From: an uncultured Tateyamaria sp.
Lineage (GTDB): Bacteria > Pseudomonadota > Alphaproteobacteria > Rhodobacterales > Rhodobacteraceae
NCBI GenBank assembly: GCA_905480645.1
Contig: CAJQRC010000017.1
Coordinates: 1 to 64,000 of the forward strand
Direction of reading: 5' to 3'
Length of the DNA stretch: 64,000 nt
Shown: positions 1 to 64,000 of the stretch, in pieces
Numbering within the stretch: the stretch's first letter is position 1
Layout: each line of letters starts with the position of its first letter
Program-made: the position numbers and the translations under genes
The notes under the pieces: model-generated
What the model saw: the letters and a program-made list of their open reading frames with translations, nothing else
Databases searched by the model: none
What the model was told of the DNA's origin: nothing

Positions 1-1
1 T

Positions 2-412
2 TCGGTAATCTGGGTTGGTTTTGGAATAGCGTCATCACTTGTTCTGACGCCTGGTGGGCTGGTTTTAACAAGATCCGCACAGGCAAAAGACCGAGCAGCA
101 GTCTTTGCTGCACAATTCTCGCTCAGCCATGCTGGCTGGCTCGTGGCATATCCCTTGGCTGGATGGGCTGCGACATGGGTATCGCTTGAAGCAGCAGCTT
201 TTGTACTATCTGTACTCTGTGTAGTAATGACAATTTTAGCTCTGCAAGTATGGCCATCACATGATCCACTGGAGCGCGAACACTCGCACCCCGAATTGCC
301 GAGCAATCATCCGCACCTGCGCGACCCAGTTGCAAACGGCGCAAACCACCGGCACTTTCATGCTTACACAATTGATAATCTGCATCCAAATTGGGTTGAT
401 AACCCTACATGA
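2..412 (+). CDS. MFS transporter, C-terminal part (truncated by window start)
   Basis: Frame 2 is open from the window edge: SVIWVGFGIASSLVLTPGGLVLTRSAQAKDRAAVFAAQFSLSHAGWLVAYPLAGW..., a typical MFS TM/loop pattern. Confidence 0.6.
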   Translation, partial: SVIWVGFGIASSLVLTPGGLVLTRSAQAKDRAAVFAAQFSLSHAGWLVAYPLAGWAATWVSLEAAAFVLSVLCVVMTILALQVWPSHDPLEREHSHPELPSNHPHLRDPVANGANHRHFHAYTIDNLHPNWVDNPT

Positions 413-445
413 TGCTTGAAAACACAAACCAAAGGGATCTTTCTG

Positions 446-1912
446 ATGCCTTCATTCGAGACTGACAATTTGGATTACCTTGGCCTTACCGCTTTGCGAG
501 AGCGCCTGAAATCTGACCTTAACAGTTTGCTTTATCCGGGCAAAAATTGGGTGCCTCCGCGTAATGGAGTGACTGATACAGTTATTATTGGTGGCGGCAT
601 GTGCGGTATGGTTGTTTGGCTGTCCCTGACTACTGGAGGCATGCGCAACATCCGTGTATTAGACCGGGCCGTTGAGGGTCATGAGGGGCCTTGGGTGACC
701 TATGCGCGCATGGAGACACTTCGGTCGCCCAAAAATCTCACTGGCCCAGCTTTTGGTCATGGCGCATTAACGTTTCAGGCGTGGTATCGGGCCCAATTTG
801 GCGCGGCAGAATGGGAGGCGCTCGATAAGATCCCCCGAGTAATGTGGATGGATTACCTACGCTGGTATCGGGACACCCTGAACATTCCTATCGAAAACGG
901 TGTTTCAGTTGATCGTGTTGAACCCGAGGGCGATCTTTTGAGATTAACGGTATCAGGCAGTACAACCGATACAATCCTTTGCAGAAAGCTAGTCTTTGCA
1001 ACAGGCCGTGATGGTATAGGTGGTCCAAATATCCCTAAGTTTATAACTCAGCTCCCAAGTCATCTTTGGGCTCATAGCGCCAATAAAATTGACTTTTCTG
1101 TTCTCAAGGACAAGCGCGTTGCTGTGATCGGTGTCGGTGCATCCGCAATAGATAACGCCGCCGAAGCTCTTGAGGCTGGAGCTCGCGAAGTCCGGCATTT
1201 GGTGCGACGTACAGAAATGCCAACAATCAACAAAATGATGGGAATTGGCAGTTATGGCTTCACTGCTGGCTTTGCTGCGTTATCTGACGAGTGGCGCTGG
1301 CGTTTTATGCAGTACTCTTTTGCTACCCAAACACCCCCGCCGCATGGATCAACGCTCCGCGTCAGTAAGTTTGAAAATGCGTATTTCCATTTTGGAAAGG
1401 AAACCATCCGGATTGAACAGAGCGGACCTGGTGCTGAAATCTTTTTCGCAGACGGAACATCTTACTTCGCAGATTTTATCATTTTGGGTACTGGATTTGT
1501 TATTGATCCGATGGCCCGCACTGAATTTGGGGATACGGCTGGGAATATTCTGCTTTGGCAAGACGTTTACAAGCCGCCAAAAGATGAAGAAAATAATGAT
1601 TTAGGTCGGTTTCCTTATCTTAATCAGGACTTTACTTTTAGCGAGAAAAACCCTGGCACAGCTCCTTGGTTGAGCAATGTCTACTGTTTTAACTATGGTG
1701 CAGCAGCTAGCCTTGGCAAGGTTAGTGGTGATATCCCTGGCATTAGCGAAGGCGCCGCTTGGTTAGCTCGTGAGGTGGCTGCAAAGCTATATTCTGAAGA
1801 TGTAGAAACTCATTGGCAGGCCATGCTGGACTATGACAAACCCGAACTTGTTGGTGATGAGTGGGTGTCCACCGAACTTGAACAAAACACCCAAAAAGGA
1901 AAGGTGGCATGA
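446..1912 (+). CDS. FAD/NAD(P)-binding flavoprotein monooxygenase-like (FMO/SidA-like)
   Basis: N-terminal VIIGGGMCG dinucleotide motif, second Rossmann motif VAVIGVGASA, and late IILGTGF. Track start at 416 is a TTG; the first ATG in frame is at 446. Confidence 0.75.
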   Translation: MPSFETDNLDYLGLTALRERLKSDLNSLLYPGKNWVPPRNGVTDTVIIGGGMCGMVVWLSLTTGGMRNIRVLDRAVEGHEGPWVTYARMETLRSPKNLTGPAFGHGALTFQAWYRAQFGAAEWEALDKIPRVMWMDYLRWYRDTLNIPIENGVSVDRVEPEGDLLRLTVSGSTTDTILCRKLVFATGRDGIGGPNIPKFITQLPSHLWAHSANKIDFSVLKDKRVAVIGVGASAIDNAAEALEAGAREVRHLVRRTEMPTINKMMGIGSYGFTAGFAALSDEWRWRFMQYSFATQTPPPHGSTLRVSKFENAYFHFGKETIRIEQSGPGAEIFFADGTSYFADFIILGTGFVIDPMARTEFGDTAGNILLWQDVYKPPKDEENNDLGRFPYLNQDFTFSEKNPGTAPWLSNVYCFNYGAAASLGKVSGDIPGISEGAAWLAREVAAKLYSEDVETHWQAMLDYDKPELVGDEWVSTELEQNTQKGKVA

Positions 1913-2388
1913 GCCCGTTTGATACCACCACATCTATTGCGTCTGGAGTTACTGAAACAGGTCCTATTGCTGAAGCTATCAGGACTCGCAGTAATATTTT
2001 TGAGATGACGCAAGCTGCAGAGGATGCAGTCCTTCGTCCTAAGGAGTTTGGCGCGTTTCCACATGATTTTCGCGCAGCGCTGGCCGCACGCATTGCGGCA
2101 CACGCGGGTGATGCAAACTTAGCTGCACAGTATGCTAATTGTACTAGCGGCATGGCTGACTTAAGTGATCCTTCACACAACAGTGCAGAAGATCACAAAG
2201 TCCTGATTGCGTTTGTCGATAAAACTTCCAACGCAACCAAAGATATTTCTGCAGACGACATTTCTCTTTTACAAAGTTCTGGCGTCAGCGATGCAGATAT
2301 CGTTCGTTTGTGTGAACTGGTAGCCTTTGTTGCCTATCAAGTCCGTGTTGCCGCAGGTTTGCGCTTGCTTCAGGGAAATAAAGCATGA
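1909..2388 (+). CDS. CMD-domain protein (carboxymuconolactone decarboxylase/AhpD-like), no CxxC motif
   Basis: 159 aa, ATGA overlap with upstream gene; resembles the paired CMD proteins of the Avi_7170 type; lacks CxxC. Confidence 0.6.
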   Translation: MSPFDTTTSIASGVTETGPIAEAIRTRSNIFEMTQAAEDAVLRPKEFGAFPHDFRAALAARIAAHAGDANLAAQYANCTSGMADLSDPSHNSAEDHKVLIAFVDKTSNATKDISADDISLLQSSGVSDADIVRLCELVAFVAYQVRVAAGLRLLQGNKA

Positions 2389-2972
2389 GCCGTGTGATCC
2401 ATAAATTCACACGTCGCGTGCCGGAATGGAAACCTCGGGTTAAGCCCGTTGAACTTAACTCAGCAACACCTGAACAGCTGAATGCGCTTAAAGTCACGCC
2501 TTCTAATACTAAGGTTTCTAGCTATGTTTTGACACTCGCGCACGACGTGGAAAGCCTCACCGTAAGGTCTCCTCTCTTCAATGCAATAATGTATGACAAA
2601 GGCGGGATGTCACGCGCCGAACGCGAGCTTGGGGCGATAGCCGCATCAATGGTAAACCGTTGTATTTACTGCGCCGCTGTTCATGCCGATCGTCACGCGC
2701 AACTGGAAAAAAGTACAGAGGTAACGGATCAGCTTTTTGCGCAAGGGGTTAATGCTGATCTGTCAGTTCGTGATGCCGCGATATTCGCCTTTGCCTACAA
2801 GTTATCCAAAGCACCACCTGAGGCAGGACCAGAAGATATAGCTGCCTTACGCGATGCCGGGTTATCGGATGAAGAAATCTTAGACTTAATCTTGTCATCC
2901 TCACTGTTTGGCTGGGCTAACAGGCTAATGCATGTTCTTGGTGATCCCGTTCGTCCGGAGGAGGCCGTATGA
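2385..2972 (+). CDS. Alkylhydroperoxidase/CMD-domain protein with CxxC motif
   Basis: AhpD-like motif CIYCAAVHADRH; ATGA overlap with preceding CDS; resembles Avi_7169-type family. Confidence 0.75.
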   Translation: MSRVIHKFTRRVPEWKPRVKPVELNSATPEQLNALKVTPSNTKVSSYVLTLAHDVESLTVRSPLFNAIMYDKGGMSRAERELGAIAASMVNRCIYCAAVHADRHAQLEKSTEVTDQLFAQGVNADLSVRDAAIFAFAYKLSKAPPEAGPEDIAALRDAGLSDEEILDLILSSSLFGWANRLMHVLGDPVRPEEAV

Positions 2973-4072
2973 TTAAGAGCAAACGTGTTGGTTTGGCAGG
3001 TGCGGGTTCTATTGCTCTGGGTACGGCAGCGCTCTTGGTGGATCAGGGTCACGACCCGATGCTCTGGTCTCCCTCTGGATCTGGCACGGTGGGCCTCGAT
3101 GGAGAAATCACCGCTGAAGGTGCGCTTGAATTGAATTTTAATCCAAGGATTGCCAAGTCGGCAAAAGACTTGGTTGATGAAAACGATGTCCTTATTATCG
3201 CGCTGCCAGCTTATGGGCATAAAACTGTAATGGACGCACTGGCGCCGCATATCCGGATGGAACAGCAAGTCATTGTGTCATCCCATGCATCTATGGGCGC
3301 ACTTTATCTAATGCGCTTGCTGAAAGCTCGTAATGTCACAGTGCCGATCACGGCTTGGGGTACCACAGTGGTAACTGGTCGACGGCAAAATGGCCCAGTC
3401 GTTCGTGTGAATACAGTTCGTAGCCGTGTGGATCTCTGCACTATCCCCGAAACCCAGTCAGATTGCGCACTTACAATGTGTCAGAGCCTGTTTGGAGATC
3501 GCTTTCAGCCGCGTGCAGGTCTTCTTGCGGTTTCACTGTCAAATCTTAATCCACAGAACCATCTGGGCATAGCACTTGGTAACATTACAAGAATGGAACG
3601 AGGTGAAGTCTGGAGCCAGGGTCAGAATGTGACGCCCAAAATTGGGCGTCTGTTGGAGAGGCTTGATCTTGAACGTTTGACGATTGCTGACGCGTTGGGC
3701 TTGCAAGTCAAAACTATTTTTGAGCACTTCCACCTCAGCTTCCATGTGCCTGTGGCTTCGATTTCCGCGATGAATCAGCAAATGCACGAAAAGGGCAATG
3801 GTGGCACTGGGCCAGCAACCAGCGATAGTCGCTATGTGACTGAAGATGTGCCATATGGCCTGCAATTGACTGCTGTCTTGGGCCGTTTGGTCGCTCGACC
3901 TGCAATTCTGCATGAAGCTGGAATAGCCATGTTTTCAGCCATGTATGACAGGGATTTCGCTCGTGAAAATGCTTTACTCACGGCGCTCCAATTGGAGCAA
4001 TATAGTCTTGACGATCTGCAACATTCCGCCCGTACCGGACTGTTATGTTGGACAGATGACCCTAGACTGTAA
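2969..4072 (+). CDS. NAD/NADP octopine/nopaline dehydrogenase family protein
   Basis: N-terminal GAGSIALGTAA Rossmann motif and opine-dehydrogenase-like C-terminal domain (NLNPQNHLGIALGN...); ATGA overlap. Confidence 0.75.
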   Translation: MIKSKRVGLAGAGSIALGTAALLVDQGHDPMLWSPSGSGTVGLDGEITAEGALELNFNPRIAKSAKDLVDENDVLIIALPAYGHKTVMDALAPHIRMEQQVIVSSHASMGALYLMRLLKARNVTVPITAWGTTVVTGRRQNGPVVRVNTVRSRVDLCTIPETQSDCALTMCQSLFGDRFQPRAGLLAVSLSNLNPQNHLGIALGNITRMERGEVWSQGQNVTPKIGRLLERLDLERLTIADALGLQVKTIFEHFHLSFHVPVASISAMNQQMHEKGNGGTGPATSDSRYVTEDVPYGLQLTAVLGRLVARPAILHEAGIAMFSAMYDRDFARENALLTALQLEQYSLDDLQHSARTGLLCWTDDPRL

Positions 4073-4082
4073 ACTCTAGGGT
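4059..4082 (+). promoter_or_regulatory. Hairpin overlapping the dehydrogenase stop codon, upstream of SBP gene
   Basis: 8-bp perfect stem accctaga/tctagggt, 8-nt loop. Confidence 0.5.
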
Positions 4083-4123
4083 GTACGGAAAAACACGAAA
4101 CGAACCAACAAGGAGAAGCTAAA

Positions 4124-5233
4124 ATGACTAAACTAATCCTAAATCGTCGCCGTTTTATTGGCACGACCGCGATGGCTGGTGTCGCATTGGCAAGTCCCGC
4201 GTATTTGCGCCGTGCTTCGGCCCAAGGCAGTGGGGAGGTCAATATTTGGACTTATAACGACTTTGTTCCCCAAAGCTTTAAAGAGCAGTTCGAGGCTGAT
4301 ACCGGTATCAAGGTGAATATTCGACTAGTTGATGATCAGGGAAAACAGTACAACTTACTGGCTGCAGAACAGCCCAACCCAACCGTTGATATCATGACTG
4401 TAGCAGGTCACCGTTTCCTTCAATTCATCGATAATAAATTGCTGGCCCCTCTGGATACCGATCGCCTCAGTAACTGGGGCAACATCAACCCAAGCTTTTC
4501 AGAAAGTGATTGGTCGACTATCAACGGTGAAAAATGGGGTGCGCCGATCCTCTCGGGTATGGAAGTTTTATCCTATAATACTGATCTTGTTTCGCAAGAA
4601 GAAGCCATGACTTGGGATACACTGTTTTCTGATAAATATGCGGGCCAAACAGCTTACATTATTCAGGATATGATGTCGATCATTATGCTTAAAATGGGCT
4701 ATGATGGTAATATGGTCGCCTATTTGGATGATCCAGAAAAAGCTGCCGCCATTGTGAACGAGGCCAAGCAGTATCTGATCGATAAGAAACCGCTTGTTCG
4801 CAAATACTATGACAGTGGGGCAGAAGTGCAGCAGATGTTCGTCAATCAAGACATCGCGTTAGGCCATAGCTGGAATGGACCGGCTGCGGCGCTCATTAAC
4901 GATGGCTTTCCGCTTGCTATGACTATCCCTAACGAAGGCTCTTATGGTTTTGTCTATACCTACAACGTGGCTAATAACGCGCCAAACGTTGACAATGCGT
5001 ATACTTTTCTAAACGCAATTCTTGCTTCGCCTGAAATTGGTGCTGCAATGACCAAGGCTTCCGGCTTTATCTCGACCTACAAGGATGCGACAAACTATCT
5101 GACTGACCTTGAAAAGGCATCAACGTCCTTTCCAGAAGAACAACTGGCAAATCTCCAATTCTTCCGCGCAGAAGCGAACGAGATGAAATATGGACTGGTT
5201 GACCCAGCTGTTGAGGCTGTGAAAGCTGCCTGA
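4124..5233 (+). CDS. ABC transporter periplasmic substrate-binding protein (spermidine/putrescine type), Tat signal
   Basis: RRRFIGTTAMAG twin-arginine leader; PotD/PotF-like body; followed by two permeases and an ATPase. Confidence 0.85.
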   Translation: MTKLILNRRRFIGTTAMAGVALASPAYLRRASAQGSGEVNIWTYNDFVPQSFKEQFEADTGIKVNIRLVDDQGKQYNLLAAEQPNPTVDIMTVAGHRFLQFIDNKLLAPLDTDRLSNWGNINPSFSESDWSTINGEKWGAPILSGMEVLSYNTDLVSQEEAMTWDTLFSDKYAGQTAYIIQDMMSIIMLKMGYDGNMVAYLDDPEKAAAIVNEAKQYLIDKKPLVRKYYDSGAEVQQMFVNQDIALGHSWNGPAAALINDGFPLAMTIPNEGSYGFVYTYNVANNAPNVDNAYTFLNAILASPEIGAAMTKASGFISTYKDATNYLTDLEKASTSFPEEQLANLQFFRAEANEMKYGLVDPAVEAVKAA

Positions 5234-5246
5234 TCCTAACTAATTA

Positions 5247-5273
5247 GTGGCCCGCCATTAAGTGGCGGGCCAC
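5247..5273 (+). promoter_or_regulatory. Intercistronic GC-rich hairpin between SBP and permease genes
   Basis: gtggcccgcca-ttaag-tggcgggccac, 11-bp perfect stem, no clear poly-T. Confidence 0.7.
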
Positions 5274-5304
5274 ACTTTATTCTCGGCAAAAGGAAATCTG
5301 CAAG

Positions 5305-6291
5305 ATGACCTATGACGCGTCTGTCCAAAAAGACGGTGATGACAGTACTACATCGGGTGGCAGTCGTCCGTTCTGGGGCCGTATCGTTAATTGGAGACCG
5401 TATCAAGGCTTGGTCGCAATCGTCACTGTATCACCGCGCAGACAGTTCTTCATCCTTGTTGCATTTCCCGTCCTATGGCTACTGACCCAGCATCTTGGTC
5501 CAATGCTCCAAATGCTGCACGTGTCCCTGCTTGATGCCTATCCTGTAGCTCCAGGAACAGCACATACGTTTACATTCGACAATTACATGCGGTTTTTAGG
5601 AGATCGCATCTTTTGGCAGCCTTTCTTTCGTACGTTAACCTTTGCAGCAGTTTTTACTTTTTGCACACTGATCATCACGTATCCTGTTGCCTATTTTCTT
5701 GCCCGACACGTGAGCCGCAAGAATCGAATGCTTATGCTGTTGCTTTTGTTAATCCCATTTTGGGTGGGCGAAATCGTGCGCACATATGCGATTATGATCC
5801 TGTTAGGTAATACGGGGGCAGTTAATCAGGTTCTTAAATGGGTCGGCCTTATCGATCGCCCGATCCCGTTTATGTATACCAGTTTTTCAATGGGTGTAGG
5901 CATCGTCTACCTTACAGCACTTTACATGTTATTACCGCTCTATTCCGCTCTAGAAAAACTTCCAAAGAGTTACAATGAAGCTGCTGCAGATCTTGGCGCA
6001 GGTGCCTGGACCCGTTTCCGTCGAGTCACGTTGCCTTTGACCTTAGAAGGTATCTCTTCAGGGTGTACGCTAGTCTTTTTGATTTCAACTGGATTTTACG
6101 CGACACCCGTCCTTTTAGGGGGCCCATCGACCACGGTGTTCGCCGAAACGATTGCTGGTTTTTTCCACGTTGCTGGCGATGAGTGGCCAACTGGTGCCGC
6201 ATTTGCTGTAATTATGTTTGCAGGCGCACTAGCAATTACTGGCGTGTTCCAACGCCTGATGAAAGCTCTACGCAAAGGAGATACGGCATGA
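5305..6291 (+). CDS. ABC transporter permease (PotB-like)
   Basis: Multiple TM segments and EAA-loop region (YNEAAADLGAGAWTRFRRVTLPLT). Confidence 0.85.
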   Translation: MTYDASVQKDGDDSTTSGGSRPFWGRIVNWRPYQGLVAIVTVSPRRQFFILVAFPVLWLLTQHLGPMLQMLHVSLLDAYPVAPGTAHTFTFDNYMRFLGDRIFWQPFFRTLTFAAVFTFCTLIITYPVAYFLARHVSRKNRMLMLLLLLIPFWVGEIVRTYAIMILLGNTGAVNQVLKWVGLIDRPIPFMYTSFSMGVGIVYLTALYMLLPLYSALEKLPKSYNEAAADLGAGAWTRFRRVTLPLTLEGISSGCTLVFLISTGFYATPVLLGGPSTTVFAETIAGFFHVAGDEWPTGAAFAVIMFAGALAITGVFQRLMKALRKGDTA

Positions 6292-7079
6292 ACCGTGGTA
6301 ACCGAGTTGCGCTAGCCTGTTGCTATTGGGCTCTTGTTGTATACGTCTTTGTACCGTTGATTTTAATGATCGTCATGGGATTCAAGGATAGTAAGTTCAT
6401 CGGCTTTCCAATTCAGTCCTGGACACTTGATTGGTACGCAGGCGTTTTTTCTGACGCAGAGGTTTTATACACGTTTGGATATTCCGTTCTAATCGCAGTG
6501 CTGTCGACGCTGATTTCAGTGATTGTTGGGACTTGGATCGCGGTGCTCTTAGAAGGTCGTAAATTCTGGGGACGCGCCGTTATGTTTGGTTTAATGGTAC
6601 TACCAGCACTGGTGCCTGGCATCATTTCCGCTATCGCTTTTCGTATTTATGCGCGGTGGCTGGGTATTGAACCCGGAATAGGGGCGATTGTCTGGGCGCA
6701 CGCGGTTCATAATGTGCCTTTTGTATCGCTCGTCATAATGGCCCGCCTTTCAACTTTGCCCAAAAGCCAGATTGAAGCGGCGCGCGACCTCGGGGCAGAT
6801 GCTTTAATTGCTTTTATGCGCGTCACGCTACCCTACCTTGTACCAGCTATCCTCGGTGCTAGCGTGTTTTGCCTGCTACTCAGTTTCGACGATTTTGTCC
6901 GGTCCTTCTTCCTTGGTGGGTATGAGCCCACCCTCCCGGTTTTGATTTTTGCAATGCTAAGGTCGGGCATGTCCCCTGAGATTAATGCGATCGCAACTGC
7001 CGCTCTCGTGTTGACTGCTGCAATCGGTATCTGGGCCGAACGATTCACTCGCCAAAATAGTAAGGAAAGCCAAGTATGA
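6288..7079 (+). CDS. ABC transporter permease (PotC-like)
   Basis: ATGA overlap start at 6288 (MNRGNRVALACCYW...), EAA loop IEAARDLGADALIAFMRVTLPYL. The longer track ORF from 6183 overlaps the preceding gene. Confidence 0.85.
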   Translation: MNRGNRVALACCYWALVVYVFVPLILMIVMGFKDSKFIGFPIQSWTLDWYAGVFSDAEVLYTFGYSVLIAVLSTLISVIVGTWIAVLLEGRKFWGRAVMFGLMVLPALVPGIISAIAFRIYARWLGIEPGIGAIVWAHAVHNVPFVSLVIMARLSTLPKSQIEAARDLGADALIAFMRVTLPYLVPAILGASVFCLLLSFDDFVRSFFLGGYEPTLPVLIFAMLRSGMSPEINAIATAALVLTAAIGIWAERFTRQNSKESQV

Positions 7080-8155
7080 CGTCTCCTCTTGTCCATATTG
7101 ATGGAATTTCCAAGCGCTTTGGCGACGCAATAGCGTTGGAGCAACTGTCACTGGATATTGCAGAAGGCGAATTCGTGACGTTCTTAGGTCCTTCAGGCTG
7201 CGGAAAATCTACAACCTTGCGAATACTTGGCGGTTTTGAAAAGCCGGACACGGGATCCATTATTCTCGATGGTGAGGACATAACCAAACACCCGCCAGAA
7301 AAGCGTCATGTGAACATGGTTTTCCAGGACTATGCGCTGTTTCCGCATATGACTGTACTGCAAAACATCGCATTTGCGCTGGAACTTAAAGGGATGCGCA
7401 AAGCTGAAATTAAAAAGCGATTAGACGAAATCATGTCTTTCCTAGAGCTTGATGGCTATGGTCATCGCTATCCTGGACAGTTGTCAGGCGGTCAGCGACA
7501 GAGAGTTGCGCTCGCCCGTGCTTTGGCACCCGATCCTGCTCTTTTGCTACTGGACGAACCGCTTGGAGCCTTGGATGCCAAGCTGCGCGGCCAAGTCCAG
7601 CGCGAACTGAAGTCTATTCAACGTCAGACAAACAAAACCTTTTTTTTCGTGACGCACGATCAGGAGGAAGCACTAACAATGTCTGATCGGATCGTGGTGA
7701 TGAACCATGGTCGTGTTGAACAAGATGGCACCCCAGAAGAACTCTATTTCCAACCCGCCAGTCGATTTGTTGCTGAATTTATTGGAGAGACCAATCTGCT
7801 TTCGGGTAAAATGCGTGGTGTAGAGGGTAGTACAGTTGTGATGGATTGGTTTGGCCTTACACTCCGTGGACACGCGCCCTCGGGCATTCCTGTTGAAGGT
7901 GCTGATATCACGGCATCTATCCGACTGGAAAAGCTGGAACTACACGGCTCCCGACCTGATCTGTCGAACGCCGTCCAAGGCCGGATCACCAATAAAATCT
8001 TTCTTGGTAGTCGCATGGCAGTTGATATAATTATTGAACAAAAGGACAGTGCAAAACTAAGAGCTTTTGTGGATGCGGACACCGGACAATCAATTGGTGA
8101 TAACCTAATTTGGATTGCGTGGGACAGTAATTGCATGACTGTTTTGCGTGACTAA
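7076..8155 (+). CDS. ABC transporter ATP-binding protein (PotA-like)
   Basis: Walker A GPSGCGKST, signature LSGGQRQRVALARAL, Walker B LLLLDEP, C-terminal TOBE-like region. Confidence 0.93.
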   Translation: MTSPLVHIDGISKRFGDAIALEQLSLDIAEGEFVTFLGPSGCGKSTTLRILGGFEKPDTGSIILDGEDITKHPPEKRHVNMVFQDYALFPHMTVLQNIAFALELKGMRKAEIKKRLDEIMSFLELDGYGHRYPGQLSGGQRQRVALARALAPDPALLLLDEPLGALDAKLRGQVQRELKSIQRQTNKTFFFVTHDQEEALTMSDRIVVMNHGRVEQDGTPEELYFQPASRFVAEFIGETNLLSGKMRGVEGSTVVMDWFGLTLRGHAPSGIPVEGADITASIRLEKLELHGSRPDLSNAVQGRITNKIFLGSRMAVDIIIEQKDSAKLRAFVDADTGQSIGDNLIWIAWDSNCMTVLRD

Positions 8156-8343
8156 TGGTATTAAAATTTAGTCGCAATCATACTCCTAATTGTTCGATCG
8201 GCATTTAATAAGCTTTTAAATTAAACCAAAGCACTCGGTCACTTGCTCGATTACAATTAATTCATTAACCTCGTGAACTTGTCCGCTGGCACTAGGACGG
8301 CTAGAAAAAGTCCATTTGATAAAAAAATAATGATCCCAACAGT

Positions 8344-8385
8344 GTGGCTAGGCTCACTCCCCTCCCAAACAGAGAGCCTAGCCAC
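8344..8385 (+). ncRNA. Putative structured RNA hairpin with C-rich loop
   Basis: 12-bp perfect stem gtggctaggctc/gagcctagccac with 18-nt loop actcccctcccaaacaga in a ~780-bp intergenic region. Confidence 0.4.
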
Positions 8386-8570
8386 CTAATCTCAAGCGCA
8401 TGCTGGCATGTGCGAGACATTCTTTGTTTATAAAGTGATAAGTTATTAATCAGTAACCTGGCTTATTGCCGCATATTTAATACATGTATTGCAGTTACTT
8501 ATGCATATTTTGCATGGCGGAAATGCAATATTGGTGATTGCTGCATCGCAGAATTTCAGGCACGTTATAC

Positions 8571-8671
8571 ACAACGGATGGTTCCTCCCTGAACATTTGT
8601 TTGTTTTGAAAATTCTTCCTCCCAGAAATTTTCAATGTTATGGCGGTACCTTCGGGTATCGCCTTTTTTTT
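8571..8671 (+). ncRNA. Putative trans-acting sRNA with anti-SD-like loops and intrinsic terminator (5' end uncertain)
   Basis: Hairpin gttc-ctccct-gaac (8581-8594), hairpin ttgaaaatt-cttcctcccaga-aattttcaa (8606-8635), terminator ggcggtacc-ttcg-ggtatcgcc-T8 (8642-8671). Confidence 0.55.
8642..8671 (+). terminator. Rho-independent terminator with UUCG tetraloop
   Basis: 9-bp stem (one G-U) GGCGGTACC/GGTATCGCC, UUCG loop, 8 T. Confidence 0.85.
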
Positions 8672-8937
8672 GCTTACAAAGCTCTCAATAAAAAGTTTCT
8701 GAGTATGGTATTTTTATTTCATAACAGTATTTTTTAATGTCCAAACTCAAAATTAATTATTCTTTGTATAAGGTAATGGGGGACAACTTAAAATTTAGGC
8801 TTTGGATTTCTCAAAGATTTCATCTTGAGCGTCAATTAAGTAGATTCATAATTCTATTTGAATAATGTTTTTATGGCTCCACAAGTTTTGACAAATCTTA
8901 AATACTTCAGTTGGTGATTTGTGTACGGAAACAAGTG

Positions 8938-9402
8938 TTATCGGCGCCCATTTTTCAGGGTATTAGCTATTGCCAAACGTTCTTGTGCACTCATGCCAGC
9001 CAATTGTTCCACCAAGACCTGCCTAGTAATTGTTTGCCGCTTCTCTGCTTGCGTTCCAGCTTGTTCCAAAAGGTCTAAAAGAGCGAGGGGTTCAAACGGT
9101 GTAGTGCCAATAAGATCAGCCAGTTTTCCATTAAATGCGCCAGGCGAGCTAAGGCTGTTTTCTGCATGTATTTTTTTAATCATTCGGCCCAATGCGCGGC
9201 GGTCTTTGCGGTCCATTGCGCGAATGATCGGTGCGAAACCTAAGTTAGGGCCACGAGGCCTCGAACCGTGATGATATCCAGCACGCTCAAGCTTTACATC
9301 TTTGTGATGTCCAGAAGCAAAAAACCCACCTATCGCCCCCAAAACCAAGAGATTTGCTGCCAATGAGATCACCAGCGATATTTTTAACATTTTATGTGAC
9401 AT
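8938..9402 (-). CDS. Periplasmic heavy-metal-sensor-like (CpxP/ZraP-like) protein
   Basis: N-terminal TM, His-rich HHKDVKLERAGYHHG, helical LTxxQ-like regions; downstream of sigma factor. Confidence 0.6.
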   Translation of the reverse strand: MSHKMLKISLVISLAANLLVLGAIGGFFASGHHKDVKLERAGYHHGSRPRGPNLGFAPIIRAMDRKDRRALGRMIKKIHAENSLSSPGAFNGKLADLIGTTPFEPLALLDLLEQAGTQAEKRQTITRQVLVEQLAGMSAQERLAIANTLKNGRR

Positions 9403-9411
9403 GATTTTTCC

Positions 9412-9804
9412 TTAGGTGTCTTCCCAAAACAATGTTTCGTCATCGTTCATGCCGGCTAGCTCACTGAGACTTTCGGCTTGGAAATATGCAGTAGTGAGAT
9501 CAAGGATCGTATCTGGTGGGTTCATTCCAATAATCACTCCAGCTGCCCCAACCATCGTTAAACCTAACCCTGCTGGCCAACTATCAAATTGTTTTACCGC
9601 ACGCGCAATTCTTTCTATTAAACCTGCCTGACGTGGCGTAGCCCATGCATGAATTGGCTGCGGCATAGCCGTGATGGCCTGACTTTGCAGATGCGCATAA
9701 AAGTCCGGATCAATTTCTGGCTCTTCTTGCTGTAATGCGTCAAAAAAGAGCTTTAGTTCCTGATCATTCAAAGAGGCTTTAGAGTCATTTTTTTTATTGC
9801 TCAT
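9412..9804 (-). CDS. Hypothetical protein, possibly anti-sigma-like, one TM segment
   Basis: Overlaps sigma-factor CDS 3' end by 11 nt; hydrophobic stretch GLGLTMVGAAGVIIGM. Confidence 0.5.
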   Translation of the reverse strand: MSNKKNDSKASLNDQELKLFFDALQQEEPEIDPDFYAHLQSQAITAMPQPIHAWATPRQAGLIERIARAVKQFDSWPAGLGLTMVGAAGVIIGMNPPDTILDLTTAYFQAESLSELAGMNDDETLFWEDT

Positions 9805-10378
9805 CTTGAAATCCTAATGCTTTTTTTTGTGGTGCCAATGCGCCTGCCAATGTACGTTTGCCGCGCGCAATCAGACTTTCCACTGCCTCTATAGAGATTT
9901 CCATAATATCAGATATTTCTGGATTTGAGAGATCTTGTAAGTGGCGTAGTATCATTGCCTGTCTTTGCCGTTCTGGTAATTTTTGCAGCGCTGTTTGTAA
10001 TGCTACGGCACGCGCTTGGGTCTGTAGTTGATGTTCCATTCCCGGTGCCGCATCAGCTATTTCCAGCACTTCACCACAACTGTGCTTTTCTTTACGAATC
10101 CGATCGATGCATAGATTTGCAGTTACTCGATAAAGCCAGGTTGTGACCTTCGCCTGATTAAAATCCCAATCAGGCGCCGCCCGCCAGAGGCGCAATAAAC
10201 TTTCTTGGGTCACATCCTCCGCTTCAGAACGATCTGACAGCATGCGAAATGCTTGCTTGAAGACCAAAGGAGCTAATCGCGCAGTCAAAATTTCAGCAGC
10301 TATCCGGTCTCCCTGGGCAAACCGCGCTAGAAGCTTGTCATCTGGAAGACTTTGACTTGCATCAAGGGCCATCATCAC
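9794..10378 (-). CDS. RNA polymerase sigma factor, ECF/sigma-70 family
   Basis: Region 2 (EAEDVTQESLLRLWRAAPDWD), region 4 (LPERQRQAMILRHLQDLSNPEISDIMEISIEAVESLIARGKRTL). Confidence 0.9.
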   Translation of the reverse strand: MMMALDASQSLPDDKLLARFAQGDRIAAEILTARLAPLVFKQAFRMLSDRSEAEDVTQESLLRLWRAAPDWDFNQAKVTTWLYRVTANLCIDRIRKEKHSCGEVLEIADAAPGMEHQLQTQARAVALQTALQKLPERQRQAMILRHLQDLSNPEISDIMEISIEAVESLIARGKRTLAGALAPQKKALGFQDEQ

Positions 10379-10447
10379 TCCCGATTAAGCTGATTTACTG
10401 GCTTGGTAAACGGTTGGTTAGGAAAGTTGGAGTCCGTTTTGATGGAA

Positions 10448-10909
10448 TCAGCTGGCTTCATTTTTGCAAGTTTTCCTGTTGCGCAGCTTCTTTGTACGAT
10501 TATCAAATTCAGTTTGAGAGATTACTCCATCTTCATTTTTATCCAAATGCCTTAACATCCTTGTTACTCCCCCGCGTCTGTTTTGCATTTCCGAAAATTC
10601 TAATGTTCCACTATCATCGCTATCAAGCTTGTTAAGCATTCTTTTGACGCGCTTTTCCGCTTTTTTGGCTCGCCGGGTCTCAATCTTGGCCATCAACTCT
10701 TCAAGGCTCAGACTGCCATCATTATTGCTGTCACTTTTGGCAAATTGAGCTGCCATGTGCATTTCAATCTCAGTAATGGTGATTTGACTATCGCTGTTGT
10801 TGTCCAGGTCAGAAAACTCAAAGTTTTTGCTATGATAATTTTTTGCCATAGCAGGCGAAAACGCCAAAGCGGTTGTGGCTGCTAAAGTGCAAATCATGAT
10901 ATTTTTCAT
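10448..10909 (-). CDS. EF-hand domain protein, secreted
   Basis: Signal peptide MKNIMICTLAATTALAFSPAMA; four EF-hand-like loops (DNNSDSQITITE, DSNNDGSLSLEE, DSDDSGTLEFSE, DKNEDGVISQTE). Track ORF start at 11011 is probably too far upstream. Confidence 0.85.
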   Translation of the reverse strand: MKNIMICTLAATTALAFSPAMAKNYHSKNFEFSDLDNNSDSQITITEIEMHMAAQFAKSDSNNDGSLSLEELMAKIETRRAKKAEKRVKRMLNKLDSDDSGTLEFSEMQNRRGGVTRMLRHLDKNEDGVISQTEFDNRTKKLRNRKTCKNEAS

Positions 10910-11132
10910 CAGTATACTCCGTATATTAGAGGTTTTTATAAAATGCTTGGCGCGTAGTAATTTTTGCGCATGGTATAAATAAAACGAAGCATTGAGAGAT
11001 TTCCGTCGCAAAAAATGAAGATATTTTATAAACGAGTAAAAATGATCTTAAATATTCTTTCCAGTGTTGAACAATTTCCTTTTCAGCTTGAAGGTTGAAG
11101 ACGACAAATGGTTTTACGGAAAAGGTAAACTT

Positions 11133-12686
11133 ATGGCTTGGATGCGTACGGTGGTTTTCGCTGTATTCTTTTTGTGGGGCATATCTGCATCTGCGCAGGA
11201 CGTGACACTTACCTCACCTGATGGATCTATTGAACTAAGTGGAACGCTTCTTGGTTTTGATGGTGAATTCTACCGAATGGAGTCAATTTATGGTGAATTA
11301 ACCGTAGATGGATCTGGCGTGCTTTGTGACGGCCCGGCATGTCCAAATTTGCAAAATTTTGTGGCTGAGGTTCGTATTTCTGGTTCTGCAACTATGGGGT
11401 TAGTACTGATGCCTGCGTTGATTGAGGGCTTTGCGCTACGCAATAGTTTTGTCGCGGAGCGAGAAGATACAGCAGATGCAAGTTTCAATTATACTTTAAG
11501 TAATCAGACTGATGGCGAACCTGTTGCTCGTTTTTACTTCAATATTTCGACCACGGATGAGGGTTTTGCAGATTTATTAGCCAATGAAGCGGATTTGGTT
11601 ATGGCGCTACGTGAAATTCGACCAGATGAAAGGCTTTTTGCACGTACTGCTGGTTTGGGAGATATGACAAAAGCCAACAGGAGCCGTGTTCTCGCATTGG
11701 ATGCTATGGTTCCCATAGTTGGGCCATCTAATCCCGTTTATACGTTGTCTCCACAAAATCTGGCAGAAGTATTTGCTGGTAATATTACGAATTGGCAGGA
11801 ACTTGGCGGAGCCGATGCCAAAATCACGCTGCACCTTCCTGAAAAATCCACTGGCTTAGGCCAGTCTGTGGAAGACAACGTAATGGGTCCGGCTAACTTG
11901 GCTTTTGCTGAAGGCATAATTCGTCACGCAAAACCTGACGACCTTGTAAAAGCTGTTTTAAAAGATCCATTTTCCTTTGGAATTGTGAGCTATTCAGAGA
12001 TTGGGAATACACGTGCATTAACCTTGACTGGTTCTTGCGGATTTTCACTGTCCGCTGATCGTAGTACAATTAAAACAGAAGATTACCCACTGACCGCTCC
12101 GATGTTTCTATATATGCCGGCACGGCGGTTACCAAAATTGATAAGAAATTTTTTAGCGTTTACGCGCACACCGCTTGCACAAGTTATGATTAGACGAGCC
12201 GGGTTTGTAGATCAGACTCCTGAAGAAGTAAGTATCGATGCCCAAGGTTACCGGTTTGCAAACGCAATAACTTCGTCTGGACCTGAAATTTCTTTAGAAG
12301 AACTGCAAAGAATGGCGGGCACCCTCTATGGAATGGAAAGACTGACAACATCGTTTCGATTTGAGGCTGGTTCGGTGCGGTTAGACGCTCAGTCTCGATC
12401 AAATGTGCATCAACTTGCATTGGCTCTAGAGCAAGGGAAATATGATGCTCGCAAAATTTTGCTTGTAGGTTTTAGTGATGGTGAGGGAGCCGCGGACGCT
12501 AATCAGAAAATTTCAATGCGCCGTGCTGAAGCTGTCCGCAAGGCAGTGGTCGCTGCCGCTAAGACGGCAAATTTTAGCCGTATACAACTAGGCGTAGATG
12601 CATATGGGGAAGCATTGCCAATGGCGTGTGATGATAGTGAATGGGGGCGCCAGACCAACCGAAGGGTTGAGGTATGGGTGCGTTAA
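11133..12686 (+). CDS. PstS-like phosphate-binding-type domain fused to C-terminal OmpA-like domain
   Basis: Signal peptide MAWMRTVVFAVFFLWGISASA; NPVYTLSPQNLAEVFAGNITNWQELGG is PstS-like; C-terminal LVGFSDGEGAADANQKISMRRAEAV is OmpA-like. Confidence 0.75.
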   Translation: MAWMRTVVFAVFFLWGISASAQDVTLTSPDGSIELSGTLLGFDGEFYRMESIYGELTVDGSGVLCDGPACPNLQNFVAEVRISGSATMGLVLMPALIEGFALRNSFVAEREDTADASFNYTLSNQTDGEPVARFYFNISTTDEGFADLLANEADLVMALREIRPDERLFARTAGLGDMTKANRSRVLALDAMVPIVGPSNPVYTLSPQNLAEVFAGNITNWQELGGADAKITLHLPEKSTGLGQSVEDNVMGPANLAFAEGIIRHAKPDDLVKAVLKDPFSFGIVSYSEIGNTRALTLTGSCGFSLSADRSTIKTEDYPLTAPMFLYMPARRLPKLIRNFLAFTRTPLAQVMIRRAGFVDQTPEEVSIDAQGYRFANAITSSGPEISLEELQRMAGTLYGMERLTTSFRFEAGSVRLDAQSRSNVHQLALALEQGKYDARKILLVGFSDGEGAADANQKISMRRAEAVRKAVVAAAKTANFSRIQLGVDAYGEALPMACDDSEWGRQTNRRVEVWVR

Positions 12687-12763
12687 AATTGACAGCATTA
12701 TTTAGGTTTAGGCTAAGCTGTCAGATTTTCCATTGTCGCGATGATTTAGTTCGATGAATGCAG

Positions 12764-12797
12764 GTTAGGCAGAAGTAAATCTGCCTAACAGGATTTT
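12764..12797 (+). terminator. Intrinsic terminator between convergent genes
   Basis: gttaggcaga-agtaaa-tctgcctaac then aggattttt. Confidence 0.6.
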
Positions 12798-12810
12798 TCT
12801 TGATTGAAAG

Positions 12811-13950
12811 TTAACTTTTCATACTTTCCCAAAACGATTTGACTGAAGAAAAGAAACTGGAGGCCTCAGGATTATTTTCTTCTGACAGGTCTGCAAATTC
12901 ACGTAGCAACTCTTTTTGCCGACTGGTTAGATTCACAGGGGTTTCAACGGCTAGTTCGATTAACATGTCGCCAGCGTTGCCGCCTCTTAAAGTAGGCATA
13001 CCTTTGGCTCGTAACCGCATTTGCCGGCCCGATTGGGATCCAGACGGTATTTGAACTCGGCCGCGCCCACCATCTATTGTCGGCACTTCGATAGAACCAC
13101 CCAAAGCGGCGGTGCTCATTGATACAGGCACACGACAAAATAGGTTTGTACCATCGCGTTCAAAGAGTTTGTGATTAGCCACCTCAATAAAGATATAGAG
13201 ATCACCTGTCGGTCCTCCCCGCATGCCTGCTTCGCCCTCACCGGCAAGACGTATACGCGTGCCGGTTTCTACACCGGCTGGAATATTAACGCTTAGCGCG
13301 CGATCTTTCTCAACGCGGCCAGCGCCACTACAGCTCTTGCAAGGGTTTTTGATAATTTGACCCATGCCAGAGCAGGTGGGACAAGTACGCTCTACCGTAA
13401 AAAAGCCCTGCTGTGCACGAACCTTGCCCATACCAGAGCAAGTTGGGCATGTTGTGGGTTCGGACCCACCTTCTGCACCTGTTCCATTGCATGAATCGCA
13501 CGCCACAGATGTCGGTACGTTCACAGTCTTCTGAAGCCCTGAAAAAGCCTCTTCCAGTGAAATGCGTAAATTGTAACGCAAATCAGAGCCACGAGCCGCT
13601 CCTCTTCCACCGCTACCGCCGCGTTGACCACCCATGAAGTCGCCAAACAGGTCATCGAACACATCAGAGAATGCAGAACCAAAGTCGCCTTGCTGACCGC
13701 CTTGCCGTCCGCCACCCATTCCGCCTTCAAAAGCAGCATGACCAAATCGATCATATGCAGCTTTTTTTTCTGCGTCTTTTAGAACGTCATAGGCTTCATT
13801 AGCTTCTTTAAAGCCAGCTTCAGCGTCAGGTTTATCTGCGTTTCTGTCGGGATGTAGTGCTTTTGCCTTGGCTCTATAGCCTTTTTTGATCTCGTCAGCG
13901 CTGGCGCCTTTTGATACGCCAAGTACGTCGTAGTAATCACGTTTTGCCAT
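12811..13950 (-). CDS. dnaJ: Chaperone protein DnaJ
   Basis: J-domain with HPD ([15 protein letters not shown]), G/F region, four CxxCxGxG zinc motifs. Confidence 0.97.
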
Positions 13951-14029
13951 CGATCATGTCCTTCGTTGGAACGTCTAAGGCCGACCCCTGATTTAGAGCC
14001 GGCCCCTCGACTAGTTCCTTGGCGCCAGA

Positions 14030-15937
14030 TTAGGCGCGCTTATCTTCGTCAAGATCTTCAAACTCGGCGTCTAAGATGTCTTCATCATCTGGATGCGGCT
14101 CATCAGCTGCTGAGGGCTCATCGCCTTCTGCCTGAGCTGATTTGTAGATTGCCTCACCGAGTTTCATAGCTGACTCAGTAACGTTCTGGATGCCTGATTT
14201 GATCTTATCAGCATTTTCGGTTTCCAGTTCGTCTTTAAGCGCAGCAATCGCAAGTTCGATAGCTTCGATCGTGGTTGGGTCAACCTTATCGCCATGCTCT
14301 TCCATTGATTTCTCAGTTGAGTGGATCAATGATTCAGCCTGGTTTTTTGCTTCAATAAGCTCGCGGCGCTCTTTATCCGCTTCTGCGTTATCTTCAGCAT
14401 CCTTGACCATTTGATCGATATCTTCTTCAGAAAGTCCACCAGAGGCTTGGATCGTGATTTGTTGTTCCTTGCCTGTGCCCTTATCTTTGGCACCTACAGA
14501 TACGATACCGTTTGCATCAATATCAAAGGTGACTTCGATTTGTGGCAAACCACGTGGAGCAGGTGGGATATTTTCAAGATTGAATGCACCCAACAACTTG
14601 TTGTCAGTGGCCATCTCACGTTCGCCTTGAAAACAACGGATTGTCACGGCACTCTGGTTGTCTTCAGCCGTTGAGAAAATCTGCGATTTCTTGGTTGGAA
14701 TTGTTGTATTCCGGTCGATTAAACGTGTAAATACACCACCAAGTGTTTCAATACCCAGAGAGAGTGGCGTTACATCGAGCAAGACAACGTCTTTAACATC
14801 ACCTTGCAGAACACCAGCTTGAATGGCAGCACCCATGGCGACCACTTCATCTGGGTTAACGCCTTTGTGTGGCTCTTTACCAAAAAACTTGGTCACTTCT
14901 TCAACAACGCGTGGCATCCGGGTCATGCCGCCAACAAGTACAACTTCATCAATGTCAGAAGCAGACAAACCAGCGTCTTTTAATGCTGCTGCGCATGGTT
15001 TCATTGAAGCTTTAATTAAATCACCAACCAGTTGTTCCAGTTTCGCGCGAGTAAGCTTCAGTACCATGTGCAATGGCTGACCGGTTGATCCCATTGAAAT
15101 AAATGGCTGATTGATTTCAGTCTGGTTAGCAGATGACAATTCAATTTTGGCCTTTTCAGCAGCTTCTTTAAGACGCTGTAGTGCCATTTTATCTTTGGTC
15201 AGATCTACGCCATGCTCTTTTTGGAACTGTTCAGCGAGGTAGTTCACAATGCGCATGTCAAAATCTTCACCACCAAGGAATGTATCACCATTGGTTGATT
15301 TTACTTCAAACAGTCCATCGTCAATCTCAAGGATGGTTACGTCAAATGTGCCACCTCCAAGGTCATATACTGCAATGGTTTGGGTGTTCTCTTTGTCCAG
15401 ACCGTAAGCCAGAGCAGCGGCAGTTGGTTCGTTGATAATACGGAGCACTTCCAGACCGGCAATTTTACCAGCGTCTTTTGTGGCCTGACGTTGTGCGTCG
15501 TTAAAATATGCTGGAACCGTGATAACGGCCTGCGTCACATCTTCCCCGAGATAGCTTTCCGCTGTCTCTTTCATTTTTCCTAAAATGAATGCTGAAATTT
15601 GGCTAGGTGAATATTTCTCGCTATGTGCTTCAACCCACGCATCACCGTTGCCACCATCAATTACGGCGAAAGGAAGATTCTTTTTATCTTTTGCTAAATC
15701 AGCGTCGTCGTTCCTGCGGCCGATCAGACGTTTGACACCAAAGATGGTGTTATCCGGATTTGTTACAGCTTGCCGTTTAGCAGGCTGGCCGACAAGACGT
15801 TCATTTTCAGTAAATGCTACGATCGATGGTGTCGTGCGTGCACCTTCCGCGTTTTCAATTACGCGGGGTTGGCTGCCGTCCATAATTGCGATGCAGCTGT
15901 TAGTAGTTCCTAAGTCAATACCAATTACTTTGGCCAT
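14030..15937 (-). CDS. dnaK: Chaperone protein DnaK (Hsp70)
   Basis: [21 protein letters not shown]..., [16 protein letters not shown], 635 aa. Confidence 0.98.
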
Positions 15938-16043
15938 ATGTTCAATCCCTCATGTTAGTTTAAGGCGATGATACGAAGCGACAACCCGTTTTGGCATCGA
16001 CGCCACGCCACAATTTACGCAAACTTCTTTGCGCGCTGAGGGG

Positions 16044-16072
16044 TATATAGGGATGGTCATTTGACGCTGCAA
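16044..16072 (-). promoter_or_regulatory. Candidate sigma-32 (RpoH) promoter of dnaK
   Basis: Minus strand GTTG-N18-CCTATAT; compare alphaproteobacterial RpoH CTTG-N17/18-CYTATWT. Confidence 0.55.
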
Positions 16073-16129
16073 CCTCCGTAATAGGGTATAAAACAGTAAA
16101 ATTGCACATAATTGCTTAGGTTTTGTAAA

Positions 16130-16729
16130 ATGAAGGCACAAATACGCGGTTTTGACGTCCATAAAGGGTATTTGGACAAGTTGTCACAGACTGCTTTGAT
16201 AGAAGAAATACGAAGAATCGCTGCGAAAGCTCCGATGCTGCCGCCTCAAACACCCGGTGGTAAACCCATGTCAGTAAAAATTACTTCTGCTGGTAAGATG
16301 GGATGGTCTTCAGATAAATCCGGTTATCATTATACCTCGTGTCATCCCAATGGCACGGCATGGCCTGCAATCCCGGAAACTATCTTGGCGCTATGGCATC
16401 AATTGACTAAGCTTGAACGCGAACCAGACTGTTGTTTGATAAATTATTATGGTGAAGGAGCCCGTATGGGTATGCATCAAGATCGTGACGAAGCAGATTT
16501 TTCATGGCCGGTTATGTCAGTATCACTGGGCGACTCTGGATTATTTCGTATTGGCAATAAAATCAGAGGTGGGGCAACAGAATCAATTTGGCTTGAGTCG
16601 GGCGATGTCGTGATAATGGGGGGTGATGCGCGGCTTACTTATCACGGCGTTGATCGGATTAGGTTTGGATCTTCTTCTTTATTATCCAAAGGTGGGCGCC
16701 TTAATTTAACTTGTCGGGTGGTTGTCTAG
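16130..16729 (+). CDS. alkB: Alpha-ketoglutarate-dependent dioxygenase AlkB
   Basis: NYYGEGARMGMHQDRDE (HxD), RLTYHGVDRI, C-terminal RLNLTCRVV. Confidence 0.88.
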   Translation: MKAQIRGFDVHKGYLDKLSQTALIEEIRRIAAKAPMLPPQTPGGKPMSVKITSAGKMGWSSDKSGYHYTSCHPNGTAWPAIPETILALWHQLTKLEREPDCCLINYYGEGARMGMHQDRDEADFSWPVMSVSLGDSGLFRIGNKIRGGATESIWLESGDVVIMGGDARLTYHGVDRIRFGSSSLLSKGGRLNLTCRVVV

Positions 16730-16771
16730 GTATTGAAAGTTAAGCATCGAGATAGTTTTGAATTAATTAAT

Positions 16772-18256
16772 TTATAGTGTTTCAGCCAATTTGAGACGTT
16801 GTATTTTGCCAGAAGGCCCTTTCGGAAGTTCATCAAGAAAAAAGATTGCGTCCGGTGATTTAAACTTACCTAATCGCTGCCGACAGGTTTCGATTAAGTC
16901 GCTTTCTTGGAGTGTTGACCCTTTTGAAACGCGTACCGCTGCCTCAACCCGTTCGCCATATGTTACACACGGACGCGCAAAGGCTGCAGCTTCTATGATA
17001 TCTGGATGGGTGTAGAGAGCCTCATCGATTTCGCGTGGAGCGATATTTTCTCCACCTTTGATAATCAGTTCTTTGATACGACCAGTCACATAGACGTAGC
17101 CATCTTTATCTATTTTTCCCAAATCTCCTGTACGAAGCCAATTATTTGTAAAAGCTGAGACTGTGGCTTCTGGATTATTAAGATATTCTAACATTACGTT
17201 AGGACCTTTAACTGCTATTTCACCTTCAGTATTACAGCTGCATTCGCTTTGGTCCGGGGCAAGAATACAAACCTGGTTGCCATAGCTAAAACCTGGTGAG
17301 CCAATTTTCCGCAAACCTGGAGGTAATGGGTTTGAAAGAATTTGCGCAGCAGTTTCAGTCAGTCCCATTGTCTCAATTATAGCAACGCTAAAACGCTCTT
17401 CGAAAGCTTTTTGGGTTTCTATGGCAAGTGCAGAAGATGCAGATCGGCCAAACCGCAGTCGTCTGATACATTCTTTATCAGGATTTTTGGTGCCATGTAA
17501 TAAATGACTTATGATTGTCGGTACTACTGAAAACCAAGTAACTGCTGACCTTGATGCTTGATCCCAAAATTGACTTGTAGAAAATCGCGAGACGACTGCC
17601 AAAGAGCCGTTGGATACAAGAGATCCCATCAAAGACACGCACAAACCATTAATGTGATAAAAAGGAAGAACGCAAAACCCTCGGTCTGATTTAGTCAATT
17701 CGTGCGCAATTGCAGTAGTCCAACCACCCGCTAATAGGCTGGCGTGAGTATGAACTACTCCCTTTGGTTTGCCGGTTGTGCCGGATGTATACATAAGCAA
17801 TGCATGATCATTTGGTGCTATCTGATGAAGATCAATCTCATTAGCACTTATTTCAGAGATTAATGTAATTCCGCTGGGAACTGCTGAGTTGTACAGTTCT
17901 GCTGCGCTATCATGAACAAAGGCAAACCGCGCCTCACTGTGGCTCAATGCGTAATTTATAGCGTCATGTCCCGCTGCGAGATTGATCATTGTTGCACGAA
18001 AACCTCCGTACAAAACTCCATAAAGAGCTGCTATGCCATCAGGTCCATTGGGGTGAACAATAGCAACGCTCTCGCCTTTTTTAACACCCTTGTTGGTCAG
18101 GGTTTTGGCAATTGAATTTGCTTTGGTATGCAAAATATCCCACCTTAGTGTATCTCCACTTTCAGGAAATACCATTGCAACACCACCACATTTTGCACGG
18201 TAATCTAACCAATCTCGTATTGTACCCTCTGGCGGATTTTTTTGGTCAAACTTCAT
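16772..18256 (-). CDS. AMP-forming acyl-CoA ligase (candidate sulfoacetate-CoA ligase, SauT-like)
   Basis: ANL motifs LLMYTSGTTGKPKGV, YVTGRIKELIIKGGENIAPREIDE; overlaps the aldehyde dehydrogenase gene by 4 nt. Confidence 0.8.
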   Translation of the reverse strand: MKFDQKNPPEGTIRDWLDYRAKCGGVAMVFPESGDTLRWDILHTKANSIAKTLTNKGVKKGESVAIVHPNGPDGIAALYGVLYGGFRATMINLAAGHDAINYALSHSEARFAFVHDSAAELYNSAVPSGITLISEISANEIDLHQIAPNDHALLMYTSGTTGKPKGVVHTHASLLAGGWTTAIAHELTKSDRGFCVLPFYHINGLCVSLMGSLVSNGSLAVVSRFSTSQFWDQASRSAVTWFSVVPTIISHLLHGTKNPDKECIRRLRFGRSASSALAIETQKAFEERFSVAIIETMGLTETAAQILSNPLPPGLRKIGSPGFSYGNQVCILAPDQSECSCNTEGEIAVKGPNVMLEYLNNPEATVSAFTNNWLRTGDLGKIDKDGYVYVTGRIKELIIKGGENIAPREIDEALYTHPDIIEAAAFARPCVTYGERVEAAVRVSKGSTLQESDLIETCRQRLGKFKSPDAIFFLDELPKGPSGKIQRLKLAETL

Positions 18257-19656
18257 TTGCCATTCTCCGCCCAGTAGTCTCTAAAAACATCTTCAACTTT
18301 TGGTTCACAGTTTGGGATTTCACGTACGATCTTGGTCGTTTGCATGAAATGCTTCCAATGCAGATTGTCATCAATTGAGTTGCCACCCCAAGAACCGCAC
18401 CCCATTGAGAGAGAGAATGGCATACCATTATTAAACGCGCCGCCTGTTGCGAATGTATGAGCCTGATTGACAATAACTCGGCTTGTTGGAATGGCATTTG
18501 CCAAGGCTAGTGGGCGCGCTGAATCCGTCGAGTGGATTCCAACAGAATGGCCGGCTCCTTGAAAAAGTTGGATGTTTCGAGTGACTTCAATTGCAGTTTC
18601 GAAGTTTTGTGCTCGATAAACCGCTAAAACTCGGCTTAGCTTTTCGCCTGATAAAGGGTGACCGGGACCGATACCGCTGGTTTCAACTGCAATATATTGT
18701 GTGTTGGCGGGGACTTCGTCTGTCAGGTCAAGTGCTTCGATTAATTTGTCAGCGTCTTGGGCAATTGCTCGCGGATTAAGATGGCCTTTGACCCAAAGTT
18801 TCTCAATGATACGGGTATCATCCGTGATAAGTGCGCCGCCCGCTTTAGCCATTTCGGCCACAAATTCTTCATATATTTTGTCAACTACCACAATGGCATT
18901 TTCTGATGAACAGGATGTTGCGTTATCAAATGTTTTGGATGCACTAATTTTCTGCGCAGCAGCGGTTAAATCTGCTGTCTCATCAATAATTACAGTAACA
19001 TTGCCCGCGCCCACCGCTAAAGCAGGAGTGCCAGAGGTATAGGCGCGGCGCACATTATTTTGGCTGCCAGTCACAACGATCATATCTGAAATTTCAAGTA
19101 GTCTTTGTGTCTTTTCCTTTGAGCCACGACCAGGAATCATTTGTACCAGATCACGATCTATCCCACACTTGTCGAATTCTGCGTAGATATAATCCAGTAA
19201 TGTTTTGAAAGTGGGAATACCTTTAGGGGAAGGTGACACGACGATAGCATTGCCACATTTCAAGGCATTTATTATGTTGTTAGCCGGTGTCGCCCCTGGA
19301 TTTGTTGACGGTACAACTGCTCCGATCACGCCGATGGGCCGCGCAATTTTGGTAAGGCCAGTCTCTTTATCACTACTAACAACACCAAATGTTTTGGCAT
19401 GCTGGAGATCCCGCATCAAACCCAATGTTTTGCGATGGTTTTTTGTTATTTTGTCTTGGACATTGCCAAGACCGGTTGTTTCAACCGCCAACTTGGCCAA
19501 TTTTTTATTTCGTTGAGGTTCCATAATGGCCCATGCCGCGGCAGTTGCTGCCTGATCATAAAGTGCCTGACTGCCGTTTGCCTCAAACTGCTTCTGGGCA
19601 GTACGGGCGCGCGCAACCATATCCTCGACATCCCGGATTGGGTCTGTGGTAGTCAT
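18253..19656 (-). CDS. Acylating aldehyde dehydrogenase (candidate sulfoacetaldehyde dehydrogenase, SauS-like)
   Basis: VVPSTNPGATPANNIINALKCGNAIVVSPSPKG; catalytic Cys region FDNATSCSSENAIVV; EutE/AdhE-N/SauS-type. Confidence 0.78.
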   Translation of the reverse strand: MTTTDPIRDVEDMVARARTAQKQFEANGSQALYDQAATAAAWAIMEPQRNKKLAKLAVETTGLGNVQDKITKNHRKTLGLMRDLQHAKTFGVVSSDKETGLTKIARPIGVIGAVVPSTNPGATPANNIINALKCGNAIVVSPSPKGIPTFKTLLDYIYAEFDKCGIDRDLVQMIPGRGSKEKTQRLLEISDMIVVTGSQNNVRRAYTSGTPALAVGAGNVTVIIDETADLTAAAQKISASKTFDNATSCSSENAIVVVDKIYEEFVAEMAKAGGALITDDTRIIEKLWVKGHLNPRAIAQDADKLIEALDLTDEVPANTQYIAVETSGIGPGHPLSGEKLSRVLAVYRAQNFETAIEVTRNIQLFQGAGHSVGIHSTDSARPLALANAIPTSRVIVNQAHTFATGGAFNNGMPFSLSMGCGSWGGNSIDDNLHWKHFMQTTKIVREIPNCEPKVEDVFRDYWAENGK

Positions 19657-19677
19657 TTGGTTATCCTGTGAGAGTAT

Positions 19678-19703
19678 GAAGGGGCGTATCTTTACGCCCC
19701 TTC
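19678..19703 (-). promoter_or_regulatory. Intercistronic hairpin between tctC-like and aldehyde dehydrogenase genes
   Basis: gaaggggcgta-tctt-tacgccccttc, 11-bp perfect stem. Confidence 0.7.
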
Positions 19704-19710
19704 TTGAGTT

Positions 19711-20679
19711 TTAGAGACCTGAAAGTAATTCTTTGAGCGTCACTTGACGCGCAGCCCACATTTCCAACACTTCGTCACGTGTCATTATATGCATTGGGCT
19801 ACCACCTGCAGCCATTTTTCCTTTAACGCGGCGGTTTTCGAACATTGTTGGAACAACTACTGCCAAATGGTCAATAATTGCCTGAGGTGTACCCTTTGGC
19901 ACCATAACTCCTCGGAAATTAACGGATGCGTTGTCGATGTCAAAACCTTGCTCAGCCATCGTTGGGACATCTTCCATGAAGCTATTTCGTTCAAGATCAA
20001 AGACGCCAAGGATTTTTACATTTCCTGCTTCGCGTGCTCTGTATGCGTCCGAAAGATTATTCACACCGCCAAGAACTTCGCCGGCAATAACAGATTTCAT
20101 TGCGCCTGCGCCACCCTTGTTACTGGGAATATATGCCAGCTCTACTCCGGCTGCTTTTTCAAGTTGTAAGGCGGCAATATGGTGGCCGACAAACAGGCCT
20201 GCTCCGGAAAACGTTAAGCCTCCAGGGTTTTCCTTAGCGTAGTTAATGACGTCTTGCATTGAGTTGAATGGGCTGTCTGCAGCGACTACAAATACTGCTG
20301 GATCAGCGCCCCAGTTTGCAATTGGTTCAAAGCTGTCTGTGCTATAATCCACACCACCTTCAATTGATTGTGCGACAAAGTGAGGTATGTTGTATGCTCC
20401 CAACGTGTAACCATCTGCCTCGGCTTGGGACGCAAACCAGTTCCAGCCCACACGACCTCCCGCACCAGGTTTGTTAATAATGGCGATAGGCATGCCGAGT
20501 GCGTCTTCGTTCCCTGCTGTCATCGTGACGATGCGGGCTTGGAAATCTGTAGCACCACCTGCGCCATAGCTTACCATCAGCATGATCGGCCGATCAGGAT
20601 AATCGCCATGACCTTCGGCGAGGGCCGGGCCAGTAAGTGTCATCAAGGCTGTCACAGCCCCTACAATCCATTTTTTCAT
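19711..20679 (-). CDS. Tripartite tricarboxylate transporter substrate-binding protein (TctC family)
   Basis: Signal MKKWIVGAVTALMTLTGPALA; DYPDRPIMLMVSYGAGGATDFQARI; start moved to ATG at 20679. Confidence 0.88.
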   Translation of the reverse strand: MKKWIVGAVTALMTLTGPALAEGHGDYPDRPIMLMVSYGAGGATDFQARIVTMTAGNEDALGMPIAIINKPGAGGRVGWNWFASQAEADGYTLGAYNIPHFVAQSIEGGVDYSTDSFEPIANWGADPAVFVVAADSPFNSMQDVINYAKENPGGLTFSGAGLFVGHHIAALQLEKAAGVELAYIPSNKGGAGAMKSVIAGEVLGGVNNLSDAYRAREAGNVKILGVFDLERNSFMEDVPTMAEQGFDIDNASVNFRGVMVPKGTPQAIIDHLAVVVPTMFENRRVKGKMAAGGSPMHIMTRDEVLEMWAARQVTLKELLSGL

Positions 20680-20717
20680 AATAGTTCCTCCCTTGGGTTG
20701 TCTGTCGCTTTTGCGGA

Positions 20718-21182
20718 TCAGAAAAATATCTCTCGCGGTGTGTAAACTTTTAAAAGAACCGCAAAGAGGCCGTACATCACAGCTAGAAAACCACCTGTGA
20801 TTATGATGCGTTTGACCCAAGAACGCGTTTTGAAATGCGAGTTGGGATCGTAAATACTAAGTAAAATAAAGAATGTGAGCGTTGAGGCTGTGTAAAACCC
20901 AAGAGCTTTGGCTGCCCAAAAAACATAAATAAGCGTGATAAACAGTCCTGGTGTGATGTTTTTAATTGCGGCTATGGATAAGCCGGCTCCGACTTTGCTG
21001 CGCCCCATGAGTGCTTTTCCAAATGTCCAAAGTGCGAGGACTGCAAAGACGGTTGAGATCATGCGTGGAAATAGAAAAGCGGCAGCAGGCTCTTGTGTGT
21101 AACTAATATAAGTCACCCAGATACCGACACTGGCGACGATGCCAGAAGCGATGATGTGTTGGTTACGGGGTAAATCGTTCAT
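20718..21182 (-). CDS. Tripartite tricarboxylate transporter small subunit (TctB family)
   Basis: ~150 aa with four TM segments, lies between TctA and TctC and overlaps TctA by 4 nt. Confidence 0.8.
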   Translation of the reverse strand: MNDLPRNQHIIASGIVASVGIWVTYISYTQEPAAAFLFPRMISTVFAVLALWTFGKALMGRSKVGAGLSIAAIKNITPGLFITLIYVFWAAKALGFYTASTLTFFILLSIYDPNSHFKTRSWVKRIIITGGFLAVMYGLFAVLLKVYTPREIFF

Positions 21183-22690
21183 TCCATTACCTCCTCTTTC
21201 GAGGTGTAACGCCGGTTACGCAGTTCCATCCAGAACGAATAACCGATGGAGGTCACAACAATTATGATCAGAGTTAAATTAAGAGGGCCGGTGAAGAAGT
21301 ATTGGCTCACGCTTGAAGTGGCATTGGCAATCATAGATCCTTGAATAAAGTTTGCTTCTGCTATTGGGCCAAGAATTAAACCAAGAACCAGAGGAGCAGC
21401 AGAAAAACCAAAACGCTCAAGAAAGTACATTGCGACACCTAGAGACGCCATAACGTAGACGTCTCCCATTGAATTTTGGACAGAATAACTACCAAATACA
21501 GCTAGACCTAGAACTACGGCAGCCATAACTGAATGGGGAACGCGCGCTACGCTTGCAGCTAATCCGGCGACGTAGAGGCCAAAGACACACATAAGTACCT
21601 GACCTATCAGCATTGAGTTGATGAACGTCCAGGCTACGTCTGGATGGTTGTCAAAGAGATCTGAACCTGGAAAAATTCCATGGATTAGCAATCCACCTAA
21701 GAGTACTGCAGCGGTTGGAGACCCAGGAATGGAAAGAGTTAACAAAGGTACAAGTGATGGCCCGACCATTGCATTATTTGCAGCTTCTGCTGCAATGACA
21801 CCTTCACTATGACCTGTCCCAAATTTGTCTCTTTCGGGGCTAAACTTTTTGGATTGATCATAAGCTACCAGCCCTGCGATTTGACCACCAACACCCGGAA
21901 TTAATCCAATAAAACTGCCGACTGCTGTGCCTATAGCCAATGCTCTTTTGCGATTGAATACCTCTGCAATGGCAGTTTTAATTGGACTTTTATGGACTAC
22001 AATAATCTCAGCAGATGTCGATGCGCGGCCTTTGGCAAACATTGTAATTACTTGTGGGATTGCGAAAAGGCCGATCAAAGCTGGGATGACATTGATTCCG
22101 CCTCCTAAAGCGGAGTGAAATATAAAGCGTTGTGCGCCCATTATGTCGTCAAAGCCAATCGTTGCCAGCCATAGTCCAATACAACCGGACAAAAGGCCTT
22201 TAACTACCGAACTGGAGTCTAGCGACCCAATGACTGTAACTCCTAAGATGGCGAGCCAAAACAGGTGTGATGGCCCAAACGCTAACGCCCATTTTGCGAG
22301 GATAGGTGTCAGGAAAATTAAAAGTAATACACCAAAAACTCCACCAACTGCCGAGGCTAGAAATGATAGTTGTAGCGCTTTTGCACCCTCGCCCTTTTGC
22401 GCCATTGCATGGCCGTCAAGGGTTGTCGCGATATTGGCCGGTGCACCTGGGATTTTTAATAAAATCGCACTGACTGCACCGCCAGCAACAGTTGATGTAT
22501 AAGCTGCTCCAAGAAGGATTAATCCTTGAGCAGGGGCAAGTTGAAAAGTGAATGGAATAAGAAGCGCCACCGCCATTGTGGGAGACAGTCCAGGTGTTGC
22601 ACCTAGTATTAAACCGCCAACTGTACCCAACAGTAGTAGTAAAAAATTAAACGGTAAAAATACTTCACTCAGGTAGCTTACGAATTCCAA
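21179..22690 (-). CDS. Tripartite tricarboxylate transporter large permease (TctA family)
   Basis: GTVGGLILGATPGLSPTMAVALLIPFTF, LIPGVGGQIAGLVAYDQSKKFS, SIPGSPTAAVLLGGLLIHG. Confidence 0.92.
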   Translation of the reverse strand: MEFVSYLSEVFLPFNFLLLLLGTVGGLILGATPGLSPTMAVALLIPFTFQLAPAQGLILLGAAYTSTVAGGAVSAILLKIPGAPANIATTLDGHAMAQKGEGAKALQLSFLASAVGGVFGVLLLIFLTPILAKWALAFGPSHLFWLAILGVTVIGSLDSSSVVKGLLSGCIGLWLATIGFDDIMGAQRFIFHSALGGGINVIPALIGLFAIPQVITMFAKGRASTSAEIIVVHKSPIKTAIAEVFNRKRALAIGTAVGSFIGLIPGVGGQIAGLVAYDQSKKFSPERDKFGTGHSEGVIAAEAANNAMVGPSLVPLLTLSIPGSPTAAVLLGGLLIHGIFPGSDLFDNHPDVAWTFINSMLIGQVLMCVFGLYVAGLAASVARVPHSVMAAVVLGLAVFGSYSVQNSMGDVYVMASLGVAMYFLERFGFSAAPLVLGLILGPIAEANFIQGSMIANATSSVSQYFFTGPLNLTLIIIVVTSIGYSFWMELRNRRYTSKEEVME

Positions 22691-22736
22691 ACACCAGATC
22701 CTCGTTAAATCAGCAGTTGACGGTTTAAGCTAAATA

Positions 22737-22764
22737 ATGAAAATAGTTTTGCAAATGTTTTCAT
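22737..22764. promoter_or_regulatory. Inverted repeat in the tctA/lacI divergent intergenic region (candidate LacI-family operator)
   Basis: atgaaaa-N14-ttttcat enclosing tttgcaaa. Confidence 0.3.
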
Positions 22765-22788
22765 AAAAAATGATTAATTTAATTACAA

Positions 22789-23802
22789 ATGTCTGATAAA
22801 AAACAAAAAAAAGCGGATATTGTTGCTGTAGCAATTGCAGCAAGTGTATCTCCAGCAACTGTTTCCCGCTTTTTCAATAGGCCAGAGTTGGTGAGACTTT
22901 CGACTCGTCGGAAGATTGACAGAACAGTAAAAAAGCTTGGATATATTCGCAATCGCGCAGCCCAGACCATACATGGAATACGAAGTGGTACTATCGGGCT
23001 CGTTGTCCCAACGATTGATAACACTATTTTTGCCGAGATGATTCAAGCCTTCTCGGATGAAGTTGGATTAAATGGGTTTACGATTTTGCTTGGAACTCAC
23101 AATTATAACAACGCCCGAGAATACGATGTCCTAAGAAAGTTTTTAGAACACCGTGTCGATGGTGTTGCTGTTGTTGGGCTGGACCACTCTGAAGAAGTCT
23201 ATAATCTTATTGAAAGCCAGAACATCCCCTCTGTTTCTCTTTGGAATTATGCAAAATCGTCTCGGCTTATATGTGTGGGAGCTGATAATTTTGACGCGGG
23301 TCGTAAAATAGCGGCACATGTTTTAGCGCAAGGTTATTCCAATATTACAACACTATTTCCACCGTTGGCTGGAAATGACCGAGCGACCTCTCGTGCTAAT
23401 GGTATAATGAAAGTACTAGAAGAAGGCGGAGTTTCCCCAGCCTTGGCTGATCAATTGGAAACTCTTTACAGTATTTCTTCAGCGAAAAAAGTTGTGATCG
23501 ATTATCTTAAATCTGGATCTAGACCTGACGCTATTATCTGTTGCAATGATATACTCGCCTTAGGCGCAGTTTATGCATCCCAATCGCTTGGATTGAGTGT
23601 TCCTGAAGACATAGCAGTCACAGGGGTTGGAGATTTTAAGGGATCTAAAGAAATTGAACCTGCTCTTACAACAATCCGTATACCTGCAAAAACAATTGGA
23701 GCCCTTGGGGGGGCTGCATTGGTGCAATCAATAATATCGCCTGAATCAGAATTGGAAAATCGTTGTTGCGTGTCAGACCTGGTGACACGCTCTACCTGTT
23801 AA
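22789..23802 (+). CDS. LacI-family transcriptional regulator
   Basis: HTH VAIAASVSPATVSRFFNRPELVRLSTRRKIDRTVKKLGYIRNRAAQ plus periplasmic-binding-like domain. Confidence 0.88.
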   Translation: MSDKKQKKADIVAVAIAASVSPATVSRFFNRPELVRLSTRRKIDRTVKKLGYIRNRAAQTIHGIRSGTIGLVVPTIDNTIFAEMIQAFSDEVGLNGFTILLGTHNYNNAREYDVLRKFLEHRVDGVAVVGLDHSEEVYNLIESQNIPSVSLWNYAKSSRLICVGADNFDAGRKIAAHVLAQGYSNITTLFPPLAGNDRATSRANGIMKVLEEGGVSPALADQLETLYSISSAKKVVIDYLKSGSRPDAIICCNDILALGAVYASQSLGLSVPEDIAVTGVGDFKGSKEIEPALTTIRIPAKTIGALGGAALVQSIISPESELENRCCVSDLVTRSTC

Positions 23803-23830
23803 TTTGAGTTTTGGTTTAACTGAATGTCTT

Positions 23831-24733
23831 TCAGACGAATAAATCTTTACTGTGTGTGGCAATATAATCCACGAACAGACGTACCTTTGGATCTTGCAAC
23901 TGTTTGTGTGGGTATAGACACCCAAAGATTGTTGGAACAGGGGGTGTTTTTGGTAAAATTTCAACAAGACGCCCTGTCTTTAAATGTTCTTTGACGTCAA
24001 AACGTGGTTTATTAATGATGCCGCGGCCAGAAATAGCCCAATCTGTTAAAACATCCCCGTCATCGGCATCATATTTTCCACTTACTTCAATTTTAACTGG
24101 GCCTGTATCCGTTTGCATAGTCCAGAAGTATTCAGGTGATCGAGGGTATCGTAGCAGTAAACAGTTATGATCCAGTTTAACAAGATCCTCGATTGTTTCT
24201 GGCACACCGAAGGCTGACAAGTAAGTAGGCGCTGCACATAGTACCCTATCGCAGTCTGCAATTTTTTTCAGTTTCATATTGGAATCGCTAGGTTTCCCCA
24301 CAAAAAAGGCTACGTCTAAGCCTTCAGCGAGAATATCAATCTTGCGATCAGAAAGGCGCATTCGTACTTGAATTTCTGGGTAGATATCTACAAAATCTGG
24401 AGCTAAACGGGCTACTATTCTGCGCCCTACACCAAGTGGTGCCGATACTCTTATAGCGCCGCGTGGACTGTCTGAAAAGTTTGAGATCTTAGCTTCGGCA
24501 GTATCCAAAGCGCGCAGTATATTTTTTGCCTCGTCATAAAAAACCAAACCAGCTTCTGTGGGTGTGATTGAACGAGTTGTTCTGTTGAATAACCGTACGC
24601 CAAGTTTATTTTCAAGCTCTTTGATACGTTTGCTTGCGACAGCTGGTGTCAGTCGTAAGTCTCGACCACCGGAAGTAATGCTTCCAAGTTCCAATACTCT
24701 AATAAAAACGCGTAGACTCTCAATGTAGGCCAT
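23831..24733 (-). CDS. LysR-family transcriptional regulator
   Basis: MAYIESLRVFIRVLELGSITSGGRDLRLTPAVASKRIKELENKLGVRLFNRTTRSITPTEAG; start chosen at internal Met (ORF opens at 24811). Confidence 0.85.
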   Translation of the reverse strand: MAYIESLRVFIRVLELGSITSGGRDLRLTPAVASKRIKELENKLGVRLFNRTTRSITPTEAGLVFYDEAKNILRALDTAEAKISNFSDSPRGAIRVSAPLGVGRRIVARLAPDFVDIYPEIQVRMRLSDRKIDILAEGLDVAFFVGKPSDSNMKLKKIADCDRVLCAAPTYLSAFGVPETIEDLVKLDHNCLLLRYPRSPEYFWTMQTDTGPVKIEVSGKYDADDGDVLTDWAISGRGIINKPRFDVKEHLKTGRLVEILPKTPPVPTIFGCLYPHKQLQDPKVRLFVDYIATHSKDLFV

Positions 24734-24830
24734 GAATACCAATTTGTTCAGTTGTATTAGTTTTGCAGTTTGATCATTAATTATCAACAATTTGTTGAAA
24801 GTATTTAGCAATAATGATCCTATTTATGTA

Positions 24831-24855
24831 AAATAAGGTCTATTATACCTTATTT
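24831..24855. promoter_or_regulatory. Inverted repeat between lysR and xdhA (candidate operator)
   Basis: aaataaggt-ctattat-accttattt, 9-bp perfect arms, 7-bp spacer. Confidence 0.5.
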
Positions 24856-24895
24856 AGGTTAAGCAACTTTTTACATTAAATATGAAGAAATAAAT

Positions 24896-26353
24896 ATGAC
24901 ATACCGAACCGACATTCGTTTTTTGTTAAATGGTAAGACCATCTCGCTTTCTTCTGTTGGTGCAGATCAAACGCTCCTCGACTTTCTCAGGCTTGAATGC
25001 CGCCTAACGGGTACCAAAGAGGGTTGTGCAGAAGGGGATTGCGGAGCCTGTACTACACTGGTCGGTCGCCTAGTTGATGGTAACTTGACGTATGCTCCGG
25101 TAAATTCTTGTATTCGTTTTCTCGCTTCGGTGGATGGATGCCACGTTGTGACAGTAGAATATCTTTCAGGGCCGGAAGGGCGTTTGCATCCGGTTCAGCA
25201 GGCTATGGTTGAACATCATGGCAGCCAATGTGGGTTTTGCACACCTGGCTTTATAATGTCGCTATATGCACTTTGGATGGAAATTCCTGAACCAACTATC
25301 AGGCAAATAGAAATTGCACTTCAGGGTAATCTCTGTCGCTGTACTGGTTACGCTCCTATTATAAAAGCAGCAGCCGCAATTAATCATTACGGCTCGCCTG
25401 CTGCTGATCATCTTAATACCGAACGTGTCGAAGTTACTGAACAACTCGCAAGCTTGTGGGATGGCTTGCGCATTACATCTGGTCCGGAAGACAACTTAAG
25501 TATTTTACCATCTGATTTAGATGATTTAGCCGAATGCTTATTGGAGTATCCTAACGGTACGATCATTGCAGGTGCTACCGATGTAGGATTGTGGGTTAAT
25601 AAGTTTTTTCGCAACATAGGCCCAGCTATTTTTACTGGGCATCTGAGCGATTTTAAAACTGTTGAAGTGCAGGGAGATGCGCTTTTTATAGGCGCTGGCG
25701 CCAGTTATACTGATTGCCAAGAAAGTCTGTCCAAGCATTTGCCACACCTTGTGACCTATTGGGATCGTATAGCAGGTTGGCAGGTGCGTAATATGGGGAC
25801 TGTAGGAGGTAATATCGCTAATGGATCTCCAATTGGAGATACCCCGCCTGTTCTGATAGCGCTGGGCGCACAAATTCAGTTGCGATGTGGTAATGAACGC
25901 CGTGATTTACCTCTTGAAAACTTTTTTATTGATTACGGTAAGCAGGATAGGAAAGTTGGTGAATTTGTTGAAAGCATCCGTGTGCCGTTACCCAAAAATG
26001 ATGAACGCAATGCCGCTTATAAGATCTCAAAACGCAGGGATGATGATATTTCTTCTGTGGCGGTTGGGATTAATATGGTGGTCACCAACGAGATAATTGT
26101 TGGATGCCGTATTGCTTATGGAGGGATGGCGGCAACACCAAAACGGGCAGCAAATGCTGAGGGTGCCTTAATCGGTAATAGTTTGACAAAGGCGAGCTTT
26201 GAAAAGGCGGCAGCTGCGCTTTCAGAAGATTTTAAACCATTAAGTGATTGGCGCGGATCCGCAGAGTATCGAATGCTTTCAGCCCAAAATTTACTACGTC
26301 GTTTTTATCTTGAGCAGGCATCAGACACGCCTGTTCAATTGGTCTCAGCCTGA
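24896..26353 (+). CDS. xdhA: Xanthine dehydrogenase small subunit (2Fe-2S + FAD domains)
   Basis: CRLTGTKEGCAEGDCGACTTLVG, QCGFCTPGF, LCRCTGY; FAD domain IIAGATDVG and VRNMGTVGGNIANGSPIGDTPP. Confidence 0.93.
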   Translation: MTYRTDIRFLLNGKTISLSSVGADQTLLDFLRLECRLTGTKEGCAEGDCGACTTLVGRLVDGNLTYAPVNSCIRFLASVDGCHVVTVEYLSGPEGRLHPVQQAMVEHHGSQCGFCTPGFIMSLYALWMEIPEPTIRQIEIALQGNLCRCTGYAPIIKAAAAINHYGSPAADHLNTERVEVTEQLASLWDGLRITSGPEDNLSILPSDLDDLAECLLEYPNGTIIAGATDVGLWVNKFFRNIGPAIFTGHLSDFKTVEVQGDALFIGAGASYTDCQESLSKHLPHLVTYWDRIAGWQVRNMGTVGGNIANGSPIGDTPPVLIALGAQIQLRCGNERRDLPLENFFIDYGKQDRKVGEFVESIRVPLPKNDERNAAYKISKRRDDDISSVAVGINMVVTNEIIVGCRIAYGGMAATPKRAANAEGALIGNSLTKASFEKAAAALSEDFKPLSDWRGSAEYRMLSAQNLLRRFYLEQASDTPVQLVSA

Positions 26354-26369
26354 GCTAGGAGATTATCGG

Positions 26370-28688
26370 ATGAAAGATAACCCAACCATTGTAGGGTCAG
26401 TCCATAAAGATCGTATCCATGAAAGTGCCATTAAGCATGTAACAGGTCAGGCTGATTACTCTGATGATATAGCTCTACCTGAAGGTGCATTACACGCCTA
26501 CCTTGGTGGACCAAAAGTAGCCCATGCTACAATTAGAAGTATGGATTTTTCTGCAGTTTTGACTGCTCCTGGTGTTATTGGCGTACTGACTGCAGAGGAT
26601 GTACCTGGTGTCAATGATATTAGTCCAACTGGCCTGAATGATGAACCTGTGTTCCCGAAAGATAAAATTCAGTTTTATGGCCAACCAATTTTTGCAGTAG
26701 TTGCCGAAACACGAGATTCAGCCCGCCGTGCGGCTGAGCTTGCTAAATTTGATTACGAAATTTTACCTCACGCAATTGACCCTATTGCCGCACAAGAAGC
26801 TGATTACCCATTTGTTACAGCGCCACTTAAACTGGAACGCGGTAGTATTGACACCGCATTCGCATCTGCACCACATCGCATAAAGGCGCGCATGCATGTT
26901 GGTGGGCAGGATCATATGTATCTGGAAGGTCAAATAGCCTTTGCAATCCCAGGTGAGGATGATGAAATTGTCATCTATAGCTCAACCCAGCATCCGTCTG
27001 AGGCCCAGCATATGGTTGCGCATGTACTTGGCGTGCCGTCAAACGCTGTCGTGGTAAATGTACGCCGTATGGGTGGTGGATTTGGCGGCAAGGAAAGTCA
27101 GATGAATTTGTTCTGCGCTGTTGCTGCAATTGCTGCAAAAAAGTGGAAGCGAGCTGTCAAAATTCGTCCAGATAGAGATCAGGATATGACGGCAACCGGT
27201 AAACGCCATGATTTTGTGATCGATTATGACATTGCATTTGACGCAGTCGGCCAGATTATTGCTGTTGATAATATCTTTTCGGCCCGTTGTGGGTTTTCGG
27301 CAGATCTGTCTGGCCCAGTAACTGATCGTGCATTGTTTCACGCGGATAACGCCTATTTCTATCCTAATGTTCGGCTACAAAGCCGACCAATGAAGACTAA
27401 TACGGTGTCTAATACAGCTTTCCGTGGGTTTGGAGGACCTCAAGGAGTTATTGCGGCTGAGCGCATGATTGAAGAGATCGCCTATGCCACTAATCAGGAT
27501 CCTCTCGATGTTCGTAAAACTAATTTTTATGGCGGTAAAGATCGACATCTGACCCCGTACCACCAGCAGGTAAAAGATAATATCCTTCAGCGCCTAGTGG
27601 ATGAACTGGAAACTACTGCAGAGTATCGCAAGCGACGGTGTGACATTATCAGTTTTAATAAAAAATCACCGATTTTGAAAAAGGGCATCGCACTTACTCC
27701 CGTGAAGTTTGGGATTTCATTTACAGCGACTTGGTTCAATCAGGCTGGCGCATTAGTGCATGTCTATAATGATGGTTCTATTCAATTGAACCATGGCGGA
27801 ACAGAGATGGGTCAGGGCTTGAACACCAAAATTGCTCAAGTAGTTGCCGACGCTTTTCAAGTAGATTTTGAGCGTATCAAAATTACTAAAACTACGACTG
27901 AAAAGGTGCCAAATACTTCTGCCACTGCAGCATCCAGTGGTACCGATTTGAACGGTATGGCGGCTTTGAATGCCGTTGAGAAAATTAAGGAAAGACTTAT
28001 TTTGTTTGCTGCTGAAAAGTGGTCGGTTGCGCCTGAACTTGTTACATTTCACCCTAATGAGGTTCATATTGATAAAAAAATAATGAGCTTCAATTCTTTA
28101 ATTAAAGAGGCATACATGGGTCGGGTACAACTCTCAGCTACAGGGTTTTACAAAACACCTAAAATCCACTGGGATCGTGTAAAAGGACGAGGTAGCCCTT
28201 TTTACTATTTTGCATATGGTGCCGCTTGTTCGGAAGTCCTTATTGACACATTAACTGGTGAATATCGCGTCGAACGTACAGATATTTTGCATGATGTAGG
28301 TAGATCTCTAAATCCTGCTTTGGATGTAGGCCAGATCGAAGGCGCGTTCATTCAGGGGATGGGATGGCTTACCAGTGAGGAGTTGTGGTGGGATAATGAT
28401 GGACAATTGCGGACCCACGCACCGTCTACCTATAAAATTCCATTAGCCTCTGACCGGCCCCGCATTTTCAACGTATGTCTTGCTGATTGGTCTGAAAATA
28501 AAGAATTAACAATTAAACGTTCAAAAGCTGTGGGGGAACCTCCCTTTATGTTAGGCATTTCAGTGTTTGAGGCACTGTCGATGGCCGTGGCTTCGGTCGG
28601 CAATTATCAATTGTGTCCCCGACTTGATGCACCTGCAACCCCAGAACGAATTTTGATGGCTGTTGAGCGTATGAAAGTAGAGGCATAG
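26370..28688 (+). CDS. xdhB: Xanthine dehydrogenase molybdopterin-binding subunit
   Basis: MGGGFGGKESQ, NTAFRGFGGPQG, GTEMGQGLNTKIAQV, TKTTTEKVPNTSATAASSGTD; ATG at 26370 preferred over the overlapping ORF start at 26244. Confidence 0.93.
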   Translation: MKDNPTIVGSVHKDRIHESAIKHVTGQADYSDDIALPEGALHAYLGGPKVAHATIRSMDFSAVLTAPGVIGVLTAEDVPGVNDISPTGLNDEPVFPKDKIQFYGQPIFAVVAETRDSARRAAELAKFDYEILPHAIDPIAAQEADYPFVTAPLKLERGSIDTAFASAPHRIKARMHVGGQDHMYLEGQIAFAIPGEDDEIVIYSSTQHPSEAQHMVAHVLGVPSNAVVVNVRRMGGGFGGKESQMNLFCAVAAIAAKKWKRAVKIRPDRDQDMTATGKRHDFVIDYDIAFDAVGQIIAVDNIFSARCGFSADLSGPVTDRALFHADNAYFYPNVRLQSRPMKTNTVSNTAFRGFGGPQGVIAAERMIEEIAYATNQDPLDVRKTNFYGGKDRHLTPYHQQVKDNILQRLVDELETTAEYRKRRCDIISFNKKSPILKKGIALTPVKFGISFTATWFNQAGALVHVYNDGSIQLNHGGTEMGQGLNTKIAQVVADAFQVDFERIKITKTTTEKVPNTSATAASSGTDLNGMAALNAVEKIKERLILFAAEKWSVAPELVTFHPNEVHIDKKIMSFNSLIKEAYMGRVQLSATGFYKTPKIHWDRVKGRGSPFYYFAYGAACSEVLIDTLTGEYRVERTDILHDVGRSLNPALDVGQIEGAFIQGMGWLTSEELWWDNDGQLRTHAPSTYKIPLASDRPRIFNVCLADWSENKELTIKRSKAVGEPPFMLGISVFEALSMAVASVGNYQLCPRLDAPATPERILMAVERMKVEA

Positions 28689-28691
28689 GTT

Positions 28692-29573
28692 ATGGCTGGC
28701 TCACTTGAAAAATTAGTCCAATTTTTGGATTCTGAGAAATCAGTAATTTATATTGTCTTGAAGCGGGTGCAAGGATCGTCTCCAAGAGATGTGGGAACAG
28801 AAATGTTTGTTTCCAAGCGGGCGTTTCATGGAACAATTGGTGGTGGTCAACTTGAATATTTGGTTATTGAGCGGGCTCAAGCAATGCTTCGAGATGGTAC
28901 GCTAAATACAGAGATGGATATTCCACTTGGTCCAGAGATTGGACAATGTTGTGGTGGGCGTGTGGAAATCAGTCTCGCTCGGATGCGCGATTCAGACATA
29001 AAGTGCGCTATCAATCGTGCATATAAGCAAAACAATTCAATGCCGCATGTTTACGTTATGGGTTCGGGTCATGTTGGACGAGCGTTGGCGGCACAATTGC
29101 AGCACTTACCTGTTCGCTGTATTCTTGTTGATACCCGGCCTGAAGAAATTGCTTTATGTGACGCAAATGTTGAAAAACGGATCAGTGCAATCCCTGAAAT
29201 TGATGTTATGAGTGCGCCAGCAGGCAGTGCTTTTATCATTTTAACCCATGACCATAGTTTGGATTTTCTGCTTACTTCTAGTGCGCTTGAACGCAATGAT
29301 GCAAGCTACGTAGGTATGATTGGTTCCGTGAGTAAACGAGCCAAATTCACTAACTGGACCCAGAATAATACTAATCCCGTATCATTGGATCATTTAAAAT
29401 GCCCCATAGGGATGAGTACCAGCAATGATAAGCGGCCAAGTATTATAGCTTCTTTTGTAGTTGCTGAAGTTGTAAATGAACTAACTCATGGAGTTAAAAA
29501 GTCTATTTCTGAAGAAGAAAATACAGTGCTACAGCAGTACAGCCAACATGATCGGAAAGCGATTTTAGTTTGA
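28692..29573 (+). CDS. xdhC: Xanthine dehydrogenase accessory protein XdhC
   Basis: GTIGGGQLEYLVIERAQ, GPEIGQCCGGRVE, VMGSGHVGRALAAQL, YVGMIGSVSKRAKF. Confidence 0.92.
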   Translation: MAGSLEKLVQFLDSEKSVIYIVLKRVQGSSPRDVGTEMFVSKRAFHGTIGGGQLEYLVIERAQAMLRDGTLNTEMDIPLGPEIGQCCGGRVEISLARMRDSDIKCAINRAYKQNNSMPHVYVMGSGHVGRALAAQLQHLPVRCILVDTRPEEIALCDANVEKRISAIPEIDVMSAPAGSAFIILTHDHSLDFLLTSSALERNDASYVGMIGSVSKRAKFTNWTQNNTNPVSLDHLKCPIGMSTSNDKRPSIIASFVVAEVVNELTHGVKKSISEEENTVLQQYSQHDRKAILV

Positions 29574-29724
29574 TGAGGGAACCACAATCTCCGTTTTGTA
29601 CGCTGACGAATAAGATAATCGTCTCAAAGGAGTTGAGCCTTATTTTTACTGGCCAAAGTGCTGTAGTAAAAAAGGGTGATAGATTTCAATACCAAACTTA
29701 TCTTTGTATTTTGTGAGAATACAG

Positions 29725-31017
29725 ATGAAACTTAAATTACTCCGTGGGCGTATTTTGACATTTCATCACGAACCTCGAAATGGTGATGACGACGCGGCTT
29801 ATACTTATATCGAAGACGGCGCTTTATTAATTCGAGATGGAATTATTCAGCAAGTTGGTACATTCGAAACCGTTTCGACAATGGCTCCAACTGCACTTGT
29901 TACTGATCATCGACCTCATTTGATGTTAGCCGGATTCATTGATGCGCACATTCATTTTCCTCAGGTTCAAGTTATTGGATCTTGGGGTTCACAGCTATTG
30001 AATTGGCTTAATGATTATACGTTCCCACAAGAGGCGCTTTATGCAGACCCTGACCATAGTAAAAATATGGCCTCGAAGTTTTTTGACCAGCTAATTGCAC
30101 ATGGAACCACGACAGCTGCCGCGTTTTGTTCTGTCCATAAAACTTCTGTAGATGCGTTTTTCAAAGAGGCTTATACCAGAGGTATGCGTATGTTAGGTGG
30201 TAAGGTCCTTATGGATCGGAATGCGCCTGAGGGACTGCGGGACACACCGCAATCCGGATACGATGATACTAAAGCATTGATAGACACGTGGCATGGGACG
30301 GGGCGAAGTGGCTATGTAATTACTCCTCGGTTTGCTATTACTTCATCCCCGGCACAGATGGAGATGGTTCAAGCTCTAGCGTCTGAGTACGATGAATGTC
30401 ACATCCAAACGCACTTGTCGGAAAACCATGATGAGATTGCTTACACTGCAGAGCTTTATCCAAAAGCGCGCGATTATCTAGATATTTATCATTCTTATGG
30501 TTTACTCAGTGCAAAAACACTGTTGGGGCATTCCATTCACCTTAAACCTCGCGAGATTGACGTTTTGGTTGCTACAGGAGCTCACCCAGTATTCTGCCCC
30601 ACCTCTAATCTATTTCTTGGTAGTGGTCTCTTTGATGACGCTGGTTTGCGGGCGAAAGGGATTACCAATGGTATTGCGACTGATGTTGGAGCTGGCACCA
30701 GTTATTCTATGCTGCAGACCTTAAATGAGGGGTACAAAGTACTCCAGTTGCAGGGACAATCATTGCATCCGTTACAAGCATTTCATTGGGCAACACGCGG
30801 GAATGCATGTATCTTGGGTCTGGAGGATAAAATTGGTACGCTCGATGTTGGAACAGAGGCGGATGTTATTGTGTTAAATTCAAAAAGTACTGGTGCAATG
30901 GCCTTACGAATGGACTGCGCAACTAGTTTATCGGAAGAATTATTCATTCTTCAAATGATGGGTGATGATCGTGCAATCACAGAAGTATATGTTGCCGGAG
31001 AACCGCGAAAATCTTAA
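29725..31017 (+). CDS. guaD: Guanine deaminase
   Basis: Amidohydrolase motif GFIDAHIHFPQVQVIGSWG; VFCPTSNLFLGSGLFD; ATDVGAGTSYSML; follows xdhC. Confidence 0.9.
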   Translation: MKLKLLRGRILTFHHEPRNGDDDAAYTYIEDGALLIRDGIIQQVGTFETVSTMAPTALVTDHRPHLMLAGFIDAHIHFPQVQVIGSWGSQLLNWLNDYTFPQEALYADPDHSKNMASKFFDQLIAHGTTTAAAFCSVHKTSVDAFFKEAYTRGMRMLGGKVLMDRNAPEGLRDTPQSGYDDTKALIDTWHGTGRSGYVITPRFAITSSPAQMEMVQALASEYDECHIQTHLSENHDEIAYTAELYPKARDYLDIYHSYGLLSAKTLLGHSIHLKPREIDVLVATGAHPVFCPTSNLFLGSGLFDDAGLRAKGITNGIATDVGAGTSYSMLQTLNEGYKVLQLQGQSLHPLQAFHWATRGNACILGLEDKIGTLDVGTEADVIVLNSKSTGAMALRMDCATSLSEELFILQMMGDDRAITEVYVAGEPRKS

Positions 31018-31070
31018 CACTTTTTGGACCATGTCTTTTGTTGATGTGATTTCTTAAATAACAAGATTAA

Positions 31071-31087
31071 TTTGATATATTATCAAA
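31071..31087. promoter_or_regulatory. Palindrome upstream of ureidoglycine aminohydrolase gene
   Basis: tttgata-tat-tatcaaa. Confidence 0.35.
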
Positions 31088-31184
31088 GAGATACGAAAAG
31101 TGTTGTTCGATGAAAGTGGGTAGTTTGCCGTAAGATAAACGCTCATAGATGAAGCATATTTTGAATCGATAGGAATAAAATCTA

Positions 31185-32018
31185 ATGTCAGCCAAGTATT
31201 TTTACCCAACTGGTGGGCATCCGGGCCAGGAACAACTTTTGACAGATCGTGCTATTTTTACCAACGCTTACGCTGTGATCCCAAAAGGAACGATGCGTGA
31301 CATCGTGACAAGTTATTTGCCATTTTGGGATAAAACCCGGCTTTGGGTTATTGCTCGGCCAATGACGGGATTTGCAGAAACATTTTCTCAATACATCATG
31401 GAAGTTTCACCTGGCGGTGGTTCTGACCAGCCAGAAACCGACATGGGCGTTGAAGGCGTTCTATTTATTGTTGCGGGTACAGCTTTTTTAAAAATCAATG
31501 GCGAAAATTATAACGTGGAGGAAGGTGGGTATGTTTTTCTGCCTCCGGAAACAAATTGGACTTTGCATAACAAGACAGATGATATATTACGGTTCCACTG
31601 GATTAGGAAGGCTTATCAAGCAGTAGTTGGGCTTGATCAGCCTGATGTTATCATTGCAAATGAGAAAGATATCCAACCTACGATTATGCCAGATACAGAT
31701 GGTAAGTGGAGCACAACACGTTTCGTTGCCCCCAGTGATCTACGACATGATATGCATGTAACGATCGTTACTTTAGAACCTGGTGCAGTCATACCATTTC
31801 TGGAAACTCATGTAATGGAACATGGTCTTTATGTCCTTGAGGGCAAAGGCGTCTACCGGCTTAATAATGACTGGGTAGAAGTTGAGGCAGGGGATTACAT
31901 GTGGTTACGCGCTTTTTGTCCTCAGGCCTGTTATGCTGGCGGACCGGGTAAATTTAGGTATTTACTTTATAAAGACGTTAACCGCCATATGAAATTAGGT
32001 GTAAGTATTGGGAATTGA
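31185..32018 (+). CDS. allE: (S)-ureidoglycine aminohydrolase (bicupin)
   Basis: 277 aa bicupin; MEVSPGGGSDQPETDMGVEGVLFIVAG and HVMEHGLYVLEGKGVYRLNNDWVEVEAGDYMWLRAFCPQACYAGGPG. Confidence 0.85.
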   Translation: MSAKYFYPTGGHPGQEQLLTDRAIFTNAYAVIPKGTMRDIVTSYLPFWDKTRLWVIARPMTGFAETFSQYIMEVSPGGGSDQPETDMGVEGVLFIVAGTAFLKINGENYNVEEGGYVFLPPETNWTLHNKTDDILRFHWIRKAYQAVVGLDQPDVIIANEKDIQPTIMPDTDGKWSTTRFVAPSDLRHDMHVTIVTLEPGAVIPFLETHVMEHGLYVLEGKGVYRLNNDWVEVEAGDYMWLRAFCPQACYAGGPGKFRYLLYKDVNRHMKLGVSIGN

Positions 32019-32081
32019 GCCTTTTTCAAACCAATTTACAAAACGTCAAAGATTTGGATTTAATATTTAAATCTGGTTGGT

Positions 32082-33695
32082 TCACGCGGCAAATTCGCGA
32101 ATGACTTGACCTGCATTCACAGATACACGATTGCCGTCTCGCATTGAAAGTTGGCCGTTAACGGCCACATAGCAAATTCCTGACGCATAACGGCGCGGAT
32201 TTTGAGCCGTGGCATTACTGGCAATGTTAACTTGGTCGAAGATACAGATGTCGGCTTGGTACCCAACTTTGAGTATACCACGATTCTTTAAACCCAACCG
32301 AGCAGCGGGAACAGATGTTAGTTTCGCCAAACCTTCCGTTAATGAAAGGATACCTCTGTCACGAACATAGTATTGCAGGAAGCGTGCCGCCCATCCGTAT
32401 CCAGTCAATGACCCAAGATGATCTTTCAAAATGCCTTCATTGGCAGTTGCGACTGTATCAGAAATTACTGCGCATTCGGACTGACTTAGACACAGATCAA
32501 TATCGCTATCTTGAAATGACTTTGAGGCCCACATGCACGACATCAAATCACTGCCTTCTTCTAATAGAATGTCTAAAACTGCGTCATATGGGTGACAATT
32601 TCGCATCCTACCAATTTCAGCGAAATCCATGCCCACCAAGTCTTTGTTATGGGTGGCATTCAAAACGACTATATCTGACCACTTTTCTGCTTTAACGATT
32701 AACCACATCGGTTGAGGGTTTGCTTTTATTTTCTCCCGCTGCTCAGGATCAGCGAGGCGTATGAGAATGTCATCTAATGTACCAGCTTGGGCCCATTTAG
32801 GCAAAATGGCAGCCATAAAAGTGTTGTTCCAATCATGGGGTATAACATCAAAGGCAATGTCGGTGTCATGGCGACGCGCCACTTCGATCATTTCTAAGGT
32901 ATGCTCAACCGCATAATGTGGCGCACCGAATTTTGGCTGAATGTGGCTGATTTGAAGTTTGGCGCCTGATTGCCGGGCAGTTGCAATTGCCTCGGCAAAA
33001 CCCAAGTCGTAATGGGTATCTCGGTTGCGTACGTGAGTTGCATACAAGCGTTTATATTTAGCTGCGATTTCGCACAGAGGTACTAGGTGCTCGGGGGCTG
33101 CCAGAATGCCGGGAAAGTACTCGAGACCTGAAGAAAATCCTCCAGCGCCTTCATCCATGCACTGATCAACAAGCTGGGCCATTTGCTTTATGTCGTCCGC
33201 TTCTCCCGGATGTAATTCTCCACCAAGAACAGCGCGGTGAATAGTGCCATGACCCACAAAGGCCATTACATTGACCCCAAGCTCTGTCATTTCAAGAACA
33301 TCTAGGTAGTCACCGAACCCAAGCCAAGTTTTATGGTTGGCTTTATCGGTATACCAAGGTGCTACTTGTCGAATATCATCTTTAGAATTTACTGGTGCAC
33401 AGCTTGCCCCACATTGACCGATAACTTCAGTTGTTACCCCTTGGTGTACTTGGCTCTCGGCGCGACCATCAGCTATAAGAGTAAAGTCCGAATGTGTGTG
33501 CATATCAATAAAACCGGGCGAAACAATCAGTCCGGAAACATCGATTACTTCTTTGGCGGCGGCGGTTTGAATAGTCCCGCTGGGCTCTATTGCTGCAATA
33601 ACACTGCCAGTTATAGCTATATCTCCGCAAAAACTTCCCTGACCTGAACCATCGAAGATTTCACCATTTTTAAATACTAGGTCGTACATTGTCAT
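32082..33695 (-). CDS. N-acyl-D-amino-acid deacylase-family amidohydrolase
   Basis: VIDVSGLIVSPGFIDMHTHSDFTL, VTTEVIGQCGASCAPV, ATHVRNRDTHYD; 537 aa. Confidence 0.8.
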   Translation of the reverse strand: MTMYDLVFKNGEIFDGSGQGSFCGDIAITGSVIAAIEPSGTIQTAAAKEVIDVSGLIVSPGFIDMHTHSDFTLIADGRAESQVHQGVTTEVIGQCGASCAPVNSKDDIRQVAPWYTDKANHKTWLGFGDYLDVLEMTELGVNVMAFVGHGTIHRAVLGGELHPGEADDIKQMAQLVDQCMDEGAGGFSSGLEYFPGILAAPEHLVPLCEIAAKYKRLYATHVRNRDTHYDLGFAEAIATARQSGAKLQISHIQPKFGAPHYAVEHTLEMIEVARRHDTDIAFDVIPHDWNNTFMAAILPKWAQAGTLDDILIRLADPEQREKIKANPQPMWLIVKAEKWSDIVVLNATHNKDLVGMDFAEIGRMRNCHPYDAVLDILLEEGSDLMSCMWASKSFQDSDIDLCLSQSECAVISDTVATANEGILKDHLGSLTGYGWAARFLQYYVRDRGILSLTEGLAKLTSVPAARLGLKNRGILKVGYQADICIFDQVNIASNATAQNPRRYASGICYVAVNGQLSMRDGNRVSVNAGQVIREFAA

Positions 33696-33701
33696 CTCAT
33701 C

Positions 33702-34991
33702 CTAGAGTGCGGGACCATAAAGCCAATTGGGCAGTAAAACGGCGATATCGGGAAATGCGATTAATATTAGCATACCAACGATATACGCCCCGATGAACGG
33801 TAATACTGCAACTGAAATTCGTTCAATTGAGATATTTGAAATCCGTGCGGCAACGGTAAGATTTGCGCCTAAAGGTGGGGTCAGAAAACCAATTTCGCAG
33901 GTTATGACGGTAAAGATGCCAAACATGACAGGATCAACGCCAAGTGAAGTGGCTAATGGAAGAAATACTGCGGTAAATAAAACAATTTGGGCCAGTGACT
34001 CCATAAATGTTCCAATAAAAATGTAGAAAATTCCAATTAATAAAAGCACTAAATACTTATTTTCGGTGATTGAAGTTATCCCGTCTTGAACCGCTGTTGG
34101 AACATCATAGAACGCGGTTAATTGCCCAAATGCTAATGTTGGTGTCAGAAGTATTAAAATCCCTGTTAAAAGCGCTGTAAATCGCAATGCATCGATCAGT
34201 TTTTTCAAAGTTAATTCGCGGTATATGAACAGCCCAACAAAAAGAGAGTAAAATACAGCTACTCCCGCGGCTTCTGTTGGTGTGAATGCACCACCATAAA
34301 TACCGCCTAAAATCAAAATAGGTGCGCCAATAGACCATTTTCCGTCCCAGGCTGCCTTAAGGAATGGACCCCATGAGAAGGGGTCCCCGTTTCCACCATA
34401 TCCACGACGGCGGGCAATAATATATGTTGTGATCATTAGTAGAATTGTAATCATCAGACCTGGTAATAGTCCTGCTAAAAACAGCCTTGGTATAGATGTT
34501 TCAGACACAAGCCCGTAGATAATTAAAAGGTTTGACGGTGGAATTAGACTGCCCAACGCACCAGCACTGGCTGTTATCGCAGCAGCAAAAGGAATATCGT
34601 AGCCTTCTCGCTTCATTGCGGGAACTGTTACAGAACCGATTGCTGCTGTAGTTGCAGGGCCTGAACCAGAAAGTGCAGCAAACAGCATGCAAGCAAAAAC
34701 TGTGACCAGTCCCATTGATCCGCGGTAGGCACCAACAAGTGTTGTAGCTATTCCAATCATCCGATTGGCCATTCCCCCAACCTCCATTAATCGCCCAGCC
34801 AGAACGAACAGTGGAATCGTCAAAAGTGGAAAAGGCGTCAGACTACCGTAGCCGGTTTGGGCCATTAGAGTGTAGGGGATGTCGATGATATAAATTGCAA
34901 CTGCAGTTGTTAGCCCAACTGCAACAAAGAGTGGGATACCCATAATTGTAAGAATAACAAAGCATATTGCCAGAATAGCAAGAGGACTCAT
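33702..34991 (-). CDS. TRAP transporter large permease (DctM family)
   Basis: 12-TM, FPLLTIPLFVLAGRLMEVGGMANRMI, ATTAAIGSVTVPAMKREGYD, GAFTPTEAAGVAVFYSL. Confidence 0.93.
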   Translation of the reverse strand: MSPLAILAICFVILTIMGIPLFVAVGLTTAVAIYIIDIPYTLMAQTGYGSLTPFPLLTIPLFVLAGRLMEVGGMANRMIGIATTLVGAYRGSMGLVTVFACMLFAALSGSGPATTAAIGSVTVPAMKREGYDIPFAAAITASAGALGSLIPPSNLLIIYGLVSETSIPRLFLAGLLPGLMITILLMITTYIIARRRGYGGNGDPFSWGPFLKAAWDGKWSIGAPILILGGIYGGAFTPTEAAGVAVFYSLFVGLFIYRELTLKKLIDALRFTALLTGILILLTPTLAFGQLTAFYDVPTAVQDGITSITENKYLVLLLIGIFYIFIGTFMESLAQIVLFTAVFLPLATSLGVDPVMFGIFTVITCEIGFLTPPLGANLTVAARISNISIERISVAVLPFIGAYIVGMLILIAFPDIAVLLPNWLYGPAL

Positions 34992-35527
34992 ATGTGTGCC
35001 TCATCGTCGACAATTGGGTCCGACCCATCCTCAGTTAAAGTCCCAGGAAGTCCTTCGGCGCCATTTCGGTACCATTCGACATATGTTTGGATTAGTCGGA
35101 TCAGCATTAGAGCATATCCCAGAACGAGTATTGTTTGAGGATAAAACTGATTTATTCCCAAACTTGGTGATGTTTCAGGGAAGCGCCAAAAAATACTGAG
35201 ATAATCTATACTGACTCGGATCATAAAGACGCAGAAAAGTGCCCACATGCAATCTGCCAAAATAATGATAGGGCGGCCAATGCGCTCTGGTAGCGACTTA
35301 ACTGCTACCATGATGCGGATATGAAAGCGCTCACGAACACACAATGATGCGCCTGTGTAAACAGCCCATACCATCGCCATCGAAGCTGTTTCTTCCGTCC
35401 AGTGCAATGCGACTTGGAACAAATATCTCGCAACCACCTGTGCAAATACGGCAACTGCTATTACTACAAGGCACGTGCAGCATATAAGCTCTTCGAAATG
35501 CCGTTCAAGCCACTTAAGAGCCACCAT
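34988..35527 (-). CDS. TRAP transporter small permease (DctQ family)
   Basis: VALHWTEETASMAMVWAVYTGASLCVRERFHI; start set at the ATG at 35527. Confidence 0.88.
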   Translation of the reverse strand: MVALKWLERHFEELICCTCLVVIAVAVFAQVVARYLFQVALHWTEETASMAMVWAVYTGASLCVRERFHIRIMVAVKSLPERIGRPIIILADCMWALFCVFMIRVSIDYLSIFWRFPETSPSLGINQFYPQTILVLGYALMLIRLIQTYVEWYRNGAEGLPGTLTEDGSDPIVDDEAHI

Positions 35528-35557
35528 TAGGGATGTCCTTGACGTTTCAAACAAATA

Positions 35558-35584
35558 AAGAGGACCACGTGAAGTGGCCCTCTT
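35558..35584 (-). promoter_or_regulatory. Intercistronic hairpin between dctP-like and dctQ-like genes
   Basis: aagagg-a-ccac-gtgaa-gtgg-c-cctctt, 10 paired bases with one mismatch. Confidence 0.6.
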
Positions 35585-35594
35585 AAAATTTAGT

Positions 35595-36593
35595 TTAATC
35601 AGCGGCAGCTTGTATTCTGCCAACAAGTTCAACAAATTCTGGACCGCGTTGTTCAGAAAATTGAGCTTGAACGCCTTTTGCAGCTTCGACGAAGTCTGTT
35701 TTATCAGGCGTTGTCATGGCCATGCCGCCCTCTGTGGCCAGCCAATCACGAATCTCTTCCGTTTCGGTTGCAACCTGCTTTGCAAATTCTGTGCCAGCGT
35801 CGTTTGCGGCTCTGATAATTTGCTCACGTTGCTCGTCATTAAGTTTCTTCATAAAATTGTCAGAAGCAAACAAAGGTGCAAACGAAACAAAATGTTCAAG
35901 TATTACCAGATGTGGTTCAAACTCATAGAATTTCATATCGCGGATAAACGAGGTGCCGTTATCACCACCATCAACTGTACCAGTTTGTAGAGCCGTCGGT
36001 GTTTCGGACCATGCCAGCGGAACTGGGTTAGCCCCAAATGCTTCAAAAGTTGCAATCATAACTTCATTCTTAGGCACTCGAATTTTTAATCCGTCCATGT
36101 CAGCCATCGTATTTACTGCTCGAACTGAATTATAAAAATCCCGATACATTGCTGGGCCAAAAGCAAGCATATGAACACTGGTGTCTGCTTGTAATTTATC
36201 TTTCATTAATTGGCCAATTTCGCCATCCAAAACTTTTGCAAGGTGCTCTTTATTTTGGAAAATATATGGCAGCACAGTAACGTCCATAATCGGCCAGTGT
36301 GGTGAGATATTATTAGCCGTGATAAAAAATCCGTCAACAGTACCCAGTTGCATAGCTTTGAAGGCTTCATCTTCTGAACTAATTTGGTTGCAGCAACGCA
36401 ACTTCACATCAACCGTTCCGTTGGTGTAATCTTCGGCTTTTTCTTCAAAAATTTTGCCAAACCGGCCGTAAAGTGATTCCTCTGGGGCACCAAAACCAAC
36501 ATTCATTGTAATATCTGCCGCTAACGCAGAAGTGGCAGTTATGCCTGTGATGATGGCAGATGCTAACGCTCTTTTTAGATTCAACATGTTCAT
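35595..36593 (-). CDS. TRAP transporter substrate-binding protein (DctP family)
   Basis: Signal MNMLNLKRALASAIITGITATSALA; DGLKIRVPKNEVMIATFEAFGANPVPLAWSETPTALQTGTVDGGDNG. Confidence 0.93.
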   Translation of the reverse strand: MNMLNLKRALASAIITGITATSALAADITMNVGFGAPEESLYGRFGKIFEEKAEDYTNGTVDVKLRCCNQISSEDEAFKAMQLGTVDGFFITANNISPHWPIMDVTVLPYIFQNKEHLAKVLDGEIGQLMKDKLQADTSVHMLAFGPAMYRDFYNSVRAVNTMADMDGLKIRVPKNEVMIATFEAFGANPVPLAWSETPTALQTGTVDGGDNGTSFIRDMKFYEFEPHLVILEHFVSFAPLFASDNFMKKLNDEQREQIIRAANDAGTEFAKQVATETEEIRDWLATEGGMAMTTPDKTDFVEAAKGVQAQFSEQRGPEFVELVGRIQAAAD

Positions 36594-36653
36594 ATTAAAC
36601 TCCCTGTCTTTTATATTGATACAAACTTTGCATAACAAAAATCACGTGTATAA

Positions 36654-36676
36654 TATCAAATAAGTCAGTTTTGATA
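36654..36676. promoter_or_regulatory. Inverted repeat in dctP/lysR divergent region
   Basis: tatcaaa-N9-tttgata. Confidence 0.35.
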
Positions 36677-36680
36677 GAAT

Positions 36681-37595
36681 TTGGGTATCATGGGCATAGA
36701 TCTTCGACACTTTCGGTGTTTTGTAGCAGTTGCTGAAGAATTGCATTTTCATAAAGCAGCAAAGAGGCTTGGTGTGGCTCAACCGGCTCTAAGCCGGACT
36801 ATTCAGAATCTTGAACATTCACTCGGCGTTACCCTGTTTGTGCGTAGCAATCGAAATGTTGAAATTACAATTGCGGGACAATCTTTTTTGAAAGGGTGTA
36901 GGGAAATTCTGAATAGAACCCAACAAATTGTACAAGATGCTCAACGCGTGCATCAGGGCAAAATTGGAACTTTAAGGATTGGTTACACAGATAATGCGAT
37001 CAATGGTTATGCACCGGATTTATTAAAAAATTTTCAAAGATCTCAACCTGATATTGCGTTGCAACTGACCCATAGTGTTACTGCAAACCAATTGGCAGAG
37101 TTAGAGGAAGGGATCATTGATTTTGGGTTTGCGACTGGATCTGTAGCTCGCTCTGGTTTTAGTCATCTCTGTATTCAGCGTGAACTTTTTGTATGCATTG
37201 TTTATGAGGGGCATCCGTTTTTTGGTCGTGAAAGTGTTCATATCCGAGAGTTTTCTAATGAGGTAATGATACAGGGTACCCCAGAAAAATGGGAGCATTT
37301 CAATTCATATCTCACCCCTCTGTATCGCAAAGCTGGATTTGAACCTATTGTTTCCCAAATGGGCATGGCGACTTCAGATATCTTACGGTTGGTGGCATGT
37401 GGAATGGGGATTACAATCCTTACAGAGTCCGTGGCAGACATATTACCGCCGAAACTGAAGGCAATTCCATTGCAGGAGATAACAGATCAGCTGGAAACTA
37501 TCATTATTTGGCGCACAGATCAGACCAATAATGCCAAAGAGCACTTTGTTTCATTTCTAAAAAAGTCGCTATTTCCAGATACTCAATCCGTGTAA
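36681..37595 (+). CDS. LysR-family transcriptional regulator
   Basis: IDLRHFRCFVAVAEELHFHKAAKRLGVAQPALSRTIQNLEHSLGVTLFVRSNRNV; divergent from TRAP operon. Confidence 0.92.
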   Translation: MGIMGIDLRHFRCFVAVAEELHFHKAAKRLGVAQPALSRTIQNLEHSLGVTLFVRSNRNVEITIAGQSFLKGCREILNRTQQIVQDAQRVHQGKIGTLRIGYTDNAINGYAPDLLKNFQRSQPDIALQLTHSVTANQLAELEEGIIDFGFATGSVARSGFSHLCIQRELFVCIVYEGHPFFGRESVHIREFSNEVMIQGTPEKWEHFNSYLTPLYRKAGFEPIVSQMGMATSDILRLVACGMGITILTESVADILPPKLKAIPLQEITDQLETIIIWRTDQTNNAKEHFVSFLKKSLFPDTQSV

Positions 37596-37620
37596 TATTG
37601 ACCTTATTTGTCATTCATAT

Positions 37621-38847
37621 TTAAAGTGGTTGATCACGCATAAGCCTTGGAAGATCCCCCGTTAAGCCAGCAGCTTCGCGAATGAATGTCCGCCTAAGGC
37701 CTGGCATGGCGTTTATAATACCCATCCCAATGTTGCGTAAACCTCGCAAAGATGGACTATCATTTGAAAACAGCCTGTTAAAAGTATCTGTCGCCAAGCT
37801 TAATGCAGTATTATCAAACCTACGCCATTCCTCATATCGAGACAGTACAGCAATACTACCAGCATCTTCGCCACGCCTTACCGCATCGATAATCACTTCT
37901 GCCAATGCTGCAATGTCTCGCATTCCAGCATTCAGGCCTTGCCCGGCAATTGGGTGAACTCCGTGCGCTGCATCCCCTATCAAAGCAACCCGCTCAGAAA
38001 TCAGGCGTTGTGTTACTGATAGCGACAACGGATAAGTATAGCGTTGACCTATCAGACTTATTTCACCCATAAAATCACCGAAGCGTGGTCGTAACATTGT
38101 GAGATATTCAGTATTGGAAAGTTTATTGAAAATTTCTGCGTTATGGGTGGTTTCACTCCAAACGATTGAACTTACATTATTTGGAAGTGGTAAGATAGCG
38201 AGTGGGCCGGGGGGCATAAAAAATTGGTGTGCAACGCCGTGATGAGGTTTTTCGTGGGCAATGGCGCAGACCAAGGCGGTTTGATCATAGTTCCAGCCAT
38301 TCCGTTTGATTTGTGCTCGCTTGGCTGTACCGCTACTCCGCCCGTCGGCACCAATTAAAAGTCCAGTAGTTAGTATTTTGCCTGTATTTAGCGTCACGCT
38401 CAAGTTGCTTGGGCTGGCTATTTGATTTGTTACCTTTTGCCCTGATAAATGGGTAATATTGAGGGATGCTTCCATTCCTTTAAGTAATGCGTGGCGCAAA
38501 TATCTGTCTTGCACCATGTAACCCATCGGCCCTTCTTCAATCTCGGCGTGATCGAAGTGCATAAAAAACGGCGAAGGCCCTTCGCCTGCACGGCCTTCAG
38601 TTACTTTAATTTCAAGAATTGGCTCACTTTGGCTTTTCACTTCGTCCCATATGCCAATACCGTTTAATAAACGCTGTGAGGTGAGTGCAATAGCATAACT
38701 ACGCCCATTAAAGGCAGCATTTTTACGCACTTTTTCTTTGAGGGCGTCGACGACTACCACCTTCAGACCTGTCTGAGCCAAGGCTAACGCTAGAATTGGG
38801 CCCGATAGGCCACCTCCAACAATCAGTATATCGCAGTCATTCTTCAT
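37621..38847 (-). CDS. UbiH/UbiF/COQ6-family FAD-dependent monooxygenase
   Basis: MKNDCDILIVGGGLSGPILALALAQTGLKVVVVDA; LIGDAAHGVHPIAGQGLNAGMRD; start moved to the ATG at 38847. Confidence 0.88.
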   Translation of the reverse strand: MKNDCDILIVGGGLSGPILALALAQTGLKVVVVDALKEKVRKNAAFNGRSYAIALTSQRLLNGIGIWDEVKSQSEPILEIKVTEGRAGEGPSPFFMHFDHAEIEEGPMGYMVQDRYLRHALLKGMEASLNITHLSGQKVTNQIASPSNLSVTLNTGKILTTGLLIGADGRSSGTAKRAQIKRNGWNYDQTALVCAIAHEKPHHGVAHQFFMPPGPLAILPLPNNVSSIVWSETTHNAEIFNKLSNTEYLTMLRPRFGDFMGEISLIGQRYTYPLSLSVTQRLISERVALIGDAAHGVHPIAGQGLNAGMRDIAALAEVIIDAVRRGEDAGSIAVLSRYEEWRRFDNTALSLATDTFNRLFSNDSPSLRGLRNIGMGIINAMPGLRRTFIREAAGLTGDLPRLMRDQPL

Positions 38848-38956
38848 AGGGCACTTTTGACGATACTTTGCATAACCACCAATATGTTGGTGCACATGGG
38901 ATTGTCCATGTGCCAGCACGTCGCTACCGTTAAGATACTGGAATATGGAGGCTGCA

Positions 38957-40300
38957 ATGCAAGAGTGGTTAGACAAAAGTGCGACTGAATTGGGTGATGC
39001 AATTGGATCTGGTGAAGTTGACCCAGTTGAATTGACGCAGGCTTTTTTTGATAAAATTAAAGTGCATGAATTAAGTGACCGCATTTATGCTCGCCTCACG
39101 GAAGATCGTGCCTTTAATGAGGCTGAGGCGGCCCGAGAACGTGCTAAATTAGGGCAACGTCTTTCATGTTTGGATGGTGTGCCGATTAGTTGGAAAGATT
39201 TGTTTGATACGGCTGGAACGGCAACTGAGGCTGGTTCAAAATTATTAAAAGGTAGGGTCCCGGACAAAGACGCATTAGTACTGCGTAATGCATCCGCCTA
39301 TGGCTTAGTTTGTTTGGGAAAAACCCATATGAGTGAACTTGCGTTCTCTGGCCTTGGTTATAATCCGTCAACTGCGACGCCACCTTGTGTAAACGATTTT
39401 GATGCGGTGCCTGGTGGATCTTCTTCAGGTACGGCTGCCTCAATAGCTTTTGGTCTGGCGCCAGCAGGTATTGGATCTGATACGGGTGGTTCGGTGCGCA
39501 TTCCTGCAGCCTGGAACGATTTAGTGGGTTTGAAAACAACTACTGGGCGGTTATCTCTTGAGGGTTGTGTACCATTAAGTCTCAAATTTGATACTGTTGG
39601 TCCATTGGCCAAATCAGTAAGAGATGTGGCAGTTTTAATGTCGGTAATGGAAGGACGAAGATCATTTGATTTGCGCGGAGCTTCCTTAAAAGGTCGTCGA
39701 TTTGCCGCGCTACAGACAGTTGTTTTGGATGATATTCGGAACGCTCCCCTTACAGCGTATAATCAGGCCTTGGAGCAATTACAGGATGCTGGGGCGATTG
39801 TGGAAAAGGTTGAGGCTCCGGAGTTATCCGGTGAAAACGGTGCTATGGCGACTGCAGGCCCACTTTATCCCGGCGAAGTCTATGGACTATGGCGTGATGT
39901 CATCGAAGCTAACCCTGATGATATGTATTTTGAAATTTTAGAACGATTTCGTTTAGGTTCAAATTTCTCTGCTCCTGATTATAACTCTGCTTGGTCGCGC
40001 TTGGAGGCTGCGCGCCAAATTTGGAACGGACGTATGAATAGTTTCGATGCGGTTTTATCACCGTCATCGCCTATATTGCCACCTAATCTGGATCGCTTGA
40101 ATAAAGACAGTAAATATTACGTGACTGAAAATTTGTTGACTTTGCGCAATACACGTGTGGGGAACCTTTTAGGGTTGTGTGCGCTTACCATACCAACCGG
40201 AGTTCCAAGCTGTGGGATAATGCTGATGGGTGCACCACATAGTGACGAGGCTTTGTTGCGCGTTGGTATAGCCGCCGAAAAAGCACTGGTTAAATCTTAA
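38957..40300 (+). CDS. Amidase-signature-family enzyme
   Basis: GVPISWKDLFDTAGTATEAGS, PGGSSSGTAASIAFGLAPAGIGSDTGGSVRIPAAW. Confidence 0.9.
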   Translation: MQEWLDKSATELGDAIGSGEVDPVELTQAFFDKIKVHELSDRIYARLTEDRAFNEAEAARERAKLGQRLSCLDGVPISWKDLFDTAGTATEAGSKLLKGRVPDKDALVLRNASAYGLVCLGKTHMSELAFSGLGYNPSTATPPCVNDFDAVPGGSSSGTAASIAFGLAPAGIGSDTGGSVRIPAAWNDLVGLKTTTGRLSLEGCVPLSLKFDTVGPLAKSVRDVAVLMSVMEGRRSFDLRGASLKGRRFAALQTVVLDDIRNAPLTAYNQALEQLQDAGAIVEKVEAPELSGENGAMATAGPLYPGEVYGLWRDVIEANPDDMYFEILERFRLGSNFSAPDYNSAWSRLEAARQIWNGRMNSFDAVLSPSSPILPPNLDRLNKDSKYYVTENLLTLRNTRVGNLLGLCALTIPTGVPSCGIMLMGAPHSDEALLRVGIAAEKALVKS

Positions 40301-40502
40301 GGTACTGAAATAATAAGATTTAATAATTATTTTCAACTTCAATTCGTAGGACCTTATTTTTTAACAAAAGATAAGAAGATAGAAAGTTTGGCGGATTTGC
40401 CACAAGGTCAGTATTTGATTTTGTTTTTCTGGACGCGGGAGCCGGCAATAGGCTATCCTGTTTAAAACGGGGCGATTACGATCCCGAACTTGAGGCAGTT
40501 TT

Positions 40503-41681
40503 ATGAAGTTTCCCGAGCGGTTTTCGAACCTTCCGGCTTATGCATTTCCGCGGTTGCGCGAACTTTTGGACATACATCCACCTGGCGGCGATGTAGTGCA
40601 CATGGCTATTGGTGAGCCGCAACATGCTTTCCCTGCTTGGGTTACTGATATAATTTCAGAGCATTCTGCTGGTTTTAATAAATACCCACCGAATGATGGT
40701 ATCCATGAATTGCGAAGTGCTTTTTGTAATTGGCTATTGCGTCGCTATGGTGTGAAACGGGATCCTGATACAAACGTTATGCCTTTGAATGGAACGCGAG
40801 AGGGTCTGTACAACGTGGCCATGGCTCTTTGTCCAGAGCAAAAAAACGGTCAACGCCCTGTCGTGTTGATGCCAAATCCATTTTATCAAGTTTACATGGT
40901 GGCAGCGATTTCGTCTGGAGCAGAACCGGTTTTAGTCCCAGCAACTGCAGCAACTGGGCATTTACCGGATTATGCATCAGTTGATCCTGAAATCTTAAAT
41001 CGGACGGTTGCGTGTTACATGTGTTCACCAGCCAACCCGCAAGGTGCTACTGCAGGCAATGACTATTGGTGCGATCTCGTAGCATTGGCAGAACAATATG
41101 ATTTTCAGATTTTTGCAGACGAATGTTATTCGGAAATTTACCGAGACACCCCGCCTGTTGGTATTTTAGAATGTTTAGATAATGCGCATCCCGAACGGGC
41201 TGTTGCTTTTCATTCGCTGTCAAAGCGCTCAAACCTCCCTGGGCTACGGTCTGGCTTTATTGTTGGTGGGCCAAATACTATTATAGAAATAAAAAAACTG
41301 CGCAATTATGCTGGAGCGCCATTGCCAACTCCATTGCAGTATGCCGCAGCGGCTGTTTGGGTTGACGAAATACATGTAAACCAGAACCGCGCCCAGTATC
41401 TCGAGAAGTACAAATTGGCAGACAAAATTTTAGGTGACGTGCCGGGCTATGTAGCACCGCATGCTGGCTTTTTCTTATGGTTGCCCGTTGAAGATGGAGA
41501 AGTAGCGGCGCTTAAGTTGTGGAAGGCTGTAGGGGTACGGGTTTTACCTGGCGCCTATCTGGCGCGTGAGATCGATGGGTTTAACCCCGGTGACAAATAT
41601 ATTCGAGTGGCATTAGTTGCTCCAAAGACAGAGACGGAGCGTGGCCTACGAGCAATTCGCGATGTTCTCTATACTCAATAA
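40503..41681 (+). CDS. Class I/II aminotransferase, DapC-like
   Basis: [25 protein letters not shown]-Lys region [15 protein letters not shown]. Confidence 0.85.
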
Positions 41682-41694
41682 AGACGAGGGAAGT

Positions 41695-44580
41695 ATGGCA
41701 TATCAGACACGACGAGATCCACTTTTTGATCATGGGATGCAGGCTGTTATAGAAAAGCGTGGTCGTGAATTAATTGGTGTTGTTCTGCTAATTGTAGGTA
41801 CAATGACAGCAGCGATGATGTTGAGTTACACACCAGATGACCCGAACTGGATGACATCTACGGATGCCCCAATCCAAAATTGGACGGGTCAAACTGGTGC
41901 TGCAATTGCTGGGACGCTGTTTATGATTGCGGGCTGGGGATTTTTTGGTATCCCTATTATTCTTCTGGCTTGGGGTGCGCGCTTTATTCTGAATTTGGGA
42001 ATTGGCCGAGCACTTGGTCGTCTGATTTTTGCACCAATTGCTATTGCTTTAGGAGCAATTTATGCATCGACTTTACAGCCCGGCCCTGAATGGATTTCAG
42101 CACATGCGTTTGGTCTTGGGGGTTTGTTTGGTGATACTGTTGCTAGCGTAATATTGACATTACTTCCGCTTGGATCAGCATTTTCTATTAAATTGGTATC
42201 CTTTTTAATGGGCGTTGGGATTTTGATTTTTGGTGCATTTGTAACCGGGTTTACCCGCCCTGAAGTACAAAGTGTGAGTCGGTTTTTGTTTATGGGTATT
42301 GTAATGGCTTACGCAGGTTTCATGACGTTGCTTGGCCTTGGTGCTAGTGGGGCCATACAAAGTGCGCGTGCAATGCAGGAGCGTAAGGCGGAGCGCCGGT
42401 CCGACCGAGAAACTGAAGAATTGGAACTGGAAGGCTGTGCGACAGATTCACAAGATCATGACGAATATGAGGAAGAGGTTGAAAAGCCAAGCCTGCTGGC
42501 CCGTATGCCAACACTCATTAAACGCGCAGTTCCGAGTTTAGAGGATGTTTTGGAGCCTCCATTTACAGAAAATTATAATGAGTTTAGTACAAATGAAGAA
42601 TTTGGTGAACAACGTATTAAGGCAAAGATTTCAGACGTTATTAAATCTAGGGTGCGGTCTAATCCAGCACTTCATGTCACCTCAGTTGCCCCGCTAAGTA
42701 AAGGTCGCGGTCGTGGTCCTGATCCGTTAGTTTTGAATACACACCCTCAAAACAATTTGCCGTCAGAGCCCCCCTTGACCTCTCCAATCTTAAGTCACGC
42801 GGAGGCATTCGAAACAGCACCTCATACCGGGTCAATTGATGCTCCAGTTGAGAATTGGATCGAAGATGATTCTATGTTCGACAATGAAGAGGTAAGCCTG
42901 CCTGAGTTAAACGATGGTGTTACGTCTGATGCGCAGCCTATCACATCAAAAATAATTATAACTGAACCTCGCAAGGTTGTGCAGCAACCATTGCGCAAGC
43001 CGGTGCAACCGAGTGCCCGTGCAAAAGCTGAAGCTCAGCCTGCTTTGCGGTTTGAAGACTCTCATCCAGGCTTTGAATTGCCACCGCTCAACTTGCTTGA
43101 AACCCCCATTGAAATTCAGCGACAACACCTAAGTGATGACGCATTGGAAGAAAACGCACGGATGTTGGAAAATGTGCTGGATGATTATGGTGTAAAAGGA
43201 GAGATCGTGGCGGTGCGTCCTGGACCAGTCGTCACAATGTACGAATTGGAACCCGCTCCTGGATTGAAGGCGTCGCGTGTTATTGGATTGGCAGATGATA
43301 TTGCCCGGTCTATGGCGGCTCTTTCTGCGCGCGTATCTACAGTTCCCGGTCGTTCTGTCATTGGAATAGAATTGCCTAACGAGAATCGTGAGAAGGTTGT
43401 ATTACGAGAAATTTTAGCAAGTAGGGACTTTGGTGACAGTAGAATGCGACTGCCTTTAGCCTTGGGCAAGGATATTGGTGGTGAAGCGGTTGTTGCGAAC
43501 CTCGCCAAAATGCCTCATTTGCTAATAGCAGGCACAACAGGCTCAGGTAAATCAGTTGCGATAAATACCATGATTTTATCGCTACTTTACAAGCTTAGTC
43601 CGGAAGAATGTCGGTTGATCATGATAGATCCCAAGATGCTGGAGTTAAGTGTTTATGACGGAATTCCTCACCTATTATCTCCAGTTGTAACAGACCCAAA
43701 GAAGGCAGTTGTTGCCTTAAAATGGACTGTTGGAGAGATGGAAGAGCGGTATCGCAAAATGTCTAAAATGGGCGTGCGCAATATTGAAGGGTACAATGGT
43801 CGCGTCCGCGAAGCATTGGCGAAAGATGAAATGTTCAGTCGTACAGTCCAGACCGGATTTGATGATGATACTGGTGAGCCAATCTTTGAAACTGAAGAAA
43901 TTATGCCAGAAGCACTCCCTTATATTGTCGTCATTGTCGATGAAATGGCTGATTTGATGATGGTTGCTGGCAAGGAGATTGAAGCTTGTATTCAGCGTTT
44001 AGCCCAAATGGCACGTGCTTCTGGCATTCATTTAATTATGGCCACCCAGCGTCCCTCTGTAGACGTAATTACTGGCACAATTAAGGCAAACTTCCCTACA
44101 AGGATATCGTTTCAGGTAACATCCAAAATCGATTCGCGTACAATTCTGGGCGAGATGGGTGCTGAACAGCTACTCGGTATGGGTGATATGCTTTACATGG
44201 CTGGAGGCGCCAAAATTACACGTTGTCATGGTCCATTCGTTAGTGATGAAGAAGTTGAAGAGGTTGTGAACCATCTTAAGGGTTTTGGCGCGCCAGCTTA
44301 TGTTTCGGATGTTGTTAAAGGTCCTTCAGAGGACAAAGAGAGTAGCATTGATCAGGTTCTTGGTCTTGGTGGAAACACAGATGGTGAAGATGCGTTGTAC
44401 GACACAGCCGTTGCCATCGTGATAAAAGATAGGAAATGTTCAACGAGCTACATTCAGCGTAAATTGGCGATTGGTTATAACAAGGCCGCTCGGCTTGTTG
44501 AGCAAATGGAAGATCAAGGCTTAGTCAGTCCTGCAAATCATGTTGGTAAGCGTGAGATCTTAGTTCCTGAAAATGGTTAA
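41695..44580 (+). CDS. ftsK: DNA translocase FtsK
   Basis: N-terminal 4-TM domain; Walker [27 protein letters not shown]-terminal gamma domain [34 protein letters not shown]; start [14 protein letters not shown]. Confidence 0.96.
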
Positions 44581-44588
44581 TTTTGTTC

Positions 44589-44610
44589 AACCTAATTTGA
44601 TTAGGTTTTC
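44589..44610 (+). terminator. Weak hairpin downstream of ftsK (possible terminator/attenuator)
   Basis: aacctaat-ttg-attaggtt followed by ttc. Confidence 0.35.
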
Positions 44611-44703
44611 AAATTAAAGCAGTTAATTTAAACAGAACATAGCTCATCAGAAACCGTCATTTTATATACAAAACAAGTTTGTTAGATTGGAAAAATAAGC
44701 CGT

Positions 44704-45300
44704 ATGATTCTTTTTGCACGTTTGATTATAGTAGTCTTTACAAGTTTTCTGGCGCAAATTTCCTTAGCTGATAAATTGCCATTAGCGCAAATTTCTAAAT
44801 ATTTGAATGATTTGAAAACAGTTGAGGGTAACTTTACTCAGGTCAATGACGATGGAACGATCAGCACTGGAATACTCTATATCAAACGGCCTGGTAAAAT
44901 GCGTTTAGAGTATGATCCCCCCAACAATGCGTTGGTCATAGCAAGTAACAAGGCAGTCTACATAATAGATAAAAAATCTAACCAAATGCCTGAGACTTAT
45001 CCGCTACGACGCACACCATTATCAATTATTTTAGCCCCTAATGTTAATTTATCTCGTCAAAAGATGGTTGTTGGCCACGATTATGATGGAACCGCTACAA
45101 TCATTACTGCACAGGATCCTAAAAATACAGAATACGGGAGTATTCTGATGAAATTCTCTGATGAGCCCGTTCAATTGCGTCAGTGGATTGTACGCGACAG
45201 TAGTGGTGGTGAGACGACCGTCGTTTTAGAGACTCTGACAACAGGAGTTAACCTATCAAACCGTCTTTTTGACCTACCAAGCCGCGAGCGAGAGAATTAA
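44704..45300 (+). CDS. lolA: Outer-membrane lipoprotein carrier protein LolA
   Basis: Signal peptide; LNDLKTVEGNFTQVNDDGTISTGILYIKRPGKMRLEYDPP. Confidence 0.88.
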   Translation: MILFARLIIVVFTSFLAQISLADKLPLAQISKYLNDLKTVEGNFTQVNDDGTISTGILYIKRPGKMRLEYDPPNNALVIASNKAVYIIDKKSNQMPETYPLRRTPLSIILAPNVNLSRQKMVVGHDYDGTATIITAQDPKNTEYGSILMKFSDEPVQLRQWIVRDSSGGETTVVLETLTTGVNLSNRLFDLPSREREN

Positions 45301-45896
45301 AGTCCTCTGGCACGGCAATTTCTCAATTGGTTTGCGTACATCTGAGACCGTCTTTCAACTTTGTCAGCAACACGAAGTAACCAAGATTTTTTCCGATGAC
45401 TGCCACGTGCATACCCACCACGGCCTTCATGGTAAGCAAGATACTGATTGCGCGCATCCGATAAAGAAATACCAAGCTTTCTATTTGTTTCGGCCATATA
45501 CCAGCCCATAAAATCTGATGCATCACGGATGCGATGGCGTCGGGGAGAGCGCCGGTTGGTTGCGCCACGATATTCTTTCCATGTGCCATCAAGTGCTTGG
45601 GAGTAGCCATAAGCGCTGGACTGCCGTCCAATGGGAATTACACCTGCTGCATATCGGTAGGGGGGCCGCGCATCTGAAATAAATTTACTTTCTTGATGAA
45701 TAGTTGCCATTTGTACGTGTACTGGCACTCCCCAGCGGCGTTCCGTTGCTTTAAATGCTCGGGCGTATTTTGGGCGCTCTTTCAAAATGGAACATGCATT
45801 ATCCAGCGAACGAGGTGCGTCTCCAGAACCACCGCCACAGCTGGCTGCTAATAGTACCAATGTCAGTGCGCGAAAGAGTCTGCTCATCTGCCTCAC
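45297..45896 (-). CDS. SLT-domain lytic transglycosylase, lipoprotein-like
   Basis: Lipobox-like LAASCGGG; MATIHQESKFISDARPPYRY...SSAYGYSQALDGTWKEY. Confidence 0.85.
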   Translation of the reverse strand: MRQMSRLFRALTLVLLAASCGGGSGDAPRSLDNACSILKERPKYARAFKATERRWGVPVHVQMATIHQESKFISDARPPYRYAAGVIPIGRQSSAYGYSQALDGTWKEYRGATNRRSPRRHRIRDASDFMGWYMAETNRKLGISLSDARNQYLAYHEGRGGYARGSHRKKSWLLRVADKVERRSQMYANQLRNCRARGL

Positions 45897-45953
45897 TCGC
45901 TTTATTGTTTTTTTTCACTCTAGCTGAATTTTCTTGTGATGGGAATCACGATT

Positions 45954-46862
45954 TTAAAGAATGGCAGCTAGAATAAGCGGTAATGCTCCGACCGACATTA
46001 GGGTTGATGCTACAACCAAGCCAGCAACTGATTGAGCGTCTGCTCCATATTTTTCAGCCAGTAAATAGGATGTGACTGCAACGGGTGTCGCAACTTGCAA
46101 AACGAGTACGCCAAAAGCTGTTTGGTCGAGATCGAAATAATACCCAGAGGCCCATGCAATACCTACACATAATATAAGCTTTATGAAGGATAAAATTGCA
46201 GCTTGGATGAAGTCGTTGCCCGACAATCGAGCGAGTGCAACACCAAGGGTGATTAGCATCATTGGGATTGCCATTTGACCAATAAGTAGAAGTGCATTGG
46301 TCAGGAAAATAGGTGTTTCCCAATCTTGCCATAAAAAGATTATACCTAAAATTGTACCCCAAACTAGTGGCTCGCATAAAACTTTATGTAGTGACCCTTT
46401 GCCTGCAACCAACCAAATACCAAACGTGTATGACCAAAGTGCCATGATTGCAAAAACTATGACGGCATAACTTAATCCTAACTCTCCGAAAGCGAATAGC
46501 GCAAGCGGCAGACCTAAGTTCCCGGTATTTCCAAAAATTAGTGGTGCACTGTAGGTGCGGGTTTTTAATCCCAAAAGTTGGACTAAAATTAAAAACACTA
46601 TTGTAATAATTCCGTAGGCTACGATGGCAGCAATAGAAAGTGATTTCAGCGCTTCAGTGTCAATATGGCTTTGCATTAACGATACAAAAATCAAACAAGG
46701 TAAAGATAGTGTCATTGCCAATTGGGTGACAAACTGAATTCTATATTCTAACCCGACTTTTACCCACGCAAAGCCAATGCCAGCTAAAAGAAAGACTGGT
46801 GCTACAATTTCGAATACTGTTAATGCGAGGTTCACAAACGGAATCCAGTGAAATTTGATCAA
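45954..46862 (-). CDS. AEC-family transporter (auxin-efflux-carrier type); start uncertain
   Basis: Ten-TM pattern, FGNTGNLGLPLALFAFGE; ORF opens with TTG, an in-frame GTG at 46835 is an alternative. Confidence 0.82.
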   Translation of the reverse strand: MIKFHWIPFVNLALTVFEIVAPVFLLAGIGFAWVKVGLEYRIQFVTQLAMTLSLPCLIFVSLMQSHIDTEALKSLSIAAIVAYGIITIVFLILVQLLGLKTRTYSAPLIFGNTGNLGLPLALFAFGELGLSYAVIVFAIMALWSYTFGIWLVAGKGSLHKVLCEPLVWGTILGIIFLWQDWETPIFLTNALLLIGQMAIPMMLITLGVALARLSGNDFIQAAILSFIKLILCVGIAWASGYYFDLDQTAFGVLVLQVATPVAVTSYLLAEKYGADAQSVAGLVVASTLMSVGALPLILAAIL

Positions 46863-46917
46863 TTATTTAGACAACTGTCTCTTGCACCGTGTACTCACGA
46901 GAGATACACGGCGCAAC

Positions 46918-47247
46918 ATGATGCTGAATAAGAGCGCAAAATATCATTTAGGCCAAGTGGTTCGCCACAAAAAGCACCCTTTTCGGGGTGTTATTTTTGA
47001 CGTTGATCCAGAATTCTCCAACACGGACGAATGGTACGAAGCCATACCGGAAGATAGCCGTCCGAAAAAAGCCCAGCCTTATTACCATCTACTAGCTGAG
47101 AACGATCAAAGCTATTACGTGGCTTATGTCTCAGAGCAAAACCTTATTGCTGACAGATCCGGGGAACCGGTAGATCATCCGGATATTCCTGATTTGTTTG
47201 GTCCGTTTGAAGACGGTGCTTATCCGCTTCACTTCCAGCTGAATTAA
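46918..47247 (+). CDS. hspQ: Heat-shock protein HspQ
   Basis: KYHLGQVVRHKKHPFRGVIFDVDPEFSNTDEWYEAIP...QPYYHLLAEN; start at Met 46918 or 46921. Confidence 0.9.
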   Translation: MMLNKSAKYHLGQVVRHKKHPFRGVIFDVDPEFSNTDEWYEAIPEDSRPKKAQPYYHLLAENDQSYYVAYVSEQNLIADRSGEPVDHPDIPDLFGPFEDGAYPLHFQLN

Positions 47248-47263
47248 GCAGTAATTAGCCATA

Positions 47264-48838
47264 TTAATAACCCAAAGCACACCCGTCTTTGCGCGGGTCA
47301 CTGGCACCTTCCAATACTCCATCTTTTCGTATGAGAATTGCTTGCGCGCCTCCAATGGCGGTTTCAGGACAACTTACATTGTGACCTAAGTCACTTAACT
47401 CAGATCTTACGGCGTCTGAATAACCCTTCTCAACTTTCATATTACCTTCATCTGAAAATGCTCGCGGAGCATCGATAGCTGATTGTGGATCGAGTTCGAA
47501 ATCGATCAAGTTTGATACAAACCTAGCATGACCATTTGGCTGATATGCTCCCCCCATCACACCAAAAGGCATAAAAGGCTTTCCGTCTTTTGCAAGCATT
47601 CCGGGTATAATAGTATGCATTGGCCGCTTGCCACCCTTAAGTTCGTTTGGATGACCTTTTTCCAGGTTAAATCCTGAACCACGATTTTGCAGTAAAATAC
47701 CAAATTTGTCTGAGGCAATACCAGAACCAAAGCCGTTGAAGATTGAGTATATTAAAGAAACAGCCATACCGTCGCGGTCAACAACACTTATATAAATTGT
47801 GTCTTTGTGTACCTGTTCGCTTAGCTTGTCTGGTGCATCCATTGCTTTTTTAGGGCTGATTAGGGCTGCCAGTTGTGCCGCCGTCTCCAAAGAAAGCATA
47901 TGCTCAAGTCGCGTTGTATAGTCGAAATCTGCTATAAACCTGTTCCGAGCGTTATAGGCAAGTTTTGCAGTTTCAGCCTCAATATGAGCGCGCTGACTAC
48001 CCCAAGGGTCCATTTCGGAAATGTTAAAATGGTCGAAGATGTTGAGCATAAGATTAGCTGTTGCTCCTTGGCCGTTAGGAGGATGTTCCACCAAATCTAC
48101 GCCTTTGTAGGAGCCGCTAATTGGGGTGGTTTTTGTACTGGAGGTATTTGCAAAATCTGCTTTTGTATGCTGACCACCTAAGCGGTTGAGTGCCGCTAAC
48201 ATGTCATCTGCTACCTCGCCTGTGTAAAACGCATCACGGCCATATTTTGCGATCTGGCGTAACACTTTAGCCTGACCTGGAGCTTTAAAGATTTGTCCAG
48301 CCTCAGGTATCTGTTTTCCTGCTAAAAACGTTTCACGCGCTTTACCTTGCAGTACAGAGGCGTCCCGCGCCCAGTCTGATGCAACACGAGGAGCGACGGG
48401 AACGCCAATCTCTGCATAGTGTATAGCTGGGCCTAAAAGCCGATCGATACCAAGATTGCCGACCTCTTCCGATAGCCTACAAAAGGCATCGATTGCACCA
48501 GGAACCGTAACTGAGTGTGGGCTTTGTTTTGGTACAACAGAATGCCCTTGATCGCGGAGCTGTGCCGCATCAAGACCTGCCGGCGCACGACCTGATCCGT
48601 TCAATGATTTCATCTCGCCATCTTGGTCTGACCAAAGAACGAAACAATCACCACCTATGCCAGTCATTTGTGGTTCGCAAATGCCTAATAAGACTGCGCC
48701 TGTAATGGCCGCGTCCATAGCGTTACCACCAGCCTTCAAGGTTTCGATAGCAGATTGTGTGGCAAGAGGGTGGGATGTTGCGCACATGCCTGAGGTTGAA
48801 AGAACCGGTGAGCGTCCGGGCATATGAAAATCGCGCAT
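47264..48838 (-). CDS. Gamma-glutamyltransferase-family protein
   Basis: ATSHPLATQSAIETLKAGGNAMDAAITGAVLLGICEPQMTGIGGDCF; catalytic-Thr-like segment HKDTIYISVVDRDGMAVSLI. Confidence 0.88.
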   Translation of the reverse strand: MRDFHMPGRSPVLSTSGMCATSHPLATQSAIETLKAGGNAMDAAITGAVLLGICEPQMTGIGGDCFVLWSDQDGEMKSLNGSGRAPAGLDAAQLRDQGHSVVPKQSPHSVTVPGAIDAFCRLSEEVGNLGIDRLLGPAIHYAEIGVPVAPRVASDWARDASVLQGKARETFLAGKQIPEAGQIFKAPGQAKVLRQIAKYGRDAFYTGEVADDMLAALNRLGGQHTKADFANTSSTKTTPISGSYKGVDLVEHPPNGQGATANLMLNIFDHFNISEMDPWGSQRAHIEAETAKLAYNARNRFIADFDYTTRLEHMLSLETAAQLAALISPKKAMDAPDKLSEQVHKDTIYISVVDRDGMAVSLIYSIFNGFGSGIASDKFGILLQNRGSGFNLEKGHPNELKGGKRPMHTIIPGMLAKDGKPFMPFGVMGGAYQPNGHARFVSNLIDFELDPQSAIDAPRAFSDEGNMKVEKGYSDAVRSELSDLGHNVSCPETAIGGAQAILIRKDGVLEGASDPRKDGCALGY

Positions 48839-48962
48839 TTTGCTATTCCTTAAAAAACGACAGGTTTGAAGTAATTTTAATAAAGTGAATATCCAATTTA
48901 CTGGTTAAGAAATATTACACTTACGTTTTTACTTAGAGTTAGGTTTTAATGGTGAAGTTTGG

Positions 48963-50267
48963 TTAATTTTCTGACTTTGCCTCGAAATCATTGAGCTGGG
49001 ATTCAAATCGAATTTGAATTTCTCGTAACTCTTGAATAGCGCCACGAATATCTGAACTGTCAAAAATATTAACTTCGACATGGCTTCCCAAATGAGACCA
49101 ATTTTTACCTGAATACCGGTCATCTGAATTAATGAAATCTGAAAACTCATAATAACTTACTGGGCGAGAAAATCCTTTTGGAGTGAATTCTCCTTTTGCT
49201 GCTGCTTTTACGTGTTTTTCAACTAATGTGTGTGTGCTTTGATCTAGCAATATACGGGTTGGTTCAGCCAAACCTTGAAGTCGAGCTGCGAGGTTAACCG
49301 GGCTACCCAAAACCGTATAGTCAAGGCGCTGATCGGAACCAAAATTACCAACTGTGCAATAACCTGTTGCGATACCCATTCGAACTTTCAACCCATTCGG
49401 AACACCATTTTTTTTCCAATAACTTTGCAATTCTTGGATTCGTTCTTGCATTCTGACAGCCATTTGAACGCAGCGCATGGCGTCTTCGTCCTCCCCTTCG
49501 GTTTCCGGATCACCAAAGAAAACCATAACTGCATCACCAATGAACTTATCTATTGTTCCACCGCATTCGATGGCAATATTTGTCATTTCAGACAAATATG
49601 AATTAATCACCAAAGCCAGACGTTCTGGTTCTAGCGTATCACTGAGGTCGGTGAATTGGACAATATCTGAGAAAAAGATTGTCAGGTTTTTTCTGGCGTG
49701 GGTTTTTGGTGCATCGTCTGTCTCAGAAAATATGCTATTGTAGATTTGAGGGGATAAATATTTAGCCAAACGGTTTGCTAATTGCTCAAGTTGAAGGCTC
49801 TTTTGTTCTATAATTTCGCGGTCATGGATTTTTTGTTCTAACAAGACCTCCCGCTCGCGCCGCAGTGCCCATTCTGAAGTTCTGTCTACAAATTGACCTT
49901 GTACCCCGTTGAGATATGAAAAATTACTATTCTGAGTTTTTGCAGAAAGCAGTGAATAAATTTTTTCTGACCCGTCAATTGAAACTTTAATTTCAGGTAA
50001 TAGTACCGACCCGTTTTGATCAAGCTCTGACGCAAATACATCTATCTGTTTTCCTGGCAAACCAAGTTGTTCTAAAACATCTAGCATAGATACATTTACT
50101 ACATTACCCAAGATTGGGAAAAATCGCTTAAAATTATTATTTGTTCTCTGAATTTCAAGATCGATGTTCGCAAAATAGGCCGCAGTAATAGCATTTTCAA
50201 AGTTGAAAAAACTTAAGTCCAAAATTGTCTTTTGATTAAAAAATTGTTCAGCGTTCATTGAGGTCAT
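48963..50267 (-). CDS. Class III adenylate/guanylate cyclase with N-terminal sensory-like region
   Basis: LTIFFSDIVQFTDLSD, GGTIDKFIGDAVMVFFGDPETEGEDEDAMRC, LDYTVLGSPVNLAARLQ; YLSPQIYNSIF linker. Confidence 0.9.
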   Translation of the reverse strand: MTSMNAEQFFNQKTILDLSFFNFENAITAAYFANIDLEIQRTNNNFKRFFPILGNVVNVSMLDVLEQLGLPGKQIDVFASELDQNGSVLLPEIKVSIDGSEKIYSLLSAKTQNSNFSYLNGVQGQFVDRTSEWALRREREVLLEQKIHDREIIEQKSLQLEQLANRLAKYLSPQIYNSIFSETDDAPKTHARKNLTIFFSDIVQFTDLSDTLEPERLALVINSYLSEMTNIAIECGGTIDKFIGDAVMVFFGDPETEGEDEDAMRCVQMAVRMQERIQELQSYWKKNGVPNGLKVRMGIATGYCTVGNFGSDQRLDYTVLGSPVNLAARLQGLAEPTRILLDQSTHTLVEKHVKAAAKGEFTPKGFSRPVSYYEFSDFINSDDRYSGKNWSHLGSHVEVNIFDSSDIRGAIQELREIQIRFESQLNDFEAKSEN

Positions 50268-50276
50268 GACCTTAGC

Positions 50277-50549
50277 TTAATGGATATTTGGACTTTCTGT
50301 CGTTTCGTGCTTTGTTTGTGCAAGTTTGGTGATGATAGCACCCCATGTGGTCACGCAGTAGGGTACCAAATATGTTAGAGCAATTTTTATTAGTGATGGA
50401 AACTGTCCTAACATCATCGAATTTCCATGATTTATCCAGGTTAGCAGGGTGCCCACTACGATTGCAGTAAGTATTGCTTTTTTCGGCGTACCATCGCTAA
50501 AGCCTAACATTACAAATTTTGAGTATTTTTTAAAATCTATTTTTTGCAT
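50277..50549 (-). CDS. Small membrane protein, NrtS-like (nitrate/nitrite transporter NrtS family)
   Basis: 90 aa, two TM: KKAILTAIVVGTLLTWINHGNSMM...LIKIALTYLVPYCVTTWGAI resembles the NrtS consensus from memory. Confidence 0.6.
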   Translation of the reverse strand: MQKIDFKKYSKFVMLGFSDGTPKKAILTAIVVGTLLTWINHGNSMMLGQFPSLIKIALTYLVPYCVTTWGAIITKLAQTKHETTESPNIH

Positions 50550-50796
50550 TTGGTTCGGATTAAATCATTCTATAAGTTTTCGCAAACTGGGCCCCAACTG
50601 TTTCATAACTGATGGGCCATCGGATAGCGTAGTCAGATTTAAAATAGCATTAGTAAGAAATTTGTTGAATGATAAATTCATGACCCGAGACTGCAAATTA
50701 CAGAACGCAACTGCCTCTTGCATTTCAAGCTTTAATTTTGTGTCTGTAAACTGAAAAATAAAATTAATTTCCCCCATGATGGTAGGAGGATTACTA

Positions 50797-51969
50797 GTGA
50801 AAAATGTCATAATTGCTGCAGCAAACCGCACACCGATGGGCGGTTTTCAAGGTGTTCTATCTAATAAAACGGCTTCAGAACTCGGTGGCGTTGCAATTAA
50901 AGCGGCGCTTGAGGGTGCCGCTTTAACTTCAGTGGACGAGGTTTTGATGGGCTGTGTTTTACCAGCCGGTCAAGGGCAGGCACCAGCCCGCCAAGCTAGT
51001 TTTGCTGCAGGTTTGAGTGAGGACGTGCCTGCTACAACCATAAATAAAATGTGTGGTTCTGGTATGAAAGCTGCCATGATGGCTTATGATCAAATTGCAC
51101 TTGGTCATGCTGATACAATGGTGGCTGGAGGTATGGAGAGCATGACCAATACTCCTTACATGCTCCCTAAAATGCGAGCAGGTTTGCGATTGGGGCATGG
51201 GCAGGTTTTTGATCATATGTTCCTTGATGGGCTAGAAGATGCTTATGAAAAAGGTCGTCTAATGGGGACTTTTGCAGAAGATTGCGCTGAAACTTTTCAA
51301 TTTACTCGTGAGGATCAGGATGAATATGCGTTAACTTCGCTAGCACGTGCGCAAAGGGCGCAAAAAACTAATGCTTTTAAAAATGAAATTGCTACTGTTT
51401 TTATTGAGACACGAAAGAGCGCAAAGGAGGTTATAGTTGATGAACAGCCTGGTACTGCACGGCCAGATAAAATTCCAAAATTAAAACCTGCTTTTCGGGA
51501 GGGTGGAACCGTAACTGCCGCCAATTCATCATCGATTTCTGATGGAGCTGCGGCACTTGTGCTGGCGTCTGAAGAGATGGCAATTGCTAAAAACCTGACA
51601 ATCCGTGGGCGCATACTTGGGCACGCTAGTCATGCCCAAGCGCCTAACATTTTCACAACGGCCCCAGTTTTTGCAGTGCTAAAGCTTTTGAGGCAGCTGG
51701 GATGGTCTAAAGAAGATGTGGATTTGTGGGAAGTAAACGAAGCCTTTGCTGTTGTTCCGCTTGCTTTTATGCGGGAAGTTGGAATTAGCCATGATATTGT
51801 GAATATCAATGGTGGAGCTTGTGCGCTAGGCCACCCGGTTGGTGCCTCAGGTGCTAGAATAATGGTGACATTGTTAAATGCATTGGAAAAACAAAATCTA
51901 AAACGGGGGATCGCTGCTATTTGCATTGGTGGTGGTGAAGGTACGGCCATAGCTATCGAGCGCACTTAA
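50797..51969 (+). CDS. Acetyl-CoA acetyltransferase (thiolase)
   Basis: Active-site NKMCGSGMKAAMMAYD, GGMESMTNTPYMLPKMR, NVNEAFAV-like LWEVNEAFAVVPLAFM, NINGGACALGHPVGASGARI, CIGGGEG; GTG at 50797 has a strong SD ggagg. Confidence 0.92.
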   Translation: MKNVIIAAANRTPMGGFQGVLSNKTASELGGVAIKAALEGAALTSVDEVLMGCVLPAGQGQAPARQASFAAGLSEDVPATTINKMCGSGMKAAMMAYDQIALGHADTMVAGGMESMTNTPYMLPKMRAGLRLGHGQVFDHMFLDGLEDAYEKGRLMGTFAEDCAETFQFTREDQDEYALTSLARAQRAQKTNAFKNEIATVFIETRKSAKEVIVDEQPGTARPDKIPKLKPAFREGGTVTAANSSSISDGAAALVLASEEMAIAKNLTIRGRILGHASHAQAPNIFTTAPVFAVLKLLRQLGWSKEDVDLWEVNEAFAVVPLAFMREVGISHDIVNINGGACALGHPVGASGARIMVTLLNALEKQNLKRGIAAICIGGGEGTAIAIERT

Positions 51970-52002
51970 GAGCCCTGCAAATAACACCAGTAGGGAGTTT
52001 GT

Positions 52003-52473
52003 ATGCTTACCCAGAAAAAAATAAATTATGATCTTTTGGCGAAAACAATTTTTGCTCTAACAGAAGCTGAAACAGATGAAGTGTCGTTAATGGCGACGAT
52101 AGTTTGTGAAGTTTACCACAGTGATGATCGTTTTAACTGGACTGGATTTTATCGCGTGACCGGCCCAGAAATGCTTAAGATTGGGCCTTATCAGGGCGCG
52201 CATGGATGCTTGCAAATCCCCTTTTCACGCGGCGTTTGTGGCGCAGCAGCGCGTACACAACGAACACAGTTGGTTAACGATGTTGATGCTTTCAAAGGTC
52301 ATATTGCATGCTCGTCCTCAACGCGATCAGAATTAGTTCTGCCAGTTTGGAACGCATGTGGAGAATTAATAGCGGTTTTTGATATTGATAGTGATCAGCC
52401 GCACGCTTTTATCGAGGAAGATTCAACGGAAATAGCTCGTATTTTAAAAGATGTATTTATGTCCAATTTTTGA
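52003..52473 (+). CDS. GAF-domain protein, free methionine-(R)-sulfoxide reductase-like
   Basis: FNWTGFYRV, FSRGVCGAAARTQRTQLVNDVDAFKGHIACSSSTRSELVLPV, conserved Cys pattern. Confidence 0.8.
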   Translation: MLTQKKINYDLLAKTIFALTEAETDEVSLMATIVCEVYHSDDRFNWTGFYRVTGPEMLKIGPYQGAHGCLQIPFSRGVCGAAARTQRTQLVNDVDAFKGHIACSSSTRSELVLPVWNACGELIAVFDIDSDQPHAFIEEDSTEIARILKDVFMSNF

Positions 52474-52568
52474 ATCAGTGGCATTGTGTCTAACTTAAGG
52501 AGTTGTTTTTTTAACATATAAACTTTCCTTTTCTAAAAAATTAGATATTTCGCCCAAAATCAAAGTAA

Positions 52569-52595
52569 AATGAAAAATCTTCTTGATTTTTCATT
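52569..52595. promoter_or_regulatory. AT-rich perfect dyad upstream of XRE-cupin regulator
   Basis: aatgaaaaatc-ttctt-gatttttcatt, 11-bp arms. Confidence 0.45.
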
Positions 52596-52637
52596 AAAGC
52601 CGTCATTACGTGAAATTATAAAGGATTTTTTCATATT

Positions 52638-53213
52638 ATGACCTTTCAAACTGATCTTACGACTGTTGATAGCCTTGGAGCTGACTTGCGTGCGCTACGA
52701 AAGTCGCGTGGACTTACTTTGCAGGAAATGGCAGATGCCGTTGGTCGGTCTGTTGGTTGGGTCAGTCAGATTGAAAGAGATTTGAGCGCACCATCGATTG
52801 CAGATTTAAGCCATATTGCTGAAATATTAGATGTTGCGGTTTCCACATTATTTCAAAGTGGTGTGCCAACTGCTGATGAAGATGGTTACATTGTCCGCAG
52901 TCGTAAGCGACGGCCAATTGGTTCACGGGCCGTGGGGCTTGTCGAAGAATTATTATCGCCAGATTTAACTGATGACTTTGAAATGGTGCGCTCTACCTTC
53001 GAACCGCACAGTGCAATTTCAGATTTCGTTGTGCGTCCAACACAAGAAGTAGGATACCTCATTTCTGGACATCTTGATCTCGAAATAGTTGATCGTCGTT
53101 TTACCATAAATCCAGGAGATAGCTTTCGTATTCGAGGTGAGGCTTTTCGCTGGATGAACCCATATGATGCACCAGCGGTTGCGATATGGGTTATCGCGCC
53201 ACCGGTGTATTGA
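52638..53213 (+). CDS. XRE-family transcriptional regulator with C-terminal cupin domain
   Basis: LGADLRALRKSRGLTLQEMADAVGRSVGWVSQIERDLSAPSIADLSHIAEILDV plus cupin. Confidence 0.9.
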   Translation: MTFQTDLTTVDSLGADLRALRKSRGLTLQEMADAVGRSVGWVSQIERDLSAPSIADLSHIAEILDVAVSTLFQSGVPTADEDGYIVRSRKRRPIGSRAVGLVEELLSPDLTDDFEMVRSTFEPHSAISDFVVRPTQEVGYLISGHLDLEIVDRRFTINPGDSFRIRGEAFRWMNPYDAPAVAIWVIAPPVY

Positions 53214-53377
53214 CATGTTTGAGGGGTGTTTCAGGTCTAAAGTTTCTTGGTTTTTATTTGTAAATACGGCAGGAGCCTATGCAGTTAATTTAATTATAAA
53301 TGGCATAACAATTAGGTTTAGGATTTTGATGATTGGTATACTGCTTTCTACTACTGCCACGCTAGAGAGATTAAAAT

Positions 53378-55825
53378 ATGAGTAATTTTCCAACTACGGC
53401 CCGTGTGGTCATCATTGGTGGTGGGGTCGTGGGTACCTCTACACTTTACCATCTTGCAAAAGCTGGATGGGCAGACTGCGTCCTTTTGGAAAAGAATGAA
53501 TTAACAGCAGGATCTACTTGGCATGCTGCAGGTAATTGCCCCAACTTTTCTGGATCGTGGGCTGTAATGAATATGCAGCGCTATGGGCTCGAAATGTATC
53601 GTACTCTGGCAGGTGATGTTGACTACCCAATGAATTATCATGTTACCGGTTCGCTTCGCCTTGGTCATTCGAAAGAGCGAATGCAGGAGTTTGAGCGGGT
53701 TGCAGGCATGGGTCGCTATCAGGGTATTGAGATGTCTGTCATGTCGCCGCGCGAGATGCAGGAATATCACCCTTTTATGGAAATCCATGACCTCGCTGGT
53801 GGTATGTTGGATCCGCTAGATGGTGATATTGATCCAGCGCAATTAACGCAGGCACTCGCTAGAGGTGCAAGGGATGCTGGGGCTCATATTGAACGATTTT
53901 GCCCCGCCATTGGGGTGGAGCGCGATGGTGATGAGTGGATTGTCAAAACGGATAAAGGAGACATCCGTTGCGATTATGTTGCAAACTGTGCTGGTTATTA
54001 TGCGCAAAGGGTTGGTGAGATGTTCAAGCCTTTTGGTGGTCGTACTGTGCCAATGGTTGTAATGTCTCATCAGTATTTTTTAACAGAAGAAATTGCGGAA
54101 GTTGCTGCTTGGACAAAGGATAAAGGCCATAAACTGCCAATAATACGTGACGTCGATATAAGTTACTATCTACGTCAAGATAAGTCTGGTTTGAATCTTG
54201 GTCCCTATGAACGGAACTGTAAGGCTCATTGGATTACGCCAGAAGACCCAATGCCTGAAGACTTTTCTTTTCAACTTTATCCGGATGATTTGGAACGTCT
54301 TGAATTTTATATTGAGGATGCGATGGCGCGAGTTCCTGCTTTGGGCCAGGCAGGTGTTAACCGCAACATTAATGGCCCCATTCCGTACGCTCCGGACGGT
54401 TTGCCAATGATCGGCCCAATGCCTGGTGTCAAGAACGCCTTTGAGGGGCACTGCTTTACCTTTGGTATTGCTCAGGGTGGTGGAGCAGGCAAAGTGCTCT
54501 CAGAATGGATTATGCACGGTGAGACTGAATGGGATATGTGGGCTACCGATACTCGCCGTTATACCAACTACGCTGATCATGAATATTGTTTAGCCAAAGC
54601 AATAGAAACATACGGCCACGAATATGGAATGCATTTTCCACATCATGAATGGCCAGCAGGGCGAGATAAAAAACTATCGCCTGTTGACGGCTTAGTCCGT
54701 TCTGCTGGTGGTCAAATGGGTTCTTACAATGGATGGGAACGCGTAAATTGGTTCTCTAAAGCTGGTGATGATACCTCAGAGAAAGCAACTCAAACATGGG
54801 AACGCGCTGGCCCTTGGGCGTTGCGGGTTAAAGAAGAGGTGGAGGCTGTACGCGATAATGTTGGCGTGTTGGATTTGGCAGGTTTTTCGCGATTTAATCT
54901 CAGTGGTGGAGGGGCTGCTGAGTGGTTGCGATGTCAGATTGCTGGTTCTTTACCCAAAGCGGGTCGAATGACGTTAGGATATTTTCCTGATAACCGCGGT
55001 CGAATTTTAACTGAAATGTCGATTATCCGGCATTCTGATGATGATTTCACTCTTATAACGGCAGCTTTAGCTCAATGGCATGATTTTGAAATACTTAGTA
55101 ATTCTTTGACAGACGGGTTGAGCCTGACAGACCATACTGATGAATTCTCAACTCTTATTGTAAGTGGACCCAAGTCTCGTGATCTGTTCGAAAGCCTTAA
55201 GACACAAGCAGATTTGTCATTGGGTTGGTTAAGTCATCAGGATGCAGTTGTTGCTGGTACAGCTTGTCGTTTGCTCCGTGTATCTTTTGCTGGTGAATTG
55301 GGTTGGGAAGTACATGCGCCAAATGCTGAAATTCCAAAATTATATGAGGCGATAAAGGGCGCAGGTGCCAAGCCATTTGGTATGTATGCTTTGAATTCCA
55401 TGCGGATTGAAAAAGGTTATCGTACGTGGAAGGGAGATCTGTCGACAGATTACACCCTATTTGAAGGTGGGTTGGATCGATTTATCAAACTTGAAAAGCC
55501 ACAAAATTTCCCTGGAAAGGCAGCCTTGCAAAATGAACAGCAACAGGGTGCTAAGAAGCGTTTTATTACTATGGTCGTCGATTCTGGTGACTATGATGCG
55601 CCATACATGTCTACTATATGGTGCGGCGATGAGGTTGTTGGAGAAACGACTTCTGGAGATTGGGGATATCGGGTCAATGCGTCTATTGCGCTTGGTGTAG
55701 TACGGGTGGATCTGTCTGTGCCTGGCACAGTTCTTGAAATTGAGATGTATGGCCGGCGTTACAAGGCAGTTGTGCAGCCAGATGAGCCACTTTGGGATCA
55801 CACAAACGAAAGGTTACGTGCGTGA
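53378..55825 (+). CDS. DMGDH-like FAD-dependent oxidoreductase fused to GcvT-type domain (paralog 1)
   Basis: VVIIGGGVVGTSTLYHLAKAGW, GSTWHAAGN; C-terminal GcvT-like AGELGWEVHAPN...NSMRIEKGYRTWKGDLSTDYTLFEGGL. Confidence 0.88.
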   Translation: MSNFPTTARVVIIGGGVVGTSTLYHLAKAGWADCVLLEKNELTAGSTWHAAGNCPNFSGSWAVMNMQRYGLEMYRTLAGDVDYPMNYHVTGSLRLGHSKERMQEFERVAGMGRYQGIEMSVMSPREMQEYHPFMEIHDLAGGMLDPLDGDIDPAQLTQALARGARDAGAHIERFCPAIGVERDGDEWIVKTDKGDIRCDYVANCAGYYAQRVGEMFKPFGGRTVPMVVMSHQYFLTEEIAEVAAWTKDKGHKLPIIRDVDISYYLRQDKSGLNLGPYERNCKAHWITPEDPMPEDFSFQLYPDDLERLEFYIEDAMARVPALGQAGVNRNINGPIPYAPDGLPMIGPMPGVKNAFEGHCFTFGIAQGGGAGKVLSEWIMHGETEWDMWATDTRRYTNYADHEYCLAKAIETYGHEYGMHFPHHEWPAGRDKKLSPVDGLVRSAGGQMGSYNGWERVNWFSKAGDDTSEKATQTWERAGPWALRVKEEVEAVRDNVGVLDLAGFSRFNLSGGGAAEWLRCQIAGSLPKAGRMTLGYFPDNRGRILTEMSIIRHSDDDFTLITAALAQWHDFEILSNSLTDGLSLTDHTDEFSTLIVSGPKSRDLFESLKTQADLSLGWLSHQDAVVAGTACRLLRVSFAGELGWEVHAPNAEIPKLYEAIKGAGAKPFGMYALNSMRIEKGYRTWKGDLSTDYTLFEGGLDRFIKLEKPQNFPGKAALQNEQQQGAKKRFITMVVDSGDYDAPYMSTIWCGDEVVGETTSGDWGYRVNASIALGVVRVDLSVPGTVLEIEMYGRRYKAVVQPDEPLWDHTNERLRA

Positions 55826-56715
55826 CAGACATTATTTTGTTGGATGGTGGTATGGGTCAAGAGTTGGTGCAACGCGCTGGTGACAAGCCGACTGCGCTTT
55901 GGTCTACACAAATAATGATTGATCACCCAGGCATGGTAGCCGGTGTGCATGCTGACTTTTATTCCGCAGGAGCAACTATCGCGACAGCTAATAGCTATGC
56001 AATTCACCGCGATCGATTAGCAAAAACTGAAATGGAAGGCCGTTTTTTTGATCTACACGCAATGGCTATCGCTGAGGCAAAGGCTGCCACAGTAGCCCAT
56101 GGTTCCGGTCAGATTGCGGGTGCGATTGGTCCACTTGGTGCGAGTTACCGGCCTGATTTACATCCAGAGACTAATGTTGCTGTGCGCCTGTTTGCTGAGG
56201 TGGCAGAACAATTAGTGGACAATAGTGAATTAATTATTGGAGAAACGATTGCGTCAATTGCACATGCACAAGATTTCTTAACTGCAACAAAACCTTTGGG
56301 TAAGCCAGTCTGGCTGGCGTTAACTTTGGACGATAGTGATGGTACCCGTCTGCGATCTGGTGAACCAGTTGCAAGTGTACTTCCAGTGATTGAAAGCGGG
56401 GTAGGTGCAATACTAATCAATTGCTGTACTCCGGAAGTTATACCTGACGCTCTCAAGATTATCGGTGAAGTGGGTATACCCTATGGGGCTTACGCTAATG
56501 GTTTTGAACACATTACTGATGAATTTTTGAGAGATTCCCCAACAGTCGATACTTTAAATTTACGTCGCGATTTTACGCCAAAGCTCTATGCAGATCATGT
56601 AATGGGTTGGATTGACCAAGGTGCTACTATTGTTGGTGGCTGCTGTGAAGTTGGTCCAACGCATATTGCGGAAATTGCTGAACAGTTGCGTGTAGCTGGG
56701 CATCAGATTGTTTAA
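55822..56715 (+). CDS. Homocysteine S-methyltransferase-family protein
   Basis: LLDGGMGQELVQRAG, ILINCCTPE, IVGGCCEVGPTHI zinc-Cys motifs; GTG start at 55822 overlapping previous stop (GTGA). Confidence 0.85.
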   Translation: MTDIILLDGGMGQELVQRAGDKPTALWSTQIMIDHPGMVAGVHADFYSAGATIATANSYAIHRDRLAKTEMEGRFFDLHAMAIAEAKAATVAHGSGQIAGAIGPLGASYRPDLHPETNVAVRLFAEVAEQLVDNSELIIGETIASIAHAQDFLTATKPLGKPVWLALTLDDSDGTRLRSGEPVASVLPVIESGVGAILINCCTPEVIPDALKIIGEVGIPYGAYANGFEHITDEFLRDSPTVDTLNLRRDFTPKLYADHVMGWIDQGATIVGGCCEVGPTHIAEIAEQLRVAGHQIV

Positions 56716-56724
56716 GGATTAAAA

Positions 56725-59172
56725 ATGCCAAATCTTTCTACTTCAGCTCGTGTAGTCATTATCGGTGGTGGCGTTATTGGTTGCTCTGTAGCTTATCACC
56801 TGACTAAACTTGGGTGGTCTGATGTCGTGTTATTGGAACGAAAACAGCTTACATCAGGGACAACATGGCATGCAGCAGGCTTAATCGCGCAACTGCGTGC
56901 AACGGCCAATATGACTAAACTGGCGAAATACAGTCAAGAGTTGTATGGTAATCTGGAAATAGAAACTGGTGTTGCAACAGGTTTTAAAAGAGTAGGTTCA
57001 ATTACCGCTGCGCTTACAAATGAGCGACTTGAAGAGCTGCACCGCCAGGCAGGCATGGCGCGGGCTTTTGGAGTTGAAGTTGAAGAAATTTCTCCAGCTC
57101 AAGTAAAAGAAAAATACAGCCATCTCAATATTCAGGACGTTAAGGGCGGTGTATATCTACCATTAGACGGCCAAGGTGATCCAGCCAACATTGCGCTAGC
57201 ATTGGCTAAAGGAGCGCGAAAGCGTGGTGCACAAGTGCAGGAACGGGTTGCTGTTAAAGAAATTACGCGCAGTGGACGTTCTGTGACAGGAGTGAACTGG
57301 CAATCTGAAGATGGAACATTGGGTCATATTGGTTGCGATATGATAGTTAACTGCGCCGGGATGTGGGGCCATGAGGTTGGTCGCATGATGGGCGTTAATG
57401 TGCCACTTCAAGCGTGTGAGCACTTTTATATAGTCACTGAAGCAATTCCAGGTTTGGCTCAACTGCCTGTTCTTAGAGTGCCGGACGAATGCGCTTACTA
57501 TAAAGAAGATGCAGGAAAAATATTGTTGGGTGCGTTTGAACCAAACGCTAAACCGTGGGCTGTGAATGGTATCCCACAGGATTTCGAGTTTGATCAGTTA
57601 CCTGAGGATTTTGATCATTTTGAACCAATTCTTGAAGCTGCTGTCAATCGGATGCCGATGCTAGCTGATGCTGGCATACATACATTCTTTAATGGTCCCG
57701 AGAGTTTCACACCTGATGATGCTTATCACCTTGGTTTGGCGCCAGAGATGGATAACGTTTGGGTAGCGGCAGGCTTTAACTCGATTGGAATTCAATCTGC
57801 AGGAGGTGCTGGAATGGCGCTGGCGCAGTGGATGGAAGATAATGCAAAGCCTTTTGACCTTGGAGACGTGGACATCTCCCGAATGCAACCTTTTCAAGGG
57901 AATAGAAGTTATCTGGCTGAGCGTTCAACGGAAACATTGGGGCTGCTTTATGCTGACCATTTCCCTTATCGCCAAAAAACAACTGCGCGGGGTGTACGGC
58001 GAACACCTTTTCATCAAAACCTTTTAAATCATGGCGCAGTGATGGGCGAACTAGCGGGCTGGGAACGTGCCAACTGGTTTGCACGTAAGGGCCAATCGGC
58101 AAAATATGAATATTCATGGAAGCGGCAAAGTTTCTTTGACAATGTTGCAGAGGAGCACAGCGCTGTACGCAAAAATGTTGGTATTTACGATATGTCATCA
58201 TTTGGCAAACTCAAGGTTGAAGGGCCAGATGCTTGCACTTTTATGAATTACGTTGCTGGTGGACAGTGTGACGTGCCCATAGGCAAGATCGTTTATACTC
58301 AGTTTTTGAACCAACGCGGCGGAATAGAAGCAGATGTTACCGTAACCCGTCTGTCGGAAGTAGCTTATTTAGTAGTGACACCGGCAGCAACTTGTTTGGC
58401 AGATACAACATGGATGCGACGGCATATCGGAGATATGCGTGTGGTTATTACAGACGTTTCTGCTGGCGAAGGCGTGTTGGCTGTTATGGGTCCGAACGCT
58501 CGCAAACTTTTGCAAACTGTATCGCCGGCCGATTTTTCAAATAAAACGAACCCATTTGGAACAGCACAGGAGATTGAGTTAGGCATGGCTCTCGCTAGAG
58601 TACACCGTGTTACCTATGTGGGAGAACTGGGCTGGGAGGTTTATGTTTCCTCTGACATGGCTGGCCACGTATTTGAAACGTTATTTGATGCCGGTCAGGA
58701 TCTTGGAGTTAAATTGTGCGGTATGCATATGATGGATACATGCCGGATCGAAAAAGGATTTCGTCATTTTGGTCATGATATAACCTGCGAAGATCACGTT
58801 CTTGAGGCCGGTTTGGGCTTTGCCGTAAACATCAACAAATCTTCATTTGTCGGTCGCGAAGCTGTATTTCAGAAAAAAGAACTGGGGCTATCAAAGCGTT
58901 TGCTGCAGTTCAAGCTCGCTGATCCAGAACCGCTTTTATATCATAATGAACCAATTCTCCGTAATGGTGAAATTGTTGGGTATTTAAGTTCGGGTGCATA
59001 TGGACATCATCTGGGTGCAGCAATGGGCTTGGGTTACATAGACTGCACCGGGGAATCGGCAGCAGATGTTCTTGGCTCAACTTATGAAATTGATATTGCC
59101 GGAACTCGAGTACTAGCTGATGCGTCACTTAAGCCGATGTATGATCCAAAAGCGGAACGAGTGAAGGTTTAA
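56725..59172 (+). CDS. DMGDH-like FAD-dependent oxidoreductase fused to GcvT-type domain (paralog 2)
   Basis: VVIIGGGVIGCSVAYHLTKLGWSDVVLLERKQLTSGTTWHAAGLIAQLR; GcvT-like VGELGWEVYVSSD...DTCRIEKGFRHFGHDITCEDHVLEAGL. Confidence 0.9.
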   Translation: MPNLSTSARVVIIGGGVIGCSVAYHLTKLGWSDVVLLERKQLTSGTTWHAAGLIAQLRATANMTKLAKYSQELYGNLEIETGVATGFKRVGSITAALTNERLEELHRQAGMARAFGVEVEEISPAQVKEKYSHLNIQDVKGGVYLPLDGQGDPANIALALAKGARKRGAQVQERVAVKEITRSGRSVTGVNWQSEDGTLGHIGCDMIVNCAGMWGHEVGRMMGVNVPLQACEHFYIVTEAIPGLAQLPVLRVPDECAYYKEDAGKILLGAFEPNAKPWAVNGIPQDFEFDQLPEDFDHFEPILEAAVNRMPMLADAGIHTFFNGPESFTPDDAYHLGLAPEMDNVWVAAGFNSIGIQSAGGAGMALAQWMEDNAKPFDLGDVDISRMQPFQGNRSYLAERSTETLGLLYADHFPYRQKTTARGVRRTPFHQNLLNHGAVMGELAGWERANWFARKGQSAKYEYSWKRQSFFDNVAEEHSAVRKNVGIYDMSSFGKLKVEGPDACTFMNYVAGGQCDVPIGKIVYTQFLNQRGGIEADVTVTRLSEVAYLVVTPAATCLADTTWMRRHIGDMRVVITDVSAGEGVLAVMGPNARKLLQTVSPADFSNKTNPFGTAQEIELGMALARVHRVTYVGELGWEVYVSSDMAGHVFETLFDAGQDLGVKLCGMHMMDTCRIEKGFRHFGHDITCEDHVLEAGLGFAVNINKSSFVGREAVFQKKELGLSKRLLQFKLADPEPLLYHNEPILRNGEIVGYLSSGAYGHHLGAAMGLGYIDCTGESAADVLGSTYEIDIAGTRVLADASLKPMYDPKAERVKV

Positions 59173-59232
59173 ACTGTCATATACTGGTATAATCAATTTT
59201 TGTTAAGTTAGAAGACGAAAGGGTTAAACCGA

Positions 59233-60132
59233 ATGACACAGCAATCCGGTGACACACCGAAGGGTCTTGGCTTTGCGCTTGGGGCATATTTTTTGTGGGG
59301 CCTACTTCCTATCTATATGAAAATGCTGAGCCATATCGGTCCAGCTGAGGTGGTCGCACATCGTATTATTTGGTCAGTTCCAATTGCAGGTATTTTGCTT
59401 ATCATACTTGGACGCACTAAGGATTTGCGCGTAGCTATTTCCAATCCAAGTATGCTTATAATGGGATGTTTTACTGCTGGGCTCATAACGATTAATTGGG
59501 GTATATATATTTGGGCGATAGCGTCGGGGCGAACGTTAGACGCTGCACTGGGATATTACATTAATCCACTTTTTAGTCTTGCTCTTGGAGTAATCTTTTT
59601 GCGTGAACGGCCCTCGCCTGCTCAATTAATTGCAATCGGGTTGGCGGTTTGTGCAGTTGCTGTTTTGACAATTTCAATGGGGAAAGTTCCTTGGGTTTCA
59701 CTGGGCTTAACAGTCAGTTGGGGGCTCTATGCTCTTTGTAAAAAGCAGTTACCAATTGGGCCTAATCAGGGATTTTTATTGGAAGTCCTTATTTTATTAG
59801 TTCCTGCACTTTGCTACATTACCTATCTCGGTTTGACTGGACAGAGTTCGTTTTTGGTTGGTGATATGCGAACAAACTGGTTATTACTGGGGTGTGGAAT
59901 TGTGACGGCCATTCCTCTAATTTTATATGCCAATGGTGCCAAGGAATTGCAATTATCAACAATTGCAGTTTTGCAATATATTGCGCCAACGATGATCTTC
60001 CTTGTCGCAGTCTTTGTATTTGGAGAAGAATTTGGAAATGCTCGGATAATAGCATTTCCAATAATTTGGCTGGCATTAATTATTTATTCCACTTCGATGG
60101 TTCGACAAATGCGCGCAGCTACCTCTCCGTAA
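59233..60132 (+). CDS. rarD: EamA/RarD-family transporter
   Basis: KGLGFALGAYFLWGLLPIYMKML, VVAHRIIWSVP, GYYINPLFSLALGVIFLRERPSPAQ. Confidence 0.87.
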   Translation: MTQQSGDTPKGLGFALGAYFLWGLLPIYMKMLSHIGPAEVVAHRIIWSVPIAGILLIILGRTKDLRVAISNPSMLIMGCFTAGLITINWGIYIWAIASGRTLDAALGYYINPLFSLALGVIFLRERPSPAQLIAIGLAVCAVAVLTISMGKVPWVSLGLTVSWGLYALCKKQLPIGPNQGFLLEVLILLVPALCYITYLGLTGQSSFLVGDMRTNWLLLGCGIVTAIPLILYANGAKELQLSTIAVLQYIAPTMIFLVAVFVFGEEFGNARIIAFPIIWLALIIYSTSMVRQMRAATSP

Positions 60133-60280
60133 CCTTAGATTTTAAAAAAATGGTTTGCCGCCTAAATCAATTATTAAATTTTTTAATCATTTTTCTTTTG
60201 TAGCTAAATATTCACTTATATAAGCCATTATTTTACCCCGCATTGGTTGCATGAGGAGCTAACATCTGAAAATCTGCACT

Positions 60281-60928
60281 ATGGAAATGGAATATTGCCC
60301 CCCAGTTGCGCCTTTATCGGTGTTATATGATGATGCCGAGCTTTTGGTAGTTGATAAGCCGTCCGGCCTTTTGTCGGTGCCTGGAAAGGGTAAGCATTTA
60401 TCAGATTGTTTGATTTCTAGGGTACAGATGGTCTGGCCTCATGCATTATTAGTACACCGTTTGGATCGGGATACATCTGGTGTCATGGTCTTTGGACTTA
60501 CGTCACATGCACAGCGTTTTTTGTCCAAGCAATTCGAACTTAGGGCTGCGAAAAAGGTATATATTGCAAGGGTTTGGGGACGACTTACGCCTAAAGCTGG
60601 GCGAGTTGATTTGCCGCTAATAGTCGATTGGCCAAACCGTCCTAAACAGCATGTTGATATTGATAAAGGTAAACCAGCTGTCACTGATTGGCGGGTGATA
60701 CGAGACTCTGAAACTGAGAGCCGAGTGAGGCTTATGCCTAAAACTGGGCGGAGCCATCAGTTACGGGTTCATATGTTAGCATTGGGACACCCAATTTTAG
60801 GAGATCCGTTTTATGCAGAAGGGCTAGCCCGTAATTTCGAGCGATTGATGCTGCATTCAGAAGAGTTAAAAATTAAACACCCTGACAGTGGAAAAATGAT
60901 GCGGTTTCGTAAGCCCTCACCATTTTAA
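60281..60928 (+). CDS. RluA-family pseudouridine synthase
   Basis: LLVVDKPSGLLSVPGKG, LVHRLDRDTSGVMVFG, RSHQLRVHMLALGHPILGDPFY. Confidence 0.9.
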   Translation: MEMEYCPPVAPLSVLYDDAELLVVDKPSGLLSVPGKGKHLSDCLISRVQMVWPHALLVHRLDRDTSGVMVFGLTSHAQRFLSKQFELRAAKKVYIARVWGRLTPKAGRVDLPLIVDWPNRPKQHVDIDKGKPAVTDWRVIRDSETESRVRLMPKTGRSHQLRVHMLALGHPILGDPFYAEGLARNFERLMLHSEELKIKHPDSGKMMRFRKPSPF

Positions 60929-60958
60929 AGATAAAGGCATTGTTAATACTTTTATCAA

Positions 60959-60994
60959 AAAATAAAAAAGGACGCACCAGCAGGCACGCCCTTT
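60959..60994 (-). terminator. Intrinsic terminator of the cspA-like gene
   Basis: Minus strand aaagggcg...cgtccttttttatttttt; 8 pairs including one G-U. Confidence 0.65.
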
Positions 60995-61021
60995 ATTTTA
61001 ACCCATTTGGGACAAATTAAT

Positions 61022-61228
61022 TTACGCAAGCGCGATGTTTGACGCACTCTCGCGGCCATCACGACCAGCTTCGATATCAAATGTAACCTTTTGGTTATCA
61101 GCTAAACCAGTTAGGCCAGCGCGCTCGACAGCTGAAATGTGTACAAACACATCTTTGCTGCCGCCATCGGGTGCAATAAAGCCGAAGCCTTTTGTAGTAT
61201 TAAACCATTTAACGGTGCCAGTAGCCAT
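61022..61228 (-). CDS. Cold-shock protein (CspA family)
   Basis: [38 protein letters not shown]. Confidence 0.95.
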
Positions 61229-61485
61229 CGTTATTCTCCTGTTAATGCTGCCCACGGAATGTGGCAGGTCGGCAAAGTCAGTGCAAGATCGTAAGACTGA
61301 GCCGAAAGGAGCAGAAAAATCGATAGTGGTAACGTCGCGCTGGTCAAATAGACGGACTAGTAGAAAATAGCAAGCACTTCGACATGTTAGATCGAAAGGA
61401 GCGCCAATCTGCTGAGCATTAAAAGTTCTTTTTTATCTTATAAACCAAGTGATGCTGCCTTTAAAAATAATCTTTAATCTACAAT

Positions 61486-62925
61486 TTACTCTGGAGACCA
61501 ACCCGCTACCGCTTTGATTTCAAGGAAATCCAAAATGCCCCATATACCTCCTTCGCGTCCATTACCAGATTGCTTCATTCCACCAAAAGGTGACCCGGCA
61601 GCTCTGGATGCTCCATTCATTTCGACCATGCCTGAACGAAGTTTTCGCGCCATTCGGTTCAGTCGGGCACCGTTCTGGGTTTGCACATAGTTGGTGAGCC
61701 CGTATGGCGTGTCATTGGCTATCTCTAGAGCCTCTTCTTCCGTTTCGAATGGAATGATGGATAAAACTGGGCCAAAAATTTCTTCGCGGGCTATCGTCAT
61801 TTGATTATTAACGTCGGCAAATACGGTTGGACGGACGTAGAATCCTTTATTGAATCCTTCGGGTCGTCCTGTTCCACCAGCAACCAGCTTGGCACCTTCA
61901 TCAAGCCCTTTTTGAATGAGATCCTGAATTTTATTCCATTGAACTTGATTTACAACAGGACCAATGTGCCGACCTTCTGCTGATGCTGGACCAACCGTTA
62001 CGCTATCTGCAATCAAAGCGGCCTCTTGTACTGCAGAATCGTATTTGCTTCGTTCTACGAGCATACGGCTAGGAGCGTTGCAAGACTGGCCGGTGTTGTT
62101 CATCATGTGTAAAACACCGCGTTTTACCGCTTTTTCGTCGGCATCCTCAAAAATAACGTTGGCCCCTTTGCCTCCCAACTCAAGGTGAACACGTTTTAAT
62201 GTTTCCGCAGCATTTATGGAAATAAGGCGACCAGCGCGCGATGAACCGGTGAAACTTACCATGTCAACATCGGGATGGCATGAGAGTGCAGTACCAGTTC
62301 CTGCACCGTCACCGTTCAACATATTAAACACACCTGCTGGAAAGCCAGCTTCGTCTATCATTTCGGCAAATATAATTGCGTTGAGTGGTGATTCCTCAGA
62401 GGGTTTTAATATCATAGTACAGCCCGCAATGGCTGCTGCACCAACCTTGAGTGTGATTTGGTTCATAGGCCAATTCCACGGTGTAATGAGTGCAGCAACG
62501 CCAACCGCTTCGTGTATAATTCGATCCTTAGGTGTATGGTCGTTGAGAGGTTGGTCAAATTGAAAATCTTTGGCAGCTTTTATAAAATTTTTCAGATGCC
62601 ATGTGCCTGCCCCCACTTGCTGGGTTCGCGACATGTCGTAGGGCGCACCCATTTCGGTAGACATAGCCTTTGCAATATCCTCAGAGCGTCTGTCATAAAT
62701 TTCCACTAATTTTTCAACAAGCGCGATTCTTTTTGCGACTGGTGTAGCAGTCCAACCTGAAAAGGCAGCTTTTGCTGCAGCTACAGCATTATCTACATCA
62801 GTCTGACCACCCAATGAGATTGTCGTTGTTGGTTCTTCAGTTGAGGGGTCAATCACGAGGTGATCTGTGCCATCTACTGGGTGAACCCACTGGCCGTTTA
62901 TGTAGAACTTGCATTTTTTCAGCAC
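61486..62925 (-). CDS. Aldehyde dehydrogenase family protein
   Basis: LITPWNWPMNQITLKVGAAAIAGCTMILKPSE, HLELGGKGANVIF, NNTGQSCNAPSRMLV. Confidence 0.93.
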   Translation of the reverse strand: MLKKCKFYINGQWVHPVDGTDHLVIDPSTEEPTTTISLGGQTDVDNAVAAAKAAFSGWTATPVAKRIALVEKLVEIYDRRSEDIAKAMSTEMGAPYDMSRTQQVGAGTWHLKNFIKAAKDFQFDQPLNDHTPKDRIIHEAVGVAALITPWNWPMNQITLKVGAAAIAGCTMILKPSEESPLNAIIFAEMIDEAGFPAGVFNMLNGDGAGTGTALSCHPDVDMVSFTGSSRAGRLISINAAETLKRVHLELGGKGANVIFEDADEKAVKRGVLHMMNNTGQSCNAPSRMLVERSKYDSAVQEAALIADSVTVGPASAEGRHIGPVVNQVQWNKIQDLIQKGLDEGAKLVAGGTGRPEGFNKGFYVRPTVFADVNNQMTIAREEIFGPVLSIIPFETEEEALEIANDTPYGLTNYVQTQNGARLNRMARKLRSGMVEMNGASRAAGSPFGGMKQSGNGREGGIWGILDFLEIKAVAGWSPE

Positions 62926-63064
62926 AGTTGTGTCTCCTTGACTGGATAAAAGTTACCTTGAGGGGGATATTCGCATTGTCAAAAGCTGGTAGCAATAGAG
63001 GGGATGTATTTCAGTGGTTTCTGCATTAGATAAATCCAATAAACTTAAATGATGGAGAATTACT

Positions 63065-63718
63065 GTGAGCTTGCGTATCAATGACACCATCCCAGATCTG
63101 ACAGTTGAAACCGATCAGGGCACTTTTTCACTGCATGAATTTGTTGGTGATAGTTGGGCAATTTTATTTTCACACCCTAAAGATTTCACACCTGTCTGTA
63201 CAACAGAGTTTGGCGCTGTCGCACAACTAGCAGATGAATGGACAAAAAGAGGTACTAAGGTCATCGGGGTCTCAGTTGATGGTGTCGAGGAGCATAAGAA
63301 ATGGAAAGGCGACATTGAAAAAGTAGCTGGGGCAACGGCTGCCTTTCCGATTATTGCAGATGGTGGTCTCGAGGTTTCCAAAGCTTTCGATATGTTGCCT
63401 GCGGAAGCCTACATGCCTGATGGACGTACACCAGCGGATAGTGAAACAGTACGTTCGGTTTTTATCATAGGGCCAGATAAAAAGCTGAAGTTGTCTATGA
63501 CGTATCCTATGACGGTTGGTCGGAACTTTGCTGAAGTGTTGCGCGCTTTAGATGGACTGCAGATGAGCATTGGGAATGGTGTTGCGACGCCTGCAAATTG
63601 GAATATCGGAGATGACGTAATCATACCTGCCACCGTATCGAATGAAGATGCCAAAGCAAAATTTGGGGAGTTTACAGAAGTGCTTCCCTATTTAAGACTG
63701 ACAAAAGCACCGCGCTAA
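63065..63718 (+). CDS. 1-Cys peroxiredoxin (Prx6-type)
   Basis: LFSHPKDFTPVCTTEFGAVAQL; long C-terminal extension MTYPMTVGRNFAEVLRALDGLQ. Confidence 0.92.
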   Translation: MSLRINDTIPDLTVETDQGTFSLHEFVGDSWAILFSHPKDFTPVCTTEFGAVAQLADEWTKRGTKVIGVSVDGVEEHKKWKGDIEKVAGATAAFPIIADGGLEVSKAFDMLPAEAYMPDGRTPADSETVRSVFIIGPDKKLKLSMTYPMTVGRNFAEVLRALDGLQMSIGNGVATPANWNIGDDVIIPATVSNEDAKAKFGEFTEVLPYLRLTKAPR

Positions 63719-63805
63719 ATGATCTACTAGTCAACACAATGGGTTATGTTTTAGCTAGATACTCATATCTCATTGGTAGTTTTCAGATTTTTATGTAATA
63801 AAATG

Positions 63806-63844
63806 ATAAGGCCTCATTGTTTCCAATGAGGCCTTATTTTTTTT
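63806..63844 (+). terminator. Strong intrinsic terminator after peroxiredoxin
   Basis: 13-bp perfect stem ataaggcctcatt-gtttcc-aatgaggccttat followed by T-run. Confidence 0.88.
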
Positions 63845-63855
63845 AGATAAAAGTA

Positions 63856-64000
63856 TTAGTTACTTTCTTCTTCTTTTTTAACTTCTTCGCCCGTCTCTTG
63901 ATCTACGACTTTCATCGATAGCCGGACTTTACCACGGTCGTCGAAGCCTAACAGTTTTACTTTGACTTCCTGGCCTTCCTTTAGCACATCGGAGGGGTGA
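63856..64000 (-). CDS. pnp: Polyribonucleotide nucleotidyltransferase, C-terminal S1 fragment (truncated by window end)
   Basis: Minus-strand translation [48 protein letters not shown]1-domain C-terminus. Confidence 0.65.

Follow-up and report, generated by a model that had tools for sequence, protein, structure and literature searches.

Does the interval between a potA-like gene that ends at 8155 on the + strand and a convergent gene whose low end lies at 8938 hold a gene of its own, and of what kind would that gene be? In the window, by which is meant the whole 64,000-nucleotide stretch of an uncultured Tateyamaria sp. genome that was analysed, an earlier note had placed here two hairpins and a terminator and read them as a small RNA (sRNA) with anti-Shine-Dalgarno (anti-SD) loops. 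On re-check the coordinates of the flanking genes, both hairpins and the terminator were all borne out, and the product of the stretch is very probably a small regulatory RNA, predicted from its sequence to bind the ribosome-binding sites of other mRNAs. A second copy in the same genome, homologues with compensatory changes and a promoter common to known sRNA loci together lift the feature beyond chance. With good though not full confidence we favor a stand-alone, trans-acting anti-SD sRNA that would be activated by an LsrB-type regulator and possibly repressed by PhaR. The promoter, the second copy and an upstream element termed hairpin A had been missed by the earlier note, and the novelty lies in the promoter link. 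The elements of the locus are listed here with the evidence for each.

8342–8853, +: duplicated non-coding unit (97% identical to G000:C48:48018-48529)
8344–8385, probably −: hairpin A, upstream conserved element (conservation; pairing better on the − strand)
8501–8520, +: box 1, ATGCATATTTTGCATGGCGG, holding an LsrB/VtlR-type TGCA-N6-GCAT at 8502–8515 (NfeR1 promoter motif; own-genome matches; ar14 loci)
8538–8556, +: box 2, ATTGCTGCATCGCAGAATT, holding a PhaR-type operator CTGCNNNGCAG at 8541–8551 (R. sphaeroides PhaR site; relatives; sites upstream of phaR and the phasin gene)
8573–8671, +: sRNA, predicted mature RNA of ~97–100 nt (fold; own-genome copy; homologues; ar14 alignment)
8573–8601, +: hairpin 1, loop CUCCCU, anti-SD (fold; lineage-by-lineage hairpins)
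8606–8635, +: hairpin 2, loop CUUCCUCCCAGA, anti-SD (fold; loop conservation; pairing statistics)
8642–8671, +: intrinsic terminator, UUCG loop and T8 (terminator scan; two-sided changes)

Structure of the locus

The interval from 8560 to 8671 folds at −29.5 kcal/mol (z = −3.2), and 1 of 200 shuffles was equally good. Hairpin 1 (gttc-CTCCCT-gaac at 8581–8594 in the DNA) lies where it had been described but is longer, its stem extending on folding to 8573–8601 with 11 pairs and one bulge; by itself this stem is not significant in the window copy (z = −0.74) and reaches z values of −2.0 to −5.2 in relatives. Hairpin 2 reads ttgaaaatt-CTTCCTCCCAGA-aattttcaa at 8606–8635 and is followed by the + strand intrinsic terminator, GGCGGTACC-TTCG-GGTATCGCC-T8 at 8642–8671, which a scan confirmed as one of two terminator-like sites within 8150–8940, where 0.5 would be expected. 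Scans of the window detected no tRNA and, at the gathering score, no Rfam match, and a simple promoter scan did not find a strong sigma-70 promoter.

Conservation among relatives

A covariance model built from five sequences gave high scores in the own genome (twice), in G344 and in G357, with G244 at 44.7 bits, and in a family-wide search its strong matches were confined to a few genera. At least three further genera of Rhodobacteraceae have homologues with compensatory changes: the locus occurs in all four genomes of the genus of G357, where G416 and G417 carry two types each, and a pattern scan of named genomes located it in Rhodobacteraceae bacterium SB2 (LGRT01000037.1) and on the MAG contig JADHOV010000007.1. 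A DNA search within the window's own genus returned no match beyond the own genome.

The earlier reading asked that the loops be kept in relatives, and they are, with stems that covary. Two hairpins with CUCCC unpaired, followed by a terminator, were folded in 8 of 8 distinct homologues, and the UCCUCCC of the hairpin 2 loop is identical in all 10 loci compared. Over the eight distinct sequences 94% of the cells in hairpin 2 and the terminator are paired, against 39–51% with slid partners, and 10 cells are double-changed against 3.2 in shuffles; five pairs have changed on both sides, and in the terminator two-sided changes affect 4 of 9 pairs. Column covariation in a MAFFT alignment gave no signal for hairpin 1, because its stems are shifted in register there, and its conservation was instead judged from each lineage's own folded stem: the stem sequence differs from lineage to lineage, yet the hairpin always forms with CUCCC unpaired.

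Matches sharing the terminator alone (L013), or TTCCTCCCTGTCAGACTGGCC and a terminator alone (L012, L081, L083, L085 and others), were taken as a different sRNA family and set aside. A separate family, with a conserved CTTCCTCCCTGTCAGACTGGCC and a terminator, recurs in different genera (L012, L081, L083, L085, L088, L090, L095, L096, L098); the SorX model scores 33.9 bits on L012 (cut-off 46.6).

Promoter and candidate regulators

Upstream of the sRNA the two boxes are laid out as TTATGCATATTTTGCATGGCGG-N17-ATTGCTGCATCGCAGAATT, and box 1 contains TGCA-TATTTT-GCAT at 8502–8515. The promoter of S. meliloti NfeR1 (ar14) is activated by LsrB via TGCA-N6-GCAT at −72 to −57 (PMC10746234), and when that spacing is applied to 8502–8515 the predicted start falls near 8573, where hairpin 1 begins; given such a start, the box would sit at the ar14 position. 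In an ar14 search of 249 family genomes 218 matched at E ≤ 1 and 30 stood above the cut-off, and the two-box promoter precedes 28 of the 30 best ar14/CcsR loci of the family, a pattern expected by our own arithmetic ~6 times in 10,000 per 3-kb locus. Most of these loci apparently continue with a DUF1127 gene and then a CcsR/ar14 array (the frame was read in L011, L015, L018 and L044), and in two above the ar14 cut-off (L053 and L065) the RNA directly follows the promoter without a DUF1127 gene, as it does in the window. The best studied alphaproteobacterial anti-SD groups, rhizobial NfeR1 and Rhodobacter CcsR, are in this way joined by one LsrB/VtlR-type promoter element.

In the own genome the box-1 motif (0–1 mismatch) stands before two DUF1127 genes and before each sRNA copy, and three other inspected matches lie inside coding sequence. 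This resembles the VtlR regulon of Brucella, which comprises one sRNA, AbcR2, and three DUF1127 genes (PMC12595884). The two DUF1127 genes are at L108 (C59:1520) and L111 (C1:116575); that on C59 has a full canonical CcsR promoter and no CCTCC/CcsR array 3' of it. Over 290 aa, a LysR protein encoded at C21 shares 41% identity with LsrB of Agrobacterium (PDB 9HH1), and the other own LysR proteins tested reached 26–34%, mostly over partial lengths. These observations suggest that across Rhodobacteraceae sRNAs and DUF1127 genes are under the control of a regulator of the LsrB type, which has been called unique to Rhizobiales (PMC11975290). In two relatives (L016 and L024, in G314 and G357) an LsrB-type LysR gene is followed by the box-1 motif and a SorX/SorY-like sRNA, a parallel to lsrB-abcR in Rhizobiales. 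The own-genome LysR gene (L125) has no SorX/SorY-like sRNA 3' of it, so that conservation of its regulon is assumed, and since the R. sphaeroides CcsR promoter is reported to be RpoHI/RpoHII-dependent (PMC10253847), the main control may be something other than LsrB. We rate LsrB-type control of the sRNA as likely.

Box 2, which probably overlaps the −35 region, offers a second candidate. Its PhaR-type operator reads CTGCATCGCAG in the window (8541–8551); the R. sphaeroides PhaR site is CTGCNNNGCAG, and in S. meliloti PhaR represses an sRNA, MmgR (PMC12542648). The exact CTGCNNNGCAG at 8541–8551 is a candidate for a PhaR operator like that of MmgR. In the own genome a phaR gene (TIGR01848, 145 bits) neighbors a phasin gene, and each has CTGCNNNGCAG upstream. 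The corresponding position of the promoter holds CTGCAATGCAG in G244 and in the type II copies of G416 and G417, which with the window places the operator in three genera; the type I copies (G357, G415, SB2) and G344 do not have a PhaR-type site.

One alternative keeps LsrB-type control and takes CTGCNNNGCAG for the second box of a core promoter, perhaps an RpoH-dependent one, instead of an operator. In its favor are the second box of canonical CcsR promoters, which is different and reads TTGTGCANNTGCAGCAT, the operator-free type I copies and G344, and the reported RpoHI/HII dependence of R. sphaeroides CcsR (PMC10253847); against it stand the exact operator at this position in three genera, the scarcity of CTGCNNNGCAG (61 occurrences in 3.07 Mb, including the ones before phaR and before the phasin gene) and the precedent of MmgR as a PhaR-repressed sRNA (PMC12542648). 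We consider the core-promoter box an evenly poised proposition and PhaR control of the sRNA a tentative one, somewhat below it. The promoter looks wired to a stress regulator of the LsrB type and possibly to the carbon-storage regulator PhaR. Should the PhaR site be functional, the broad control of nutrient uptake in these bacteria would receive direct input from carbon storage.

Two further observations concern PhaR and phasins. In G280 (L014) a pyruvate carboxylase-like gene has CTGCATCGCAG upstream of it, which fits PhaR control of pyruvate metabolism. In many Rhodobacteraceae a hairpin, its loop of the CUCCUCCC type, and a terminator close the phasin (PhaP) gene (L077, L078, L079, L080, L094, L140, L147), with a weak case in the own genome (L102); these hairpins are possibly a 3'-UTR-derived anti-SD sRNA under phasin control.

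Relationship to known anti-SD RNAs

The feature is very probably a divergent, duplicated relative of the known alphaproteobacterial anti-SD RNAs. A permissive Rfam scan of 8156–8937 (782 bases) aligned ar14 (RF02344) to 8564–8670, from the first to the last model position, at 25.7 bits (E 0.011), below the cut-off of 58.8; relatives score 31.0 bits (G357) and 26.7 bits (G244). An ar14 search of the whole own genome found no match, the copy probably being too divergent for the first pass of that search. In 8156–8937 CcsR1 (RF02791, cut-off 65.3 bits) had no match at E ≤ 10, and on the relative L011 the CcsR model scored 60.3 bits. The AbcR and ar15 models matched neither at the gathering score nor at E ≤ 10, and MmgR (suhB, RF00519) reached 24.7 bits against a cut-off of 41, aligning chiefly the terminator half.

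The likeness to ar14/NfeR1 lies in a stand-alone gene, in the order of its parts (two anti-SD hairpins and then an intrinsic terminator) and in an LsrB-type TGCA-N6-GCAT box at the matching distance. The differences are that two anti-SD motifs are present here and three there, with the core CCUCCC in place of CCUCCUCCC, and that the promoter contains a PhaR-type operator here and an NtrC site, lying upstream, in NfeR1. The third anti-SD motif of ar14 is in the terminator loop, for which the ar14 model and L065 have ACCUCCUCCC and the window has UUCG. With the CcsR1-4 'cuckoo' RNAs and DUF1127 of the Rhodobacter CIN1 locus the window shares the family Rhodobacteraceae, CCUCC-loop hairpins and the two-box promoter, of which 8501–8556 is a divergent version; it differs from them in having no DUF1127 reading frame between promoter and RNA, no array and no CcsR1 Rfam match, the CcsR RNAs being transcribed together with a DUF1127 gene upstream and cut out of its 3' UTR. 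AbcR1/AbcR2 of S. meliloti, Agrobacterium and Brucella are likewise an LsrB/VtlR-activated anti-SD class, silencing transporter mRNAs, with activation predicted here; AbcR adjoins lsrB and the window sRNA does not, nor does it match AbcR in Rfam. MmgR of S. meliloti, a PhaR-repressed sRNA bearing CCUCCC, is the parallel for polyhydroxybutyrate (PHB)-linked control, with putative repression here, but lacks the two-hairpin anti-SD architecture and, as its 24.7 bits against 41 indicate, is not matched. SorX/SorY (RF02784, RF02651) are Rhodobacter anti-SD-like sRNAs that in relatives lie 3' of the LsrB-type LysR gene, but their sequence and architecture are other and they have no match in the window.

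The earlier assignment to the ar14/NfeR1-CcsR class therefore holds in its broad sense, an anti-SD sRNA with end-to-end ar14 alignment, conserved loops, covarying stems and the promoter of ar14/CcsR loci, and not in the strict sense of membership, given 25.7 against 58.8 bits, unmatched CcsR1 and ar15 models and a terminator loop without an anti-SD motif. It might still be that the RNA is a full ar14 (NfeR1) member by descent that has merely become AT-enriched, a proposal that falls a little short of an even chance: part order and promoter are shared, the alignment runs end to end and G357 and G244 score slightly higher (31.0 and 26.7 bits), but none of this attains 58.8 bits, the terminator loop has no anti-SD motif, and short stem-loops can converge. 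Because its score is below the cut-off and UUCG replaces the third anti-SD site, the sRNA is a divergent variant whose membership of ar14 or CcsR is not certified. We take it to be a real, divergent, duplicated anti-SD sRNA that by its anatomy should work like NfeR1 and CcsR, yet fails the ar14 and CcsR scores.

Proposed mode of action

Under the favored reading, 8573–8671 (+) would give a stand-alone, trans-acting sRNA of ~100 nt, transcribed from near 8573, activated by an LsrB/VtlR-type LysR protein at 8502–8515 and ended by the intrinsic terminator. PhaR bound at 8541–8551 may repress it and so link it to polyhydroxybutyrate status. NfeR1 and AbcR block translation through anti-SD motifs (PMC8844928), and by analogy the CCUCCC exposed in the two hairpin loops should pair with the Shine-Dalgarno sequences of target mRNAs, presumably with use of Hfq, and would block their translation in the same manner. 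The target prediction that had been proposed as a check did not bear out a target in the window: among its 55 genes the best match, a TctC-type binding protein (start 20679, −; −24.6 kcal/mol), was not significant, as 12 of 150 flank-shuffled controls were equally good, and it is not claimed as a target. Repression of transporter mRNAs, which the earlier note had predicted, is still a guess.

Hairpin A

Some 190 nt upstream of the sRNA lies hairpin A, which is conserved in G357, G415, G416, G417, SB2 and G244 (instances, the second copy included, are at L005:8021-8062, L133:1273-1314 and, upstream of the RNA, in L075) and has a hyperconserved core, CTCCTCCCAAACA in relatives and CCCCTCCCAAACA in the window. 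On the + strand it resembles another anti-SD hairpin, its apical part reading CCUCCC; on the − strand the same part is the SD-like UUUGGGAGG. Its stem has undergone about five independent changes, which leave 98% of cells paired on the − strand when G-U is counted and produce A-C mismatches on the + strand, so that hairpin A probably belongs to the opposite strand. A role as terminator was rejected, as neither strand has a consistent T run. Speculatively, hairpin A may be part of a divergent RNA, possibly a sponge. In the fullest form of this idea the locus would be a divergent sRNA/sponge pair, in which UUUGGGAGG of the − strand complements the sRNA loops and titrates an sRNA that combines redox signals through LsrB with PHB signals through PhaR; we regard that arrangement as very unlikely.

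Second copy and the remaining alternatives

The favored stand-alone sRNA also finds support in its duplication. The C48 copy is 97% identical over 512 bp and 100% identical from window position 8571 to 8820; it holds no credible CDS, its surroundings are unrelated to those of the window copy, and potA was not part of the duplicated 512 bp. A 48-aa reading frame with a hydrophobic start and a basic tail (MFELILF...RRNRNF...KKKN) ends just 5' of the C48 unit (L005 ~7860-8005, codons read), and a similar frame lies 5' of hairpin A in G416 and G417 (L133/L134); it has no Pfam match. Since the frame precedes these units and is missing at the window copy, the C48 copy is probably the older and the window copy derived.

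It might be supposed that the region is a mere terminator or 3' end of the potA-like operon, reached by read-through, with no discrete sRNA. That operon shares the strand, its end lies 490 nt upstream, and the simple scan gave no strong sigma-70 promoter; the 512-bp unit, however, is duplicated without potA and adjoins unrelated genes in other genera, and it has its own conserved promoter and conserved anti-SD loops, which makes read-through highly improbable. That the product is a small protein, from this or another ORF, is scarcely credible and a coding reading was rejected, for the sole ORF of at least 80 aa across the region (82 aa, TTG start, 8489–8737), although present in both copies, traverses the terminator, and homologues carry indels of lengths not divisible by three, which break its frame while RNA pairs are kept; the earlier statement that no credible CDS precedes the terminator stands.

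The location next to an ABC-transport operon, to which the earlier note had given functional meaning, is correct as an adjacency; because the window copy looks derived and lacks the preceding small reading frame, the pot-type operon is probably a chance neighbor. That operon (window 2969–8155) starts with an octopine/nopaline dehydrogenase-type gene (PF02317), and with such a gene at its head the pot-like transporter may serve opine-like or amino-acid conjugates instead of polyamines.
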